Assembly (NCBI RefSeq): GCF_001458295.1
Contig: NZ_CYUD01000002.1
Location: 186,001-250,000 of the forward strand
Source: Ruegeria denitrificans
GTDB taxonomy: Bacteria; Pseudomonadota; Alphaproteobacteria; Rhodobacterales; Rhodobacteraceae
DNA length: 64,000 nt
Direction of reading: 5' to 3'
In this document: positions 1 through 64,000 of the stretch, piece after piece
How the letters are laid out: each line of letters starts with the position of its first letter
How positions within the stretch are numbered: the stretch's first letter is position 1
Notes under the pieces: generated by a model
Databases searched by the model: none
What the model saw: the letters and a program-made list of their open reading frames with translations, nothing else
What the model was told of the DNA's origin: nothing
Translations under genes and position numbers: made by a program

Positions 1-1419
1 AACGTCTTTCGACCGAATTACGCGCAGAAGCTGTCGCTGCTGGCTACGCTACCGCTGATTGTGGCCGTGGCGGCGATTGCCATCCTGGTCGCGCATCAGT
101 CCCGCAAACTGGCCGAGCGCGAAATCGACCAGCTCGAAGAGCAATTGATCGAGGCCAAGAAGGCCGAGCTTCGCAACTACGTTACCCAAGCACGTAACGG
201 GTTTTACTTCGTCTACGGCTCGGCCCAGCCCGACGATCAGGACGCCAAGGATCAGGTCGCGCAAATCCTTTCGGCGATGATCTACGGCGATGACGGGTTC
301 TTTTTCGTCTATGATTATGACGGCACCAATCTGGTCAGCCCGCGTCAGACCGATCTGATCAACAAGAACTGGAGCGGCCTGACCGACAGCGAAGGCACCC
401 CCGTCGTGGACGAGTTGATCCGTATCGCCCGCCAAGGTGCGGGATATCACACCTATCTGTGGCCCAAACCTTCGACCGGGGAAGAGGCACAGATGATCAC
501 CTACGTCACCAGCTTTCCCAGCTGGCAATGGGCCGTGGGCACCGGGGTGTTCATTGACGATGTAGTCGCCTCGATCGCCGCTGCAAGAGCCGAGGTCGAG
601 GCCCGCGTGCGCCGGACATTCTACTATATCGGTGGGATCACTCTGGCGGCGGTGCTGGTCGTTTTTGCCTCGGGCATGCTCCTAAATTTCCGAGAACGGC
701 GGTTGGCGGATGCCAAGCTGAAAGAGTTGACCCAAAGGGTACTTGACGCGCAAGAGGAAGAGCGCGGCCGCGTGGCGCGCGAATTGCACGATGGGATCAG
801 CCAGATTCTGGTCGGCGTACGTTATGCGCTGGATAACGCGCGGCGGCGTCTTGCGCGAGGCGATGATGACGGGGCGCACGACCCTTTGGACAAGGGGATC
901 GAGCATCTCGGCACCGCCATCACCGAGGTTCGCCGCATCAGCCGTGACCTGCGCCCGGGTGTGTTGGACGATCTGGGCCTTGGCCCTGCCGTCAAGGCGC
1001 TGACCGACGATTTCCGCGAACGAACGGGGATCGAGACCCATTTCTCGACCGTCGTGTTTCGCAACCGGCTGGATCAGGATGCCAAAATCGCTCTTTACCG
1101 CATCGCACAGGAAGCCCTGACTAATATCGAACGGCACGCCGATGCAACGCGTGTTACAATTGACCTGCGCGGCCATAAAAAGGGTGCCACCATGCGCATC
1201 ACCGACAATGGCTGCGGCCTGCCGCGAGAGACCGATGGCATCAGCACCGGAATCGGACTGCGCAATATGCAGGAACGCATCGAACAACTTGACGGGTCGT
1301 TGCGCATTCTGTCATCACGCAGCCCGCGCGGCGGTACGGTGATCGAGGTCACCCTGCCGCTCAGCCACCTGCTCCCGCCGCAGGAAGACGCAACTCCGAA
1401 CCGAAAGGCCGGTACATGA
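1..1419 (+). CDS. Cache-domain sensor histidine kinase (5' partial)
   Basis: Membrane sensor kinase that should phosphorylate the response regulator encoded immediately downstream. The frame is open from base 1, so the true start lies upstream; a GTG at 61 is inside the first membrane segment and is unlikely to be the start. In order: TM1 (about nt 28-100), a periplasmic single Cache domain of the sCache_2 type (about nt 180-560, with YGDDGFFFVYDYDGTNLV and WQWAVGTGVF), TM2 (about nt 630-690), a HisKA_3 dimerisation region with the phospho-accepting His in ARELHDGIS (codon at nt 787), and a HATPase_c domain (N box EALTNIERHA, G1 box DNGCGL, G2 GIGLRNM). This is the NarL/FixJ class. The stop overlaps the start of the response regulator (ATGA at 1416). 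The ligand is unknown; Cache domains of this type usually bind small organic acids or amino acids. Confidence 0.93.
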   Translation, partial: NVFRPNYAQKLSLLATLPLIVAVAAIAILVAHQSRKLAEREIDQLEEQLIEAKKAELRNYVTQARNGFYFVYGSAQPDDQDAKDQVAQILSAMIYGDDGFFFVYDYDGTNLVSPRQTDLINKNWSGLTDSEGTPVVDELIRIARQGAGYHTYLWPKPSTGEEAQMITYVTSFPSWQWAVGTGVFIDDVVASIAAARAEVEARVRRTFYYIGGITLAAVLVVFASGMLLNFRERRLADAKLKELTQRVLDAQEEERGRVARELHDGISQILVGVRYALDNARRRLARGDDDGAHDPLDKGIEHLGTAITEVRRISRDLRPGVLDDLGLGPAVKALTDDFRERTGIETHFSTVVFRNRLDQDAKIALYRIAQEALTNIERHADATRVTIDLRGHKKGATMRITDNGCGLPRETDGISTGIGLRNMQERIEQLDGSLRILSSRSPRGGTVIEVTLPLSHLLPPQEDATPNRKAGT

Positions 1420-2063
1420 GCGCACAAACGATCCGGGTCCTGATTGTGGACGACCACCCAATGGTGGCCGAAGGGATTCAGTCGATCCTTGAAAGCTATC
1501 CCGAGATTGAGGTGGTCTGCACCCTTGGCACCGGACAAGAGGCCGTGGATCAGGCCGCCGACCTGTCCCCTGATGTGATCCTGATGGATCTGAACATGCC
1601 CGGCCTGGGCGGGCTCAGCGCCACCGAGATCATTCTGGAAAGGCTGCCCGAAACCCGCATCCTGATCCTGTCGATGCATGACAGCCCCGAATATATCTCG
1701 ACCGCGCTGAACCACGGTGCAAAGGGCTATGTCCTCAAAGATGTTCCAACGGAAGAAATCAAGCAGGCCATCGACGCGGTAATGCGCGGCGAGCAGTATC
1801 TGTGCACCGGAGCCAGCGGATCGCTGCAGCCCAAACAGGACAGCGCGCGCGAGGCGCTGACCGGTCGCGAACAGACGATCCTGCTTGAACTGGCACAGGG
1901 AAAATCCAACAAAGAGGTCGCGCAGGCCCTGGAAATCTCTGTCCGCACCGTAGAAACCCACCGCAAGAACATCAAACGCAAACTGGGTATCTCCTCAACT
2001 GCGGGCCTGACCCGCTACGCGCTGGAACACGGGGTCCTGCAAGGCACCAGCCCCGGTTTCTAA
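1416..2063 (+). CDS. LuxR/NarL-family response regulator
   Basis: DNA-binding response regulator, partner of the overlapping kinase gene. The 215 residues are normal for the family. The receiver domain (about 6-120) has the acidic pair D12/D13, the phospho-acceptor D58 in VILMDLNMPG and the conserved K108 in GYVLKD. The LuxR-type helix-turn-helix lies at about 148-210 (LTGREQTILLELAQGKSNKEVA, then SVRTVETHRKNIKRKL). Translational coupling through the four-base overlap supports a co-expressed two-component pair. Target genes cannot be told from the sequence. Confidence 0.95.
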   Translation: MSAQTIRVLIVDDHPMVAEGIQSILESYPEIEVVCTLGTGQEAVDQAADLSPDVILMDLNMPGLGGLSATEIILERLPETRILILSMHDSPEYISTALNHGAKGYVLKDVPTEEIKQAIDAVMRGEQYLCTGASGSLQPKQDSAREALTGREQTILLELAQGKSNKEVAQALEISVRTVETHRKNIKRKLGISSTAGLTRYALEHGVLQGTSPGF

Positions 2064-2071
2064 ACGCACCC

Positions 2072-2088
2072 GCAGCGCGCAGCGCTGC
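2072..2088. terminator. Hairpin after the two-component operon
   Basis: Perfect 7-bp inverted repeat GCAGCGC / GCGCTGC with a 3-nt loop, 8 nt after the response regulator stop. No T tract follows, so it would be at best a Rho-assisted or mRNA 3'-end-stabilising structure. Confidence 0.4.
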
Positions 2089-2142
2089 CTGGCCCAACTG
2101 GCAAAGATACGCCGCAGGCGCACCGACAACGGGCGGGAGGGC

Positions 2143-2526
2143 TTAATCCCTTGGACGGATATCCTGTCCAAAAAACACCAACGTTCCGTCTTCGTCGATG
2201 ACGTGAAACTCGCGCTGCAAATAGGGTTGGTCGAACGGCGGGCGCACACGCCCTTCTGACAGGTCAGACAATTCCGGTCGCAAGCTGTCGTACAATTCGT
2301 CGATCCCGTCGACATCTATGTAAAAAGACTGATCTTCTCCTAACGGCCGACCGTCATCACGCTGCGGGCATTCCAACAACCGGATAGCCAACGACCCCAA
2401 TGACAAATAGGCGTAATTGTCCTGCTGGAACCCGCAAGAAAATCCCAAACGGTTGCAGTAGAAATCAATCTGCTTTTGCAGGGACGAACACAACACAAAT
2501 GGCGTAAGTTGCAAAATCTTGGGCAT
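2143..2526 (-). CDS. VOC-superfamily (glyoxalase/bleomycin resistance-like) protein
   Basis: A 127-residue protein with the single-domain VOC layout: an N-terminal strand (LTPFVLCSSLQKQIDFYCNRLGF), a central YLSLGSLAIRLLE segment, and a C-terminal HVIDEDGTLVFFGQD that matches the usual 'DPDGN' metal-side strand. Members are glyoxalases, dioxygenases or antibiotic-binding proteins; the substrate cannot be predicted. It lies 47 nt downstream of the Fe(II)/2-oxoglutarate oxygenase gene on the same strand, so the two are probably co-transcribed. Confidence 0.75.
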   Translation of the reverse strand: MPKILQLTPFVLCSSLQKQIDFYCNRLGFSCGFQQDNYAYLSLGSLAIRLLECPQRDDGRPLGEDQSFYIDVDGIDELYDSLRPELSDLSEGRVRPPFDQPYLQREFHVIDEDGTLVFFGQDIRPRD

Positions 2527-2573
2527 CGAACCCTCCGGTTGCTACAATCCCCTGTATTTTAACCTCAGATATT

Positions 2574-3419
2574 TCAGTCCAGCAATTGATCCCTCCGTGT
2601 TCCTTCACGCGCATGATGATGCGAAAATACACGCCCGTAAAGTTGCCGTGTGCGTTCAACGCCACCGCACATCCCCTCCGCTTCGACGAATGAGAAAATC
2701 CCAACATATCGGGTGCGCGCACCCGTTACCGGCGCCACCCTGTGCAGCGCGTACCGCCCCTTGAATATCTGCAGGTCCCCCGGTTGTAACGCCAGCTCTC
2801 GCACCCGCGCCCTGTTTCCGTCCAGAACCGAAGCCACGGCTTTGAAATTCTCATCGTCGGCCGTGCGCAGATTGGGCACATATTCAAACGTACCCCCGGC
2901 CTCTCCGTTCTGAATGGCCAGCGTGACGGTGTAATTGTTGGTGTCGAAATGCCAGGGAAAGCCCTGCCCCTCTTCGACTACGTTGATAATCACGTCGGCC
3001 AGAGGATCATCGTAGCGAAAGAACCGGTCTTCCGGCTCATCCAACGCGTCCCGGACAAAGGGCATAAACCACTCATATTCGTAAATTCGGCGTAAAGGAC
3101 CCGAGGTGGCAAAATTATCCGCCGGGACAAAGGCGTTTGAGCGTTCATAGAAACGGCGTATCGGATGCCCGATCCCAAAACGCGGATCATCCTTTGTGAA
3201 ATAGGCGTTGGTCCTGTTGAAAGACCTATGCGCCTGTGGGGAAACCTCACCCGCCTCGTGCACCAGCTGCTCCAACCCGTCTTCGTGGACAAATCCGGGC
3301 AGAACCGCACAACCATCCTGATCAAGCTCGCGCCGCACATCCGCGATCATCTGATCATAACCTCGCGACCCCGGTCGATCGATCGGATACCGCCCCAGAT
3401 CTATCAAGTCCTGCAGCAT
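2574..3419 (-). CDS. HalD/BesD-like Fe(II)/2-oxoglutarate-dependent oxygenase
   Basis: Predicted non-haem iron oxygenase of 281 residues. The core reads WHFDTNNYTVTLAIQ, then ALHRV, then GARTRYVG. This gives a facial triad of H157, D159 and H226, with R235 or R237 to bind 2-oxoglutarate. The long N-terminal part (RSFNRTNAYFTKDD, RFYERSNAFVPADN) resembles the BesD/HalD amino-acid halogenase family, in which the Asp is replaced by Gly or Ala to make room for chloride. Here the Asp is present, so hydroxylation is the more likely reaction, possibly on a free amino acid. I chose the start at 3419 because GGGAGG lies 6 nt upstream; a longer frame reaches 3476. The VOC gene follows in the same direction. 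Confidence 0.75.
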   Translation of the reverse strand: MLQDLIDLGRYPIDRPGSRGYDQMIADVRRELDQDGCAVLPGFVHEDGLEQLVHEAGEVSPQAHRSFNRTNAYFTKDDPRFGIGHPIRRFYERSNAFVPADNFATSGPLRRIYEYEWFMPFVRDALDEPEDRFFRYDDPLADVIINVVEEGQGFPWHFDTNNYTVTLAIQNGEAGGTFEYVPNLRTADDENFKAVASVLDGNRARVRELALQPGDLQIFKGRYALHRVAPVTGARTRYVGIFSFVEAEGMCGGVERTRQLYGRVFSHHHAREGTRRDQLLD

Positions 3420-3642
3420 TTTCCGCCTCCCATACCTGTTCAACTGAGACCAGCGTGCCGCACAGAACCCAACCACTCATGTCAATTTTGGACATCGCTT
3501 TGACGCTTTCAGACCTGTGGGAAATTAGCTTTACGTGCCTTGAATGGGCCAAAATTCGCGGAAATTCCCAACCTGCGGCAATCTGCGCAATAAAATGTCG
3601 CAAAAACTGCATCTCGAGTTACAAAATTGGTACGATTGCCGG

Positions 3643-3671
3643 TTGACGCCCCCATCGCCCGCCCATAATGT
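3643..3671 (+). promoter_or_regulatory. Putative promoter of the ilv leader
   Basis: TTGACG at 3643-3648 could be a -35 element. CATAAT at 3664-3669 (15-nt spacer) or TAATGT at 3666-3671 (17-nt spacer) could be the -10. It sits about 30 nt upstream of the leader peptide start, where an attenuator transcript should begin. Proposed by eye only. Confidence 0.45.
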
Positions 3672-3701
3672 CCCTGCCAAGCTGAAAAGGAGCCTCTGGC
3701 G

Positions 3702-3749
3702 ATGAAAGCGCTAGTCGTAATCGTAGGAAACACGCGCATGGGCCGGTAA
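3702..3749 (+). CDS. ilvB operon leader peptide (attenuator peptide)
   Basis: A 15-residue ORF, MKALVVIVGNTRMGR, with an AGGAG ribosome site 9 nt upstream (3688-3692). Five consecutive codons, Leu-Val-Val-Ile-Val (3711-3725), encode exactly the end products of the downstream pathway. This is the hallmark of a ribosome-mediated attenuator for branched-chain amino acid genes. Ribosome stalling on these codons would leave the segment at 3734-3742 free to pair with 3768-3776, while completion of the peptide would mask it. The peptide itself needs no function in trans. Confidence 0.85.
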   Translation: MKALVVIVGNTRMGR

Positions 3750-3803
3750 CGGTAAACCATAATCGAACCCATGCGCCTCCGAAAAATCTCGGGGGCTTTT
3801 TTT
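3734..3803 (+). terminator. ilvB attenuator: alternative hairpins and intrinsic terminator
   Basis: Two mutually competing structures are visible. The upstream one pairs GCGCATGGG (3734-3742) with CCCATGCGC (3768-3776), 9 bp perfect, and overlaps the end of the leader ORF. The downstream one is an intrinsic terminator: GCCTCCGA (3775-3782) with TCGGGGGC (3789-3796), 8 bp including one G-T wobble, a 6-nt loop and seven T residues (3797-3803). The two share bases 3775-3776, so they are partly exclusive. Placed 41 nt before the ilvB start, this is a textbook transcription attenuator layout. Confidence 0.85.
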
Positions 3804-3844
3804 ATGCTAAACGCAAGACACATGTCGCGAACGGAGCAAAGCAG

Positions 3845-5596
3845 ATGACACGTGAGATGACCGGCGCAAAGATGGTAGTTCAGGCCCTCAAGGATCAGGG
3901 CGTGGACACAGTATTCGGATACCCCGGTGGCGCCGTCCTACCGATCTATGATGAGATCTTTCTGCAAAACGATATCCGTCACATTCTGGTGCGGCATGAA
4001 CAGGGCGCGATCCACGCCGCCGAAGGCTATGCGCGATCAACCGGCAAGCCCGGCGTTGCGCTGGTAACATCCGGCCCCGGTGCGACCAACGCGGTGACCG
4101 GCCTGACGGATGCGTTGCTGGATTCGATTCCGATTGTGGTTCTGACCGGACAGGTTCCGACCTTCATGATCGGCTCGGACGCGTTCCAAGAAGCCGACAC
4201 CGTCGGCATCACCCGCCCCTGCACCAAACATAACTGGCTGGTGAAGGACACGGATTCGCTGGCCGAAACCATGCATGAGGCATTTCATGTCGCCACTGCG
4301 GGCCGTCCGGGTCCGGTGCTGGTCGATATTCCCAAAGACGTCCAGTTTGCCTCAGGTGAATATAGCGCGCCAAAGCCGTCGACCTCGCACTACCAGCCGG
4401 TTTTGAAGGGCGATCTGGAAGAGATCACCGAATTGGTCGCAGCAATCGAGACCGCGAAGAAGCCGGTCTTCTATACAGGTGGCGGCGTCATCAACTCTGG
4501 GCCTGCTGCCAGCCAATTGCTGCGCGAATTGGTTGATGCGACAGGCTTCCCGGTCACCTCGACCCTGATGGGTCTGGGTGCTTACCCGGCATCTGGCGAG
4601 AACTGGCTGGGCATGCTGGGGATGCATGGTCTGTACGAGGCCAACTTGGCGATGCATGACTGCGATCTGATGATCAACGTCGGCGCGCGGTTCGATGACC
4701 GGATTACCGGGCGGATTGATGCCTTCTCACCGAATTCGAAAAAGGCACATATCGACATCGACCCATCCTCGATCAACAAGGTGATCCGCGTGGACATCCC
4801 GATTGTTGGCGACGTGGCGCATGTGCTTGAGGACATCCTCAAGGTCTGGAAATCGCGCGGCCGTAAGACCGACGCGGCTGCCGTCAAGCAATGGCAGGCG
4901 CAGATCAGCGATTGGCGCAAGGTGAATTGTCTGGCTTTCACCAACAGCGAAAAGACAATCAAACCGCAATATGCGGTGCAACGCCTTGAAGAGCTGACCA
5001 AAAACCACGACCGCTATATCACCACCGAAGTTGGCCAGCATCAAATGTGGGCCGCACAGTATCTTGGTTTCGAGGACCCCAACCGCTGGATGACCTCAGG
5101 TGGTCTTGGCACGATGGGCTATGGCTTCCCCGCCTCTATTGGTGCGCAAATGGCGCATCCCGACGCGCTGGTTATCAACGTGGCGGGTGAGGCGTCGTGG
5201 CTGATGAACATGCAGGAAATGGGCACCGCAGTGCAGTACCGCCTGCCAGTAAAGCAGTTCATCCTGAACAACGAACGTCTGGGTATGGTCCGTCAGTGGC
5301 AAGAGCTGCTGCATGGCGAGCGGTACTCGCATTCCTGGTCCGAAGCTCTGCCCGATTTCGTCAAGCTTGCTGAGGCGTTTGGTGCCAAGGGTATCCTGTG
5401 CTCGGACCCTGCCGATCTGGATGACGCGATCATGGAGATGATCAACTATGACGGTCCGGTGATCTTTGACTGTCTGGTTGAAAAGCACGAGAACTGCTTC
5501 CCCATGATCCCCTCGGGCAAGGCGCATAACGAGATGCTGCTGGGCGAGGCCGAAACGCAGGGCGTGATCGATTCCAAGGGCTCGGTTCTGGTTTGA
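3845..5596 (+). CDS. ilvB: Acetolactate synthase, large catalytic subunit
   Basis: Thiamine-diphosphate enzyme that condenses pyruvate with pyruvate or 2-oxobutyrate, the first common step to valine, leucine and isoleucine. The 583 residues are full length. The N-terminal TPP domain contains the catalytic Glu52 in RHEQGAIHAAEGYA, followed by GPGATNAVTGLTDAL. The FAD/central domain is at about 195-330, and the C-terminal TPP domain ends in ILNNERLGMVRQWQELLHG. The cofactor-metal motif, normally GDA/GDG, reads AGEASWLMNMQEM here, with Glu449 in place of Asp. The anabolic assignment rests on the downstream regulatory subunit gene and the upstream branched-chain attenuator. Translation starts 41 nt after the terminator T tract. 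Confidence 0.97.
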   Translation: MTREMTGAKMVVQALKDQGVDTVFGYPGGAVLPIYDEIFLQNDIRHILVRHEQGAIHAAEGYARSTGKPGVALVTSGPGATNAVTGLTDALLDSIPIVVLTGQVPTFMIGSDAFQEADTVGITRPCTKHNWLVKDTDSLAETMHEAFHVATAGRPGPVLVDIPKDVQFASGEYSAPKPSTSHYQPVLKGDLEEITELVAAIETAKKPVFYTGGGVINSGPAASQLLRELVDATGFPVTSTLMGLGAYPASGENWLGMLGMHGLYEANLAMHDCDLMINVGARFDDRITGRIDAFSPNSKKAHIDIDPSSINKVIRVDIPIVGDVAHVLEDILKVWKSRGRKTDAAAVKQWQAQISDWRKVNCLAFTNSEKTIKPQYAVQRLEELTKNHDRYITTEVGQHQMWAAQYLGFEDPNRWMTSGGLGTMGYGFPASIGAQMAHPDALVINVAGEASWLMNMQEMGTAVQYRLPVKQFILNNERLGMVRQWQELLHGERYSHSWSEALPDFVKLAEAFGAKGILCSDPADLDDAIMEMINYDGPVIFDCLVEKHENCFPMIPSGKAHNEMLLGEAETQGVIDSKGSVLV

Positions 5597-5656
5597 CGAA
5601 ATACCGTTGGGCGTTTGGCTACGCCCGACGCCAATAGGATGATGAAAGGGACATAA

Positions 5657-6217
5657 ATGTCTGCCCTACATATCAAAAAAGGCTCTACCCGCCATTCGGC
5701 CTATAACCTACGCCCCACCTTTTCGGACGTGCAGGAACGCCACACAATCGCGGTTCTGGTCGAGAACGAGCCGGGTGTCCTAGCCCGTGTGATCGGGTTG
5801 TTCTCGGGCCGTGGTTACAACATCGAAAGCCTGACCGTGGCCGAGGTCGACCACACCGGTCACCTCAGCCGCATCACCATCGTTACCACCGGTACGCCGC
5901 AGGTGATCGAGCAAATCAAGGCGCAGCTGGGCCGTATCGTGACAGTCCACGACGTGCATGACCTGACCGTCGAAGGCGACGCGGTCGAACGCGAATTGGC
6001 TATCATCAAAGTTGTTGGTGAAGGCGACAAACGGGTCGAAGCATTGCGTCTGGCCGATATCTTCCGCGCCAATGTGGTCGACAGCACCTTGAACTCATTC
6101 ATCTTTGAAATCACCGGCGCGCCGGACAAGATCGATGCCTTTGCAGATTTGATGCGCCCGCTGGGTCTGGTCGAAGTGGCCCGTACCGGTGTTGCTGCCC
6201 TGTTGCGCGGCGAATAA
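5657..6217 (+). CDS. ilvN: Acetolactate synthase, small regulatory subunit
   Basis: Regulatory partner of the preceding large subunit; it raises activity and confers feedback inhibition by valine. The 186 residues are typical of the longer ilvH/ilvN form. An N-terminal ACT domain (about 28-105) starts with HTIAVLVENEPGVLARVIGLFSGRGYNIESLTV, and the C-terminal ACT-like half ends with the conserved LMRPLGLVEVARTGVAALLRG. It lies 60 nt downstream of ilvB with no terminator between, so both genes should be under the attenuator at 3702-3803. Confidence 0.97.
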   Translation: MSALHIKKGSTRHSAYNLRPTFSDVQERHTIAVLVENEPGVLARVIGLFSGRGYNIESLTVAEVDHTGHLSRITIVTTGTPQVIEQIKAQLGRIVTVHDVHDLTVEGDAVERELAIIKVVGEGDKRVEALRLADIFRANVVDSTLNSFIFEITGAPDKIDAFADLMRPLGLVEVARTGVAALLRGE

Positions 6218-6220
6218 CTT

Positions 6221-6259
6221 TTCCCCCACCCTCTCGGGCCACTCGACAAGGGTGGGGAA
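6221..6259 (+). terminator. Hairpin after ilvN
   Basis: Inverted repeat CCCCACCCT (6224-6232) / AGGGTGGGG (6249-6257), 9 bp, extendable past one bulged C to the flanking TT/AA. It begins 4 nt after the ilvN stop. No long T tract follows, so the termination mode is uncertain. The remaining 250 bases before the next gene show nothing else I can name. Confidence 0.5.
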
Positions 6260-6511
6260 TTTCCGGGCCGTTTTGCCAATCTGTAAGCTGAAACCAGCCG
6301 AGTGCTGATTTTTTGTGCAATACAACCCAAAAAAGATCACACAAAATAAGATAAAGCCTATTGCGTTTGTAGGTTTGAACGTTAGCCTTTGGGTGTGACG
6401 TGGCGTTGGGATGCGCCCGTTAGTGTCATCTGTATGTTGTGTGCGTTTTGTCGACCGCCAGGTCGAACATGTTCAGTATTCTAAAACAAGTCGCGGGAAC
6501 CTGGGACACCA

Positions 6512-7264
6512 ATGACCAAAGACATCCGTAACCCGGACGAATTGCGCAGGATGTTCGGCGCCAATCTCAGGCAACTTGCGCAACAATTTTCCTCGGTTTC
6601 AGAACTGTGTCGCCAACTGGGTATCAACCGTACACAGTTCAACAGATATCTGGGCGGAGAAAGCTTTCCCAGACCTGACGTGCTGGACCGGATTTGCCGT
6701 TTTTTCGAAGTCGACGCCCGCATACTGTTGCGCCCTCTGGACGAGATTGACCGCTCACCCACACACCCCGCGGCGTCAGCCCTGACTGATTTTCTGGGTT
6801 CGGGCCCGACAACACTGACGGAGAACTTGTTTCCGGCAGGGTTTTATTATGCGACGGAAACTGAGGTGGATGATCCCCGCCCCTCGCGACACAGGTTGTT
6901 TCATGCACGCCGATTGCCTCAATGCACTCTGGTACGTGGCTATGAGCCGCGCCCGGGCATGCCCGGTGCCGCCCCGACCGACCGCGAAGTTCAGGGGATC
7001 GCGGCTTGCGCCGGTCGACAGATATACATTCTGATGTCCAGCCGGGCGTCCCAAAACAGCCGGATATATCTGGTGACGCGTGGGTCCGAGGACAATTCAG
7101 ATCGTTGGCGCGGCGTGGCGATCTGTTTGTCCAAAACCACGGCCAGCGCAACAACAACCCGGCGCATTCTACTGCGTCATCTGGGCGAGGACCCGTCGGC
7201 TATTCTGGCCGCGGCGCGCACAGCGCGTCACGCGGAACGCTCACTGCAGCAAGCAGCTGGCTAG
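6512..7264 (+). CDS. XRE-type helix-turn-helix protein with unknown C-terminal domain
   Basis: Predicted transcriptional regulator of 250 residues. The N-terminal third is an XRE/Cro-like helix-turn-helix (about 12-70: LRRMFGANLRQLAQQFS, VSELCRQLGINRTQFNRYLG, then RPDVLDRICRFFEVD). The rest (about 85-250) matches no domain I recognise. It contains a GFYYATETEVDDPRP segment and may be a ligand-binding domain. No membrane segment is visible. It is transcribed toward the minus-strand DUF2189 gene and stops 1 nt before that gene's stop. Its targets are unknown. Confidence 0.75.
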   Translation: MTKDIRNPDELRRMFGANLRQLAQQFSSVSELCRQLGINRTQFNRYLGGESFPRPDVLDRICRFFEVDARILLRPLDEIDRSPTHPAASALTDFLGSGPTTLTENLFPAGFYYATETEVDDPRPSRHRLFHARRLPQCTLVRGYEPRPGMPGAAPTDREVQGIAACAGRQIYILMSSRASQNSRIYLVTRGSEDNSDRWRGVAICLSKTTASATTTRRILLRHLGEDPSAILAAARTARHAERSLQQAAG

Positions 7265-7265
7265 G

Positions 7266-8048
7266 TTACGCCGCGTTTTCATCTGCTGATTGTGTAATCA
7301 ACCGGTACAAATGCCAGCTTGCGTGCCCCAATAGCGGCAACACGATAAACAAGCCCAGAAACCACGGTATCATGGCCAAAAAGGTCAGGATCGCGATAAA
7401 TACAGCCCATAGCAGCATGACGCCGAAATGGTCTCGAACATAGCTGAAGCTGGCGATCATCGCGGTCACAAAATCCAATTCACGATCCAGCAACATCGGG
7501 ATCGAAAGAACGGTGATCATGTAAAGCACTGTCGCGAACACGGCCCCTACGACACTGCCCACTGTCAACATCATCAGCCCATTGGCCGTCGCATAAACCT
7601 CAAACGAGGTCGACACGTTGGTCATTGTCGACAGCCCCATGAACAAGGCAAAGATCATGTGACCCAGAAAAAACCAAAATAGAAAAATCACCACGATAAT
7701 CGCACAGATCGAGGGCAATTGACGCCGCCCCTGTTGTACCACCACCCCGAAAATAGATTTGAAATCCAAGGGTTCGCCCTGTTCCAACCGGTGCGAGACT
7801 TCATACATCCCCACCGCTGCAAACGGCCCAAGCAAAGGAAACCCGATCGCAGCCAGAACCAGCCAGTAGGACGTGTTCGTCTGTACCGTGATCCACGCCA
7901 TGAACCAACCGGCCAGCACATAAAACCCTGCGAACAAAAGCCCAAAGACCGGGGCCCGACGAAAGTCGGCCCAGGCTCGGCGCAGGGCTTCGCGTAACAT
8001 CTCTCTATTCACCGGCCCCATATCCGGAACGCCAAATGGCTTGTCCAT
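7266..8048 (-). CDS. DUF2189 integral membrane protein
   Basis: Inner-membrane protein of 260 residues and unknown function. About six hydrophobic segments can be seen (for example [56 protein letters not shown] and [19 protein letters not shown]). The N-terminal [15 protein letters not shown] and the C-terminal [13 protein letters not shown] are characteristic of DUF2189. A strong GGAGGAGG lies upstream of the start. It follows the amidase gene by 25 nt on the same strand, so it is probably the last gene of that operon. Confidence 0.85.
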
Positions 8049-8073
8049 GTTCTGTCCTCCTCCGATGCCGGTT

Positions 8074-9474
8074 CTACGGCGTGGCCGGTCGTTTCTGTGG
8101 CCATCCTGTCACTGCATGATAGGCTGCTCCAATCGACAAGATGCGGGCATCCGCCCCACGCGGACCAAACACCTGCATCCCCATCGGCAATCCATTGACC
8201 CCGAACCCTACTGGCAGAGCTAGACAGGGCAAGCCGATCAGGCTGACAGGCACCATAACCTCCATCCACCGATGATAGGTATCCATCCGTTGCCCTGCAA
8301 TTTCCGTTGGATACGGCGTTTCGATCTCGAAGGGCCAAACCTGGGTCGATGGCAATACCAAGGCGTCATAGTCGCGCATCAACTTTGCCGCACGCCGAAA
8401 CCACTCTGATCGCACAACACTGGCTTGATGCACTTGCATTGCGGTCAGGGTCAGGCCGCGGTCAAGTTCCCATTGTGCAGTGTCTTTCAACGCTTCGCGC
8501 TGATCGGCAAGCGGCGCAAGGCTTGCAGCAACACTCCAGGACCGCAGGGTCGTCCAGGTGTCCCAAAGGCGCTCTGCCTCAATCGGCGGCGCGACAGGGA
8601 CGACCTCGGCCCCTTGCTGAGTGAACACTGACAATGCGTCCTGGCACATCTTGCGTATGCCATCCTCAAATGGATAGGCCCCACCCCAATCATCCAGCCA
8701 ACCGATCTGCAGGCCGCGCATATCCGCCGCCTTCACCGGAAAGATATTGGGGTGGGCTCCCCCATATGGCTGCCGCGAATCTGGCCCCGAGATCACGTCC
8801 AGCAAAAGACCCAAATCCTCGGGGCTCCGCGCCATGGGTCCCAAGGTGGACAGTTGATGCAGAAATCCATCACCTACTGGTTCAGATGGCACCCGCCCCC
8901 AACTGGGCCGGAACCCGTAAACATTATTCCAGGCAGCTGGATTACGCAGGCTGCCCATGGCGTCGGATCCATCCGCAAGCGCCACCATCCCGGTGGCCAG
9001 CGCCACGGCCGCGCCGCCGGATGATCCGCCACAGGTCCGCGTCAGATTGTATGGGTTGGCCGTTGCTCCGTAGACCGGATTGAAGGTATGAGAGCCCAGA
9101 CCGAATTCAGGCACATTGGTCTTGCCTATCAGGATCGCTCCGGCCGCCCGCATCCGCGCGGCAATCAGATCATCCCTTTGTGGGATATGGCCCTTAAATA
9201 TTGGAGAACCCTGCGACGACACAATCCCCGCCACGTTCACCACATCTTTGACTGCAATCGGCAATCCATGCAGTTGACCACGGTTCGGCCCGGCGTCCAA
9301 TGCGCGGGCCTCAGCCATCAAATCATCCGGGTCGCGCAAAGCCACAATGGCATTCGCGGCCTGATTGACAGCGCCGATCCGGTTCAGCGTTTGTTGCATC
9401 ACCTCTTGGGTCGATACTTGCCTGGTCGAGAGCGCATTCAACAGGTCACTTGCAGTTGTTCGGCTCAATTCCAT
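8074..9474 (-). CDS. Amidase-signature family enzyme
   Basis: Hydrolase of the Ser-cisSer-Lys amidase family, which cleaves carboxamides. The 466 residues cover the whole family length. The catalytic Lys is in [13 protein letters not shown], the cis-Ser in the Gly/Ser-rich [15 protein letters not shown], and the nucleophile Ser in [12 protein letters not shown]. The nucleophile loop reads DAMGS rather than the common DTGGS. No GatB/GatC partner is nearby, so a free-standing catabolic amidase is more likely than the GatA subunit. The longer frame to 9534 would add a 20-residue extension without family character; ATG at 9474 has AAGGGA upstream and starts with typical [14 protein letters not shown]. 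Confidence 0.88.
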
Positions 9475-9570
9475 CCCAGGCTCATCCCTTTTGCAAGAGC
9501 AGCCTAGCTGCGGCCCTTCTCTATTTAAACCCACTGTTTCAATACATCTTTTGGCAAAGCCGAACCGGCG

Positions 9571-10254
9571 TCACCAGACTTTTTGACCAATTCTCAGATT
9601 ACTATCGTTGCTAAGGAAATATTTCAGGCACAAAAAGATTAAAAAAATGCTGAGAATAAGCCAAGCGCCACCCCACATTACGGTAGCGCCGCCAAATTCC
9701 TCGGCCAGCATATACGCGTCCGACCGGATACCCGAGCGTCTGATTGTATCGTCAAAAATATCATAGGGAACGTAAATCATGCTGGTCAGTCCGATGATCC
9801 GCAGGACAAGATCACATAGCGGTCTGTTCAAATACCACCCCATGGCAAGCATCCCGCCCCCAGCGACACCACAGAACATCGTCGCAAAAGGATCGCGGAC
9901 ATAGAGCAATGTCACCAAAAGCATGGCGGCTCCGAAACCAGCCAGAACAGCCCTGTCCCAATGCGTACGCAGGGCAACGCCCAACACCCCCATCCCCAGC
10001 GCCAAAGACCCCAGATAACCTGCCGACAGGCTCAGAAAACGATTTCCGCCCCTGGCGGTGACAAGGCCGCCCTGCTGTGGAGAGATAGAAAAGCTTTCCA
10101 CCGATCCGCCAGTCACAACGATCATGATCGCGTGCGACAGTTCGTGTAAGAAAACAACAAGTATCTTCAGCGGAAGAACAATTGGAGTTTGCCAAAGCGC
10201 AAAGATCAGCCCGACGATCACGATCAGTTGCCAATGGCCTTTGATCACACGCAT
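9571..10254 (-). CDS. M50B-like membrane metallopeptidase
   Basis: Predicted membrane-embedded zinc protease of 227 residues. An early hydrophobic helix carries the HExxH motif (VVFLHELSHAIMIVVTGG), followed by GNRFLSLSAGYLGSLALGM. Several further membrane helices follow, and near the third one the ARDP-like YVRDPFATM. This is the pattern of the 'peptidase M50B-like' family. Whether it cleaves anything is unknown. It is 24 nt downstream of prfB on the same strand and probably shares its transcript. Confidence 0.8.
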   Translation of the reverse strand: MRVIKGHWQLIVIVGLIFALWQTPIVLPLKILVVFLHELSHAIMIVVTGGSVESFSISPQQGGLVTARGGNRFLSLSAGYLGSLALGMGVLGVALRTHWDRAVLAGFGAAMLLVTLLYVRDPFATMFCGVAGGGMLAMGWYLNRPLCDLVLRIIGLTSMIYVPYDIFDDTIRRSGIRSDAYMLAEEFGGATVMWGGAWLILSIFLIFLCLKYFLSNDSNLRIGQKVW

Positions 10255-10278
10255 CTCTGAATTCCCGCAGGTCTGCTG

Positions 10279-11406
10279 TTAACCTTCGCCTTGCGCCTCG
10301 GACCGGCTTTTGCCTGCCACGTTCAACGCTAGCGTGGCCGCCATGAACCCGTCCAGATCCCCGTCCAGAACACCCTTGGTGTCTGAGGTTTCGTGGTTGG
10401 TGCGCAGGTCTTTGACCATCTGATAGGGCTGCAAGACATAAGACCGGATCTGGTTGCCCCAACCCGCATCGCCCTTGGCCTCATGCGCGGCGTTGATATC
10501 TGCGTTGCGACGGTCCAGCTCTTGTTGATAAAGACGCGATTTCAGCGCTTTCATCGCGATATCGCGGTTCTGGTGTTGCGACTTCTCAGAGCTGGTCACA
10601 ACGATCCCGGTTGGAATGTGCGTAATCCGCACCGCCGAGTCCGTGGTGTTCACGTGCTGACCGCCGGCACCGGAAGACCGGTAAGTGTCGATACGGATTT
10701 CTGACGGGTTCACCTCGATTTCGATATTGTCGTCGACCACCGGATAAACCCAGACCGAGCTGAACGAGGTATGCCGCTTAGCCGCCGAGTCATAGGGCGA
10801 AATCCGCACCAGCCGGTGAACACCGCTTTCGGATTTCAACCAGCCATAGGCATTATGGCCAGAAATCTTGTAGGCGGCGGATTTGATACCCGCCTCTTCG
10901 CCCGCTGTCTCAGACTGCAGCTCGACCGTATAGCCCTTTTTCTCGGCCCAACGGATGTACATCCGCGCCAGCATCGAGGCCCAGTCACAGCTTTCCGTAC
11001 CACCCGCGCCCGAGTTGATTTCCAGGAACGTGTCATTGCCATCAGCTTCACCGTCCAGCAGTGCCTCAAGCTCTTTCTTGGCGGCTTTGGTTTTTAGGCT
11101 TTTGATGGCGTTTTCGGCGTCAGTGACGACCTCGTCGTCCTCTTCCATCTCACCCAGTTCGATCAGCTCGATATTGTCGCTCAGATCGGTTTTGATGGTT
11201 TCATAGGTCTCAATCGCATCGACCAACAACTGACGCTCGCGCATCAGTTTCTGTGCGTTTTCGGGGTTGTCCCACAGGTTGGGATCCTCGACACGCGCAT
11301 TAAATTCCTCAAGACGGTGCGGCGCGGTTTCATAGTCCATGCGCTGCGCCAGCAGCTCCAGCGACTTTTCGATATCCGCCACGGTATTCTGGGTTTCGGC
11401 GCGCAT
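10279..11406 (-). CDS. prfB: Peptide chain release factor 2
   Basis: RF2 recognises UAA and UGA stop codons and triggers release of the finished peptide. The 375 residues include the peptidyl-hydrolysis loop GAGGQHVN and the stop-codon reading region [15 protein letters not shown], where Tyr replaces the Phe of the E. coli SPF tripeptide. The gene is one uninterrupted frame. Around [24 protein letters not shown], where E. coli prfB has its autoregulatory UGA frameshift, this gene reads straight through. It belongs to a minus-strand run with the PBP1A and amidase genes upstream. Confidence 0.97.
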
Positions 11407-11496
11407 GGTCTTGTCCCAACTTACTCAATCAGGCTTGCGTGATAGCAAGAGGTTCAGGACACCACAAGACAGCGGAGCCCCGAAACATTTCAGTTG

Positions 11497-13983
11497 TTAG
11501 TAAAGCCCACCACCCTGCAGATCGCCCTGGCTGGCATTGGGACCAACGGTGATGGTGTTGCCGGTTGATGTGGTCACCTGACGGCCGTTGCTGACCTCTT
11601 CGAACAAAGGCAAGTCGGAACCGACCGCAAAGCCACCGTCATAGATGCGATCGATAAAGCCGTCGACGCCATCGCGGAAATACTCGGCCACCACGTAATC
11701 TCCGGTCGCATCCGCAGGCAGACGCGCGCCGCTAAAACGGTCGATCTTGATAAAGTGGCCGCCTTCGGGCACTTCGAACGGACCGCCGCCGTATTTCTCG
11801 ACAGCTTTTTCCATGAAGCTCTGGAAGACCGGTCCGCACATGGTGCCGCCATAGGCTCCCCGCCCCATCGGGCGCGGGCGGTCATAACCGATATAGCAGC
11901 CGGCCACGATGTTGGACGTGAAGCCAATAAACCACGCATCCTTGGATTCGTTCGTCGTACCGGTTTTACCCGCCGTCGGAACCGGAAGGTTAACGACACG
12001 CGACGCAGTACCACGATCCACTACCCCCTTCATCATCGACGTCAGTTGATACGCGGTGATCGCATCCATAACCTGCCAGCGATCGGTCACAATGGTCGGA
12101 GACTCGTCCGGCTCAAGCCAGCTAGAGTTGCAGTCCACGCACTGACGGTCATCATGGCGGTAAATTGTCTTGCCGAACCGATCCTGAATACGGTCAACCA
12201 GAGTGGGCTCGACCCGCTCACCACCGTTGGCGAACATCGCATAGGCGGCAACCATCTTGTAAAGCGTTGTCTCTTCGGACCCCAGCGAGTTCGCAAGGAA
12301 TGCGCCCATCCGGTCGTAAACACCGAACCGTTCTGCATACCCCGCGACAACAGGCATCGTGACCTCTTGCGCCAGGCGGATCGTCATCAAGTTCCGAGAC
12401 TGTTCAATCCCAGTACGCAATGGGGTTGGACCATAGAATTTATTCGTCGAGTTCTTGGGTCGCCACAGACCCTGCGGCGTGTTCACCTCGATCGGGGCGT
12501 CGACTACAATAGTGGCCGGGCTATAGCCGCTGTCCAGCGCGGCCGCATAGACGAAGGGCTTGAAGCTCGATCCCGGCTGACGTTGCGCCTGCGTGGCGCG
12601 GTTGAACACAGAATCCTGATATGAGAATCCACCCTGCATTGCGAGAACACGGCCCGAATTCACGTCCATTGCTACAAAGCCGCCCTGCACTTCGGGCACC
12701 TGACGGGCAGACCACTGGCCTTCTTCCCCGGCCATCACCAGAATGACATCCCCGCGTTTGAAATTGGCGGCGAAATCCCCCTGCATCCATTTGATGTCCG
12801 AACGCGGCACAACGCCGTCGGCGGGGCCATCCTCGATGCCTACCGCCAATTGCTGTTCACCTACGTTTAGAACCACCGCCGGATACCATTGCGTCGGCAG
12901 CACCACATCGCGCGGGATTTCCAGGATTGCCAGCGCCTCGCGCCACTGGACTTCGTCGATCAGTTTGTCTTCTGGGATCACCTCGCCGGTGCCGCGCCAT
13001 TTACCGCGCGAACGGTCATATTTCTGCAGCGCGGTGCGCAGCGCATCGGCCGCTTCGACCTGCATCTCTTCGTCCACCGAGGCGCGGACAGTGAAGCCGC
13101 CGGTAAAGAACTCACCCTCACCAAAATCCTCGCTCAGCTGGCGGCGGATTTCGTCAGTGAAATAGTCACGCGGCGGTAACGCGGTGCGGAAGCTTTCGAA
13201 ATCGCCATTCTGAACCGAGCGAAGCGGCTGGTTAACCTCGGTCTCATAGGTTGCTTGATCAATATAGCCGTTCTGATGCATCTCTCGTAGTACGTAATCC
13301 CGTCGTGCCAGAAGACGTTCTTTCTGGCGTACAGGATGGTAATCCGAAGGTGCCTTGGGCATTGCAGCAAGGGTTGCGGCCTCGTGTGGGGCCAGTTCCT
13401 GCAACGTTTTGTTGAAATAAGTCTGCGCCGCAGCAGTCACACCATAGGAGTTCTGGCCCAAAAAGATCTCGTTCATATAGAGTTCGAGGATCTGTTCCTT
13501 GTCCAACGTATCCTCAAGCCGGGTGGCAAGGATGATTTCCTTGATCTTACGCTCTGCGCGACGGTCGCCGGACAGCAGAAAGTTCTTCATTACCTGCTGT
13601 GTGATCGTGGACGCCCCACGAACATTTTCGCCTTTGGATTTTACGGCCTCGACACCCGCAGCAATGATGCCACGCGGGTCATAGCCCTGATGAGTGTAGA
13701 AGTTCTTATCCTCGGCAGAGATAAAGGCCTGCTTCACCAGATCAGGGATTTCCTCGGACGGAGTAAATAGACGGCGTTCCTGTGCGAATTCGTCGATCAG
13801 TTGGCCTTCGCCCGAGTAAATCCGGCTGATCGTCGGAGGCTTGTATTGCGCCAAAGATTCATGGCTGGGCAGGTCGCGCCCATACATCCAGAAGACCGCG
13901 CCAATCACCAGCGCAGCCATAAAAATACCCAAGGTAACGAGGCTGAAGATTGCCCCGAAAAACGAAAGAATGAAACGGATCAC
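11497..13983 (-). CDS. mrcA: Bifunctional penicillin-binding protein 1A
   Basis: Class A PBP that polymerises lipid II and cross-links peptidoglycan in the periplasm. Of 828 residues, the first 35 form a membrane anchor. The GT51 glycosyltransferase domain follows (about 55-230: EDKNFYTHQGYDPRGI, GASTITQQVMKNFLL, KIKEIILATRLE). The transpeptidase domain has all three motifs: SSFK (PGSSFKPFVY), SRN (EQSRNLMT) and KTGTT. An OB-like domain lies between. The gene is 95 nt downstream of the amiC-like gene on the same strand. Confidence 0.96.
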   Translation of the reverse strand: MIRFILSFFGAIFSLVTLGIFMAALVIGAVFWMYGRDLPSHESLAQYKPPTISRIYSGEGQLIDEFAQERRLFTPSEEIPDLVKQAFISAEDKNFYTHQGYDPRGIIAAGVEAVKSKGENVRGASTITQQVMKNFLLSGDRRAERKIKEIILATRLEDTLDKEQILELYMNEIFLGQNSYGVTAAAQTYFNKTLQELAPHEAATLAAMPKAPSDYHPVRQKERLLARRDYVLREMHQNGYIDQATYETEVNQPLRSVQNGDFESFRTALPPRDYFTDEIRRQLSEDFGEGEFFTGGFTVRASVDEEMQVEAADALRTALQKYDRSRGKWRGTGEVIPEDKLIDEVQWREALAILEIPRDVVLPTQWYPAVVLNVGEQQLAVGIEDGPADGVVPRSDIKWMQGDFAANFKRGDVILVMAGEEGQWSARQVPEVQGGFVAMDVNSGRVLAMQGGFSYQDSVFNRATQAQRQPGSSFKPFVYAAALDSGYSPATIVVDAPIEVNTPQGLWRPKNSTNKFYGPTPLRTGIEQSRNLMTIRLAQEVTMPVVAGYAERFGVYDRMGAFLANSLGSEETTLYKMVAAYAMFANGGERVEPTLVDRIQDRFGKTIYRHDDRQCVDCNSSWLEPDESPTIVTDRWQVMDAITAYQLTSMMKGVVDRGTASRVVNLPVPTAGKTGTTNESKDAWFIGFTSNIVAGCYIGYDRPRPMGRGAYGGTMCGPVFQSFMEKAVEKYGGGPFEVPEGGHFIKIDRFSGARLPADATGDYVVAEYFRDGVDGFIDRIYDGGFAVGSDLPLFEEVSNGRQVTTSTGNTITVGPNASQGDLQGGGLY

Positions 13984-14078
13984 GTTACTGCCTTTTACTC
14001 GCGCTGCCGCCTATATAGTGGTGCCCCGGCGCAGGGTCAAAACACGATGGCCAATATTAGCCGGTTTGCGCCGCAGCG

Positions 14079-15299
14079 TCACTGCCCAATCAGGGCTCGT
14101 TTGACCAGATCGTCTTGCCGCCATTGCTCCAGTCCGCTTAGGATTCCGCGTGCCATACCCTTGCGCCATTCCGGATTCGTTATGTTTTTCAGGTCTCTGG
14201 GGCTGGACAGAAATCCAAGCTCGACCAGGATCGATGGAATATCCGCCGCCTTAAGCACTGAAAAGGACGCCGTACGAATGGGCCGGCTGTTCATCGGCCC
14301 GCCGTGTTGTGCCAAACCGTCGGCCACCGCCTGCGCCAGCGTATGAGTGCGCGGTTTGGTCTCTTGCCGCGCAATATCCAGCAGGATATCGGTCACCTGA
14401 TCGTCGGTGCCGCTCAGGTCCACGCCCGAAATCAGATCGCCGCGATCATGGCGTTCAGCCAGTTTGTGACTGGCCACGTCCGAGGCATCATCGGACAGCG
14501 TATAAACCGCCGCGCCATGAGCGCGGCCTTCGGACAGGCTGTCTGCATGCAGTGAGATGAACACATCCGCGCCCGCACGGTGCGCCAGCGCAATGCGTCG
14601 CTCCAGACTGACGAAATGGTCGTCCACGCGGGTCATTACCACTTGGTATCCCCCGGCCCGCAGAAGCGTTTCGCGCAGTTCGCGGGCAAAGATCAGCATC
14701 AGGGTTTTTTCATCTGTTCCTGCGACTTCGGCCCCCGGATCAATGCCACCGTGACCAGGGTCCAGCATCACCAGCAATGGGCGTGTCCCATTTTGACCGG
14801 GTTTGGCGGGCGTCACTGAAGGTTCCGGCAGGTCCCATCCCGGCTGACGTGGCGCCCCGGCGGTGGCAGCGAAACTGTCGAAATCGGTGCCACTCAGGCT
14901 CAGCGATAGGTGTGCTGTCCCATTGACCTGGTCCACCCGCAGGTCAGAGGTATCAACGGCCAGCGGTGCGCCCAATTCCAGTACCATGCGCGACCAGCCG
15001 GGCACATAGGTGCCGAATTGCACGTCGCTGATCCGGTCGGTCTGCAGGAAAGAGTCGACCTCCAGCCCGGTCCAGTCGACCTCCTGAAAGTCCAGCACAA
15101 CGCGGTATGGATCGCGCAGAGTGAAGACCCGGTAAGGTACGCCTTGGCTGACGCCTAACTCAACCCGAACGCCGGCACGGCCGTCATCGGTAATGCGGCT
15201 ATCCTCGGGCAACACACGTGCAAGCGCACTGAAATCATGCGCGAACGCAGCACTGCTCAGCGCCCAGATCAGCGCGATGGCGTAGAAAATCCTGCTCAT
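14079..15299 (-). CDS. N-acetylmuramoyl-L-alanine amidase (AmiC type)
   Basis: Periplasmic zinc amidase that removes stem peptides from peptidoglycan, usually during septum splitting. A signal peptide (about 1-20) is followed by an AMIN domain (about 40-150, VPYRVFTLRDPYRVVLDFQ) that directs the protein to the septum or wall. An Amidase_3 catalytic domain makes up the C-terminal half. Zinc-ligand and catalytic motifs are present: LDPGHGGIDPGA, an early Glu in TDEKTLML, SLHADS and VELGFLSSP. The 406 residues match AmiC. It heads a minus-strand series with PBP1A, which fits a cell-wall unit. Confidence 0.93.
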   Translation of the reverse strand: MSRIFYAIALIWALSSAAFAHDFSALARVLPEDSRITDDGRAGVRVELGVSQGVPYRVFTLRDPYRVVLDFQEVDWTGLEVDSFLQTDRISDVQFGTYVPGWSRMVLELGAPLAVDTSDLRVDQVNGTAHLSLSLSGTDFDSFAATAGAPRQPGWDLPEPSVTPAKPGQNGTRPLLVMLDPGHGGIDPGAEVAGTDEKTLMLIFARELRETLLRAGGYQVVMTRVDDHFVSLERRIALAHRAGADVFISLHADSLSEGRAHGAAVYTLSDDASDVASHKLAERHDRGDLISGVDLSGTDDQVTDILLDIARQETKPRTHTLAQAVADGLAQHGGPMNSRPIRTASFSVLKAADIPSILVELGFLSSPRDLKNITNPEWRKGMARGILSGLEQWRQDDLVKRALIGQ

Positions 15300-15365
15300 G
15301 GCCTCAAGTTTTCCCGAGATCGTTTGACGGTCAGATTAACGGACCAAAGCGAATTTGTGAACGGG

Positions 15366-16529
15366 CTACGCCGGAGTTGTGATCGCACCGCGTTCAGCCA
15401 TGAAACGCTGAAGACGCAGCAACCCTTCCTCGATATCCGCAGTTGATCGCGCATACGAGAACCGCAACGTCTGGTGCCCGCGCACAGGATCGAAATCCAG
15501 CCCCGGTGTCACCGCCACCCCAGCCTTGTCCAGAATCTCAGCCGCAAAGGCACGGCTGTCTTCGGTCAGGTCGGAAACATCAGCGTAAACATAAAACGCC
15601 CCGTCGGGCGGAGCGATATTGGTGAACCCGACTTTGGGCAAACCCTCTAACATCAGCGCGCGATTGCGGCGATATACGTCCAGATTGGCCTGCAATTCCT
15701 CGTCGCAATCCATCGCAGCAAGCGCCGCCAACTGGCTGGCATGAGGCGCACAGATGAACATGTTCTGGGCGATGCGCTCGACGACGCGCACCTGATCCTC
15801 GGGCACGACCATCCAGCCGACACGCCAACCGGTCATCGAGAAATATTTCGAGAATGAGTTAATCACATAGCACTCATCCGTCAGTTCCAGCGCTGTGACG
15901 GCTTTGGCCTCATATTCCAGACCATGGTAAATCTCGTCACTGATGAACGACGCCTCCTGTCCATGCGCGGCTTCGATCAGCGCGCCCATAGCTGCGTGAT
16001 CCAGCATGGTGCCTGTGGGGTTCGCCGGGGACGCGACCATCAGACCTTGCAGATCAAGTCCGGCAAAATCTGCGGGCACGGGCTGCAGACGGTTTTCCGG
16101 TGCAGTGGGCAGATCGACCGGCACCAAACCCAGAGCTTTTAGAATCTGCCGGTATGATGGGTAGCCTGGCGCGCCGATGCCAACGCGGTCACCGCTGTCG
16201 AACAGCGCAGTGAAGGCCAGCAGGAATCCGCCCGATGATCCCGGGGTAATCACCACACGTTCGGGATTCAGATCGACATTGTACCACTCACCATACAGAC
16301 GTGCGATCCGTTGCCGCAGCTGCGGCAGGCCCAAAGCAACCGTATAGCCCAGCGGGGCTTGTTCCATCGCCTTACCCAAGGCTTGAACTGCGCCTTTGGG
16401 CGCACCGGTTCCAGGCTGGCCGACCTCCATATGGATAATGTGGCGCCCGGCCTCTTCGGCGCGGCGTGCGGCCTCCATCACGTCCATCACGATAAAGGGA
16501 TCGACCCCGGACCGGGTTGAGTTTCTCAT
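15366..16529 (-). CDS. Class I/II pyridoxal-phosphate aminotransferase
   Basis: Fold-type I aminotransferase of 387 residues; the amino donor and acceptor cannot be fixed by eye. Visible motifs are HMEVGQPGTGAP near the N terminus, SPANPTGTM (the NPTG hinge), ISDEIYHGLEYE (PLP-binding Asp/Tyr), SFSKYFSMTGWRVGW (Schiff-base Lys) and LRFSYARS (substrate carboxylate Arg). The start at 16529 has GGGAG 6 nt upstream and is preferred over a longer frame to 16553. It is divergent from the M48 protease gene, with only about 22 nt between the two start codons. Confidence 0.88.
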   Translation of the reverse strand: MRNSTRSGVDPFIVMDVMEAARRAEEAGRHIIHMEVGQPGTGAPKGAVQALGKAMEQAPLGYTVALGLPQLRQRIARLYGEWYNVDLNPERVVITPGSSGGFLLAFTALFDSGDRVGIGAPGYPSYRQILKALGLVPVDLPTAPENRLQPVPADFAGLDLQGLMVASPANPTGTMLDHAAMGALIEAAHGQEASFISDEIYHGLEYEAKAVTALELTDECYVINSFSKYFSMTGWRVGWMVVPEDQVRVVERIAQNMFICAPHASQLAALAAMDCDEELQANLDVYRRNRALMLEGLPKVGFTNIAPPDGAFYVYADVSDLTEDSRAFAAEILDKAGVAVTPGLDFDPVRGHQTLRFSYARSTADIEEGLLRLQRFMAERGAITTPA

Positions 16530-16551
16530 GCCAATCTCCCATGTTTCAGCC

Positions 16552-17910
16552 ATGGCTTTTGAACGCTTATCCAGGGTGGCGTCAATCCCGACCCTGTTGC
16601 TGGTGGCAGTGACATGGATGGCAAGCCTTGTTCCGGCGAACGCTCAGGGCTTGATCCGAGACCCCGATATCGAACACGGGCTGCGTGAGCTAGCCTTTCC
16701 GATTTTGCGCGCGGCTGGGCTGAACACCAACCGGGTCAAGATACTGGTGGTCAATGACCGCACGTTCAACGCCTTTGTCATAGATTATAGCGCGATCTAC
16801 CTGAATTACGGGCTGATTCTAAATGTCGAAAGCCCCGAAATGCTGCAGGCGGTTATCGCCCACGAGGCCGCGCATATCGCCAACGGTCACTTGGCGCGAC
16901 GGGCCGAGAACCTGCGCGTCGCACAGCGCAAAGCAGGGTTCGGAACCGCGCTGGCCCTGATTGCTGCGGCCGCTGGCGGTGGGGAGGCGGCGGCAGGCAT
17001 TGCGGCAGGCACCCAAAGCGCCGCGCTGCGCAGTTTTTTAGGGCACACACGGGCCGAGGAATCCTCGGCCGATCAAAGTGCCGCCAGCTATCTAAGATGG
17101 GCCGGTATCTCGCCCGTTGGAATGGTCGCACTGCATCAGAAATTCGCGGGTCAGGAACTGCTGAATACCGTCAATCAGGACCCTTATATGCGGTCGCACC
17201 CCACCAGTCGCGAGCGCCTGCGCGTGGCCCAAAGGTTTATGGAGCAACACGGCGACTGGTCAACGACGGACCCAAATGCCGATTACTGGTTCGCGCGGGT
17301 CAAAGGTAAGCTGTCGGCCTTTCTTAGGTCCCCGACATGGACCATGCGACGCGCTAAAGAGGAAAACGCACAGGATGTGCGCCTGATGCGCGAGGCCTCG
17401 GCCTATCATCAGAACCGTGATCTGGCCAATGCCCGCGCGAACATTGACGAGGCATTGGCAATTCGCCCGGATGATCCGTTTTATTATGAGCTCAAGGGCC
17501 AGATTCTGCTGGAAAACCGTCAAGTTCAGGATGCGGTGCAGGCCTATGGCAAGGCGGTCGAATTGGCCCCTAATGATGCATTGATTTTAGCTGGGTACGG
17601 GCGTGCTCTACTGGCGCAAGGTCAGACGAAGATTGCCTTGCAAGTCCTTGAGAAAGCTCGTCAAAGAGATTATCGAAACGCCAGACTGATGCAAGACCTC
17701 GGGGTCGCATATGCAAAGGTTGGCAACAACGGCATGGCCTCGGTCGTGACTGCGGAACGATATGCCCTGCATGGCCGACTGGCCGATGCGGGAATTCACG
17801 CAAAACGAGCCCTTGGACAATTGCCCGAAGGCTCATCGGGTTGGCAAAGGGCACAAGATGTGCTGATTGCTTCGGAACGCGCAAAGAAAGCGAAAAGGAA
17901 ACGGAAATGA
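16552..17910 (+). CDS. BepA-like M48 metalloprotease with TPR repeats
   Basis: Periplasmic zinc protease resembling BepA (YfgC), which degrades or helps assemble stalled outer-membrane proteins. A signal peptide is visible (PTLLLVAVTWMASLVPANAQG). The M48 domain has VIAHEAAHIANGHLARR (HExxH) and the downstream zinc ligand Glu in RAEESSADQSA. TPR-type repeats fill the C-terminal part (about 290-430, AYGKAVELAPNDALILAGYGRALLAQG). The start is uncertain: 16552 gives 452 residues, while an in-frame ATG at 16528 adds eight. The stop overlaps the start of the DsbA-like gene by four bases, so the two are translationally coupled. Confidence 0.9.
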   Translation: MAFERLSRVASIPTLLLVAVTWMASLVPANAQGLIRDPDIEHGLRELAFPILRAAGLNTNRVKILVVNDRTFNAFVIDYSAIYLNYGLILNVESPEMLQAVIAHEAAHIANGHLARRAENLRVAQRKAGFGTALALIAAAAGGGEAAAGIAAGTQSAALRSFLGHTRAEESSADQSAASYLRWAGISPVGMVALHQKFAGQELLNTVNQDPYMRSHPTSRERLRVAQRFMEQHGDWSTTDPNADYWFARVKGKLSAFLRSPTWTMRRAKEENAQDVRLMREASAYHQNRDLANARANIDEALAIRPDDPFYYELKGQILLENRQVQDAVQAYGKAVELAPNDALILAGYGRALLAQGQTKIALQVLEKARQRDYRNARLMQDLGVAYAKVGNNGMASVVTAERYALHGRLADAGIHAKRALGQLPEGSSGWQRAQDVLIASERAKKAKRKRK

Positions 17911-18665
17911 TCCTCAGACATGCAGCACCCGCCCTTCTGGGGCTTTCCCTGATTACTGGCCCTGCGCAAGCGCTGGATCTGAACGCGCTCAGTCCTTCGG
18001 AAAAGGAAGAGTTTGGCGCACAGGTGCGCGAGTACCTATTGGAGAACCCCGAGGTGATCATCGAGGCGATCAACATCCTTGAACAACGCAACGCGGTTGC
18101 CGAGGCCGCCGCTGACCAGGAACTGGTGGCCGCTAATGCCGATGAGCTGTTTAATGACGGCTACAGCTGGGTGGGAGGCAATCCAGACGGCGACATAACG
18201 CTGGTCGAATTCATGGATTATCGTTGTGGATATTGCCGCCGTGCAGTCTCGGAAGTGGCGAGCCTTCTGTCCGAGGACGGAAATATCCGGCTGGTGATCA
18301 AGGAATTCCCAATTCTGGGTGAGGCCTCGGTCCTGTCGTCGCGCTTTGCAGTGGCCACCAAACATGTGGCCGGTGACGACGCATACAAACAAGTGCACGA
18401 CGCTCTGCTGGAATTTGGCGGCGAACCGACCGAGATTTCCCTGCGCCGCATTTCCGATGGTCTAGGTCTGGACAGCGACGCGATCATCGCCGCGATGGAC
18501 AGCGATCAAGTAACCGATGAAATCACGCGTACACGCGCGTTGGCGCAGCGGATGCAGATTTCCGGAACGCCGTCTTTCATTCTGGGCACAGAAATGCTGC
18601 GCGGCTTCCTACCTGCGGATCAGATGATACAAATTGCCGACGCTGTGCGCGCCGAGCAGGGATAG
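17907..18665 (+). CDS. DsbA/Com1-like periplasmic thiol:disulfide oxidoreductase
   Basis: Secreted thioredoxin-fold protein of 252 residues. A signal peptide (about 1-22, ending GPAQA) is followed by a helical N-terminal extension (SEKEEFGAQVREYLLENPEVIIEAI). The thioredoxin fold carries the redox motif C107-G-Y-C110 in EFMDYRCGYCRRA and the cis-Pro loop SGTPSFILG. This layout is that of the 'DsbA family protein' (BdbD/Com1-like) common in alphaproteobacteria. It could oxidise or isomerise disulfides of envelope proteins. Its start lies inside the stop of the BepA-like gene (ATGA), preceded by AAAAGGAAACGG. Confidence 0.92.
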   Translation: MILRHAAPALLGLSLITGPAQALDLNALSPSEKEEFGAQVREYLLENPEVIIEAINILEQRNAVAEAAADQELVAANADELFNDGYSWVGGNPDGDITLVEFMDYRCGYCRRAVSEVASLLSEDGNIRLVIKEFPILGEASVLSSRFAVATKHVAGDDAYKQVHDALLEFGGEPTEISLRRISDGLGLDSDAIIAAMDSDQVTDEITRTRALAQRMQISGTPSFILGTEMLRGFLPADQMIQIADAVRAEQG

Positions 18666-18672
18666 TAGGTTT

Positions 18673-18691
18673 GGGGCGGTCAAACCGCCCC
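18673..18691 (+). terminator. GC-rich hairpin after the DsbA-like gene
   Basis: GGGGCGGT / ACCGCCCC, 8 bp with a 3-nt loop, starting 7 nt after the stop codon. Only two T residues follow, so its strength as an intrinsic terminator is doubtful. Confidence 0.5.
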
Positions 18692-18878
18692 TTGCCAACT
18701 ACCGTTCCGAGGTTCAGTGAGAGTATATCTCCTCTCTGACCCAATCTCAGGCGTACTCGTTTTCCTTATTATTCTCAAAGCCATTCGGAAAAATCGGCAA
18801 ACGCTTTTCCCTAAATGGGCTTTTCGACAGCATTCAACTAAAGCGCGATTGATTAAGCAGAATTTGAGCAAGTAACCT

Positions 18879-19454
18879 ATGAAAAAGAAAGGCGCTGCCC
18901 TTTACTACTTAACGGCAGGATGGGCATTGATGACCGTCACAATCGGTCTGTATTTTCTGTTTTCCGGCATGGCTCCAACAGCTGACGTTGAAGCCCATTA
19001 TGAAAACAGACCAGGTACTGTCCGGATTGCAAGCTGGAAACCCGGCGACGCGAGATTGCTGAAAGTCAAAGGGAAGCCGGTCACTATTTGGCGTCGTGAT
19101 CTTGCAGAAATGGCAAGTGCAATGGCGCAATTCGACCCAAGTGTCCCTCTGGAAGAATGGTCTGGATTGTTAGAAAGTGGCTCGCTTAAACAGGAGCTAG
19201 GTCCCGAAGTTTTTGCGCGTCTTGAGTGGTTCATCGTCAGCCTGATAAGCACTGCAGGGCTCGGGTGTATTATACTAGCAAAAACTGGCAACTATGCGGG
19301 GTTCTTCGATCCGTGCGCCGGTGTGCACTACGACATGTGGGGCCGCCCTCAGAAAGGCCCAACCAATGAAATCCTGGTAGTGCCACCACATAGGACCAAC
19401 GTAGAGGGGCAATTTGTCGTTATTGACACTTCAAGATTGCCAGCGCCGAAATAG
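18879..19454 (+). CDS. Degenerate Rieske-like protein lacking the iron-sulfur ligands
   Basis: 191 residues that follow the layout of the cytochrome bc1 Rieske subunit without its cluster ligands. The N terminus KKKGAALYYLTAGWA parallels the Rieske Tat/anchor region (RRDFLYYATAG) but with Lys for the twin Arg, and a membrane helix follows at about 12-31. APTADVEA, LKVKGKPVTIWRRD and GRPQKGP are Rieske landmarks. The first cluster box, normally CTHLGC, reads S124-T-A126-G-L-G-C130. The second, normally CPCHGSHYD, reads D144-P-C146-A147-GVHYD. All four ligands are therefore replaced (C to S, H to A, C to D, H to A), while both disulfide cysteines remain. The gene is AT-richer than its neighbours and stands alone. 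Its function is unknown; it may be a structural or regulatory paralogue. Confidence 0.75.
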   Translation: MKKKGAALYYLTAGWALMTVTIGLYFLFSGMAPTADVEAHYENRPGTVRIASWKPGDARLLKVKGKPVTIWRRDLAEMASAMAQFDPSVPLEEWSGLLESGSLKQELGPEVFARLEWFIVSLISTAGLGCIILAKTGNYAGFFDPCAGVHYDMWGRPQKGPTNEILVVPPHRTNVEGQFVVIDTSRLPAPK

Positions 19455-19469
19455 GCTTGCCTTCGCGCC

Positions 19470-20591
19470 CTATTCTGCCGCTTCAGCAGCGGCGTCCAAC
19501 TCAGCCGCCTTCTTCTCGACCTCTTCGACGATGTGGTCGATCATCTGGTCGTTTGACATCTTGTGGCTGGCCTTTCCCGCCAGATAGACCATGCCCGATC
19601 CAGCCCCACCACCTGTAAAGCCGACATCGGTCATCAATGCCTCGCCCGGGCCGTTGACCACGCACCCGATGATGGACAGGCTCATCGGGGTCTTGATGTG
19701 CTCCAACCGCTGCTCAAGCTCTTCGACCGTCTTGATCACGTCGAACCCCTGCCGCGCGCAGGACGGGCATGAGATTATGTTCACACCGCGATGGCGCAGG
19801 CCCAGAGATTTCAGGATCTCATAGCCAACCTTGACCTCTTCGACCGGATCGGCAGACAGGCTGACGCGGATCGTATCGCCAATGCCCATCCAAAGCAGAT
19901 TGCCCAACCCGATAGACGATTTGATTGTCCCCGACACCAGACCTCCTGCCTCGGTGATGCCCAGGTGAATCGGGGCGTCGGTCGCCTCGGCGATACCCTG
20001 ATAGGCGGCGGCGGACAGGAATACGTCGCTGGCCTTCACGCTGATCTTGAATTCGTGAAAGTCGTTGTCCTGCAGGATTCGGATATGCTCGAGCCCGCTT
20101 TCAACCATCGCTTCGGGGCACGGTTCGCCATATTTCTCAAGCAGGTGCTTTTCCAGACTGCCTGCATTCACGCCAATCCGGATCGAGCAATTGTGGTCAC
20201 GCGCCGCGCTGATGACCTCTTTCACCCGCTTTTCATCACCAATATTACCCGGGTTGATCCGCAGACAGGCGGCACCGGCCTCGGCGGCCTCGATCCCGCG
20301 GCGATAGTGGAAATGAATATCGGCCACAATCGGCACCGGGCATTCGCGCACGATCTCTTTCAGGGCTTTCGATGACGCTTCATCGGGTACTGACACGCGC
20401 ACGATATCGGCACCTGCCTCGGCTGCGGCCTGTACCTGCGCTACGGTCGCGGCAACATCGGTCGTCAGCGTGTTGGTCATCGTCTGTACGGCAATTGGAG
20501 CATCTCCGCCGACGGCAACATCCCCGACCATGATCTGACGGGATTTACGGCGGTAGATATTGCGCCACGGGCGAACATGATTGAGCGACAT
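19470..20591 (-). CDS. ispG: 4-hydroxy-3-methylbut-2-enyl diphosphate synthase
   Basis: [4Fe-4S] enzyme of the MEP isoprenoid pathway, converting MEcPP to HMBPP. The 373 residues are full length. The TIM-barrel N-terminal part starts [35 protein letters not shown]. The cluster-binding C-terminal domain contains [15 protein letters not shown] and the third Cys with the conserved [10 protein letters not shown]. It is downstream of the rodZ-like gene on the same strand (71 nt apart), an arrangement seen in many proteobacteria. Confidence 0.97.
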
Positions 20592-20662
20592 GGGGACGGG
20601 TCCAAGACAACTTGAGTTGGGTCTTTAGATAGTCCGCCTACCAGGTCACCGCAATGGCTAGA

Positions 20663-21874
20663 TCACTCGGCGGGTTCTTCTGAAACCTGGGCCTGTAGTT
20701 CGGCCACCAATTGTTTCAGCGCGCTGTTCTGATCGGCCTCAAGATCAGCCACCGCATAGGTTTCGGCAACTGCATCCTTGGACAGAACAACGCCTTTGGC
20801 GACGGTCCCCGGCGCGCCAGCCGGTCCATAATGTTCGCCGTTCATCGAGAAGAAGACCGAGCCCGAAGCACCCGCACGCAGCAGCGGCGGCTCTTCCGTC
20901 AACGGAACCTCAAACACGCTGCCCTGTTCAACGGTACCAAGGGTACCTTCAAAGATAACGCTGCCGTCCGCTGCAGTGACCCGCATCCAGGAAGGGTTCA
21001 CCGCAACGATTTTCAGGGTGGTGTCGATTTGCTCGACCACTTGTGGCAAGGCCGGGCGTTCAACGGTATGAACCTCGGCGACCTCAACCTTGGGCAGTTC
21101 CTGTGGCTGGAAAGTACCCACGGTGCGTGGGTCCAGCGTGGAAATCGGGGCGTCACGGGCGACCAGAACAGGTACGTCCAGCGCCTGCGGGCGATACAGG
21201 CGATCCAGCGCCTCGGCACTGGGTTTGGTCGCAACGGCAATCTCAGTTTCGACGCTTTCGCGCGCGGCATCCAAGGGATCAAGGTCGGACAGAACCACCG
21301 GGGCTTGCTCGACCGGGCTGACCTGTACTTGCTGGATCTTGTTCAGAACCGACCAGCCACCGTAGCCGATGCCGCAGATAACTGCGACCAAAACCAGCGA
21401 CGATCCGATGGCCCGCGGTTCAATCTGGCTGACAAGAGATTCCCTTCCGGGAACGAAAGGCGTGTTGGGCGAGATAAAGGGGTCGCGCCCCATCGGGCCG
21501 CGTGCTGCAACCGCGCCCGAGGGCTTGCGGACAACCGAAGCCTCGGCCGACATGCCATGTGCAACCTCGAACCCACTTTCCTTGCAGAAGGCAGCGAAAG
21601 TGTCATCCGGGTTCATCCCCAGATAGCGGGCATAAGAACGCACATACCCGGCGATGAAGCCGGGTGTGTCGAACGCGTCTGGATCGGCGTCTTCGATGGC
21701 TGCTATGTAGTTGGCCTTGATCCGCAGTTCCCGCTGCACATCCAAAAGGGACTTGCCCATTGTTGCGCGTTCACCGCGCATCATGTCGCCGAGCCGTACT
21801 TCGTAATCGTCATAGCCTTTTGGCCTGACGTCGGCTTCACCTTTGGAATCGCGCTGAGATCTGCGCCCAATCAT
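20663..21874 (-). CDS. RodZ-like helix-turn-helix membrane protein
   Basis: 403 residues with RodZ architecture. A cytoplasmic HTH_25-type domain lies at about 25-110 (LGDMMRGERATMGKSLLDVQ, YIAAIEDADPDAFDTPGFIAGYVRSYARYLGM). A single membrane helix is at about 160-180 (GSSLVLVAVICGIGYGGWSVL), followed by a long low-complexity periplasmic linker. The C-terminal domain resembles DUF4115 (LKIVAVNPSWMRVTAADGSVIFEGTL). RodZ links MreB to the cell-wall elongation machinery. The upstream position next to ispG supports the assignment. Confidence 0.85.
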   Translation of the reverse strand: MIGRRSQRDSKGEADVRPKGYDDYEVRLGDMMRGERATMGKSLLDVQRELRIKANYIAAIEDADPDAFDTPGFIAGYVRSYARYLGMNPDDTFAAFCKESGFEVAHGMSAEASVVRKPSGAVAARGPMGRDPFISPNTPFVPGRESLVSQIEPRAIGSSLVLVAVICGIGYGGWSVLNKIQQVQVSPVEQAPVVLSDLDPLDAARESVETEIAVATKPSAEALDRLYRPQALDVPVLVARDAPISTLDPRTVGTFQPQELPKVEVAEVHTVERPALPQVVEQIDTTLKIVAVNPSWMRVTAADGSVIFEGTLGTVEQGSVFEVPLTEEPPLLRAGASGSVFFSMNGEHYGPAGAPGTVAKGVVLSKDAVAETYAVADLEADQNSALKQLVAELQAQVSEEPAE

Positions 21875-22002
21875 CCCTGCTGCCCCATTCTGCCTGCGCG
21901 TGTTTCACGCTAACGGCGAATCATCCCTTTAACGATTCGTCCGTTACTTTTGTTAGCTTAAGCTTAACACGCGGCAAACCTATTGCACACTTTGGCGTGA
22001 GG

Positions 22003-23226
22003 TTATCCGGCAAGTTCGGCGCGATTTAGCGCACAATGTGACCAAAGTTCGTCCATAGCCTGCACCAGACGGTTAATCTCACCGGGTCCATGCACCGGAG
22101 ATGGGGTAAAGCGCAAACGTTCGGTTCCGCGCGGAACGGTGGGAAAATTGATCGGCTGTACATAGATGCCATAGTCATCCAGCAGCCGGTCGCTGAGGAT
22201 CTTGGTATGCACAGGATTACCTACGATCACTGGCACGATATGCGTACCGTGGTCGATCAGCGGCAGGCCCAGCCCCTTGAGCCGCAGCTTGAGAACCTTG
22301 GCCTGTGTTTGGTGCTGCTCGCGTAAATCCGTTGCGGTTTTCAGATAGGCGACCGACGCAGCCGCCCCTGCTGCCACCGCAGGCGGCAACGACGTGGTGA
22401 AGATAAAGCCCGGAGCATAGGAACGCACGGCGTCACACATTTTCTCACTGGCCGCGATATAGCCGCCCATCACACCAAAGGCTTTGGCGAGGGTGCCGTT
22501 GATGATGTCGATACGATGCGCCAGACGATCACGCTCGGTCACGCCGCCACCGCGCGGGCCGTACATGCCGACAGCATGAACTTCATCAAGGTAAGTCAAC
22601 GCGCCGAATTCATCGGCCAGATCGCAGATTTCCTCGATGGGACCAAAATCGCCATCCATCGAGTAAACGGATTCAAATGCGATCAGCTTGGGTGCTTTGG
22701 GGTCGTCAGCCTCAAGCAGTTCGCGCAGATGGGCCACATCGTTGTGACGGAAGATGCGTTTGGCACCGCCGTTGCGGCGCACGCCTTCGATCATCGACGC
22801 ATGGTTCAGCGCGTCGGAATAGATGATCAGGCCGGGGAACAGTTTGGGCAAAGTGCTCAGTGTCGCGTCGTTGGCGATATATGCGCTGGTGAACAGCAGC
22901 GCTGCCTCCTTGCCATGCAGATCAGCCAGCTCAGCTTCAAGGCGCTTGTGATAGACCGTGGTGCCCGAGATATTGCGGGTTCCGCCCGAACCAGCGCCGG
23001 CGGCGTCAACGGCTTCGTGCATGGCGTCCAGAACAACCGGGTGCTGGCCCATACCCAAATAGTCATTGCCACACCACACGGTGATATTCTGCTGCGATCC
23101 GTCCGGGCGCGTCCGCACTGCATGCGGGAAATGGCCATTACGGCGTTCGATGTCGATGAAGGTCCGGTAGCGTCCTTCATCATGCAGCCTGGCAATCGCT
23201 GTATCGAGCTGAGCAGTATAGTCCAC
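22003..23226 (-). CDS. hemA: 5-aminolevulinate synthase
   Basis: PLP enzyme that condenses glycine and succinyl-CoA to 5-aminolevulinate, the C4 route to haem and tetrapyrroles used by alphaproteobacteria. Its 407 residues match the family. Motifs are [49 protein letters not shown] (PLP-pocket Asp/His) and [16 protein letters not shown] (Schiff-base Lys). An FNR-type box lies 135 nt upstream of the start with a matching -10-like hexamer, pointing to control by oxygen. Confidence 0.97.
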
Positions 23227-23546
23227 CGGTATCTCCTTACCTGCCCGGCCAATTCATAATAGACCGGACAAAATTTCTGACGCCCTCACCGGACGAATCC
23301 GGGTATACGCCAATGCGTTCCCTTGTGCCCAGTACGTATAGACGACATTGGGATCACATATTTGATTTGCATCAAATATCTCCTCGTACCCGTGTCGACA
23401 AGTAAAGTTACGGCAGTCGGGCGCGAGGAAACGACGCAGGCACCCATCCGGGTTTCCGATATTATACCATATTCCCGCCAAAGCACACTGGACGGCGCTG
23501 ATGGCGCTGATAGGGTTCGGCCAAATCTTGAAAGCAGGAGAACCCC
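23227..23546. other. hemA / M20 peptidase divergent intergenic region
   Basis: 320 bases between two divergent genes. It holds the FNR-type box (23362-23375), a -10-like hexamer for hemA, and the AGGAG ribosome site of the plus-strand peptidase gene just before 23547. No convincing coding region or RNA gene is visible. Confidence 0.7.
23335..23375 (-). promoter_or_regulatory. FNR/FnrL box and -10 element of hemA
   Basis: TTGAT-TTGC-ATCAA at 23362-23375 matches the FNR consensus TTGAT-N4-ATCAA at every fixed position. Reading toward hemA, TATACG occupies 23340-23335. The centre-to-centre distance of 31 bp is what a class II FNR-activated promoter (site centred near -41.5) would show, with transcription starting near 23327. 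In Rhodobacter, hemA is a known FnrL target. The site itself is seen directly; the promoter geometry is inferred. Confidence 0.8.
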
Positions 23547-24932
23547 ATGTCGCTGGACGCCGTTCTGAACCGCATCGACGCTGATCTGCAAACCTCAATC
23601 GACCGCCTGATGGAGCTGCTGCGCATTCCATCTATTTCGACCGACCCGGCCTATGACGAACAGGTGGATCAGGCCGCCGACTGGCTGGTGGCCGACCTGC
23701 AAAGCATAGGTATTGCAGCGGAAAAGCGCGAAACCACCGGCCATCCCATGGTCGTCGGCCATGTTGGAGAGGACAGCAACGCACCTCATGTTCTGTTTTA
23801 CGGGCACTATGACGTGCAGCCCGTTGACCCGCTGGAGCTGTGGAATCGCGACCCATTCGATCCCGCCATTGAAGACACTGACAATGGCCCGGTCATTCGC
23901 GGGCGCGGGTCGTCAGATGACAAAGGCCAGTTGATGACCTTTGTCGAAGCCTGCCGAGCGTGGAAAGCCGTCAACGGCTCCCTGCCCTGCCGCATCACGT
24001 TTTTCTTCGAGGGCGAAGAAGAATCGGGGTCTCCGTCTCTGGTTCCGTTCCTTCGGGAAAACGCGGCCGAGTTGAAGGCAGATCTGGCCTTGGTTTGCGA
24101 CACCTCGATGGTATCACGTGGTGTGCCGTCGATTTCCTCGCAATTGCGCGGCATGCTCAAGGACGAATTCACCATCACCGGTCCGCGCATTGACCTGCAT
24201 TCGGGCCATTACGGCGGCCCCGGCCTGAACCCGCTGCGGGAATTGTCCAAGATCATCGCCTCGTTCTACGACGACGAAACCGGCCGTGTCGCCGTCGAGG
24301 GTTTCTATGAAGGTGTCCACGAAATACCTGCCGAGCAACTGCGCCAGTGGCAAAACTGCGGGTTTGACGAGGCTGAATATCTGAACTCGGTCGGTTACTC
24401 GCAACCCCATGGCGAAAAGGGGTATTCGGCGCTGGAACAGCAATGGGCGCGCCCGACGCTTGAGGTCAACGGCCTGTGGGGCGGCTATAACGGCGCGGGT
24501 TCGAAAACCGTGATCCCGTCGCAGGCGCATTGCAAGATCACCTGCCGTCTGGTCGGCGACATGGATCCTGACAGCCTGCGCGACAAAATCCGCAAACATG
24601 TAGAGGAGCGTTTGTCGCCGGACGCCAAGGTCGACTGGGACAATGATCTGGAAGGGTCCCCCGCCTCGGTCATGAATTTGGATCGCCCCGAGTTCGAGGC
24701 TGCGCGTGGCGCCCTATCGGACGAATGGGGACGCGAGGCCGTATTCACCGGGATGGGCGGTTCCATACCTGTCGTCGGGTACTTTAATACCGAGCTTGGG
24801 CTGGATTCGATGCTGGTTGGCTATGCCAATGACGATGATGCCATCCACTCACCGAACGAGAAGTACGACGTGAAAAGCTTTCACAAAGGCATCCGGTCCT
24901 GGGCCCGGATTCTGGACGCCCTGACCCGCTAA
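23547..24932 (+). CDS. M20-family metallopeptidase (dipeptidase)
   Basis: Cytoplasmic two-zinc peptidase of 461 residues with no signal peptide. Metal-site motifs are VLFYGHYDVQPVDP (His, Asp), IRGRGSSDDKGQLMTFVEA (bridging Asp) and FFFEGEEESGSPSL (catalytic Glu and Glu ligand), plus a C-terminal His in NDDDAIHSPNEKYD. A dimerisation domain sits at about 190-350. The pattern is that of the M20 'dipeptidase' subgroup (carnosinase/CPG2-like). An AGGAG precedes the ATG. Downstream lies a bidirectional terminator shared with lpdA. The substrate is unknown. Confidence 0.92.
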   Translation: MSLDAVLNRIDADLQTSIDRLMELLRIPSISTDPAYDEQVDQAADWLVADLQSIGIAAEKRETTGHPMVVGHVGEDSNAPHVLFYGHYDVQPVDPLELWNRDPFDPAIEDTDNGPVIRGRGSSDDKGQLMTFVEACRAWKAVNGSLPCRITFFFEGEEESGSPSLVPFLRENAAELKADLALVCDTSMVSRGVPSISSQLRGMLKDEFTITGPRIDLHSGHYGGPGLNPLRELSKIIASFYDDETGRVAVEGFYEGVHEIPAEQLRQWQNCGFDEAEYLNSVGYSQPHGEKGYSALEQQWARPTLEVNGLWGGYNGAGSKTVIPSQAHCKITCRLVGDMDPDSLRDKIRKHVEERLSPDAKVDWDNDLEGSPASVMNLDRPEFEAARGALSDEWGREAVFTGMGGSIPVVGYFNTELGLDSMLVGYANDDDAIHSPNEKYDVKSFHKGIRSWARILDALTR

Positions 24933-24934
24933 AC

Positions 24935-24970
24935 AAAAAAGGCACCGCCGGACTGGCGGTGCCTTTGTTT
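24935..24970. terminator. Bidirectional intrinsic terminator
   Basis: GGCACCGCC (24941-24949) / GGCGGTGCC (24955-24963), 9 bp perfect, 5-nt loop. A run of A on the left (24935-24940) and a T-rich stretch on the right (TTTGTTT) let it serve both the M20 peptidase and the convergent lpdA gene. Confidence 0.9.
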
Positions 24971-24987
24971 AGGTATCGTCTCACAGA

Positions 24988-26382
24988 TTACATGTGAATG
25001 ACTTTGCCGTAAGCATCCAAAACGCTTTCGTGCATCATTTCCGACAGAGTTGGGTGCGGGAAGACCGTGTTCATCAGGTCTTCTTCTGTCGTTTCCAGCT
25101 GTCGACCAACGATGTAACCCTGAATCAATTCAGTCACTTCCGCGCCGATCATGTGCGCGCCCAGCAGCTCGCCGGTTTTGGCATCAAATACCGTTTTGAT
25201 CAGACCTTCCGGCTCACCCAGAGCGATGGCCTTACCATTGCCGATGAAGGGGAAGCGGCCGACTTTGATGTCGTAGCCCAGCTCTTTGGCTTTTGCCTCG
25301 CTGTAACCGACCGAAGCCACTTGCGGCTGACAATAAGTGCAACCGGCGATGCTTTCGGGCTTTACAGGGTGCGCGTGTTTGCCAGCGATCAGTTCCGCGA
25401 CCATCACGCCTTCGTGGCTTGCCTTGTGCGCCAACCAAGGTGCGCCCGCGATGTCGCCAATGGCATACAGCCCTTCAACCCCGGTGCGACAGAATTCATC
25501 AGTCACGACATGAGTGCGGTCGAGTTTCACGCCCAAGGCTTCAAGCCCGAGGTCTTCGACGTTGCCAACGATCCCCACGGCCGAGATCACAGTATCAAAA
25601 TCGTGCTTTTCGACCTTGCCTTTGACCTCAATATGCGCGGTAACCTTGCCCTTGGCCCGGTCCAGCTGCTTGACCATCGCTTTTTCCATGATGGTCATGC
25701 CTTGCTTGGTAAAGGCCTTCTTGGCCAGCCCGCTGATCTCGGCATCTTCCACCGGCAGCACGCGGTCCATGACCTCGACAACAGTAGTATCGGCACCCAG
25801 CGTATTGTAGAAGCTGGCAAACTCGATACCAATCGCGCCCGAGCCGATGACCAGCAGTTTCTTGGGCATCCGCGGCGGTTGCAACGCGTGCTTGTACGTC
25901 CAGACCAGATCACCATCGGCCTCAAGCCCCGGCAGTTCCCGCGCCCGCGCACCAGTGGCCAGCACGATGTTCTTGGCCGTCAGCTCTTCGGTGCCTTTGT
26001 CTGTCTTGACCGAGACCTTGCCCTTGGCGGGGATCGTCGCCTGCCCCATCACCACGGTGACTTTGTTCTTTTTCAGCAGGTGACCAATGCCGCCGGAAAG
26101 CTGGGCCGCCACACCGCGCGAACGTTTTACGACAGCGTCCAGATCGTACCCGACCTTATCCGCCTTAAGCCCGAAATCCTTGGCGCGCTCCATCAAGTGG
26201 AACACTTCGGAGGAACGCAACAGCGCCTTGGTCGGGATACATCCCCAGTTCAGGCATATGCCGCCCAGATGTTCACGTTCGACCACAGCCGTTTTCAGGC
26301 CCAGCTGTGCTGCGCGAATAGCAGCGACATAGCCGCCCGGACCAGCGCCGATTACGATCAGATCAAAAGATTGTGCAGCCAT
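24988..26382 (-). CDS. lpdA: Dihydrolipoyl dehydrogenase (E3)
   Basis: FAD flavoprotein that reoxidises dihydrolipoamide of 2-oxoacid dehydrogenase complexes using NAD+. The 464 residues show the FAD motif GAGPGGYVAAIRAAQLG, the redox-active disulfide in GGICLNWGCIPTKALL, the NAD-binding GSGAIGIEFASFY, and the C-terminal HPTLSEMMHE with the catalytic His-Glu dyad. It stands alone, about 16 kb from pdhABC. A palindrome found upstream of it is also found upstream of pdhA, which suggests that it supplies E3 to pyruvate dehydrogenase. GAGAGGGAA precedes the ATG. Confidence 0.96.
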   Translation of the reverse strand: MAAQSFDLIVIGAGPGGYVAAIRAAQLGLKTAVVEREHLGGICLNWGCIPTKALLRSSEVFHLMERAKDFGLKADKVGYDLDAVVKRSRGVAAQLSGGIGHLLKKNKVTVVMGQATIPAKGKVSVKTDKGTEELTAKNIVLATGARARELPGLEADGDLVWTYKHALQPPRMPKKLLVIGSGAIGIEFASFYNTLGADTTVVEVMDRVLPVEDAEISGLAKKAFTKQGMTIMEKAMVKQLDRAKGKVTAHIEVKGKVEKHDFDTVISAVGIVGNVEDLGLEALGVKLDRTHVVTDEFCRTGVEGLYAIGDIAGAPWLAHKASHEGVMVAELIAGKHAHPVKPESIAGCTYCQPQVASVGYSEAKAKELGYDIKVGRFPFIGNGKAIALGEPEGLIKTVFDAKTGELLGAHMIGAEVTELIQGYIVGRQLETTEEDLMNTVFPHPTLSEMMHESVLDAYGKVIHM

Positions 26383-26411
26383 GTTTCCCTCTCGGCGCAG
26401 GATGGTTGAAA

Positions 26412-26437
26412 AATTTAGTTTACCATTAAACTAAATT
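26412..26437. promoter_or_regulatory. Palindromic operator upstream of lpdA (shared with pdhA)
   Basis: Perfect inverted repeat with 11-bp arms (26412-26422 and 26427-26437) around the spacer CCAT. The core TAGTTTA-N4-TAAACTA is identical to that upstream of pdhA at 42105-42128. It ends 29 nt before the lpdA start, between a presumed promoter and the ribosome site, as expected for a repressor. The regulator is unidentified. Confidence 0.8.
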
Positions 26438-26599
26438 CTGGAACGCATCAACACACCATTCCCGCGACAAATGCGACGCGGGATCATCGGTATCAGTTTA
26501 TGCTGAATTCAGCCTATACCGGGTCTGCTTCTATGGCTAGAACATAGGGGTCGGGTTTATCCGCCCTTTCATAAACACAAATTATTCGAGAGGCTTACC

Positions 26600-27034
26600 A
26601 TGGCCAAAACACTTAAGGATCTGTTGCTTGCAATGCTCAACGCCACACTCATCCTCGTGGCTCTTTGCTTATTTCTGGGGTGGAAACTGGCATCGACAGT
26701 AGAAGACATCACCATGGTCTTTTCAGAAAAAGCCCAAGTTATTGCACCGCTAAGGGATGAAATTCGCGGCGTTCAGGGTGAACTTGTAGCGCTGCGCAGT
26801 GATCTTGCAGATGTGCAGGCAGGTGGTTCTGTGACCGATATCAGCGAAAAACTGCGAATATCCACGGCGCTGGTGAAACTGGATAACCTCGAGGAAGGAA
26901 TGCAGATCACGCAGGCCCGCATTGCCGAGATAACTCAAACTCCTGGTGTGCTGATCAACTCTGCCATAGAAAAATCGGCCGACGTAGTCGCCGACCGAAT
27001 TATTGCCATTCGAGGCTGCGTGCCGTCGTCCTAA
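26600..27034 (+). CDS. Small membrane-anchored coiled-coil protein
   Basis: 144 residues of unknown function. One N-terminal membrane helix (about 8-32, LLLAMLNATLILVALCLFLGWKLA) is followed by a helical region with heptad-like spacing (KAQVIAPLRDEIRGVQGELVALRSDLADVQ). A second helical stretch (VKLDNLEEGMQITQARIAEI) follows. The topology suggests a short anchor with a periplasmic or cytoplasmic coiled coil. GAGAGG lies upstream. It diverges from lpdA and overlaps the 3' end of the convergent DUF924 gene by four bases. No relative is recognised. Confidence 0.7.
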   Translation: MAKTLKDLLLAMLNATLILVALCLFLGWKLASTVEDITMVFSEKAQVIAPLRDEIRGVQGELVALRSDLADVQAGGSVTDISEKLRISTALVKLDNLEEGMQITQARIAEITQTPGVLINSAIEKSADVVADRIIAIRGCVPSS

Positions 27035-27609
27035 AGGGCGGCCTGCAGCTCGCGCACCGTGGACCCGTATCCGCCCATGTCGACATAGGCGGCTTCGTGC
27101 TCGGTCATCGGGCGCTCCAACGCCTCGTTCCGGTAAGGGAACCGCCCGAACTTGCGGATCACTTCGCGATGCGCCCGCGCGTGCAACAGGTTGCTTTGAT
27201 CGCTGTCGCTCATGTTTTGACACATAAGCCGGACACAGCGCTCCTGATCACACAGATTTTCCGAATGCATCATCGGCAGGTAAAAGAACTGCCGCGCAGG
27301 TTCGTCGATCTTGAGATCCCACCCTTTGTCCACCGCACATTTCGCGGCTGACAAAGCAGCGCGATCTGACGCGAATGCCTCGGCGCTGCCACGGAACATG
27401 TTGCGCGGAAACTGGTCCATCAGGATGATGTATGCAAGTGCCCCACTGGGGTACGTCAACCAAAGAGAAAATTTGCCTTCATTCGCGGCTTCCCAGGTGG
27501 TCAAAAACCGTTCGCGAATGTCCGCATCCAAGGCATCGTCTTGTAGATACCAACCCTTGGGACCAATCTCGTCTAACCAATAACTCAATACTTCTTCAGG
27601 ACTTGCCAT
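27031..27609 (-). CDS. DUF924 family protein
   Basis: 192-residue soluble, helix-rich protein of the DUF924 family. Family landmarks are LSYWLDEIGPKGWY at the N terminus, YIILMDQFPRNMFRGSAEAFASDRAAL in the middle and FFYLPMMHSENL further on. The fold is TPR-like in solved members, but a function has not been established. It lies tail to tail with the coiled-coil gene. Confidence 0.88.
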   Translation of the reverse strand: MASPEEVLSYWLDEIGPKGWYLQDDALDADIRERFLTTWEAANEGKFSLWLTYPSGALAYIILMDQFPRNMFRGSAEAFASDRAALSAAKCAVDKGWDLKIDEPARQFFYLPMMHSENLCDQERCVRLMCQNMSDSDQSNLLHARAHREVIRKFGRFPYRNEALERPMTEHEAAYVDMGGYGSTVRELQAAL

Positions 27610-27720
27610 TGCCCTTAAACTCCGTCGTGTTGCCCTCCCCAGGGACGTAAGATCATTTAAAGCTGTTTTACAGAAGTATTACAGTAAAAAATTGCAACAT
27701 TGGCGACATATTCCCGTGTC

Positions 27721-28992
27721 TTAGGCAATATGTTGCGTCTCGGCCTCGGCTTCGGCGGCTTCAATGGCGACCTCTTGCGCAACTTCGATCGCAACCGGCG
27801 ATGCCGTCGGATAGACATGAGACATGGTACCGGTTTCATCCACCGGGATCGCGGCACGCTGCGTCATGCGGTACATGGCGTAAACCGCCATCGTCGCAAG
27901 TAGCGCAGCGATGAACAGGAAGAACCCCTGAGGGCCAAAGACGCGGTCGCCCATCAACCAGCCCGTGATCAGTGGACCCGCAATCGCACCCAGACCGTTG
28001 ATGAACAACAGGCCGCCCGAGGCTGCAGCCATGTCTTCATGTTCAAGAAAGTCGTTCGTGTGGGCGAGCAAAAGCGAATACAGCGGGTTCGACATGCCGC
28101 CAATCACAAAGGCCGAGACGAGCAAAATCGGAAAGGCCAGTCCAAACAGCATCCCGGCAATTGCACCGCAGGCGCCTGTCACCGCAACCATCATAATCAA
28201 TACCCGGCGATCCATTCGGTCCGAAAACCAACCCAACGGGTATTGCAATACGACCGCCCCGACATAGAACGCGGCCACAAAGGTCGAAATCTCGGCCAGC
28301 GAAAACCCTGCCCGCGCGCCATAGACCGAGGCCATACCGAATTGTGCCGAGAACACGCCGCCCAACAGGAACATGCCCACGCAACCCAGCGGAGATTTTC
28401 CCATCAACTCGCGCAGGGTCATGGGTTTGGTGGTGTCAAAGGCCGGCGTTGGTGAGATCGAAAGCAGAATGGGCGCGAATGAGACCGAAACCAAGATGGA
28501 TGCGATTACAAAGGTCTCATATCCCGCTGGATCGCCCAGCAGCACCAGTGCCTGCGCACTGATAATCCCCGTCATCTGGAATATCATGTACAACGACAGA
28601 GCCTGCCCGCGGTTTTCATTGCTGGCCGCGTTGTTCAGCCAGCTTTCGGCGGTGACATACACCCCGGAAAAGCAGAAACCGATCACGACGCGGCCCAGAA
28701 TCCAGACCACGGGGTTCGTCATCATCGGGTAAAGGATCATGACAGCCGAGATGAAAGACGCCAGCGCGGCAAACACCCGTACATGGCCAACACGCCGGAT
28801 CATCTCGGGCGCAAGGCGCGACCCGCCGAGGAAGCCCAGAAAATAAGCCGACATTACGAATGACATCTCAAGGGTCGAAAAGCCCTCGATCTCTCCCCGG
28901 ACACCCAGAATCGTCCCTTGCAGACCGTTACCGACCATCAACAGGCCCATACCAAGAAGAAGCGCCCATGCGCTGGACAGGACCTGAATCAT
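27721..28992 (-). CDS. MFS transporter (YcaD-like)
   Basis: Inner-membrane transporter of 423 residues with 12 predicted helices. The N-terminal half has FSFVMSAYFLGFLGG-like spacing with SRLAPEMIRRVGHVRVF in loop 2-3, and GFCFSGVYVTAESWLNNAASNENRGQ, which is typical of the YcaD/MFS_1 group. The second half repeats the loop motif (FSDRMDRRVLI). A GGAGG lies 8 nt before the ATG. The substrate is unknown; there is no regulator or enzyme beside it to hint at one. Confidence 0.88.
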   Translation of the reverse strand: MIQVLSSAWALLLGMGLLMVGNGLQGTILGVRGEIEGFSTLEMSFVMSAYFLGFLGGSRLAPEMIRRVGHVRVFAALASFISAVMILYPMMTNPVVWILGRVVIGFCFSGVYVTAESWLNNAASNENRGQALSLYMIFQMTGIISAQALVLLGDPAGYETFVIASILVSVSFAPILLSISPTPAFDTTKPMTLRELMGKSPLGCVGMFLLGGVFSAQFGMASVYGARAGFSLAEISTFVAAFYVGAVVLQYPLGWFSDRMDRRVLIMMVAVTGACGAIAGMLFGLAFPILLVSAFVIGGMSNPLYSLLLAHTNDFLEHEDMAAASGGLLFINGLGAIAGPLITGWLMGDRVFGPQGFFLFIAALLATMAVYAMYRMTQRAAIPVDETGTMSHVYPTASPVAIEVAQEVAIEAAEAEAETQHIA

Positions 28993-29104
28993 TTGGGCCT
29001 CCGAAATATGCCGACCTGAACTCTGGATTCGCTTTTATATGAAAAACGGCTCTGATCGCGCTTGTCTACGACATTGCGAACGGACGATCCCGACAACGCG
29101 TCCC

Positions 29105-30151
29105 TTATGGGATCAAAAGCGACGCATCCCCATAAGAAAAGAATCGGTATTTCTGTTCAATCGCATGCGCATAGACATCGCGCATCCGGCCCTGCCCCAT
29201 CAACGCGGAAACAAGCATCAACAGTGTGGATTTCGGCAGGTGGAAATTGGTCATCAGCGCATCGGTCACGTGGAACTCGAAACCGGGATAGATGAAGATA
29301 TCAGTGTCGCCTTCCCAGGGTTCTATCTGCCCGGACCGCGAAGCACTTTCGATCAGGCGCAGGGCGGTTGTCCCCACGGGGATGACGCGCCCTCCGCCCG
29401 CTTTGGTGGCGCGGATTTCTTCGGCTGCTGTGGCGCTGACTTTGCCCCATTCGGCGTGCATCTTATGAGTGGTGACGTCCTCGACCTTGACGGGAAGGAA
29501 CGTGCCCGCCCCGACATGCAGCGTCACATGACTGATCGTCACGCCACGGGTCTCAAGCGCCTGCATCAACACTTGATCAAAGTGCAGCGACGCCGTGGGG
29601 GCCGCGACCGCCCCCGAATTGCGCGCCCAAATCGTCTGATAGTCGGTCTTGTCCTGTTCGTCTGCCGGACGCTTGGCCGCAATATAGGGCGGCAGGGGCA
29701 TTGCTCCGGCCTGTTCCAGCGCGGAGTCGAAATCCTCACCCATAAGGTTGAACCGCAGATAGGCTTGCCCATCCTCGACCCGCTCCAGCGTGGCGCTGAG
29801 GTCATCGGAGAACCTGATATCTTCGCCCAGCCTGACCTTTTTCAGCGGTTTGATCAGCGCCGCCCATGCGCCATCCGCCTGAGGTTCCAACAAGGTCGCT
29901 TCGATCGCGGCCGAAACCGGCCCTTGGGCGCTGTCGCGATGGCGACGGCCATTTAGCCGTGCTGGGATGACACGCGTGTCATTCAGCACCAGCCTGTCAC
30001 CGGGTTGCAGCCAGTCGGGCAGATCAAACACATGAGCATTCGATACCGTATCACCGTTGGCCACCAATAGCCGCGCGGACGATCGCGGGCTGGCCGGGCG
30101 CGTTGCAATCAGGTCTTCGGGCAGGTGGAAATCAAAATCGCTGAGTTTCAT
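29105..30151 (-). CDS. queA: S-adenosylmethionine:tRNA ribosyltransferase-isomerase
   Basis: Makes epoxyqueuosine in the tRNA anticodon by transferring and isomerising the ribose of S-adenosylmethionine. The 349 residues from [20 protein letters not shown] match the family length. Characteristic segments are [25 protein letters not shown] and [19 protein letters not shown] [26 protein letters not shown] longer frame (to 30238) would overlap the upstream gene, so ATG at 30151 is preferred. It follows the AsmA-like gene by 43 nt. Confidence 0.95.
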
Positions 30152-30194
30152 GGCCGCGCCATACCCTGCCTTTTCAGATTCGGCCACCGTCTGA

Positions 30195-33100
30195 TCACCG
30201 GTCGGATGGTGGTGATCCAAACGTCTTTTTGGGTTCATCCGGTTTCACGGTTTGCGCGTTGGGACCATCGGATACAGTCGGCGCCGGAGTCCGCAGCAGG
30301 TTGCGCAGGAAAAGGGGGGCCAGTCCGGACAGCGGATTGACCGACACTTTCGGCTGCCGCAGCGGTCCGGTCAGAGTATAATTAAAGCCAATCACGCCCT
30401 CGCCCTTCTTGGTGAAAACGCTGCCGATGGCATTCACCAGATAGATCGGCGAAATAGCTCCGCGCAGGTTCAGCGTTTCGGTAATCGTGTTAATTGTGCC
30501 GTCAAAAGACAAACCCATTGATGGTCCAACGGCACTACCGCTCAGGACTTTGACCTCTGTCGGAGTGATGCGCATTCGGCTTTCGATGGACGAGAAAAAG
30601 ATACCCTGCCCCGCCATTTCATTGACCAGACCAACCAGGCTGATGGCGTTCAGCAGCGCGGCCATGGCAGGGGCATCCTTGATGTAGGTATTGGTGATTT
30701 TCGCGATGACGTCGTAATTGCCGGGCCCCGCGACCGGTTCCAATTGCACGTTCAATGACCCACTTCGTGCCTGCGTGATCATCCCTGCAGAACGCAAGAC
30801 CGCCCCGGCATCCCCAGAGGTCAACGTTACTGCGCTGCGATTGGAGCGGGGGGCAACTTGCCCACGCACGGGTGCGCCTCCATTCACGCTGGCCGTGAAA
30901 GCGCCCCTGACTCCTCCGGTGGTTTGAAAGTCACCCTTGAACCCGGTCAGGGCTATGGTCTCGGTCACTTGCAGGCGGTCCAGCGTCACGTCCATCCGGG
31001 GTCCGGGGCCGGAACCACCACCCCCGCTGCTACTGCCAAAAGTCGCACGACCCAGGTTCATCACTCCGCCCAATACCCGGATGTCCGGCACCGCGCCGCC
31101 ACGATTGATCAACTCGGCCGGAACCGCCAGCCAGTTACCCAGATCAAACGAGCTGAACTGAACGCGGTCGAAATCACCCTCATTAAACGAGATCGACGCA
31201 GAAGTGCGCAATCCAGCCGCCTCCAGCTTCAGCTCATCCACGCGCAGGTTTTCTCCTAACGTAGCCTCAAGCGTCATGGTGCCGGTCGTGCCAGCCCCCT
31301 TGCGCCAACCCAGTTCGGGAACAGCCAACCCAACGCCTTGCAGGTCCGAGGATGCAGTCAGTCTAGGCGGTGCCCCAGCACCGATACCCAGTGCAATGTC
31401 CGCCGTGCCCTGCCCTGTCAGCATTCCCTGTGGCAACCCGGCGTTCAACTCGGTCATCAACCGAGGGGACAATTCGATCTGCCCCGTCATTTCACTACGC
31501 TGAGCTTCGGTGCCACCGATTGGCTGCCTCCATGTTCCCCGAATGGGAACGTCGCCAAACAATCCATCGCCAGAAATTTCTACTCCGGCCTGGTTGCCCT
31601 CAAGCGCCAGTTGGTCGGCGCTGACTGAAAATCCCGGAACCAGCCTATCACTTTGGACATTGTCGACCTCACCGAGGAAGTGAAATTCTGTATCTTCGAA
31701 TTTCAGCCCCTTCTTCATTGGCAGAGCCAACGTTCCGGCCAGATTTACAGTGCCCTCGGCCAGATCAACCGGCAAATTCGCTTTGGTCAGCAAGCTAAGT
31801 GGAGGTCGGTCAAGAAACGACAATGCCGCTGTCGTGCTGCCTTTGGCGGCCACCCGGGTAATCGACGGGGAGAGCTCTTTGATAGAGGTATCCGGGATGA
31901 TGAAGGATGTGCCCGTGGCGTCTACTGCGCCCCCTTCATCCGCGATGACAACGCCCGATTCCGCTGTTGCCGTAAAGCGGCGATTGATCAGACTGGCCTG
32001 TCCCTGTGCATTCTCAAGTGGTGGTAAGGTCTTGGCGAACCTGATTTTTGCATTGTCGAAACCGAAGTCCAGATAAATATCGGGCTTGCTACCGGGCCGC
32101 AGACGCAAGGCGAAATCGACATCCGAGAATTGCCCTTCATACAAGTTTTCCTCGACCCAAAGCCGCGGCTTTGACGCCAGGCGTTCGGGCCAGTAATTCA
32201 ACAGCTCATCCCCGTTCATGCTGTCCAGATGCGCCTCAAGTTGCGCCGCCCAACCTCGGGATTCACCTGTCAGTTTGCCCGAGCCCAACAACCGATAGTT
32301 GGCATCTTCGATCGTGATCTGACCCAGTCGCAAATCGAACGGTGCCAGGTTCATTTTCATATCCAGTTCAGCGCGTGCCAATTTCAGCGGTTCCGGGAAC
32401 AGGTCAGCTGGATTGATGTTGATATTGCTGAGGCTTAGCTGCGACGTCAGACTGTCCAGCGCGCCGTTTTCGATACCGTGTAGAAACGCCTTGCCTTCGG
32501 CCTGCAAAGCCCCCCATGCCGAAACCACTGAGACTTCGTTGAAATCAAGTTCCTCCTGAGTGGGGGTATAGGTGAAATAGGTTCTGGCGGACTCGAACGG
32601 AATGGGGCGCGTTTCTTGCGTTGGCTGCACCACACCGGCCCCAAGGTTCAGCGTTGCGAACAGCGGCCCCAAGGCAGCGTTACTGTCAATGCTGCCGCGC
32701 AACGCCCCTGAAATCGGTGCCTTGAGGACCTGCAGCCACGACAAGGCAACACTTTGACTGGCGATATCTTCAGTCGGCAGATCGGTAATTGAAATGCCGA
32801 ACTCCGCCTGAGGTGTGCCCAGAACACTGGTATAATTCGCCTCGATCGAACTGGCATAGTCGCGGCCGGTCAGAACAGAGAACCCTGTGGCAAGATGCAT
32901 CTCATCCCCGGTTCTGGTCGCGGTGATATGCCCCCCGTCGAAAACCCAGGCCCGACCAAGACGCAGATCCTGATAGTCCAGCGTCAGCGATTCCAACTCG
33001 ACAGAGCGCAGCCCCGACAGGATCGGAGACAGAAACACATCGTCGGATTGCTCGATCAACTGGGCCAGATTCGGTGCCTGCTGTACCGGGGTACTGCCCG

Positions 33101-33584
33101 AGCCAACGGTCAGCGACAATGCCCCGTCCAGCCCCCGGGTCAAGGCGATCTGAGCATCGCGAAGGATAATGCGGCGCGGACGAATTTGCCCCCGCAAAAG
33201 CCCACGCATGGATAGTCGGGTGCGCAGGTCCGAAACCTGCGCAATCTGCTGCCCAGCCGCGTCACTGATGGTCACGTCAGTCAGTTGCAGACGGGGGCGC
33301 CATTCTTCGTTCACGATAAAACTAGCGTCACCGAAACTGAATTTCAGCCCCCCAAGGCTGTGTTCAAGGCGCTGCTCAACTTGCTTTCTCAGCCACTCAG
33401 GAGCGTGCAGATTCTGACCGAACAGAAAAAACCAGCCCGCAAATACTAACAGTCCCAGAGACAGAACTGTCCAACCAGAAAAATGCGCGGCAATACGGCG
33501 ACGCGACCGGCGACGCCGGGGTTTATTGGACTGCTGAGCACTTTTTTCCTCGTGCTGCACCAATTTTCTATCCACGTCTTCCAA
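30195..33584 (-). CDS. Large AsmA/YhdP-like envelope protein
   Basis: 1129 residues with a short basic cytoplasmic N terminus ([13 protein letters not shown]), one membrane helix (about 38-55) and a very long periplasmic part rich in beta-strand repeats. The N-terminal region ([27 protein letters not shown]) and C-terminal region ([31 protein letters not shown]) fit the DUF3971/AsmA-like C-terminal family, which includes YhdP and TamB-like proteins. Such proteins are thought to bridge the envelope and help phospholipid transport to the outer membrane. Function here is inferred from that family only. Confidence 0.85.
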
Positions 33585-33643
33585 CCCGCTCGTGCCGCCC
33601 TATGATCACGGGCAGCCCATAAAAAACTTTAGCGGAGTTTCCA

Positions 33644-34105
33644 ATGCCCGACGTTTCAGACATCGCCCCTGATTTCACTTTGCCCCGCGACGGAGGCGGC
33701 GAGGTCACCTTGTCAGCCCTGCGCGGCGGAACCGTCGTTTTGTTCTTCTATCCTCGTGATGATACGCCGGGCTGCACCAAGGAATCCATCGGTTTCTCGG
33801 AACAACTTCAAGACTTTGGTGATGCGGGCGCTCACGTTTTCGGCATTTCACGGGACAGCATCGCCAAGCACGACAAATTCGTGGCCAAGCACAACCTGAC
33901 CACACCACTGTTGTCGGACGAAGGCTCGACCGTTTGCGAGGATTACGGCGTGTGGGTGGAAAAGAACATGTACGGCAAGAAATCGATGGGCATTCAGCGC
34001 TCGACCTTCGTGATCGACGCCGAAGGTAAGATCGTCAAAGTCTGGCGCAAGGTCAAAGTGCCCGGACACGTGGAGGAAGTGCTGGAGGCCGTGCGCGCCC
34101 TGTAA
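33644..34105 (+). CDS. bcp: Bcp/PrxQ-type peroxiredoxin
   Basis: Thioredoxin-dependent thiol peroxidase of 153 residues. The peroxidatic Cys lies in FYPRDDTPGCTKESIGF with the conserved Pro-x-x-Thr-x-x-Cys pattern; GVWVEKNMYGKKSMGIQRSTFVID is typical of the family. The resolving Cys found five residues later in E. coli Bcp is an Ile here, so the enzyme may use the other Cys (TVCEDYG) or work as a 1-Cys enzyme. It is the first gene of a plus-strand run with the ferritin-like gene 58 nt on. Confidence 0.93.
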   Translation: MPDVSDIAPDFTLPRDGGGEVTLSALRGGTVVLFFYPRDDTPGCTKESIGFSEQLQDFGDAGAHVFGISRDSIAKHDKFVAKHNLTTPLLSDEGSTVCEDYGVWVEKNMYGKKSMGIQRSTFVIDAEGKIVKVWRKVKVPGHVEEVLEAVRAL

Positions 34106-34163
34106 CCCTCTCGACCACAGTCGCCATCCGGTCTAAGAGCCGTGTGCAATCAAGCGGAGAAAC

Positions 34164-35003
34164 ATGGTGTCCAAGACGCTGACTCAGATGGCGACCGAGG
34201 TTCTGACCACGGCGAATGGGCGGGAAAAAACTGCCCTGTCCAAACGCTATGCCGCCGCATGGTTTGCATCGCGCAAAGGCGACGCGCCCGCGATTGAGAT
34301 CGGCACCGCCACCCCGCCGCTACAACCTGCGCGCCCGGACCGTCCCGAACTGCTATCCCCGCGCGAGGTGCCAAAACGGAAACCGGGTACCGAGGCGGGC
34401 CGTATCGCTTTGTTGCACGCCGTCGCGCATATTGAACTGAATGCGGTCGATCTGCATTGGGATATCATCGCTCGCTTTGGTCATGTGCCGATACCGGTCG
34501 GGTTCTATGACGACTGGGTTAAATGCGCCGAAGAGGAATCGCGCCATTTCGAGATGGTGTGCGATTGCCTCGAATCCGTGGGCAGCCACTATGGCGCCCT
34601 GCCTGCCCATGCCGGTATGTGGCGCGCGGCTGAGGACACCGCCGAGGATCTGATGGGCCGTTTGGCCGTGGTTCCGATGGTGCTTGAGGCACGCGGGCTG
34701 GACGTGACCCCCGGCATGATCGACATCTTCCGCAAGGCCAAGGACGAACATGCCATTGCGGCGCTGGAAGTCATCTATGCCGAAGAGGTTGGACATGTGG
34801 CCTATGGCTCGAAGTGGTTTCATTTCCTTTGCGGGCGCGAGAATGCTGATCCCAAAGATGTGTTCCACCAGCTAGTCCGACAATATTTTCACGGCGTCCT
34901 GAAACCGCCTTTCAACGAAGAAAAACGCGCCGAAGCCGGATTACCCCCTGATTTTTACTGGCCTCTGACCGAAGACCTGCCCGCGCCCGGCTCGGCGCAA
35001 TAA
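34164..35003 (+). CDS. Ferritin-like DUF455 family protein
   Basis: 279-residue helical protein of the ferritin-like superfamily. Candidate di-iron ligands occur in repeated Glu/His motifs: LLHAVAHIELNAVDLHWDI, CAEEESRHFEMVCDCLES, DEHAIAALEVIYAEEVGHVAYG. DUF455 proteins have no fully settled role; some are related to tRNA-modifying MiaE-like enzymes. GGAGA precedes the ATG. A hairpin follows the gene. Confidence 0.85.
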   Translation: MVSKTLTQMATEVLTTANGREKTALSKRYAAAWFASRKGDAPAIEIGTATPPLQPARPDRPELLSPREVPKRKPGTEAGRIALLHAVAHIELNAVDLHWDIIARFGHVPIPVGFYDDWVKCAEEESRHFEMVCDCLESVGSHYGALPAHAGMWRAAEDTAEDLMGRLAVVPMVLEARGLDVTPGMIDIFRKAKDEHAIAALEVIYAEEVGHVAYGSKWFHFLCGRENADPKDVFHQLVRQYFHGVLKPPFNEEKRAEAGLPPDFYWPLTEDLPAPGSAQ

Positions 35004-35031
35004 ACGCATGCAACTTGACGTTATCGGCAAT

Positions 35032-35054
35032 TTCCCGCCGAGTTTTGGCGGGAA
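35032..35054 (+). terminator. Hairpin after the DUF455 gene
   Basis: TTCCCGCC / GGCGGGAA, 8 bp perfect with a 7-nt loop, 28 nt after the stop. It lacks a T tract, so termination is possible but not certain. Confidence 0.45.
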
Positions 35055-35183
35055 TAATGGGGTTTCTTGTGTGAACTAGTTTACAAACTTGCCCAAATCA
35101 CGCGCGCCCTCTATGCACTTCGCCCAAGGGACGGCTATCACTCACGACCGGTCCCGAATCTTGGGGATGAGAGGTGAAGACGC

Positions 35184-36509
35184 GTGCGAACCCGTCTGGC
35201 AATCAAACTACACTCAATGCTCGAGCGGCATTTCCCGGAGCGCCGGGTTTTTCTGAAATCTGATAACGACACGCGGTTTATCCGGCTCAGCTCGGAAACG
35301 CAGATTTTCGCCGTCGCCGGCGTTGCGGTGTTCGTTGGCTGGACGGCGGTTGCCACGGCAATTTTGCTGATGGACAGCATCGGATCGGGCAATTTCCGTG
35401 AACAGGCCAAACGCGATCAGGCAACCTATCAAGACCGACTGAATATCCTATCGACCGAGCGGGACACCCGCGCTCAAGAGGCGCTGGCCGCGCAGGATCG
35501 TTTTAACGCGGCGCTGGAACAAATCTCGGCGATGCAGTCGGAACTGCTGGCCTCGGAAAACCGCCGCCGCGAACTGGAAACCGGAATCGAAGTGATCCAG
35601 ACCACTTTGCGCGCCACCATGAAGCAGCGCGAAGAAGCCCGTACCGAGTTGGCTAGCATGCAGGTCGAATCCGATGACGGCGACACGTACGTGCCTGCTC
35701 TGGCCGACCCCGAGCAGATGAATTTCATGACCGACGCGCTGGTCCGCACCGCACAGGAGCGCGATAAAATTGCCACCGACGCAAAGGACGCGCTGGCGCA
35801 GCGCGATGAGCTTGAGCTGGAAATCCGGCTGATGCAGGAGCGCAGCGACGAGATCTTCCGGCAGCTGGAAGAGGCGATGGTGATCTCGGTCGAACCGCTG
35901 GATAAGATGTTCCGCGAGGCCGGTATGCCCACCGACCGAATTATCGAAGAGGTCCGCCGCGGCTATAGCGGCATGGGCGGCCCTCTGATCCCGATTTCTT
36001 TCAGCACGCGCGGTGAGGATCTGACCCCCGACGAAATCCGCGCAAATGTCCTGCTGCAACAGATGGACCAGCTGAACCTGTACCGCATCGCCGCCGAAAA
36101 GGCCCCCTTTGCCAGCCCGGTACGCGATGTGGTGCGCTATACCAGCGGCTACGGCACCCGCCGCGACCCGAAAACCGGTGGCCGGCGTATGCATAACGGT
36201 GCGGATTTTGCCGGAGCTCATGGAACCGACATCTTTGCCACTGCCGACGGCGTTGTAACTCATGCAGGCTGGCAATCCGGTTTCGGCAGGTTGGTAAAAA
36301 TCAAGCACGCCTTCGGGGTTGAGACTCTTTACGCTCATAATACCAATATCCGGGTCAAGGTTGGCCAAAGGGTCTCGCGCGGGGATCATATTGCTGATAT
36401 GGGTAGCACCGGACGGTCTACCGGCACGCATCTGCACTATGAGGTTCGCGTCGACGGTGTACCAAGAAATCCAATGACTTACATCAAGGCTGCGAGAAAT
36501 GTTTTCTAA
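35184..36509 (+). CDS. M23 peptidoglycan endopeptidase with coiled coil
   Basis: Envelope protease of 441 residues. A membrane anchor lies at about 45-65 (IFAVAGVAVFVGWTAVATAILLM), followed by a long coiled coil (about 75-250) and a C-terminal M23 (LytM) domain. Zinc-site motifs are complete: RRMHNGADFAG (His, Asp) and GTHLHYEVR (HxH). The architecture resembles activators or hydrolases such as EnvC/MepM. It starts with GTG, preceded by AGAGGTGAAG. Its last 11 bases overlap the bactofilin gene. M23-bactofilin pairs are recurrent in proteobacteria and act in cell-shape control. Confidence 0.92.
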   Translation: MRTRLAIKLHSMLERHFPERRVFLKSDNDTRFIRLSSETQIFAVAGVAVFVGWTAVATAILLMDSIGSGNFREQAKRDQATYQDRLNILSTERDTRAQEALAAQDRFNAALEQISAMQSELLASENRRRELETGIEVIQTTLRATMKQREEARTELASMQVESDDGDTYVPALADPEQMNFMTDALVRTAQERDKIATDAKDALAQRDELELEIRLMQERSDEIFRQLEEAMVISVEPLDKMFREAGMPTDRIIEEVRRGYSGMGGPLIPISFSTRGEDLTPDEIRANVLLQQMDQLNLYRIAAEKAPFASPVRDVVRYTSGYGTRRDPKTGGRRMHNGADFAGAHGTDIFATADGVVTHAGWQSGFGRLVKIKHAFGVETLYAHNTNIRVKVGQRVSRGDHIADMGSTGRSTGTHLHYEVRVDGVPRNPMTYIKAARNVF

Positions 36510-36999
36510 GAGCAAAATCAACGAGCCCGCATCCGACGCCCCCGAGACAGCAAAACCAGCTGCCCCGGCGACACCGGCTGCCCCTACTCCGGCGGAAACC
36601 AAGGCTAGTACCGCGCCCAAACCCAAGCCTCCGGCATCGGTTCTGTCCTCGGATCTGCACATCACGGGCAACCTGAAGACAACGGGCGACATCCAGGTCG
36701 AAGGCACAGTCGAAGGCGACATTCGCGCGCATCTGCTGACCATCGGCGAAACCGCGACCATCAAGGGCGAAGTCACCGCAGATGACGTCGTGATCAACGG
36801 CCGCATCGTGGGCCGCGTGCGTGGCCTGAAGGTGCGTCTGACCTCGTCCGCCCGTGTCGAAGGCGATATCATCCACAAGACCATCGCCATCGAAAGCGGT
36901 GCGCATTTCGAAGGTTCGGTGCAGCGTCAGGACGATCCGCTGAACCCGGGCCGCAGCGGCAAGTCGGGTGCCAACCCGGCAGCCGAGGTCAAGCAGTAA
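36499..36999 (+). CDS. Bactofilin
   Basis: Polymer-forming cytoskeletal protein of 166 residues. An Ala/Pro-rich N-terminal tail (about 10-50) precedes the beta-helical bactofilin (DUF583) core at about 52-140, with repeated strands such as LHITGNLKTTGDIQVEGTVEGDI, GEVTADDVVINGRIVGRV and ARVEGDIIHKTIAIESGAHFEG. Bactofilins assemble without nucleotide at the membrane and recruit peptidoglycan enzymes. Overlap with the upstream M23 gene implies joint expression and a likely functional pair. Confidence 0.93.
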   Translation: MFSKSKINEPASDAPETAKPAAPATPAAPTPAETKASTAPKPKPPASVLSSDLHITGNLKTTGDIQVEGTVEGDIRAHLLTIGETATIKGEVTADDVVINGRIVGRVRGLKVRLTSSARVEGDIIHKTIAIESGAHFEGSVQRQDDPLNPGRSGKSGANPAAEVKQ

Positions 37000-37024
37000 C
37001 GCTGACCCTATTTCCGAATGGTCA

Positions 37025-37057
37025 AACGCCGCGGGTCAGCCCGCGGCGTTTTTCTTT
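37025..37057 (+). terminator. Intrinsic terminator after the bactofilin gene
   Basis: AACGCCGCGGG / CCCGCGGCGTT, 11 bp perfect, 4-nt loop, followed by TTTTCTTTT. Strong intrinsic terminator ending the M23-bactofilin operon. Confidence 0.93.
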
Positions 37058-37096
37058 TGCCCTTGCTGGCCGCTGTGGTCGGTATAGGGTTCTGTC

Positions 37097-37906
37097 ATGT
37101 TGATCTTTTTCTCTATCCTTCTGTTGATTGTGGGCTTTTTCCTGTTCCGCCACTGGTCAAAGTCTCAGGCACGGCGGGCCCTGCTGGCCACCCCTCTGAC
37201 TGACCACCAGCGCAACCTGATTGAGCAGCAAGTGCCCTTGATCCGACGCCTGCCCTCTGATCTTCGCGCCAAACTGGACGGCAAGGTGAACCTGTTTCTG
37301 GATCAGGTGCAGTTTCACGGCTGCGACGGGTTGGAAGTCACCGAAGAAATGGAACTGGCTATAGCCGCGCAAGCCAGTCTGCTGCTGGTCAACAGCGATC
37401 TCTGGTACGACCACCTGACAACCATCCTGATCTATCCAAGCGCCTTCAAATCACGTCAGCGCCGACAGGATGGCTATGTCGTCAGTGAGAAGGAAATCGT
37501 GCGAACAGGCGAAAGCTGGGATCGCGGGCCGGTCATTCTTTCTTGGTCGCACAGCAAACAAGGCGCGGCCAATGACCATGACGGTCAGAATGTCGTCCTG
37601 CACGAGTTTGCGCATCAGGTCGACGACCTGTCAGGCGGCACTAACGGCGTTCCGATCCTGAGCGACGGGCAGAGCTTTGCCGAATGGGAACGCGTGTTTC
37701 TGACCGCCTATGACGCCCACGTCCACGCCGTCGAACATGGGCAGCATACAGTTATCGACCCCTATGGCGCCGTTGGTCACGAAGAATTCTTTGCGGTTTC
37801 GGTCGAGGTGTTTTTTGAACAGCCCCGGCAATTGAAAGCTGCCGTGCCCGACGTCTATCAACAGCTTTCGAAACTGTTTCGTCTGGACCCGGCAATCTGG
37901 GATTAA
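37097..37906 (+). CDS. mtfA: MtfA-like zinc peptidase (M90 family)
   Basis: 269-residue protein with an N-terminal hydrophobic helix (IFFSILLLIVGFFLF). The M90 core has VVLHEFAHQVDDLSG (HExxH) and, further on, AVGHEEFFAVSVEVFFEQP with the third zinc-ligand Glu. In E. coli, MtfA binds the glucose repressor Mlc and is a zinc peptidase. Whether this protein has that partner is unknown; no Mlc gene is nearby. The E. coli protein lacks the membrane helix seen here. Confidence 0.9.
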   Translation: MLIFFSILLLIVGFFLFRHWSKSQARRALLATPLTDHQRNLIEQQVPLIRRLPSDLRAKLDGKVNLFLDQVQFHGCDGLEVTEEMELAIAAQASLLLVNSDLWYDHLTTILIYPSAFKSRQRRQDGYVVSEKEIVRTGESWDRGPVILSWSHSKQGAANDHDGQNVVLHEFAHQVDDLSGGTNGVPILSDGQSFAEWERVFLTAYDAHVHAVEHGQHTVIDPYGAVGHEEFFAVSVEVFFEQPRQLKAAVPDVYQQLSKLFRLDPAIWD

Positions 37907-37953
37907 ACAAAAAACGAAACCCAACATAGATACCGAAATCCATTCCTGAGCAC

Positions 37954-37974
37954 AGCGGGAAATTTTTCCCCGCT
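37954..37974 (+). terminator. Possible hairpin after mtfA
   Basis: AGCGGG / CCCGCT with an A/T-rich loop that can extend the stem. Located 48 nt after the mtfA stop. Weak candidate, with no T tract outside the stem. Confidence 0.3.
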
Positions 37975-38040
37975 TCCTGGCATTTCACAAAATGTGATTT
38001 TTGAATTACCCTTAAATCAGTGTTTTCAGGAGGGATTTTC

Positions 38041-38727
38041 ATGTCATCAAAACTCATGGCCGAGTTCTTCGGCACGTTCTGGCTGGTGCTAGGCGGTTGC
38101 GGCAGCGCTGTTCTGGCAGCTGGCGTTGCTGATGTGGGCATCGGCTGGCTGGGCGTATCCTTCGCCTTCGGCCTGACTGTTCTGACCATGGCTTACGCGG
38201 TCGGGCATATCTCAGGTGGGCATTTCAACCCGGCGGTCAGTCTTGGCCTGATGATCGGTGGCAGGTTCCCGGCGCAAGAACTGATCCCCTATTGGATCGC
38301 GCAGGTGATCGGCGCAATCGCCGCCGCCGCCGTTCTGTACCTGATCGTCAGCGGCGCACCGGGGTTCGAGGGTGTCGGCGGGTTCGCCTCGAACGGATAC
38401 GGAGAAGCGTCGCCGCAGGGTTATTCGATGATGTCCGCATTGGTGATCGAGATCGTGATGACCGCGTTCTTCATCCTTGTCATTTTAGGCGCAACATCCA
38501 ACTTTGCGCCCGACGGGTTTGCCCCGATCGCCATCGGTCTGTGTCTGACACTGATCCACCTGATTTCGATCCCGGTGACCAATACATCGGTCAACCCGGC
38601 GCGTTCGACCGGTGTAGCCCTGTTTGCCGATGGCCCGGCGCTGGCGCAGCTCTGGCTGTTCTGGGTCGCCCCGCTTATCGGTGCTGCCATCGGGGCGCTG
38701 ATCTGGCAAATGATGGGTGACGACTGA
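38041..38727 (+). CDS. aqpZ: Aquaporin Z (water channel)
   Basis: Inner-membrane water channel of 228 residues with six helices and two NPA half-helices: [15 protein letters not shown] and [11 protein letters not shown]. The selectivity-filter region with His and the Arg after the second NPA matches AqpZ rather than glycerol facilitators (which have an Asp after the second NPA). An AGGAGG lies 7 nt before the chosen ATG; an in-frame ATG seven codons upstream is less well placed. A strong terminator follows. Confidence 0.95.
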
Positions 38728-38736
38728 ATTTAAAGA

Positions 38737-38770
38737 GCCCCGATGTTCAGATACATCGGGGCCTTTTCTT
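38737..38770 (+). terminator. Intrinsic terminator after aqpZ
   Basis: GCCCCGATGT (38737-38746) / ACATCGGGGC (38753-38762), 10 bp perfect, 6-nt loop, then CTTTTCTTT. It also abuts the 3' end of the convergent cyclophilin gene. Confidence 0.93.
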
Positions 38771-39318
38771 TATTCGGTGACGGTGACTTTTTTCATCACG
38801 TCCGGTTGACCAATAACGGCACCGTTCTGGCCTTCGCCGCGCTTGATCGCGTCCACCACGTCCATGCCGTCCGTGACCTGACCGACAACCGTGTACTGGC
38901 CGTTCAGGAACGGGCCCGGTGCAAACATGATGAAGAACTGCGAATTCGCGCTGTCCGGATCCTGTGCCCGCGCCATGCCAACGACACCACGATCATAGTT
39001 GAAATCCGAGAACTCGGCTGGCAGGTCAGGACGGTCGGACCCGCCGGTTCCGGCCCGACGCATGTCGCCACCGATGCGGCCGAATTCGACATCACCGGTC
39101 TGCGCCATGAAGCCGTCGATGACACGGTGGAACACCACGCCGTCATACTTGCCTTCGGCGGCCAGAGCGCTGATCTGCTCAACGTGTTTGGGGGCGATAT
39201 CATCGAATAGATCAACGGTGACGGTGCCGTTGGCCCCCTCACCTTCGATTTCGATCTGCAAACCCGTGGCCAGCGCAGGGCTGGCCAGCAAGGCAAAAGC
39301 GGCGATCAGTTTATACAT
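38770..39318 (-). CDS. Periplasmic cyclophilin-type peptidyl-prolyl isomerase
   Basis: 182-residue prolyl isomerase with a signal peptide (MYKLIAAFALLASPALA). The cyclophilin core shows VVFHRVIDGFMAQTGDV, NSQFFIMFAPGPFLNGQYTVVGQV and MARAQDPDSANSQ. The start overlaps the end of the upstream cyclophilin gene (the ATG lies within the last bases before its TAA), so the two are translationally coupled. Probably a folding catalyst for exported proteins. Confidence 0.93.
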   Translation of the reverse strand: MYKLIAAFALLASPALATGLQIEIEGEGANGTVTVDLFDDIAPKHVEQISALAAEGKYDGVVFHRVIDGFMAQTGDVEFGRIGGDMRRAGTGGSDRPDLPAEFSDFNYDRGVVGMARAQDPDSANSQFFIMFAPGPFLNGQYTVVGQVTDGMDVVDAIKRGEGQNGAVIGQPDVMKKVTVTE

Positions 39319-39817
39319 CTGCCGCAACCTTGACACTGATCATGCGGTCGGGGCTTGCTGGCGGCTCGCCACGCACGATGGCGTCTACATGCTCCATCCC
39401 GTCGATAACGCGTCCGTAAACGGTGTACTGGCCATTCAGGAAATGGTTGTCCTTGAAATTGATGAAGAACTGCGAATTCGCCGAATCCGGGTTCTGCGAA
39501 CGCGCCGCACCCAGGGTGCCACGGTCATGGGGCAGCTTCGAGAACTCTGCGGGAACATTCGGCAGCGACGAGCCACCAGTGCCCGCCATGCGAATGTTGA
39601 ACCCGTCTTCCATGTCGCCGTGCTGCACGTCGCCGGTTTGCGCCATGAAACCGTCGATCACACGGTGAAAGGCCACGTTGTCATACTCACCACCGCGCGC
39701 CAGTTCCTTCATCCGGGCACTGTGCTGCGGGGCCACGTCAGGCAGCAGCTCGATGACGACATTGCCATCTTTGAGTTCGACGATGATTGTGTTTTCGGGA
39801 TCCTTGATCTCGGCCAT
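39311..39817 (-). CDS. ppiB: Cytoplasmic cyclophilin-type peptidyl-prolyl isomerase
   Basis: 168 residues without a signal peptide. The cyclophilin active-site region reads VAFHRVIDGFMAQTGDVQHGD, followed by GTLGAARSQNPDSANSQFFINF and FLNGQYTVYGRVIDGMEHVD. An AGGAGG precedes the ATG. It forms a two-gene operon with the secreted paralogue that follows, giving one isomerase for each side of the membrane. Confidence 0.93.
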   Translation of the reverse strand: MAEIKDPENTIIVELKDGNVVIELLPDVAPQHSARMKELARGGEYDNVAFHRVIDGFMAQTGDVQHGDMEDGFNIRMAGTGGSSLPNVPAEFSKLPHDRGTLGAARSQNPDSANSQFFINFKDNHFLNGQYTVYGRVIDGMEHVDAIVRGEPPASPDRMISVKVAADV

Positions 39818-39949
39818 GAGGCCCTCCTGTCGTTTGTCTTGCGCAAATACCTATGACGCGGGCGCATGAATGCCAAGTGACGCATTGACCTGAAGGCAAA
39901 ATGCAGGAAAAGAACCGCCTGAATCTGTTGTAACGTCAAGGATAGAGCG

Positions 39950-41146
39950 ATGGGCTGGAAAACTCTGGATGATATGGACCTGAACGGCAAACGCGTGCTA
40001 GTGCGCGTCGATATCAACGTGCCGGTCGTTGACGGGGTTGTGACCGATGCAACCCGCATTCAGCGTATCGTCCCCTCTGTGCGCGATATCCTTTCAGCCG
40101 GAGGCAAGCCCATCCTGCTGGCCCATTTCGGTCGCCCTGGTGGCGAGCGGCGCGAGAACCTGTCGCTGAAGCAGCTGATCCCCACGCTTGAAGCCGCCTT
40201 TGGCACAGAGGTTCTGTTCGCCGCAGATTGCGTCGGCACCGAGGCCGATCTGGCCGCCGAAGCGCTGAAACCCGGTCAGGTGCTGCTGCTTGAGAACACG
40301 CGCTTTCACGCAGCAGAAACCAAGAACGACGCCGATCTGGCTGCCGGCATGGCCAAGCTGGGTGATATCTACTGCAACGACGCATTCTCGGCGGCCCATC
40401 GCGCGCACAGCTCGACCGAGGCCATCGCTCGTTTGTTGCCTGCCTGTGCCGGTCGCCTGATGCAGGCCGAGCTTGAAGCGCTGGAAGGCGCGTTGGGTGC
40501 GCCCAAGCGCCCTGTGACCGCCGTTGTCGGTGGTGCAAAGGTTTCGACCAAGCTGGAACTGCTGGGCAACCTGATCGACAAGGTGGAATATCTGGTCATC
40601 GGTGGTGGCATGGCGAACACCTTCCTTGTTGCCAAAGGTCTGAATGTCGGTAAATCACTGGCCGAAACGGCAATGAAAGACACCGCCGCCGAGATCCTGG
40701 CCAAGGCTGAAACCTCTGGCTGCACAATCGTCCTGCCCACGGACGTCGTGGTTGCCGAAAAATTCGAGGCCAACGCCCCGCATCAAGTGTTGCCTGCCGA
40801 TCAATGCCCGGAGGACGGCATGATCCTGGACGCAGGCCCAGACAGTGTTTCCGCCATTACCGAGATTTTCGGTAAAAGCCAGACCCTGATCTGGAACGGC
40901 CCGCTGGGCGCATTCGAGATCGAGCCCTTTGATGCGGCCACCAACGCAGCGGCTCTGAAGGCGGCAGCACTGACACGGTCGGGTCAACTGGTCTCGGTCG
41001 CTGGTGGCGGTGACACGGTCGCGGCCTTGAACGCTTCGGGCGCGGCAAAGGATTTCTCGTACATCTCGACCGCTGGCGGCGCGTTTCTGGAATGGATGGA
41101 AGGTAAGACCCTGCCCGGCGTCGCCGCTCTGGAAGGTCAGGCGTAA
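39950..41146 (+). CDS. pgk: Phosphoglycerate kinase
   Basis: Glycolytic and gluconeogenic kinase interconverting 1,3-bisphosphoglycerate and 3-phosphoglycerate. The 398 residues include the N-terminal substrate loop [37 protein letters not shown], the hinge region [19 protein letters not shown], and the nucleotide end [12 protein letters not shown] plus [22 protein letters not shown]. It diverges from the cyclophilin operon. Confidence 0.97.
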
Positions 41147-41209
41147 CGTCAAATTGGTCGCATTTCGGGCCTCATGGTAAACTCTCGTTATAGAGTTGGA
41201 GATCTTGCC

Positions 41210-41554
41210 ATGAGGGTCCTTGCCTGTCTGATCGTAACATTGATCCCTGCCTATGCCGCAGCACAATCCAGCTGTGGCGGGAAAACGCAACTCGACGCCA
41301 ATTTCTGCGCCAAGGAAAAGTGGGAAATTGCGGATCACGAGCTGAACCGGATTTGGGCTGAGATCAAGCCACTGGCCGATGCACGCGGAGACGGTCAAAC
41401 CCTGTTGACGGAACAACGCGCCTGGCTGAAAGCGCGCAATGCCACCTGCGACCCAGAGTTGGCAAGCGATGGCAGTGCGGCACCGATGTTCTATTGGGCC
41501 TGTATGGAACAGCAAACCCTGACACGCAATCAATCGCTTGAGGCATGGCGCTGA
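41210..41554 (+). CDS. LprI-type secreted protein
   Basis: 114-residue exported protein with signal peptide MRVLACLIVTLIPAYAAAQ and four cysteines in the mature part. The region TQLDANFCAKEKWEIADHELNRIWAEI and LLTEQRAWLKARNATC matches the 'lysozyme inhibitor LprI' domain. Such proteins can inhibit lysozyme, but the domain is widespread and its function here is unproven. The start at 41210 places the signal peptide at the N terminus; an upstream in-frame ATG at 41174 would bury it. Confidence 0.8.
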   Translation: MRVLACLIVTLIPAYAAAQSSCGGKTQLDANFCAKEKWEIADHELNRIWAEIKPLADARGDGQTLLTEQRAWLKARNATCDPELASDGSAAPMFYWACMEQQTLTRNQSLEAWR

Positions 41555-41686
41555 GGAACGAAATCCAGCAATTCGTAAAAAAGTGCGAGCCAAGGGATTC
41601 ACAACCCGAATCACCTGTGACATAGTACGAACAGATGCTCGCAAAGGGCACGTTATTGAGGCAAATTTCATACGGCGGTAAACAGA

Positions 41687-41986
41687 GTGTCCCGTTCCCA
41701 TCGGCCCGGTTTGGGCGCAGTCGTTTTCTTCATGGTGGCATTTATGCTAGGTGTGTATTTCACCTTCGCTGCCGTGCAGGGCGACTATGGCCTGTTCCGG
41801 CGGGTCGAGATTGCAGCGGAACGGGACGCCCTGTCGCAGGATCTGGCCAAGCTCGAGGCCGAGATCGCCGAAATGGAAAACCTGACCCGTCGTTTATCGG
41901 ACACCTATCTGGATCTTGATCTGCTGGATCAGCAGGCCCGTTCGGTTCTGGGAATGATCCGTTCGGACGAAATCGTCATCCGCTGA
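41687..41986 (+). CDS. FtsB/DivIC-like septum formation initiator
   Basis: 99-residue bitopic division protein. One membrane helix (about 9-28, GAVVFFMVAFMLGVYFTFAAV) is followed by a coiled coil (ERDALSQDLAKLEAEIAEMENLTRRL) and the short LLDQQARSVLGMIRSDEIVI tail typical of the alphaproteobacterial family. FtsB bridges FtsL and FtsQ in the divisome. The start is GTG. The position directly upstream of pdhA is conserved in many alphaproteobacteria. Confidence 0.88.
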   Translation: MSRSHRPGLGAVVFFMVAFMLGVYFTFAAVQGDYGLFRRVEIAAERDALSQDLAKLEAEIAEMENLTRRLSDTYLDLDLLDQQARSVLGMIRSDEIVIR

Positions 41987-42104
41987 CCCAGCAGATACAC
42001 TTCATCAAAAATCTGCATCTTCTAACAGTTCGCCGCGGCCTGAAATCGCGCGAAACCGCAATGCGTCATATTTACCCTCGCCAGAAAGCAGGAAATGCTT
42101 TAAG

Positions 42105-42128
42105 AGATAGTTTAACGCTAAACTATCT
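42105..42128. promoter_or_regulatory. Palindromic operator upstream of pdhA (shared with lpdA)
   Basis: Perfect inverted repeat with 10-bp arms (42105-42114 and 42119-42128) around the spacer ACGC. The core TAGTTTA-N4-TAAACTA is the same as upstream of lpdA (26412-26437), with the same spacer length. It ends 24 nt before the pdhA start. Confidence 0.82.
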
Positions 42129-42152
42129 GTCCGAAAGGGGGAGATCGCCACA

Positions 42153-43142
42153 ATGGCTGCGCGAAAAACCACAAAGAAACCAAATGTTTCTGCGGAAGAG
42201 CTAAAAACTTACTACCGCGAAATGCTTTTGATCCGCCGATTCGAAGAAAAGGCGGGCCAGCTTTATGGCATGGGTCTGATCGGTGGGTTCTGCCACCTTT
42301 ATATCGGGCAGGAAGCCGTTGTTGTGGGCCTTGAGGCCGCAGCCAGAGATGGTGACAAGCGTATCACCTCGTATCGCGACCACGGTCACATGTTGGCCTG
42401 TGGAATGGAGCCGGGTGGCGTGATGGCCGAATTGACCGGGCGTGAAGGTGGGTTGTCCAAAGGCAAAGGCGGCTCGATGCACATGTTCTCGAAAGAGAAA
42501 CACTTCTACGGCGGTCACGGCATCGTCGGCGCGCAGGTGCCGCTAGGTGCAGGTCTGGCCTTTGCAGACAAGTACAAGGAAAACGGCGGTGTTACCTTCA
42601 CCTATTTCGGTGATGGTGCGGCGAACCAGGGTCAGGTCTATGAGACCTTCAACATGGCCGCTATCTGGAGCCTGCCAGTTATTTTCGTTATCGAAAACAA
42701 CCAATACGCCATGGGCACCTCACAGGAACGGTCGACCTCGACCAAAGATATTTATCACCGTGGTGAGGCCTTCGGCATCCCCGGTGAAATCGTAGATGGT
42801 ATGGATGTGCTTGCGGTGAAGGCGGCCAGTGAAAAGGCTGTGGCCCACTGCCGTGCAGGCAAAGGCCCCTACATTCTGGAAATCAAGACCTACCGCTATC
42901 GCGGCCACTCGATGTCCGATCCGGCCAAATACCGTACCCGTGAAGAAGTTCAGAAGGTCCGCGAACAAAGCGACCCGATTGAACATGTGCGCGATCTGCT
43001 GCTGACCGGAAAACACGCGACCGAGGATGATCTGAAAGCGATCGATAAAGAGATCAAAGAGATCGTCAACCAGGCCGCCGAATTCTCGAAAGAAAGCCCC
43101 GAGCCTTCGCTGGATGAGCTCTGGACCGATATTTACGCCTGA
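42153..43142 (+). CDS. pdhA: Pyruvate dehydrogenase E1 component, alpha subunit
   Basis: TPP-dependent decarboxylase subunit of the pyruvate dehydrogenase complex. 329 residues. The TPP motif is FTYFGDGAANQGQVYETFNMAAIWSLPVIFVIENN (GDG to NN), and YRYRGHSMSDPAKYRTREEV is the phosphorylation-loop region of E1-alpha proteins. GGGGGAG lies upstream of the ATG. The first gene of pdhABC, under the palindrome at 42105-42128. Confidence 0.97.
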   Translation: MAARKTTKKPNVSAEELKTYYREMLLIRRFEEKAGQLYGMGLIGGFCHLYIGQEAVVVGLEAAARDGDKRITSYRDHGHMLACGMEPGGVMAELTGREGGLSKGKGGSMHMFSKEKHFYGGHGIVGAQVPLGAGLAFADKYKENGGVTFTYFGDGAANQGQVYETFNMAAIWSLPVIFVIENNQYAMGTSQERSTSTKDIYHRGEAFGIPGEIVDGMDVLAVKAASEKAVAHCRAGKGPYILEIKTYRYRGHSMSDPAKYRTREEVQKVREQSDPIEHVRDLLLTGKHATEDDLKAIDKEIKEIVNQAAEFSKESPEPSLDELWTDIYA

Positions 43143-43157
43143 GAGGACGAATAAGAC

Positions 43158-44528
43158 ATGGCAACCGAAATTCTCATGCCCGCACTCTCGCCTACAATGG
43201 AAGAGGGCACATTGGCCAAGTGGCTGGTCAAGGAAGGCGATACCGTTTCTTCCGGTGACATCATGGCCGAAATTGAAACCGACAAAGCGACGATGGAATT
43301 CGAAGCTGTCGATGAAGGCATCGTCGGCAAAATCCTAATCGGTGAAGGCACCGAAGGGGTCAAGGTCAACACCCCCATCGCGGTGCTGGTCGAAGAGGGC
43401 GAAGACGCCTCGGCCCTGCCCGCGGCTGCACCTGCAGCCGCAGCGGTGGCTGAGGCCGCCCCAGCGGCGGTTGAGGCCCCCGCTCCTGCCGCAGCCCCGG
43501 CAGCTCCGGTCGTTGACTTGTCACCTGATTGGCCGGCCGACGCCGAGATGAAATCTGAAACAGTCCGCGAAGCTCTGCGCGACGCTATGGCCGAAGAAAT
43601 GCGCGGCGACGAAGATGTTTATCTGATGGGTGAAGAAGTCGCCGAATATCAGGGCGCGTACAAGATCTCCCAAGGCCTGTTGGACGAATTCGGCTCCAAG
43701 CGTGTGATCGACACACCGATTACCGAGCATGGCTTTGCCGGTATCGCGGTTGGTTCTGCCTTTGGCGGGCTGAAACCGATTGTTGAATTCATGACCTTCA
43801 ACTTCGCTATGCAGGCGATGGATCAGATCATCAACTCGGCCGCCAAGACACTTTACATGTCCGGTGGTCAGATGGGCTGCCCCATCGTGTTCCGTGGTCC
43901 CAACGGTGCCGCTGCCCGCGTGGCCGCGCAGCACTCTCAGGACTACGCCGCATGGTACATGCAGGTCCCAGGCCTGAAAGTCGTGATGCCCTACTCGGCG
44001 GCAGATGCCAAAGGCCTGCTGAAATCGGCGATCCGTGACCCTAACCCGGTGGTCTTCCTGGAAAACGAAATCCTCTACGGTCGCTCTTTCGACGTACCGC
44101 AGGTTGATGACCTGACCATCCCGCTGGGCAAGGCGCGTATCTGGCGCGAAGGCTCGGATGTGACCATCGTCAGCTTTGGCATTGGCATGCAATTCGCATT
44201 GGAAGCCGCTGACAAACTGGCCGAGGAAGGCATCAGCGCCGAAGTGATCGACCTGCGCACCATCCGCCCGATGGATACCGGTGCGATCATCAATTCTGTG
44301 ATGAAAACCAACCGTCTGGTGACGGTCGAAGAAGGTTGGCCACAAGGTTCGGTCGGCAGCTACATCTCCTCCGTGGTGATGCAGGAAGCGTTCGACTATC
44401 TCGACGCACCAGTCATCAACTGCACCGGCAAGGATGTTCCGATGCCCTACGCCGCGAACCTGGAAAAGCTGGCGCTGGTGACCACGGATGAAGTGATCGC
44501 CGCCGTTAAACAAGTGACCTATCGGTAA
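43158..44528 (+). CDS. pdhB: Pyruvate dehydrogenase E1 component, beta subunit, with lipoyl domain
   Basis: 456 residues, longer than a plain E1-beta because an N-terminal lipoyl domain (1-80) is fused on. Lipoyl-Lys43 is in [12 protein letters not shown]. An Ala/Pro linker (about 85-120) joins it to the transketolase-like E1-beta body ([35 protein letters not shown] onwards). The lipoyl domain matches that of the following E2 gene at 74 of 83 positions. This fusion is typical of Rhodobacterales and related alphaproteobacteria. It lies 15 nt after pdhA. Confidence 0.97.
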
Positions 44529-44540
44529 GGAGCGACACAG

Positions 44541-45851
44541 ATGCCTACAGAAATTCTGATGCCCGCCCTTTCACCGACTATGGAGGAAGGCACGCTTGCC
44601 AAATGGCTGGTCAAGGAAGGCGATACCGTCTCCTCCGGTGACCTGCTGGCCGAGATCGAAACCGACAAGGCCACGATGGAGTTCGAAGCCGTCGACGAAG
44701 GCACCGTTGGCAAGATCCTGATCCCGGAAGGCACCGAGGGGGTCAAGGTCAACACTGCCATCGCAGTTCTGCTGGAAGATGGCGAAAGCGCCGATGATAT
44801 CGCGGCCACGCCTACCACAGCCCCCGCGGCTGCCCCCGCAGCCGCCGCGGGCAACGAGGCCGCCGCGCCAGCGGCGTCCGAGGCGCCCGCCCCTGCCCCG
44901 GCTGCTCCGGCCAAGGCGGATGGTGGTCGTATCTTTGCGTCTCCATTGGCCCGCCGAATTGCGGCCCAAAAGGGTCTGGATCTGGCGCAGATCGCAGGGT
45001 CCGGCCCACATGGCCGTATCGTCAAGGCGGATGTCGAAAGCGCCACGGCTGCACCGGCTGCGGCAACCGCTCCGGCTCCTGCGGCAGCGGCGGCGGCAGC
45101 ACCCGCTGCGGCTCCAGCTGGCCCCTCGGCAGATGCGGTGGCGCGCATGTACGAAGGTCGGGAGTACGAAGAGGTCAAACTGGACGGTATGCGCAAGACC
45201 ATCGCTGCGCGTCTGTCCGAGGCCAAGCAGACCATCCCGCATTTCTACCTGCGCCGCGATATCAAACTGGACGCGCTGCTCAAGTTCCGCGCACAGCTGA
45301 ACAAGCAGCTGGAAGGCCGTAGTGTAAAGCTCAGCGTGAACGACTTCATCATCAAGGCTGTCGCCAACGCACTGCAGCAAGTGCCGCAATGCAACGCCGT
45401 CTGGGCTGAAGATCGTGTTCTGCAACTGAAACCTTCGGATGTGGCCGTTGCGGTCGCCATCGAAGGTGGCTTGTTCACTCCGGTTCTGCAGGATGCTGAC
45501 ACCAAATCCCTGTCGGCCTTGTCGACCGAGATGAAAGACCTTGCAGGTCGAGCACGTGAACGCAAACTGGCACCGCATGAATATCAGGGCGGCACCTTTG
45601 CCATTTCGAACCTGGGTATGTTTGGCATCGACAATTTCGACGCCATCGTGAACCCGCCCCATGCTGGCATTCTGGCCGTAGGTTCGGGGGTCAAGAAGCC
45701 GGTTGTCGGTGACGATGGCGAACTGACCGTTGCCACGGTCATGTCAGTCACCATGTCGGTGGACCACAGGGTTATTGACGGCGCGTTGGGCGCAGAGTTG
45801 CTGCAGGCGATCGTCGAAAACCTTGAAAACCCTATGGTTATGCTGGCCTAA
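44541..45851 (+). CDS. pdhC: Dihydrolipoamide acetyltransferase (E2 of pyruvate dehydrogenase)
   Basis: Core of the complex; transfers acetyl groups from lipoamide to CoA. 436 residues: a lipoyl domain (1-80), an Ala/Pro linker, a peripheral-subunit-binding domain (about 130-170, [37 protein letters not shown]), a second Ala/Pro linker, and the catalytic domain (about 210-436) ending with [17 protein letters not shown], which contains the His-Asp active site. It lies 12 nt after pdhB. A hairpin follows. Confidence 0.97.
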
Positions 45852-45866
45852 GAGCTTATGAACTCA

Positions 45867-45896
45867 GGCCACGCCGGGCTATTCACCGGCGTGGCC
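45867..45896 (+). terminator. Hairpin after pdhC
   Basis: GGCCACGCCGG / CCGGCGTGGCC, 11 bp perfect, 8-nt loop, 15 nt after the stop codon. No T tract, but the stem is strong; likely the end of the pdh operon. Confidence 0.65.
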
Positions 45897-46005
45897 TCTC
45901 AGATCACCGCCATGATGTGAGCAGGCGTGATCATTGAAATAGTTGCTCAATCACACTCAGCAGACCACCTTGATTGCACGGATAGTTCTGATGCAAAGGT
46001 GCCCT

Positions 46006-46242
46006 ATGACCCTCGTGAAATTGGCAAAGTGCTTTTTGGTGGTGTCCTTATTGGCGACAACTTTATCCGCCGCCGCTATTGCTAAGCCCAACGGCTACCC
46101 GGGCGAGAATTCGACCTACAACCCTGATCCTGTCGAAGAGGCCAAGCGCAAGGCAGACCGCGCCAAACGCATCGAAGCGCGCAAAAAACGCCGCGAGGAA
46201 AAGCGGCTCGAGCGGTTAAACAGAAAGAACCGCTCGAACTAA
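46006..46242 (+). CDS. Small secreted protein with highly basic C terminus
   Basis: 78 residues with a signal peptide (VKLAKCFLVVSLLATTLSAAAIA). The mature part begins KPNGYPGENSTYNPDP and ends in an almost entirely charged helix (EEAKRKADRAKRIEARKKRR, then EEKRLERLNRKN). No family is recognised. AAAGG precedes the chosen ATG; the frame extends upstream to 45943, but this would bury the signal peptide. It converges with cysE, 7 nt apart. Confidence 0.65.
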   Translation: MTLVKLAKCFLVVSLLATTLSAAAIAKPNGYPGENSTYNPDPVEEAKRKADRAKRIEARKKRREEKRLERLNRKNRSN

Positions 46243-46249
46243 GGTCGTT

Positions 46250-47059
46250 TTACTGGTCTTTGCCCAGCATATGATCCATCGAAATCGAGGGCTGATCGCA
46301 TCCGGCCTCTCCGACGATCTTCGCGGGGATACCTGCAACGGTTTTGCAGGCGGGAACCTCTTGCAGCACCACAGACCCTGCCGCGATGCGGCTGCAATGA
46401 CCGACCACGATATTCCCCAGCACCTTGGCACCGGCCCCGATCAGCACGCCGTTACCGATGGTCGGATGGCGCTGCTCTTCTTCTTTTCCGGTGCCACCCA
46501 GCGTCACTGAGTGCAGCATCGAGACGTTGTCGCCGACAATTGCGGTTTCCCCGATGACGATCGAATGGGCGTGGTCGATCATGATACCTTTGCCGATTTT
46601 CGCCGCCGGATGAATGTCGATCCCGAAAATCTCGGACGAACGCATCTGGAAAAAATACGCCAAATCGTGACGTCCCTTATTCCAAAGCCAATGCGCCACG
46701 CGATAAGCCTGCATCGCCTGATAGCCTTTGAAATAAAGGATCGGCTGCAACAGACGGTGGCACGCCGGGTCACGCTCATACACAGCCATCAGGTCGGCGC
46801 GCGCCGCTTCAAGCAGCAAGGCGTCATCGGCATAGGCTTCGTCCACGATTTCGCGCAGCACCATCATCGACATTTCATTCGAACACAGCTTGGCCGACAC
46901 GCGATAAGATAGAGCCCGCTCAAGGCTTCGGTGGTGCAGGATGCAGGCGTGAACCAGCCCCCCCATCAATGGTTCGCTTTCGACCGCCGCATGGGCTTCG
47001 GTCGTGATGCGGTTCCAAACTGGGTCGACAGGCGTTACCTGACTGCGCTTTTCCAACAT
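46250..47059 (-). CDS. cysE: Serine O-acetyltransferase
   Basis: Makes O-acetylserine, the acceptor of sulfide in cysteine synthesis. 269 residues from MLEKRSQVTPVDPVWNRI. An N-terminal helical domain (about 10-140) precedes a left-handed beta-helix of hexapeptide repeats: FGIDIHPAAKIGKGIMIDHAHSIVIGETAIVGDNVSMLHSVTLGG. The catalytic-site HAHSIVIGE is present. An AAAGGA precedes the ATG at 47059; the longer frame has no family similarity at its N terminus. It diverges from the DksA-like gene, 84 nt apart. Confidence 0.95.
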   Translation of the reverse strand: MLEKRSQVTPVDPVWNRITTEAHAAVESEPLMGGLVHACILHHRSLERALSYRVSAKLCSNEMSMMVLREIVDEAYADDALLLEAARADLMAVYERDPACHRLLQPILYFKGYQAMQAYRVAHWLWNKGRHDLAYFFQMRSSEIFGIDIHPAAKIGKGIMIDHAHSIVIGETAIVGDNVSMLHSVTLGGTGKEEEQRHPTIGNGVLIGAGAKVLGNIVVGHCSRIAAGSVVLQEVPACKTVAGIPAKIVGEAGCDQPSISMDHMLGKDQ

Positions 47060-47143
47060 GGCTTTTGATCCTTTGCTGCGCCTAGAATGCCATTTAGTTG
47101 TAAAAACGCCAAACGCAAACCCGTGATCTGCAGAGTAACGAAA

Positions 47144-47482
47144 ATGAATGAAACTGATTTGGCAGAGTTTGAAACGAAAATTCAGGCACGATTGGCTGAA
47201 ATTGCGGATCATTCAAACGCCGAAAGGCCGGCTCAGGCTATTGTAGAACTGGATCAGCAGGCTATCGGACGTCTAAGCAGAATGGACGCGCTGCAGAATC
47301 AGGCAATGGCCAAAGCACAGCAGGCCAACCGGGATATCGAGGCGCGGCGGTTGCAGGCCGCGCTGGACCGTATTCGCGACGGCGAATTCGGGTATTGCGA
47401 GGATTGCAGCGATGAGATTCCTATAGGTCGATTAAATCTGGACCTCGCCGCCACGAAATGCGTCAGTTGCGCGTCCGGCTGA
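47144..47482 (+). CDS. DksA/TraR-type zinc-finger protein
   Basis: 112 residues. An N-terminal helical hairpin (about 1-75) carries the region RIRDGEFGYCEDC. The C4 zinc finger follows: C-x2-C (CEDC) and C-x2-C (CVSC). DksA relatives bind RNA polymerase through the secondary channel and modulate initiation. The protein is shorter than E. coli DksA (151), closer to TraR-like or YbiI-like members, so the partner and effect are uncertain. Its 3' end overlaps the last GTA-region gene by 20 bases, tail to tail. Confidence 0.88.
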   Translation: MNETDLAEFETKIQARLAEIADHSNAERPAQAIVELDQQAIGRLSRMDALQNQAMAKAQQANRDIEARRLQAALDRIRDGEFGYCEDCSDEIPIGRLNLDLAATKCVSCASG

Positions 47483-47759
47483 TCTGAAACCGGATTAAAT
47501 GACGCAGAACAATCTCGAAACAGCGACAATATTGCACATCATCAAAACCGGGCTCATCCGCCAATTGCCTATTACGTGCTGTGGCCATTAACGAGCCATT
47601 ACCGAATACCGGGTGAAGCTTACCCGTTTGGCCAACATGTTTGTCGGCCAGTTCGGCTTCGTGGATCATGCGAATACACAAGCGGTCGCGATTCTGCGGC
47701 AGCGCGGCCAGCAAGGCCCGCGCTGCCGCACTGACGTCTCCGTGCAGGACAGGACGCAT
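47463..47759 (-). CDS. DUF7742-like protein at the end of the GTA cluster
   Basis: 98-residue soluble protein (MRPVLHGDVSAAARALLAALPQNRDRLCIRMIHEAEL, then HPVFGNGSLMATARNR and EPGFDDVQYCRCFEIVLRHLI). A protein of this pattern commonly follows the host-specificity gene in Rhodobacterales GTA clusters; its function is unknown. It begins 8 nt after the host-specificity stop, so it is probably the last gene of the transcript. Confidence 0.75.
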   Translation of the reverse strand: MRPVLHGDVSAAARALLAALPQNRDRLCIRMIHEAELADKHVGQTGKLHPVFGNGSLMATARNRQLADEPGFDDVQYCRCFEIVLRHLIRFQISRTRN

Positions 47760-47767
47760 ACCGTAAC

Positions 47768-50700
47768 TTACCCGACTGTTTTAAAGGCAGATAATCCTGG
47801 CCCATAGTTGGCCGACACCTGCGCTACGCGGACCTCATACAGGCCACTGACACCGTCTGCAGCTTTCATAGCAGGAGTGTAGGTCCAGCGCGGTTCGCTT
47901 ACGATCTGCTCCTGTTTCGGGCTCCCGTCTGCCAGTATCTGCAAAAGATAGGTTTCACTTTCCTCGGCCAACGGCACCTCAATCCCTGCCCAATCGTCGC
48001 CATCCTGCCGGGTCCGGCGTACCCACGAAAGTTCATCGCCCGCGGGTGTTCTCTTTGCTTTTAGGTGCACGGGTGCATATGGGCGCAATCCGTTGCCGTC
48101 GAACGCCTCGGTTAGATGAACATAAGACGGGTCATCGTATCCGCGTGTCGCGGGACCGATGCGGTAGTGTTTGGTCACCCGCCGTTCAGAGCGCAACAGA
48201 CTGGTCTGATAGACGCGCTGATCCAGCAGGACGAACATCGAACCATCCGGCCAGACATCAGGCATGAGCGCATCCGTTCCTAACTGGCCGCGTAACCGGC
48301 CGGACAATGTATAGATGCCCGTGTCTTGCAGAGTAGCGTCGGCGAATTGAAACAACTCCCAATTGCCTGGCGTCCCGTCCCCGATCGCCGCCAGATTGGC
48401 CCCGTTCAACAGCGCATCCCGAGGGCGCGATTCCAGCAGGCCATCCACCAGATTGACCCGCAGCGGCGAGCCTTCATCCCAGACACCCGCACTGGCCCGC
48501 CACAACGGAGTTTCGGTAAAGCCAATAACTGCCTGCCCCGAGATCACCTCTTGCAGCGCATAATCTTCGTCGCTGGCGGCCGAGTAGACGGCTACACTGC
48601 CGGGCCATGGATTGGCCGACGTAGCAAGGTAAGGGGCATGTGGTGCTTCAGATCCAGTCAGCAGCGGCAGATCCATGAACACGGGCAAAACGGGAACCGG
48701 TGCCACAAAAGGTTTGATCGACACTTCGTCGTCGGGCAGGTCAGAGGGCGCATAGACACTTGGCTCGATCCGAACCGCTTCGGCCAATTGCAAGTCTGCT
48801 TGCTCAAGTCGGTCGATGCGATAGCGCGCGCTCTGCCCTTCTTTGGGCAGGCTGACCACATCACCTGCACCCAGATGCAACATCGACGGCGGCAAGGCAA
48901 AGCGCGCAGTCTCGCGCGAGACCCGCGCCTCACTTAACCAGCGTTCGGCGGTCTGGCGGCCTTCGGCGCGTGTCAGCGACAGAGGCATTTCATTTACCGA
49001 AACCGAGTGTGTGCGGGTATCCGGCAGGATAGCCTCTTCGGATGCGACATCATGGTCGGCATCAGATTGCACAAACCGCAACCGAACGCGGCCGGTCATT
49101 TCGGCCTCGGCCTCCCTACGGTATTCTAGGCGGCCTTCGACATCAGAACTGTCCGCGAGAATATCGGTATTCAACTCAATAGCTTTGCTGCCGTCACGCA
49201 TTTGAAACAGCAACACACCATCCCGTTCAATTGCGTCGAACCCGTAACGTAACATCAAAGGCTGTAATGCAGCGCGCGCACTGGATACATCTTCAACAAC
49301 ATACCCCCGGACAACGCCATAAAGACGCGATACGTCGATATCCGTTACCCCTGCACCATGGCAGATTTCAGTGACCACAGAGGCCAGAGACCGTGTCCCG
49401 GACCGCCCATTCAGCCAGTGCCCCCGAGGATAGTTCGCCCCATCACTCCACTGGCTGCGCAGGTTTGGAAAAGTTGGGAAAGGACGTGCGTCCCAAGCCC
49501 AGACATAGGCGTTCGCCATATCCACCATCCGACCAGCATATTGGTCTGAAAGCGGATTGATCGCCGGATCAGACCAATACCCATGCATCGCCTTCAGGTA
49601 CTGAAGCTGCATGAAGTCGTCGCGCCGACCGGAAGAGTAGCGCGGCAGGCTGGATTCCGAGGATTTGGGATCAAGAAACTTGTTGGGCTGGTTGGTCCCC
49701 TTGTCGATGGCTGCGCACCCCAGTTCCGTAAACCAGATCGGTTTTGAGCCAGGCACCCAGTCCGTCGGATCCGCCTGCCGGACGCCACCAATGCGTTCGT
49801 GGTGCCTGTTCACCCACCAGTTACGCAAGTCCTTGTACCGCCAGACCCACGCTTCGCCATGGTCCTCGTCAGTGATCGGCGTCCGTATCTGCGCTTCGGC
49901 CTCTTCCGGTGATGCATAGTACCAATCATAACCCTCACCACCTTCGATATTGCCGCGAAGGTAGTCGAGATCATAAATCGCATCAGCGCCGGCTTTCCGG
50001 TCCAGATGATCTCCACCATCCCGCCAATCAGACAGAGGCATGTAATTGTCGATACCGACGAAATCGATGTTTTCGTCAGCCCACAGAGGATCAAGGTGGA
50101 AATACCGATCTCCCGTCCCGTCTTTGGGTTGATAACCGAAGTACTCACTCCAATCCGCCGCATACCCGATTTTCGTGTCGGACCCCAATATCTCGCGCAC
50201 TTCGGCGGCCAGCGCCTGCATTTGTGACACGGCAGGAAACCCGGCTAGACCGCGGATTTGCGTCAGCCCACGCATTTCAGAGCTGATGCAGAACGACTCC
50301 ACCCCTCCGGCAGCTTTGCACAGCGCCGCGTAATGCAGAATGAACCGGCGCAGGCCCCATTCCTGGGGGCCGCTATAGGTCACGTCCCCACCACCGACAA
50401 CAAAGTCACCGGCACTTGCGGTTCCAAAGAACGCAGCCACCTGCGCGTCGGCCGTTGCAGTCTTGTCCGGCGATCCATCCCGACCGGGTGCGGTGCTGAG
50501 CGTGATCCGCCCCCGCCAGGGAAGGTGCGGCTGGTTACCCGCATCCGACCACGGATCGGGCAAACCGTTGCCCTGCAACTGATCCATCAAAATAAACGGG
50601 TAAAACATCACCCGCTTGCCAATGCTTTTCAAATGCTGGATCGCCTGAATCACAGATTGATCCGCAGGCGTTGCACCGTATAAAGGCCGATCGTCTTCAT

Positions 50701-51733
50701 GCTTAACAATCTGGGCAGCCTGGCGATCTACACCTGTCACCTGCCAAGGCATGGATTCGCCTTCGATATCCTTGTGCAAAACCTTCGGTTGAATCTGACA
50801 TTGACCGCACCGCAGATCATCCCCAAACCACGACACGATCAACGATGCAGCATCGCAGGTTGGTAATTCGCGTTGCAGCGCCCGGGTCGAGGTCACCAGA
50901 TCCGCCACCCCCGACGCAGAGTTCACATTCGCCGCCCAACTCTGTCCCCGCCCCTTGGTATAATTGATCTGCTCGCTGGCTAGCGCATATTCACCGGTAC
51001 CAGGCATCAGGGCAACGCCTCGGATGGATTTGAACAGGGCATCCGGAGTATCTGGCAGACCTGGCTGCTCTTGCCGCACGACTTCGAATGAAAACTGCGG
51101 CACCCTGTTTCCGAACGCCGCAAGCTGCAGCCCTTCAATCACCACATAGGCCGTGCCGCGATAGGCCGGGACATTGCCGGATTCTTCGATCGCTTCGATC
51201 AAGGGATCCGGTAGCTGCTGGTTATCCCCTCGATAAATGCGCATGTTCAGCCCGGCACGCTCCAGTTCCTCTCCGTCCGCCCAAATGCGCGGGACGTCGG
51301 AAATCCGTCCGGCCCCTACCGCGATGGCCATCGAAATCGAATAGCTATAGCTATGTGTGGTCGTTGTGACCTCGGGCGATTTAGGAGAACCTTTTCCACC
51401 GCCCCCGCCGCCTTGGGTGGTCGTGCTTGTGCTTTTCGTTTCCAGAAAATCGGATGCCCATATGACTTGTCCACCTACCCGCATACGCCCGTAAACCGTG
51501 GTGACCGGCGCACCTTCTCCGGTTTCTGTCAGGCGGAATCGATCCAACCGTCCAGTTTCGACCACTTCGCTGCCGCCGCCCATGACCGACTGGCTCATCA
51601 ACCGCTGGTCAATGACCCGCCCCAGCGTTGCGCCAACGGCGCGACCGATTACCGCTGTCGACAACCCCGCAACGGTACCGCCAATTGCGCCACCAACTGC
51701 AGCCCCTGCCGCAGACAGAATTATTGTAGCCAT
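47768..51733 (-). CDS. GTA host-specificity / baseplate megatron protein (gp15)
   Basis: 1321 residues, the largest GTA tail protein. The N terminus (MATIILSAAGAAVGGAIGGTVAG) is the usual Gly/Ala-rich start. The middle part contains a glycoside-hydrolase TIM-barrel-like domain (about 440-740) with KIGYAADWSEYFGYQ, NIDFVGIDNYMPLSDWRDGG and PIWFTELGCAAIDKGTNQPNK. Phage-tail-type domains and a fibronectin-like C terminus follow. In RcGTA this protein sits at the tail tip and contacts the recipient cell. It directly follows gp14 with adjoining stop and start. Confidence 0.95.
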   Translation of the reverse strand: MATIILSAAGAAVGGAIGGTVAGLSTAVIGRAVGATLGRVIDQRLMSQSVMGGGSEVVETGRLDRFRLTETGEGAPVTTVYGRMRVGGQVIWASDFLETKSTSTTTQGGGGGGKGSPKSPEVTTTTHSYSYSISMAIAVGAGRISDVPRIWADGEELERAGLNMRIYRGDNQQLPDPLIEAIEESGNVPAYRGTAYVVIEGLQLAAFGNRVPQFSFEVVRQEQPGLPDTPDALFKSIRGVALMPGTGEYALASEQINYTKGRGQSWAANVNSASGVADLVTSTRALQRELPTCDAASLIVSWFGDDLRCGQCQIQPKVLHKDIEGESMPWQVTGVDRQAAQIVKHEDDRPLYGATPADQSVIQAIQHLKSIGKRVMFYPFILMDQLQGNGLPDPWSDAGNQPHLPWRGRITLSTAPGRDGSPDKTATADAQVAAFFGTASAGDFVVGGGDVTYSGPQEWGLRRFILHYAALCKAAGGVESFCISSEMRGLTQIRGLAGFPAVSQMQALAAEVREILGSDTKIGYAADWSEYFGYQPKDGTGDRYFHLDPLWADENIDFVGIDNYMPLSDWRDGGDHLDRKAGADAIYDLDYLRGNIEGGEGYDWYYASPEEAEAQIRTPITDEDHGEAWVWRYKDLRNWWVNRHHERIGGVRQADPTDWVPGSKPIWFTELGCAAIDKGTNQPNKFLDPKSSESSLPRYSSGRRDDFMQLQYLKAMHGYWSDPAINPLSDQYAGRMVDMANAYVWAWDARPFPTFPNLRSQWSDGANYPRGHWLNGRSGTRSLASVVTEICHGAGVTDIDVSRLYGVVRGYVVEDVSSARAALQPLMLRYGFDAIERDGVLLFQMRDGSKAIELNTDILADSSDVEGRLEYRREAEAEMTGRVRLRFVQSDADHDVASEEAILPDTRTHSVSVNEMPLSLTRAEGRQTAERWLSEARVSRETARFALPPSMLHLGAGDVVSLPKEGQSARYRIDRLEQADLQLAEAVRIEPSVYAPSDLPDDEVSIKPFVAPVPVLPVFMDLPLLTGSEAPHAPYLATSANPWPGSVAVYSAASDEDYALQEVISGQAVIGFTETPLWRASAGVWDEGSPLRVNLVDGLLESRPRDALLNGANLAAIGDGTPGNWELFQFADATLQDTGIYTLSGRLRGQLGTDALMPDVWPDGSMFVLLDQRVYQTSLLRSERRVTKHYRIGPATRGYDDPSYVHLTEAFDGNGLRPYAPVHLKAKRTPAGDELSWVRRTRQDGDDWAGIEVPLAEESETYLLQILADGSPKQEQIVSEPRWTYTPAMKAADGVSGLYEVRVAQVSANYGPGLSAFKTVG

Positions 51734-52180
51734 TCAGATGTCCTCCAGCGGAAATTCAAAACAGGCGACCACCCGGCGTCGCCAGGGGTCACTCAGCGTA
51801 TTTTCGACAACGCCGTGGCCGGAATAGGCATGAATGAACCGTGGCACCGGCCCGGTTTCGCTGACGACGCCCACATGTTTCGCGACACACCCGTCACGCA
51901 TGCGGAACAACAGGACATCGCCTGCCTCTGCGGTGTCCGGGCTTTTTTCAATCAGATGGCGACGCGCGGCGTCCCACATGCGTTCCTCGCCCTGTGGCTC
52001 GGACCAGTCCATGCTATAGATCGGAACTGCTTCGGGCTCGTGTCCCAGAAGCGCACGCCACACACCGCGCAAAAGGCCCAGGCAATCTGCACCTGCCCCT
52101 TTGACCGAAGCCTGATGCACATACGGCGTTCCCAGCCAGCTCCGTGTTTCATTCACAATATCCTGCCTGCGGGTGTTCAT
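51734..52180 (-). CDS. GTA NlpC/P60 peptidase (gp14)
   Basis: 148-residue cell-wall peptidase at the tail tip. The catalytic Cys33 is in GADCLGLLRGVW and the His102 in CVAKHVGVVS, as in NlpC/P60 proteins. In RcGTA, gp14 opens the peptidoglycan of the recipient. It overlaps gp13 by four bases (ATGA-type junction). Confidence 0.95.
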   Translation of the reverse strand: MNTRRQDIVNETRSWLGTPYVHQASVKGAGADCLGLLRGVWRALLGHEPEAVPIYSMDWSEPQGEERMWDAARRHLIEKSPDTAEAGDVLLFRMRDGCVAKHVGVVSETGPVPRFIHAYSGHGVVENTLSDPWRRRVVACFEFPLEDI

Positions 52181-53064
52181 CGTCTACTTCCCCCAGTGTT
52201 GGGATTTCCCTGCTTGGGTACGGCCATCACCCAATCTTCGCCCGGAAGATCTGGAAATCCCTGAAAGTTTATGATGTTGTTGAATTTTCTGCGACAGGTA
52301 CTCATGCTTTTATCACATCCGGCGGTAAGCTTGACTTGATCTCCGACAGCCAAGCCACCGCTGATACCGGACCAAAGCGTAATGTTACGCCCCCCCGTAA
52401 TCCGTTCGTCCCTTTTGATCGCCGCCCATAGCCCGGACGCTCGCCCGGACACGACATCCAACCTGCCGCGCTTAAACCATTCTGCATGCGGAGGCTGCGC
52501 GCCCTTCAACTGCAAAACAGTGCCAGCGATCACCGCAACTACTTTCGCTTCGGCCTGATACCCCTGCGCGCTGAGATTGAATTTACAAGCACCATCTCCC
52601 AGAACCGCGGTACAGGGTTTCTGATAAATCCTTCCCATCGGGCGGTTCAGCAGATCGGTCAGTCCGCGCAATTCGGCATGAAATGCTCCACCCGCTCGGC
52701 GCATTTCCCCAATTGAGCCTTTGAATTGCAGCATGCGTTGATCCGGCCGGGCCCAATTGACCAGCCAGGCCCGGACTTCCGCGTTATCGAACCGGCCAGC
52801 TTCGATGTCTTCTTCCGAGACAGCGGCATCTGACAAAGCGCCCATAGCCTCAGAGTTGTCGATGGACAGGCCAGTAGCCTGTTCGATCGCCGTGGCCGTC
52901 AATCCTGTGCTTGCTTTGAAAGTCATTCCTTCAAAGTTCAGTTCCAAATCATGATCGGTAAAGCCGTATTCCTGCCCGTCCTCACGCCGGATCGCCCAGC
53001 ATCGGCAGGTCGTGGTCAGCCCGGATTGTAAATGGGCGTACAGCCCTTGTTTATTGCCACTCAT
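52177..53064 (-). CDS. GTA baseplate hub protein (gp13, DUF2163)
   Basis: 295 residues of the DUF2163 / phage BR0599 family: the N terminus has CRCWAIRREDGQEYGFTDHDLELNFEG, and the C-terminal domain has CDKSMSTCRRKFNNIINFQGFPDLPGEDWVM with conserved cysteines. In RcGTA, gp13 is a hub protein that can bind an iron-sulfur cluster. It overlaps gp12 by one base and gp14 by four. Confidence 0.93.
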   Translation of the reverse strand: MSGNKQGLYAHLQSGLTTTCRCWAIRREDGQEYGFTDHDLELNFEGMTFKASTGLTATAIEQATGLSIDNSEAMGALSDAAVSEEDIEAGRFDNAEVRAWLVNWARPDQRMLQFKGSIGEMRRAGGAFHAELRGLTDLLNRPMGRIYQKPCTAVLGDGACKFNLSAQGYQAEAKVVAVIAGTVLQLKGAQPPHAEWFKRGRLDVVSGRASGLWAAIKRDERITGGRNITLWSGISGGLAVGDQVKLTAGCDKSMSTCRRKFNNIINFQGFPDLPGEDWVMAVPKQGNPNTGGSRR

Positions 53065-53696
53065 CAGACACGCACCTCGACCACCGGAACATTGGGTACA
53101 TCGCCTGCCTGGAAGCTGGCCACACTGGTCTGTATCTTGTCGGTGTCAAAACGAACCGGCACGTCGAATTCAAACCCGGCGGTGATTTCCACCTCTTCCG
53201 GCGGCGGCGCTGAAAAGGTGATGAGACCACTATTCAAATCGACTTCAAAGTCGACGCCTTCGCGCATCTGGTCCTGCTCTAGCCCGATCTTGACCGTGCC
53301 TAAAACGGGTTTGACGATCGGACGAACATAGCTGAACCCACCCGAGCTGTAGGTTTTGACCAGCTGAAACTCCGTCTTTTTACCGTCACCACGCGCAATG
53401 ACCTGATCGGCTTGCGCCACGTTTGCCGTCACAGTTCCGGATTTGTAATCCGACCAGTCTTTCCATCGGAAACCAAACATCTGCCCCTGACGGGCTTCGA
53501 AAAATGAAACCAGCGTCTCGATATCGTCCAGCGACCGCATACCCAATCCGGCGTCATAGCGGCGCCGCGAATGCGCCCAAGGCGTGTTGCGCTCTTCGAA
53601 CCCGTTGGCCAACGTCACGATATCAGTGCGCCGCTCGGGGCCGCCGACCGAGCCAAAGCTCAGGCTGGCGGGAAATCTTACCTCGTGGAAATTCAT
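53064..53696 (-). CDS. GTA distal tail protein (gp12, DUF2460)
   Basis: 210 residues of the DUF2460 family (MNFHEVRFPASLSFGSVGGPERRTDIV, FFEARQGQMFGFRWKDWSDYKS, and APPPEEVEITAGFEFDVPVRFDTD). Forms the distal tail ring of RcGTA. GGGAG precedes the ATG. Confidence 0.93.
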   Translation of the reverse strand: MNFHEVRFPASLSFGSVGGPERRTDIVTLANGFEERNTPWAHSRRRYDAGLGMRSLDDIETLVSFFEARQGQMFGFRWKDWSDYKSGTVTANVAQADQVIARGDGKKTEFQLVKTYSSGGFSYVRPIVKPVLGTVKIGLEQDQMREGVDFEVDLNSGLITFSAPPPEEVEITAGFEFDVPVRFDTDKIQTSVASFQAGDVPNVPVVEVRV

Positions 53697-53712
53697 CAGC
53701 TGCTCCCTCGTG

Positions 53713-54378
53713 TTACCTGTTGCGATTGCCGCGCCCCAAGGCGCGGCTCATCTGGGCGGCAATCTGACCCTGACTGCGCCTGAACCCCTGCACGTCCGGC
53801 GTTGTGATATTCATCACCACATTCACCGCGCGCCCACTGCCGGATGTACGCACCCCCAGCTTGCCGTCCGGCCCGCGCGCCAGAGGCATGATCGCCTCGG
53901 GGCCGGCCTCGCCCATCAGTCCAGTGCCACCGCGCATCGGAAAGGTCGTGGGGCCACTGACCACACCGCCATTGGCAAAGGGCATTACCCGTCCTTGCGA
54001 GAAGCTGCCGCCATCGGCAAAGGGCAAAATCCCCTGCACCAGACCACCGACCGTATTGGCCAACATGCCGCCAAAATGATCCGTCACAGGTTTTATCGCT
54101 GCCGAATAAGCCGTTCGGATCATCGAGTTCTTCAGCACATCCAGCGCATCTGACAGGTTCATGCCGTCCAGCACCACACCATCAAACGCCTTTCGCAAAC
54201 CGCCGGACATGCCGCGCTCCAAGGTGGCAACGTCCTTGCCGGTCTCTTCAAAGGCCGCGCTGATCCGCTTCATCTGACTGTCGAAAGCAGCCGCCATCGA
54301 CGCTGCATCCCCCAACGAGTCGCCCAGCGCCTCGCCCCGTTCCTGCAGGTCATCCAACCCGTCACGATCCGTCATCAC
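53713..54378 (-). CDS. GTA tail tape measure protein (gp11)
   Basis: 221 residues, short like other GTA tape measures. The N-terminal half is a helical region (LGDSLGDAASMAAAFDSQMKRISAAFEETGKD), followed by hydrophobic helices and a Gly-rich C-terminal region (DGGSFSQGRVMPFANGGVVSGPTTFPM, GLMGEAGPEAIMPL). The start overlaps the chaperone gene end by 17 bases. Confidence 0.9.
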   Translation of the reverse strand: MMTDRDGLDDLQERGEALGDSLGDAASMAAAFDSQMKRISAAFEETGKDVATLERGMSGGLRKAFDGVVLDGMNLSDALDVLKNSMIRTAYSAAIKPVTDHFGGMLANTVGGLVQGILPFADGGSFSQGRVMPFANGGVVSGPTTFPMRGGTGLMGEAGPEAIMPLARGPDGKLGVRTSGSGRAVNVVMNITTPDVQGFRRSQGQIAAQMSRALGRGNRNR

Positions 54379-54571
54379 GCTCTCCTTGTTCCTTGTCCGG
54401 ATAGGCCGCCAGCAAGGCGTCCAGTCCCGCCCGGTTCATCGCTGGCATCCCTGCCCCCTGCCCCAGCATCAACCGCAGCTCGGCCGGGGTCAGACGCCAG
54501 AACTGATCCGGTGTCAGACGCAGGCCGACGAAACCGGCCCGCATCAGGACGGGCCAGTCAAACCCGCTCAT
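54362..54571 (-). CDS. GTA tail assembly chaperone (rcc01693-like)
   Basis: 69 residues between gp10 and gp11, overlapping both. The segment DWPVLMRAGFVGLRLTPDQFWRLTPAELRLML is characteristic of the phage tail assembly chaperone (TAC) family found at this position in RcGTA-type clusters. Confidence 0.88.
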   Translation of the reverse strand: MSGFDWPVLMRAGFVGLRLTPDQFWRLTPAELRLMLGQGAGMPAMNRAGLDALLAAYPDKEQGERDDGS

Positions 54572-54888
54572 GCGCCACCCGGCACCATGAAGGCTCGCGC
54601 CAGCAGTTCAGCCGCTGCCTTGGCACCCGCCATCGGACCGCCCTCAATCTCGGCGCGCAGCAGGTCAGTGCGGGCCATATCGGCCCCACCACCCCGCAGC
54701 CCGGCCACAATCAACGCCAGCACATCACCGCTCGAATAGGCCCCGCTTTCGAACCGCTGCACCAACTCCACCAAAGAACCGGTGCACAGCTCCTGTTCCA
54801 ATTCCGCCAAAGCACCCAGCGTCAGCTTGAGCACCCGCCGCTCTCCATCGATGGTCAATGCCACCTCGCCCGTCCACGGATTGGCCAT
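54568..54888 (-). CDS. GTA gp10 family protein
   Basis: 106 residues from MANPWTGEVALTIDGERRVL. The family (GTA_TIM-independent 'gene transfer agent gp10') shows LKLTLGALAELEQELCTGSLVELVQRFESG. Overlaps the next gene by four bases; begins 4 nt after gp9. Likely the first half of the tail assembly chaperone pair. Confidence 0.9.
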   Translation of the reverse strand: MANPWTGEVALTIDGERRVLKLTLGALAELEQELCTGSLVELVQRFESGAYSSGDVLALIVAGLRGGGADMARTDLLRAEIEGGPMAGAKAAAELLARAFMVPGGA

Positions 54889-54892
54889 CGAA

Positions 54893-55306
54893 TTACAGCG
54901 CCGTGAAGGCCAAGGCACCGGCGCTGGCCAGGCTCATCTCATATGTCGCCTCACCATTGTGCGAGCCTGCATATTCGATGCCGGTGACCTGAAACGCGCC
55001 TTCGACGATGCCGAAATCGGGGATAATCACCTGAAAATTTGGTGTCTCACCGTCAAAGAACAGCTGTCGCGCGCGCTCGTCAGTGCCCGCGTCCTTGAAT
55101 ACGCCCGAACCCGAGATCGCAGCGGACTTCACCCCTGCCCCTGACAACAGCTCTCGCCAGCCACCCTGACTTTCCAGGCTGGTGACATCCACACTCTCCG
55201 CGTTGAAACTGACCCGCGTGGCCCGCAGCCCCGCGATGGTCTCGAACAGGCCCGAGCCGTTCATATCCACTTTGACCAACAGGTCTTTTCCGTTCTGGGC
55301 AGCCAT
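54893..55306 (-). CDS. GTA major tail protein (gp9)
   Basis: 137 residues from MAAQNGKDLLVKVDMNGSG, the tail-tube subunit (TP901-1/GTA gp9 family). It contains VSFNAESVDVTSLESQGGWRELLSGAGVKSAAISGSGVFKD. GGAGAG precedes the chosen ATG at 55306; the longer frame lacks similarity. Confidence 0.93.
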   Translation of the reverse strand: MAAQNGKDLLVKVDMNGSGLFETIAGLRATRVSFNAESVDVTSLESQGGWRELLSGAGVKSAAISGSGVFKDAGTDERARQLFFDGETPNFQVIIPDFGIVEGAFQVTGIEYAGSHNGEATYEMSLASAGALAFTAL

Positions 55307-55326
55307 ATGCTCTCTCCGTTGATTGC

Positions 55327-55740
55327 TTAGTCGTCTTCCACACGTGCGCGGAATCTCAGGTCGATCTGGCGGACAGCTCCGCCAGTTCCCGTGCGGCGGG
55401 CCGAGGCGCGTTCGAACCAAAGCCCCACCAGTTGCCCACGATCCAGGGCCAACGCGGCACCCTCAAGCGCATCGCACACAGCCCCGGCCAACGTCTTGGC
55501 AGCGCCGAACCCAGAGGCCTCGGACATCACCGACACCGTGAACCGGTGCATTGCACCCGCGCCCGATCGGTCCGAAGCGTCCCGCACCTCTTCCGGGCCC
55601 AATGACACATAGGTCGGGGGTACCGCCCCTGCGGGCACCGCGTCATAGATCGCGCCCCCTGACAGCGTGCTGACCTGCGCATCGCCTGAAAGCTGCTGAT
55701 AGACCGCCGCTTGTAAGGCCGCTGATACGCCATAGCTCAT
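55327..55740 (-). CDS. GTA tail terminator protein (gp8, DUF3168)
   Basis: 137 residues of the DUF3168 family (MSYGVSAALQAAVYQQLSGD, VPPTYVSLGPEEVRDASD, HRFTVSVMSEASGFGAAKTL). Caps the tail tube at the head-tail junction. Overlaps gp7 by four bases. Confidence 0.92.
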   Translation of the reverse strand: MSYGVSAALQAAVYQQLSGDAQVSTLSGGAIYDAVPAGAVPPTYVSLGPEEVRDASDRSGAGAMHRFTVSVMSEASGFGAAKTLAGAVCDALEGAALALDRGQLVGLWFERASARRTGTGGAVRQIDLRFRARVEDD

Positions 55741-56075
55741 GCCGCTACCTCTTCATCTGCGAAACAGGTCAGGTACTGACCGCGCGGGTCACGTTCGGCG
55801 ACCGCGCGAATAACAAAGCGGCGCGCCCCTTCGACAAAGCGCTGATCCGGCGAAGGGCGCATCAGTGATCCTTCTGGCGCGCCTCGCACGACGATGCGAT
55901 AACCCACGCGCGACACAGGCACCCCGGCCACCTGACGTTCGGTCCCGCTGCGCGCAGTGACGTCGGCCCAGACCGTGCCCAACACCTGCCAGGTTTCAAT
56001 AAATCCACCCGCGCCATCGGCCGTGCGGACCGGTGCTTCAAGCACTAACTTTCGGTTCAACAGCGGCATCTTCAT
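55737..56075 (-). CDS. GTA head closure / head-tail adaptor (gp7)
   Basis: 112 residues from MKMPLLNRKLVLEAPVRTADGAGGF, of the phage head-tail adaptor (SPP1 gp16-like) family, with FIETWQVLGTVWADVTARSGTE. The start lies in the gp6 stop (ATGA overlap). Confidence 0.9.
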   Translation of the reverse strand: MKMPLLNRKLVLEAPVRTADGAGGFIETWQVLGTVWADVTARSGTERQVAGVPVSRVGYRIVVRGAPEGSLMRPSPDQRFVEGARRFVIRAVAERDPRGQYLTCFADEEVAA

Positions 56076-56671
56076 TGCGTCACCCCTGCACCAAAGCGCA
56101 CAGCGCGATAGCGCTGGATCAAACTGGTTACGCCGAAGGGCATACAACCAGCGCCCAAAGCCGTTTCATCCCGGTACTCGTAGTAGTGAGCAGCCAGCAA
56201 CAGTACAGCCTGACCCAGGTCAGCAGGCAGCCCGCCCCAATCTGCCGACATGCCTGCAGTAAAAGTGATCTTCACCGAACCAGCCGTCGTAACATTCGGC
56301 AAAGTCGGCCCCGTAGGGCGCAGCCTTGGGCGTTGACTGTCCTGTTCCAGGCGGTAATCACCCGATGCGATTGTGCTTTGCACACCCGCTGCGTTGGTAA
56401 CAGTCACGGCGTCCACAGCCGTAACCGGAGCCGCCGGTAGCACTTCGCCGGCGGCATCACGCCATTCGCTCAGGCTCCAGGAAAACTCACGTTCAATCAG
56501 CACCTTACCGGTGCGTGCCTCGATCGCTGCGATCGCCGCCCGCAGGAACCCGTTCAGCACCTCGTTCTGCACGCTGCCCTCGGCAAAGCCGGTTCCCAGC
56601 CGCAGATGCGCCTTGAACTGATCCACCGGCAGCGCCGCATCCGCGATGGCGGTTTCTTCGATCAACATCAT
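56072..56671 (-). CDS. GTA head-tail connector (gp6)
   Basis: 199 residues from MMLIEETAIADAALPVDQFKAHLRLG. The N-terminal half is the helical head-tail connector domain (FLRAAIAAIEARTGKVLIEREFSWSLSEW), the C-terminal half ends QAVLLLAAHYYEYRDE. The start could be either of two adjacent ATGs (56671 or 56668). A 178-base spacer separates it from the capsid gene upstream; that spacer holds a 19-codon ORF of doubtful reality (56787-56846). Confidence 0.88.
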   Translation of the reverse strand: MMLIEETAIADAALPVDQFKAHLRLGTGFAEGSVQNEVLNGFLRAAIAAIEARTGKVLIEREFSWSLSEWRDAAGEVLPAAPVTAVDAVTVTNAAGVQSTIASGDYRLEQDSQRPRLRPTGPTLPNVTTAGSVKITFTAGMSADWGGLPADLGQAVLLLAAHYYEYRDETALGAGCMPFGVTSLIQRYRAVRFGAGVTQ

Positions 56672-56849
56672 CCATTCACTCCGCAATCTCGGCCCCCTCC
56701 GGGGGTCGTCACTTCAGGAAATTGGCAGGCACGCGCCGCCCCACGTTGCTCGGACGGAGGGGAGCAGCTAGACAACGCAGGGGATCTCACCCCGGCCCGT
56801 ACCCGCCGTCCGAAGGGCCGGTTCCCCAGCCCCCCGGATTCGCCATCGC

Positions 56850-58028
56850 TTAGACGGTGCCGAATTTCATCAGCTTGATCGCAGCAAAGTCGCTCACGTC
56901 GCCGCCGACGCGTTTGGTGGCGTAGAACAGAACGTGCGGCTTGGCACTGAACGGGTCACGCAGAACCCGCAGATCGGGACGCTCGGCAATGGTGTAACCT
57001 GCCTGGAAATCACCGAACGCTATCGAGAAGCTGTCGGAGGCCGCATCCGGCATATCCTCGGCGATCAGCACCGGATAGCCCATCAGACGCGCGGGCTCAC
57101 CGGCAGCCAGACCGTCCGACCACAAGAAGCGGCCATCACTGTCCTTCAGCTTGCGGATCAGGCCAGCAGTTTTGGAATTCATCACGAAAGTACCGTTGAC
57201 CCGGTACTGCGCGCCCAGCGCATAAACCACATCCACAATGGAATCCGCATCGACACCGCCATCAATGCCGGTCGGCACATAGCCGATATTGCCCCAATCC
57301 CAGACGTCATTATCGATCTTGGAGTGATCCAGAATACCTTTGGGTTTGTCGACACCGTCGCCACTGATAAAGGCCGACGCCTCGGCGCGGGCAAACTTGT
57401 CAGCGATACGACCGGCCAGCCAGCCTTCGACGTCAAACGCGCTGTCATCCAGCAGGCGTTGCGACGCTTTAGGCAGCGCGCTCAGCTCGTGCAGAGCGAT
57501 TGAGATACGGTCAATCGACGGCGTTGCGGTTTCGGTCGCGGCCGAAGCCTCATCCGCCCAACCCGCACCCACATCGGTGTGGTCAACCAGAACATCAAAT
57601 GAATTCGCTTCGACATTCACCACCGAGGCAATCGAACGGATCGAAGCCGTGGATTTCAGCACCGATTTGATAATCTCGGCCGTTTGAGGATCAAGAAGGT
57701 AGCCGCCGTCGCTATTGACAGCGCTCGACAGCGACTTGGACTCAATATCCAGTCCGCGCAGACCGTCATCATCGCCCGAACGCACATATGCGTCGAACGC
57801 TTTTTGGTGTGGTGCGCCCTCTTCGATCGAGGCGGCAAGATGCGGGCGCGCCGCGATGGTTGATTTACGATCCAGCATGGTCAGTCGCTCTTCTGTCTGT
57901 TGCAGTTTGGTTTTCACTTCAGCCTTCAGGCCCTTAAATTCATTCACGAAGCCAGCCATTGCCTGCTTCACCTCCTGAACCAGGGGCGCACCCTCTCCGG
58001 TCAAGGCCGGGGTTTCGGTCTTGCTCAT
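56850..58028 (-). CDS. GTA major capsid protein (gp5, HK97 fold)
   Basis: 392 residues from MSKTETPALTGEGAPLVQEV. The N-terminal helical part (about 1-105), with the coiled coil GLKAEVKTKLQQTEERLTMLDRK, is the scaffold region removed by the prohead protease. The HK97 fold follows (SSAVNSDGGYLLDPQTAEIIKS, SRIASVVNVEANSFDV-like SIRSIASVVNVEANSFDV, ISGDGVDKPKGIL). ATG at 58028 has GGAAG 5-6 nt upstream; an ATG four codons earlier is possible. Confidence 0.94.
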   Translation of the reverse strand: MSKTETPALTGEGAPLVQEVKQAMAGFVNEFKGLKAEVKTKLQQTEERLTMLDRKSTIAARPHLAASIEEGAPHQKAFDAYVRSGDDDGLRGLDIESKSLSSAVNSDGGYLLDPQTAEIIKSVLKSTASIRSIASVVNVEANSFDVLVDHTDVGAGWADEASAATETATPSIDRISIALHELSALPKASQRLLDDSAFDVEGWLAGRIADKFARAEASAFISGDGVDKPKGILDHSKIDNDVWDWGNIGYVPTGIDGGVDADSIVDVVYALGAQYRVNGTFVMNSKTAGLIRKLKDSDGRFLWSDGLAAGEPARLMGYPVLIAEDMPDAASDSFSIAFGDFQAGYTIAERPDLRVLRDPFSAKPHVLFYATKRVGGDVSDFAAIKLMKFGTV

Positions 58029-58062
58029 CAGCACTTCCATTCTTGGGTGGGTTTGAGGCGCG

Positions 58063-58608
58063 CTAGGGTCGCGCCAGCTCCTGCCGGGCGTCATTGAACA
58101 CCTCGGCGATACTGCGCAGGGTCATTTCGGCATCCAGGGTCGCCCCCTTTGCCGCCACCCGCGCACTGGACAGCATCGGGAAAGTCACAAGAGACACCTC
58201 CCACAGCTCCAGTTCCGTCAGGACCCGATGGCCCTTGTCATTCTTCACAGCTCGCTTTGTGCGATAACCAATCGATAGACCATCCATGGCACCGGCCCGG
58301 ATCAGTTCCGCCGCCTCGCGACCCTTTTGCGTGCTTTCAAGCAGGCGACCCTTAACCCACAGGCCCCTGTCATCCTCGTGCACCTCGTCCCAGACGCCGA
58401 TAGGTTGCGCCGGATCGTGTTGCCACAGCATTTTGACCCGCTGACCGACCCTCACCAGCCCATCCAGCGATGCGCTATAGGCACCTTTCTGCACGACGTC
58501 ACGGCCCTGATCAACCTGACCGAACAGGCTTGCGTATCCCTCGATCACCGCATCTTTGGACACGGAAAGCCCATCGCCGAACCTTGCAAACTTGCGCTCC
58601 AAATCCAT
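58063..58608 (-). CDS. GTA prohead protease (gp4, HK97 family)
   Basis: 181-residue serine protease that matures the capsid. His64 in MLWQHDPAQPIG and Ser112 in MDGLSIGYR form the catalytic core; EGYASLFGQVDQGRDVVQKGAY is typical of the N terminus. It precedes the capsid gene by 34 nt. Confidence 0.95.
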   Translation of the reverse strand: MDLERKFARFGDGLSVSKDAVIEGYASLFGQVDQGRDVVQKGAYSASLDGLVRVGQRVKMLWQHDPAQPIGVWDEVHEDDRGLWVKGRLLESTQKGREAAELIRAGAMDGLSIGYRTKRAVKNDKGHRVLTELELWEVSLVTFPMLSSARVAAKGATLDAEMTLRSIAEVFNDARQELARP

Positions 58609-58634
58609 GAACTACTCCTCATAAGTATCTGAAA

Positions 58635-58853
58635 TCATGGTGTTACCGATAAAAACGACTGAAACGCTTGCGCTAGGATCACCGCGGCCACCCCATAGAC
58701 TGTCAGCCACAACCGGCGCTCTAGCCGTTCCATCATCTCTTCGATCTGATCCAACCGTTTGCACAGATGCGCGTGCTGAATCTCAGCCACCCTTTCATGC
58801 GCGGCCAAACGCAGGCCCGGCGCGCAGTCGAATGGCGGATACCCTTCAGCCAT
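58635..58853 (-). CDS. GTA head formation protein (g3.5, rcc01685-like)
   Basis: 72 residues from MAEGYPPFDCAPGLRLAAHE. A heptad region (VAEIQHAHLCKRLDQIEEMMERLERRL) precedes a C-terminal membrane helix (WLTVYGVAAVILAQAF). A gene of this shape lies between portal and protease in RcGTA, where it is needed for head formation. It overlaps the portal gene end by eight bases. Confidence 0.88.
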   Translation of the reverse strand: MAEGYPPFDCAPGLRLAAHERVAEIQHAHLCKRLDQIEEMMERLERRLWLTVYGVAAVILAQAFQSFLSVTP

Positions 58854-60018
58854 CCGCTTCCTCCGCCAACGCCGGCAGCCCCAGCAGAGATCGTTTCTCG
58901 GCATCCGTCAGGAATTCGGCTCGGCTGACGCGGGTCCATTGCGCATCACGTTCGGTGGCCAGGGCGGGCACCTGATCCAAATCTGGTTTCAGCAGCAGAT
59001 CTTCACCGGTAAAGCCCGAGAGCCACTCTGACACCGCCGCCGCCACCCGCGTCACCAGGGGCAGAACGGTCAGGCGATAAAACGCCCGATTGGCCTCCTG
59101 ATAGTTCGAATAGGTCGCGTCGCCCTGAATCCCCAGCAACATTGGCGGGACCCCAAAGGCCAGCGCGATCTCGCGGGCGGCGGCTTCCTTGGTCTTCTGA
59201 AACTCCATGTCGGACGGTGAGAAACCCATCGGTTTCCAGTCCAGCCCCCCTTCCAGAACCATCGGACGTCCCGCATTGCGCGCCCCGCGATAGTTCTGCT
59301 CAATCTCGTCACTCAGACGGCGGAATTGATCCTCGGCCATCACCCCGTGGCCATCGCCGCCCTTCCACACCAGCGCCCCCGATGGCCGCGCCGCATTGTC
59401 CAACAGCGATTTCGACCAGCGCGACGCACTGTTATGCACGTCGATCGCCATGGCCGCCGCCTGCATCGGCGAGAACCCATAGTGGTCGTCCTGTGGGTGA
59501 AAGGACTTGATGTGGCAGATGACTTCCGCCGAAAACCGGTGCGTCTTGCCACTGACGCTGTAGTCATAGGCCTTGGGCCACCCATCCGCGCCCGGCACCA
59601 CGCTCATCCGGTCTGAGCGCAGGACGTGCAGTTCAACCGGCAGTCCATCTTCGGCCTGCACTGCCTCGATATAAGCGTTGCCGGACAGCAGCAGCTGGCC
59701 AAACACAGCTTCCATCAACTCAGCCCGCCCCTGCGCTGCGTTCGGACGCCGCATGAGGGTCAGCATCGGGTGCGTCTCAAACCGCTGTTCGCGGTCCTGC
59801 AGCACCAAAGGCAACGCCGCCGCCGCCTCGGCAATCAGCTTGACCGAGCGGAACCCCACCGGGTTCCCCGAAAATCCCGTCCGCGTCAGCGATACCGCAT
59901 CCCGTGGGCTCCACGCCACGCGCCCACCGGTTTGCCAGGCCACTACGGGGCCGGCTGCACTTGCCTTTGCTTCGGGCGCTTCCTCTGCCGCTCCACGACG
60001 CAAGAAATCGAATACCAT
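58846..60018 (-). CDS. GTA portal protein (gp3)
   Basis: 390-residue HK97-type portal: MVFDFLRRGAAEEAPEAKA, then DAVSLTRTGFSGNPVGFRSVKLIAEAAAALPL, LLLSGNAYIEAVQAEDGLPVELHVL, and FQKTKEAAAREIALAFGVPPMLLGIQGDATYSNYQEANRAFY. Forms the dodecameric DNA-entry ring. In other GTA clusters it directly follows the terminase gene; here 1255 bases intervene. Confidence 0.95.
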   Translation of the reverse strand: MVFDFLRRGAAEEAPEAKASAAGPVVAWQTGGRVAWSPRDAVSLTRTGFSGNPVGFRSVKLIAEAAAALPLVLQDREQRFETHPMLTLMRRPNAAQGRAELMEAVFGQLLLSGNAYIEAVQAEDGLPVELHVLRSDRMSVVPGADGWPKAYDYSVSGKTHRFSAEVICHIKSFHPQDDHYGFSPMQAAAMAIDVHNSASRWSKSLLDNAARPSGALVWKGGDGHGVMAEDQFRRLSDEIEQNYRGARNAGRPMVLEGGLDWKPMGFSPSDMEFQKTKEAAAREIALAFGVPPMLLGIQGDATYSNYQEANRAFYRLTVLPLVTRVAAAVSEWLSGFTGEDLLLKPDLDQVPALATERDAQWTRVSRAEFLTDAEKRSLLGLPALAEEADG

Positions 60019-60250
60019 CTGTGCTCCTTTCTGCCGCCGTTCTGCCCGGCTTGTTGAAAGGAGTTATGACGGAAAGAAGTTTAAGCCTTGGGAATGCAGC
60101 GTACGAGGCATGGGCAACACTCAAGATGAATCAAAAAAGTGCTTTCGCAACGACTGCACACTGGTTCTGTTGCTTCCGACTAAGGGGTGGCCATTTTCTG
60201 GCGAATGGCTATTGGTGGGCTTGTTCGATATCACTCCAGAGCTAAGCGGT

Positions 60251-61210
60251 ATGACACCTCAGAATCCCGAAGACAGAAAGCACTTGGAAAGCCGATCTCT
60301 TTTAGTCGCCATGTGGGGCAATTTGTTTATGGCTGCGGCGGGGTTACTGGCCGGAATTCTTTCGAATTCCAATGCGATCATGATGGATGGTCTGTTTTCC
60401 CTGATCGGATTTGGCTCTGCCTTGCTCGGGCGACGGATCAGTCTTCGAATTGATGCGGGGCCTGACAACCTCCGGCCCTTTGGTTACGCCGCTGACGAGG
60501 CCATCTTCGCGACCTTCCGGTCACTTTCCCTGCTTGGCCTGATCTTGTTCGCTGTCGCAAACGCGCTCAAGAACATCTACAGCTATTACAACGGCTTGAC
60601 GCCCGAGCCGCTGTATTTTGGCCCGATGATGATTTACTTTGCCCTTATCGGGGTCACATGTGCAATTCTTTGGGGTTTTCACCACTTCACATGGCGTCGT
60701 ACCGGGCGATGCAGTTCTATCCTGCGCCTTGAGGCCAAGGCCGCAATGTTTGACGGGATTGTCACCGCGGCTGCTGGCGTAGGGTTAGGTGCAATTTACC
60801 TGTACAAGGACGGGCCCCTGGCATCCATTGCTCCGGTTGGAGACTCGATAATTGTGATGCTGCTGTGTTTACTGGCCATCGGATCGTACGTCCGGGAATT
60901 CCGTGGGGGATTGGGCGAATTGGCTGGTATCAGTGCAAGCCCAGCGAAACTTGCAGCTGCCCGACGGTCTTTGCGCGCTGCAATCGCAGAAGACGGCGGG
61001 ACCTTGCTGGATATGTCGGTTACAAAGTTAGGACGAACCTACCTCGTATCCGTTTACTATGACCCTGATCGCCCGATTTCAGCAGTGGAGGTCGACCGCT
61101 TGAACCTGCGCATGATCCGGGATGCGCGTCAGGCTCTACCCGGTGCGGATGTCATGCTAATGATTTCAGAGCATCCCCGGCGTTGGCCGGAAGAACTGAA
61201 TCCCATTTAG
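60251..61210 (+). CDS. CDF-like cation transporter inserted in the GTA cluster
   Basis: 319-residue inner-membrane protein with the CDF (cation diffusion facilitator) layout: six helices (from LLVAMWGNLFMAAAGLLAGIL) and a C-terminal cytoplasmic domain (KLAAARRSLRAAIAEDGGTLLDMSVTKLGRTYLVSVYY). Metal site A is incomplete: TM2 has D46 but S50 in place of the second Asp, and TM5 has D168 but A164 in place of His (compare D45/D49/H153/D157 in E. coli YiiP). Transcribed against the GTA genes. The start is uncertain: ATG at 60251 gives the family N terminus, but an in-frame ATG lies upstream at about 60110. Confidence 0.85.
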   Translation: MTPQNPEDRKHLESRSLLVAMWGNLFMAAAGLLAGILSNSNAIMMDGLFSLIGFGSALLGRRISLRIDAGPDNLRPFGYAADEAIFATFRSLSLLGLILFAVANALKNIYSYYNGLTPEPLYFGPMMIYFALIGVTCAILWGFHHFTWRRTGRCSSILRLEAKAAMFDGIVTAAAGVGLGAIYLYKDGPLASIAPVGDSIIVMLLCLLAIGSYVREFRGGLGELAGISASPAKLAAARRSLRAAIAEDGGTLLDMSVTKLGRTYLVSVYYDPDRPISAVEVDRLNLRMIRDARQALPGADVMLMISEHPRRWPEELNPI

Positions 61211-61273
61211 TTTGCGCCGCAAGCTATACCCGTATGTTGGATGGTCTTCCTCCGGCTGAGGACTGGCCCCGCC

Positions 61274-62689
61274 TCAAAGAGTTCTCACCCTAGGCCGCCG
61301 ATACACCCCTGCAGGTCCTACGATCAATTCATGCAGCGCCCAGACCAGCGCGTCGACCCGGTCGGGCGAGCCCTGCCCCTCGAATCCGCGCGCGGTCATC
61401 TGGCACATCTGCTCCTCTAGCGCGTCCAGCCCGGCCACGTGGCTCACCCGCCCCTGCTCGTACAGTGCTGCCACAGGCTCGGCCCGCGCGACCTTGCCAC
61501 GCGACGCTCGCACAGCCCGGAACGGGACCAGAGGGTCCACCTGCCGCACGACCTCTTCCACCAGTTGCCCACCCTGATTGACCTCGGCCACCAGCCGTTC
61601 GGCCCCGAATTCATCCATCGCGTCAATCGCCGCCTGCGCCCAGCCCGACGGGCCTACGCCCTGTACCGTCCTGTCGGCCAGCACATAGGCGCGCCACTCT
61701 TCGGGCGACCCCTGCATCTGCGCGCCAACAACCACGATCCCGCAGGCATCCGCGCCTGAGCCGGACGTCACCGCCGGGTCCAGCGCTACGATAATACGAT
61801 CCACCTCGGGCACCTGCGCAGATCGCGCCGCATCCAACATCGACCCGGTCCACAGCGCGCCTTCGGCATCTGACAGCAACACACCGTCCAGTTCCTGCCG
61901 CCCCAGCCGTGTACCGGCATAACGTGCCCGCACCTCGTCCAGAAACGACGCCGCCAGATTGGCCCGGTTCGCCTCGGTCGGCGCATGGGTTTGCACGGTG
62001 GACGGAGAGGCCAGCAACTCTTTCAAAACCTTCACATTGCGCGGGGTGGTCGTCACACAGACCCGAGGCCGTTCACCCAATCGCAGCGCAAATTGCAGCA
62101 TGTCCCAGGTCTCGCCCGCCTTCTTCCACTTGGCCAGCTCATCGACCCAGGCTGCATCGAACTGTGGCCCCCGCAACCCGTCGGGATCATGCGCAGAAAA
62201 CGCCTGCGCCTCGGCCCCGTTGGGCCAGATCAGCTTGTGTTCCGATGCTTTCCACTGCGGTCGTCTATCTGGCGGTGAACATTGCAAAATCCCACTATCA
62301 CCAAAGATCATCACATCGCGCACCTGATCAAAGGTCTCTCCCACCAGCGCAACACGGCTGGCTTCGCCCTTATCCAATGGTTTCGCCCCTTCGACCATCG
62401 AACGCACCCATTCGGACCCGGCGCGTGTCTTGCCAGCCCCACGTCCCCCCATGATCACCCAGGACCGCCAATCACCTTCTGGCGGCAACTGATGCGGCAG
62501 CGCCCAAAACTCAAAAAGGAAAGGGAGGGCGCACAGCCCCCCCTCCCCGAACTCATTCAGAAATCTCTCCCGAACCGCAGCATCTGCGGAGGCGAGCCAA
62601 CCTGCACCCGATTTCAAATCGAGCGCGCTCAAGGTCGAGTGCGTACCCTCCTTGGGCAATTCCGGCTTGTCTGTGATGTTGTTCGACAA
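61274..62689 (-). CDS. GTA terminase large subunit (gp2)
   Basis: 471 residues; packages host DNA into the capsid. The ATPase domain has Walker A IMGGRGAGKTRAGSEWV (81-88) and a Walker B-like region FDAAWVDELAKWKK with coupling TTTPRNVKVLKELL. The nuclease domain has IVALDPAVTSGSGADACGIVVVGA and AEVNQGGQLVEEVVR, with Asp residues for metals. The ATG at 62689 overlaps the small subunit gene by 137 bases. The start may lie somewhat downstream, but family-like sequence (AGWLASADAAVRERF) already occurs at residue 29, so a long overlap is unavoidable. Confidence 0.94.
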   Translation of the reverse strand: MSNNITDKPELPKEGTHSTLSALDLKSGAGWLASADAAVRERFLNEFGEGGLCALPFLFEFWALPHQLPPEGDWRSWVIMGGRGAGKTRAGSEWVRSMVEGAKPLDKGEASRVALVGETFDQVRDVMIFGDSGILQCSPPDRRPQWKASEHKLIWPNGAEAQAFSAHDPDGLRGPQFDAAWVDELAKWKKAGETWDMLQFALRLGERPRVCVTTTPRNVKVLKELLASPSTVQTHAPTEANRANLAASFLDEVRARYAGTRLGRQELDGVLLSDAEGALWTGSMLDAARSAQVPEVDRIIVALDPAVTSGSGADACGIVVVGAQMQGSPEEWRAYVLADRTVQGVGPSGWAQAAIDAMDEFGAERLVAEVNQGGQLVEEVVRQVDPLVPFRAVRASRGKVARAEPVAALYEQGRVSHVAGLDALEEQMCQMTARGFEGQGSPDRVDALVWALHELIVGPAGVYRRPRVRTL

Positions 62690-62897
62690 AGCTTGTCTCC
62701 ACTTTCTGACAACTTCGGATCAGCCCCTCTAACTGCCCAAGTTGTTTGGCTGTGCCAGCCAGGTCTGCATCCTCCCCGGTTCCGATTTGCCTGCGCAGTT
62801 CTTCCGCTGCCTGGCGCAAACCGCGAATGGATATCTCAAGCGACTGCAAAAGTTCCGCCGTCTGGGACATCCGCTCTTCCGGGGTAATCAAAGTCAT
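62553..62897 (-). CDS. GTA small terminase-like protein (gp1)
   Basis: 114 residues from MTLITPEERMSQTAELLQSLE. A helical N-terminal half (SIRGLRQAAEELRRQIGTGEDADLAGTAKQLGQLEGLIRSCQKVE) is followed by YALDLERARFEIGCRLARLRR, a recurring ending of RcGTA gp1 proteins. RcGTA gp1 acts as the small terminase. It is the first gene of the cluster. Confidence 0.85.
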   Translation of the reverse strand: MTLITPEERMSQTAELLQSLEISIRGLRQAAEELRRQIGTGEDADLAGTAKQLGQLEGLIRSCQKVETSFVEQHHRQAGIAQGGYALDLERARFEIGCRLARLRRCCGSGEISE

Positions 62898-62999
62898 GTT
62901 TGCCTGTGACCTCATGCGAGAGTTTTCTCCGCACGAGAGAAACGAAAAACGGCCACCGAGTTTCCCCGGGGCCGCTGCCCACCTCTTCTAGCATGACAT

Positions 63000-63019
63000 A
63001 ACTTATACGAAAATAAGTT
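63000..63019. promoter_or_regulatory. Palindrome upstream of GTA g1
   Basis: AACTTAT / ATAAGTT, 7-bp arms, 6-nt spacer, about 103 bp before the g1 start. AT-rich in an otherwise GC-rich region; fits a promoter-proximal operator, but no regulator can be named. Confidence 0.45.
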
Positions 63020-63103
63020 CGCAAAGTCAATATGTTACGCAACACACACGCAACGGGCACCGTACGGTGGAGATTAACTTTTGGTTCACGACGTAGGTAA
63101 GTT

Positions 63104-63481
63104 CTAGCTGCTGCCCGTTAAATCCTGCGCCAGCATCAGTGCATTCCCATCTAGATCATAGAAAGTGGCCGTGCTGACCATTCCTTCGATGGTTTCAGTA
63201 GGACCATCGAACTTCACATCCGCAGCCTCTAACGCTGCACGCGCGTTAGAAATGTCAGCGACCTCAAAGACCGGAACGCAATTGCCAGGTGTAGGCTGGG
63301 TCTGTTCACCCAACCCCAATGTCACACCAAGTACATTTGTATTCATCTCGCTCCAACCGGCATCATCTATATGACAGGCCAGTTCAAACCCAAGCATGGC
63401 ATTGTACCAGTCGGCACTGACATGCCGATCTCGCACCGAAATCGCAAATGTGATCGTGTTCTTCAATGAAACAACCGGCAT
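63104..63481 (-). CDS. VOC-superfamily protein
   Basis: 125 residues from MPVVSLKNTITFAISVRDRHVSADWYNAMLGFEL, a VOC (glyoxalase/bleomycin resistance) domain ending VSTATFYDLDGNALMLAQDL. AGGGAAAG precedes the chosen start at 63481. It diverges from a regulator gene 40 nt away, which probably controls it. The substrate is unknown. Confidence 0.82.
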   Translation of the reverse strand: MPVVSLKNTITFAISVRDRHVSADWYNAMLGFELACHIDDAGWSEMNTNVLGVTLGLGEQTQPTPGNCVPVFEVADISNARAALEAADVKFDGPTETIEGMVSTATFYDLDGNALMLAQDLTGSS

Positions 63482-63504
63482 TGAACTTTCCCTATAACTG
63501 AATT

Positions 63505-63517
63505 TATAGTAACTATA
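63505..63517. promoter_or_regulatory. Palindromic operator between VOC and regulator genes
   Basis: TATAGTAACTATA, perfect palindrome with 6-bp arms about one base, inside the 40-base divergent gap. Probably the binding site of the adjacent winged-helix regulator, controlling both genes. Confidence 0.6.
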
Positions 63518-63521
63518 CTTT

Positions 63522-64000
63522 ATGGACATAAATACTCTTGTCAAGTTGACCTCCCGTGCCTGGTCACTGAACATTCTGGCCCTGCTACATTCTGGCATTC
63601 CTGGCCGTCAGGCGCCCTTGCTCGCGGCCACCAGCGCGGGCAGAACCGCGTTTTCAGCAAGTCTCGACCATCTCATTCAACTTAAACTGATCGAAAGAAA
63701 TCCGGGCCATGGACACCCATTACGCCCCGAATTCCGGTTAACCCCTGCCGGGGTCGACGCTGCCGCGATAGCAAAAGCCATCGTCGCTGCCGTTCCAGAT
63801 GATTCAAAATTCAAACTGCTTCGCAAAACATGGACTGTTCCAATACTGGCGCTGACCGGCACCCCTCATCGCTTTTCAATGCTCAAATCAAACCTGATGA
63901 CGATCACGGATCGGGCTTTGTCATCGTCGCTGCATGAGTTAGAGGATGTCGACTGGATCAAGCGTGAAATTGAAACCTCGGTACGGATGCCGTTCCCGAT
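63522..64000 (+). CDS. Tandem winged-helix (HxlR-like) regulator, 3' partial
   Basis: Begins MDINTLVKLTSRAWSLNILA and is open to the window end (159 codons seen). Two winged-helix units can be read. The first (about 8-85) has LTSRAWSLNILALLHSG, FSASLDHLIQLKLIERNPG and RLTPAG. The second (about 105-159) has KLLRKTWTVPILALTGTPHRF and LSSSLHELEDVDWIKREI, close to the HxlR core (KWTLLIL ... LxxxLxxLexxGLVxR). A tandem HxlR-like arrangement is unusual. The palindrome at 63505-63517 lies just upstream, which suggests self-regulation and control of the VOC gene. Confidence 0.78.
   Translation, partial: MDINTLVKLTSRAWSLNILALLHSGIPGRQAPLLAATSAGRTAFSASLDHLIQLKLIERNPGHGHPLRPEFRLTPAGVDAAAIAKAIVAAVPDDSKFKLLRKTWTVPILALTGTPHRFSMLKSNLMTITDRALSSSLHELEDVDWIKREIETSVRMPFP

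What the first reader, a model, noticed from the sequence alone, without database searches (positions are those of the whole stretch)
18879..19454. Rieske paralogue that has lost all four cluster ligands but keeps its disulfide
The 191-residue protein follows the bc1 Rieske subunit landmark by landmark: an N-terminal YYLTAG anchor, PTADVEA, GKPVTIWRR, the two cluster boxes and GRPQKGP. In the boxes, Cys, His, Cys and His become Ser124, Ala126, Asp144 and Ala147, while the two disulfide cysteines (C130, C146) remain. The twin Arg of the Tat signal is also replaced by Lys. Loss of the cofactor together with the Tat signal makes a consistent story: a protein kept for its fold, not for electron transfer. 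It could be an assembly factor, a decoy subunit or a regulator of the bc1 complex.
Basis: partly seen in the sequence, partly recalled or inferred. Interest (0 to 1): 0.82.

Follow-up and report, generated by a model that had tools for sequence, protein, structure and literature searches.

The report
Rieske relatives without iron-sulfur cluster
A marine bacterium carries, besides its normal Rieske protein of the respiratory chain, a relative that has lost every residue that holds the iron-sulfur cluster; it belongs to a whole family of such proteins, which appears to move between species as an accessory gene, is predicted to keep the Rieske fold and likely acts by binding rather than by carrying electrons.

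Summary
The ORF (18879-19454, 191 aa) is a bc1 Rieske paralogue with none of the four cluster ligands but with the disulfide pair. It is no lone oddity: 25 family rows form one clade apart from true Rieske proteins (100/100, also with the cluster boxes removed), and 0 of 80 aligned rows has a ligand Cys. 56 of the 80 have no Cys in the soluble domain; the tree puts cluster loss before disulfide loss. AlphaFold2 from cluster-free rows alone gives the bc1 Rieske fold with anchor. The genome keeps an intact petA. Selection is purifying but weak (dN/dS 0.14-0.39; neighbours 0.01-0.09). The gene is accessory: 11 of 54 Ruegeria genomes, at least 7 of 394 Rhodobacteraceae genomes, no hit above the true-Rieske level elsewhere in Alphaproteobacteria. 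It is one of many cargos of a dsbA-ispG exchange hotspot and appears to move horizontally. The tether PxADVxA is among the segments best shared with true Rieske, which favours a redox-silent binder at the bc1 Rieske site; loss of the anchor's conserved residues, scattered distribution and no pet linkage argue against a core assembly factor. Function is untested.

The parts
18879..19454 (+). cluster-free Rieske paralogue, 191 aa, ATG start, TAG stop
   Evidence: homologues
18894..18968 (+). N-terminal anchor (residues 6-30), predicted helix 2-30; LYYxTAG kept, most residues that true Rieske conserves here lost
18969..19004 (+). tether (residues 31-42) with PTADV; identity of family to true Rieske 0.54 here against 0.29 overall
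19248..19268 (+). degenerate cluster box 1 (S124-C130): ligand Cys and His lost, C130 kept
19299..19334 (+). degenerate cluster box 2 (G141-D152): ligand Cys now D144, ligand His now A147, C146 kept
18666..19469 (.). dsbA-ispG convergent interval: exchange hotspot with different content in other Ruegeria genomes
17841..18665 (+). DsbA/ScsC-like thioredoxin protein, left border of the interval
18673..18691 (+). terminator-like hairpin GGGGCGG-CCGCCCC after dsbA (read by eye)
19470..20591 (-). ispG (name by eye), right border; matched in 54 of 54 Ruegeria genomes

Best explanation
The gene encodes a paralogue of the bc1 Rieske subunit that lacks all four iron-sulfur ligands, is predicted to keep the membrane anchor and the Rieske fold, and likely works as a redox-silent binding partner at the Rieske position of the bc1 complex. 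Trees support a single origin from a Rhodobacteraceae PetA; the cluster was lost first and, in one branch, the disulfide later (inferred from the tree). Without a cofactor to fold around, the protein would no longer need Tat export (inferred). The anchor and the conserved tether would let it sit where PetA sits, or compete with PetA there, without passing electrons, so as to tune or protect quinol oxidation (inferred, untested). It spreads as cargo of exchange hotspots (inferred from interval comparison and synonymous distances). My confidence in the anatomy, the single origin and the accessory nature is about 0.95; the number given below is for docking at bc1.
Against: The anchor does not keep G16, G21, A22, A23, W25, P26 of true Rieske (anchor identity to true Rieske 0.24). 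Box 1, box 2 and the second Pro of the Pro-loop are lost; that these dock on cytochrome b in true Rieske is recalled. Two segments in the head (135-143, 0.55; 153-168, 0.53) are as well shared with true Rieske as the tether, so the tether is not unique. No pet gene was recognised next to the gene. It is scattered: 11 of 54 Ruegeria genomes, two of the copies with an in-frame TGA, and one more genome with a remnant. In Marinibacterium (P0015) the tether is lost as well. No binding partner was tested.
Confidence: 0.4

Rival explanations
1. A stand-alone membrane-anchored periplasmic protein that reuses the Rieske scaffold for a job unrelated to bc1, for instance an envelope, stress or defence function; it would work through its own conserved surface (W71-R72-R73 and the D/E144 region).
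For: W71 in 80 of 80 family rows where true Rieske has Arg in 80%; loss of conserved anchor residues and of both boxes; accessory hotspot location and no recognised pet linkage; one member lies on an IMG/VR contig beside an ATPase-HNH gene pair.
Against: A free protein has no obvious reason to keep the tether as well as it does; no padloc or phrogs family matches P0001 or P0052 at E<=0.1.
Confidence: 0.35
2. A decaying duplicate with no present function, moved around by chance.
For: dN/dS several times that of the neighbours; third-position GC 0.50 against 0.63-0.71 in five neighbours; an in-frame TGA in G005 and in G013 and a remnant in G032.
Against: dN/dS below 0.4 in 10 of 10 pairs; one clade across several genera with W71, W117, D152 and G155 in every row; 9 of 11 Ruegeria copies are open.
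Confidence: 0.15
3. A redox protein with another site: a mononuclear metal at D144/H150, or a redox-active C130-C146 disulfide served by the neighbouring DsbA-like protein.
For: D or E at 144 in 79 of 80 rows and H150 at 0.97; DsbA/ScsC-like gene next door.
Against: H150 and D152 are also conserved in true Rieske; 56 of 80 rows have no Cys in the soluble domain; the DsbA-like neighbour is present in genomes without the gene.
Confidence: 0.07

Closest known systems
bc1 Rieske iron-sulfur subunit (PetA, TIGR01416; solved: 2qjp_C, 2nve, 1rie)
   Same: predicted fold, N-terminal anchor, tether PxADVxA, W117, HxD, GR and G160 landmarks, disulfide Cys pair
   Different: no Cys/His ligands, no twin Arg in register, one extra residue in box 1, W71 for Arg, conserved anchor residues lost, outside petABC, below the TIGR01416 cut-off
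Second Rieske copies in Ruegeria (for example G020, L029) and petA-annotated plasmid genes of Rhodobacteraceae
   Same: also accessory Rieske paralogues in the same bacteria
   Different: L029 keeps all ligands; the other second copies and the plasmid genes were not read for ligands
NirD, small subunit of nitrite reductase (recalled, from no call)
   Same: recalled as a Rieske fold that lacks the cluster ligands in some members
   Different: recalled as soluble, without anchor or tether, not derived from the bc1 subunit
Zn-bound immature TtPetA (7yr9; PMC10492824, seen only as search listing with start of abstract)
   Different: reported as an immature form of an ordinary PetA, not a paralogue that lost the ligands

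Membership tests
bc1 Rieske subunit (TIGR01416) | score over the curated cut-off | tested here: not met
   58.1 against 97.4 bits
bc1 Rieske subunit (TIGR01416) | two Cys and two His cluster ligands | tested here: not met
bc1 Rieske subunit (TIGR01416) | disulfide Cys pair beside the cluster | tested here: met
   C130 and C146 present; not shown to be oxidised
bc1 Rieske subunit (TIGR01416) | Rieske fold with N-terminal anchor | tested here: met
   predicted structure only
bc1 Rieske subunit (TIGR01416) | twin-arginine motif before the anchor | tested here: not met
   K4-G5 in register; RR in 44 of 44 true rows
bc1 Rieske subunit (TIGR01416) | gene next to petB (petABC) | tested here: not met
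   the intact petA lies on contig 9 next to petB; this gene lies between dsbA and ispG
bc1 Rieske subunit (TIGR01416) | part of the bc1 complex | not testable with these tools
   needs co-purification
Rieske domain PF00355 | Pfam match | tested here: not met
   0 families at E<=1 for P0001; 0 at E<=0.01 for three relatives P0052, L086 frame, P0012; the genome search with PF00355 did not list the gene
pseudogene | broken frame or neutral evolution | tested here: not met
   open frame; dN/dS 0.14-0.39; two other Ruegeria copies are broken

The most novel reading that the evidence does not exclude
A horizontally spread family of cofactor-free Rieske decoys that take the place of the electron-carrying Rieske subunit in cytochrome bc1 and thereby throttle or rewire quinol oxidation in marine Rhodobacteraceae: a mobile, redox-silent respiratory subunit.
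Probability: 0.3. Interest if true: 0.85.

Novelty: new variant of a known kind. Interest (0 to 1): 0.62.

Why it matters
The Rieske protein is a textbook single-purpose electron carrier. A natural clade that keeps its predicted fold, anchor and tether but has discarded first the cluster and then the disulfide shows what the scaffold can do without its cofactor, and offers ready-made probes of what anchor and tether contribute to bc1 assembly and head movement. Several members are named as the iron-sulfur subunit of ubiquinol-cytochrome c reductase in public records (for example P0004, P0008, P0052), which misleads respiratory reconstructions.

Tried and rejected
Alternative oxidase link: cytochrome bd (PF01654) matches in 3 of 11 carriers and 12 of 43 other Ruegeria genomes (the 12 include G038, fragments with stops only, and G032, which has the remnant), so no association (carriers). 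Defence or phage family: no padloc or phrogs match for P0001 and P0052. The viral-contig scan confirmed two loci: L169 is a disulfide-free member near the end of an IMG/VR contig; L170 shows no Rieske-like protein among the ORFs listed. Plasmid-borne: 78 plasmid records match P0001, all under 60% identity; of the 25 listed, 24 are annotated petA and one has no annotation, so they look like ordinary Rieske genes, though I did not read their boxes; P0052 gave no match. Conserved neighbour: apart from the dsbA-ispG interval in Ruegeria, and in G203, where the gene lies in the other orientation and is only 29% identical to the window protein, none was recognised; two loci have a RarD-like gene next door by eye, possibly chance. 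Promoter: the stretch just before the start is partly shared among the Ruegeria hotspot copies but gave no motif that I could name. The TGA flags of G203 and G359 are stops at the C-terminal end, not breaks. Repeat-borne cassette: the upstream flank of the G012 copy matches once each in G006, G012 and G245 and not in G000. A search for rplJ/rplL-like motifs in L047 printed nothing. Literature: searches (20 of 58 papers listed; none; 12 of 497 listed; 10 of 843 listed) showed no account of a cluster-free bc1 Rieske paralogue family in their listings; of one paper, PMC10924467, I saw passages, which concern tail-anchored Tat substrates. Only open-licence PMC papers are held, and most listings were cut, so this is weak evidence of absence. 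Genomes of other phyla were not searched, though the protein searches covered all sources.

Limits: the 80-row set includes the window protein and at least one duplicate pair (P0028 and the L086 frame); I left out P0002, P0009, P0010, P0081, P0082 (short or truncated) and P0023, P0024, P0025, P0083, P0084 (true Rieske, with Pfam domains), and kept lengths 150-300. The 44 true rows are those among the fetched loci that contain CTHLG, so their box 1 is intact by selection; box 2 was not selected for. The family and class searches list only the best matches, so carrier counts are lower bounds. Tree rows P0015 and P0018 have long branches.

Full report
What is in the window. The ORF at 18879-19454 (+) encodes 191 residues. 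By sequence its nearest solved relatives are bc1 Rieske subunits (best 2qjp_C, E 1.1e-15, residues 7-170). It has no Pfam match at E<=1 and reaches 58.1 bits with TIGR01416, whose cut-off is 97.4. The boxes CTHLGC and CPCHGSHYD of the genome's own PetA correspond to STAGLGC and DPCAGVHYD here. All four ligands are gone; C130 and C146 remain. Box 1 is one residue longer than in true Rieske, so the place of the first His is A126 or G127 depending on the aligner. In register the twin Arg is K4-G5.

The genome keeps the real thing. The only other match of P0001 in the genome is petA on contig 9 (36% identity), which has both full boxes and is followed by petB.

A family, not a single case. The first search found 9 proteins at E<=1e-3 (P0002 is a shorter version of the window's own protein). 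Profile searches gave 24 and 72 proteins at E<=1e-5; in each of these two lists three carry Rieske Pfam domains and are true Rieske proteins, which leaves 21 and 69. In an alignment of 80 family rows with 44 true rows no family row has Cys at a ligand Cys position, one has His at position 126 and one at 147; all 44 true rows have C, H, C, H. C130 is kept in 22 of 80 and C146 in 22 of 80; 56 of 80 have no Cys in the soluble domain. So the window protein belongs to the smaller, disulfide-keeping part. RR occurs before the anchor in 44 of 44 true rows and in 22 of 80 family rows; RRxF occurs in 0 of 80. In the family rows printed there, RR mostly follows a Met directly, so the Tat status of that branch is open.

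One origin. A maximum-likelihood tree of 25 family rows and 39 true rows separates them at 100/100. With the columns of both boxes removed and the tree rooted on five Rieske proteins from outside the family, 25 family rows and 16 Rhodobacteraceae true rows, the family is again one clade at 100/100, and it joins the Rhodobacteraceae rows at 99/92; where among them it attaches is unresolved. The four disulfide-free rows in these trees nest inside Cys-bearing ones, so the cluster went first.

Where conservation lies. Mean identity between family and true Rieske is 0.29 overall, 0.54 in the tether (31-42), 0.55 in 135-143, 0.53 in 153-168, 0.24 in the anchor, 0.20 in box 1 and 0.31 in box 2. W71 is in 80 of 80 family rows; true Rieske has Arg there in 80%. 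The anchor's G16, G21, A22, A23, W25 and P26 are not kept. This mixed picture is why docking at bc1 gets 0.4 and not more. That the tether touches cytochromes b and c1 in bc1 is recalled, not from a call.

Selection and transfer. NG86 dN/dS is 0.14-0.39 in 10 pairs of family members (three pairs include a copy with a stop) and 0.01-0.085 in five neighbour genes, each in two pairs. Third-position GC is 0.50 in the window gene and 0.63-0.71 in five neighbours. Between G040 and G005 the gene's dS is 0.09, whereas five flanking genes have 0.31-0.43, which points to recent exchange between species; this is one pair. Three copies in G245, G012 and G006 share a block of about 760 bp at three places with different surroundings.

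Distribution. Ruegeria: 11 of 54 genomes carry a member (>=177 bits); G005 and G013 have an in-frame TGA; G032 has a remnant. Rhodobacteraceae: at least 7 of 394 genomes (G000, G245, G130, G203, G359, G322 at >=196 bits, and G105, a partial match whose sequence I read; the next best, 124 bits, is a true Rieske). Class: 385 genomes, five of them listed as own or same family; the best hit outside is 98 bits, and the five best outside loci have intact boxes. As far as these capped lists show, most Rhodobacteraceae run bc1 without this protein.

The hotspot. ispG matches in 54 of 54 Ruegeria genomes. The dsbA-ispG interval could be delimited in 52 of 54 (not in G045, contig end, nor in G036). Of the 52, 7 hold the gene, 1 a remnant, 4 are nearly empty (74-101 bp) and 40 hold other sequence of 513-2413 bp, including, by eye, agmatine-deiminase-like, FkbM-methyltransferase-like, lipoprotein-like and acetyltransferase-like ORFs. 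G015 and G029 hold the gene plus another ORF. The other four Ruegeria carriers (G006, G012, G018, G036) have it elsewhere. Of the seven 12-kb Ruegeria loci, six have the gene order of the window. G203, from another genus, has a distant member in the same interval in the other orientation, which suggests an independent insertion.

Verdict. A real clade of cofactor-free bc1 Rieske paralogues, not found described in the listings searched, that appears to spread as accessory cargo. It likely works like a structural partner and not like an electron carrier; by the defining features tested it is not a member of the bc1 Rieske subunit family. Its partner is unknown; bc1 is the first candidate.

Noticed in passing
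window 18666-19469 and the same interval in 52 Ruegeria genomes (loci L088-L140 and the window): The convergent dsbA-ispG interval is a gene-exchange hotspot with many alternative one- or two-gene contents.
   Followed up: partly
L047 4637-12338 (Ruegeria halocynthiae): The cluster-free Rieske gene lies downstream of rplK- and rplA-like genes and upstream of an rpoB-like gene (names by eye), an unusual place for an accessory gene.
   Followed up: no
L169 104-3474: A disulfide-free member lies near the end of an IMG/VR contig, behind an ATPase and an HNH gene that resemble a defence pair (by eye, not tested).
   Followed up: partly
L080, L081, L082: A block of about 760 bp around the gene is shared at three different places; similar short motifs (roughly GGCxGCTxTGxxCC) occur near both ends by eye and might mark the borders of a mobile unit.
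   Followed up: partly
window 18780-18878 and upstream stretches of the Ruegeria hotspot copies: A stretch just before the start codon (about TTTCGAxAx-CATTCAACxAAAGC) is partly shared by most hotspot copies and may be a promoter or regulatory site.
   Followed up: no
G020 (L029) and second matches in G011, G035, G039, G040 and other Ruegeria genomes; plasmids: Second Rieske copies, L029 with full ligands, and petA-annotated genes on plasmids: a second bc1 complex may be common in Rhodobacteraceae.
   Followed up: no
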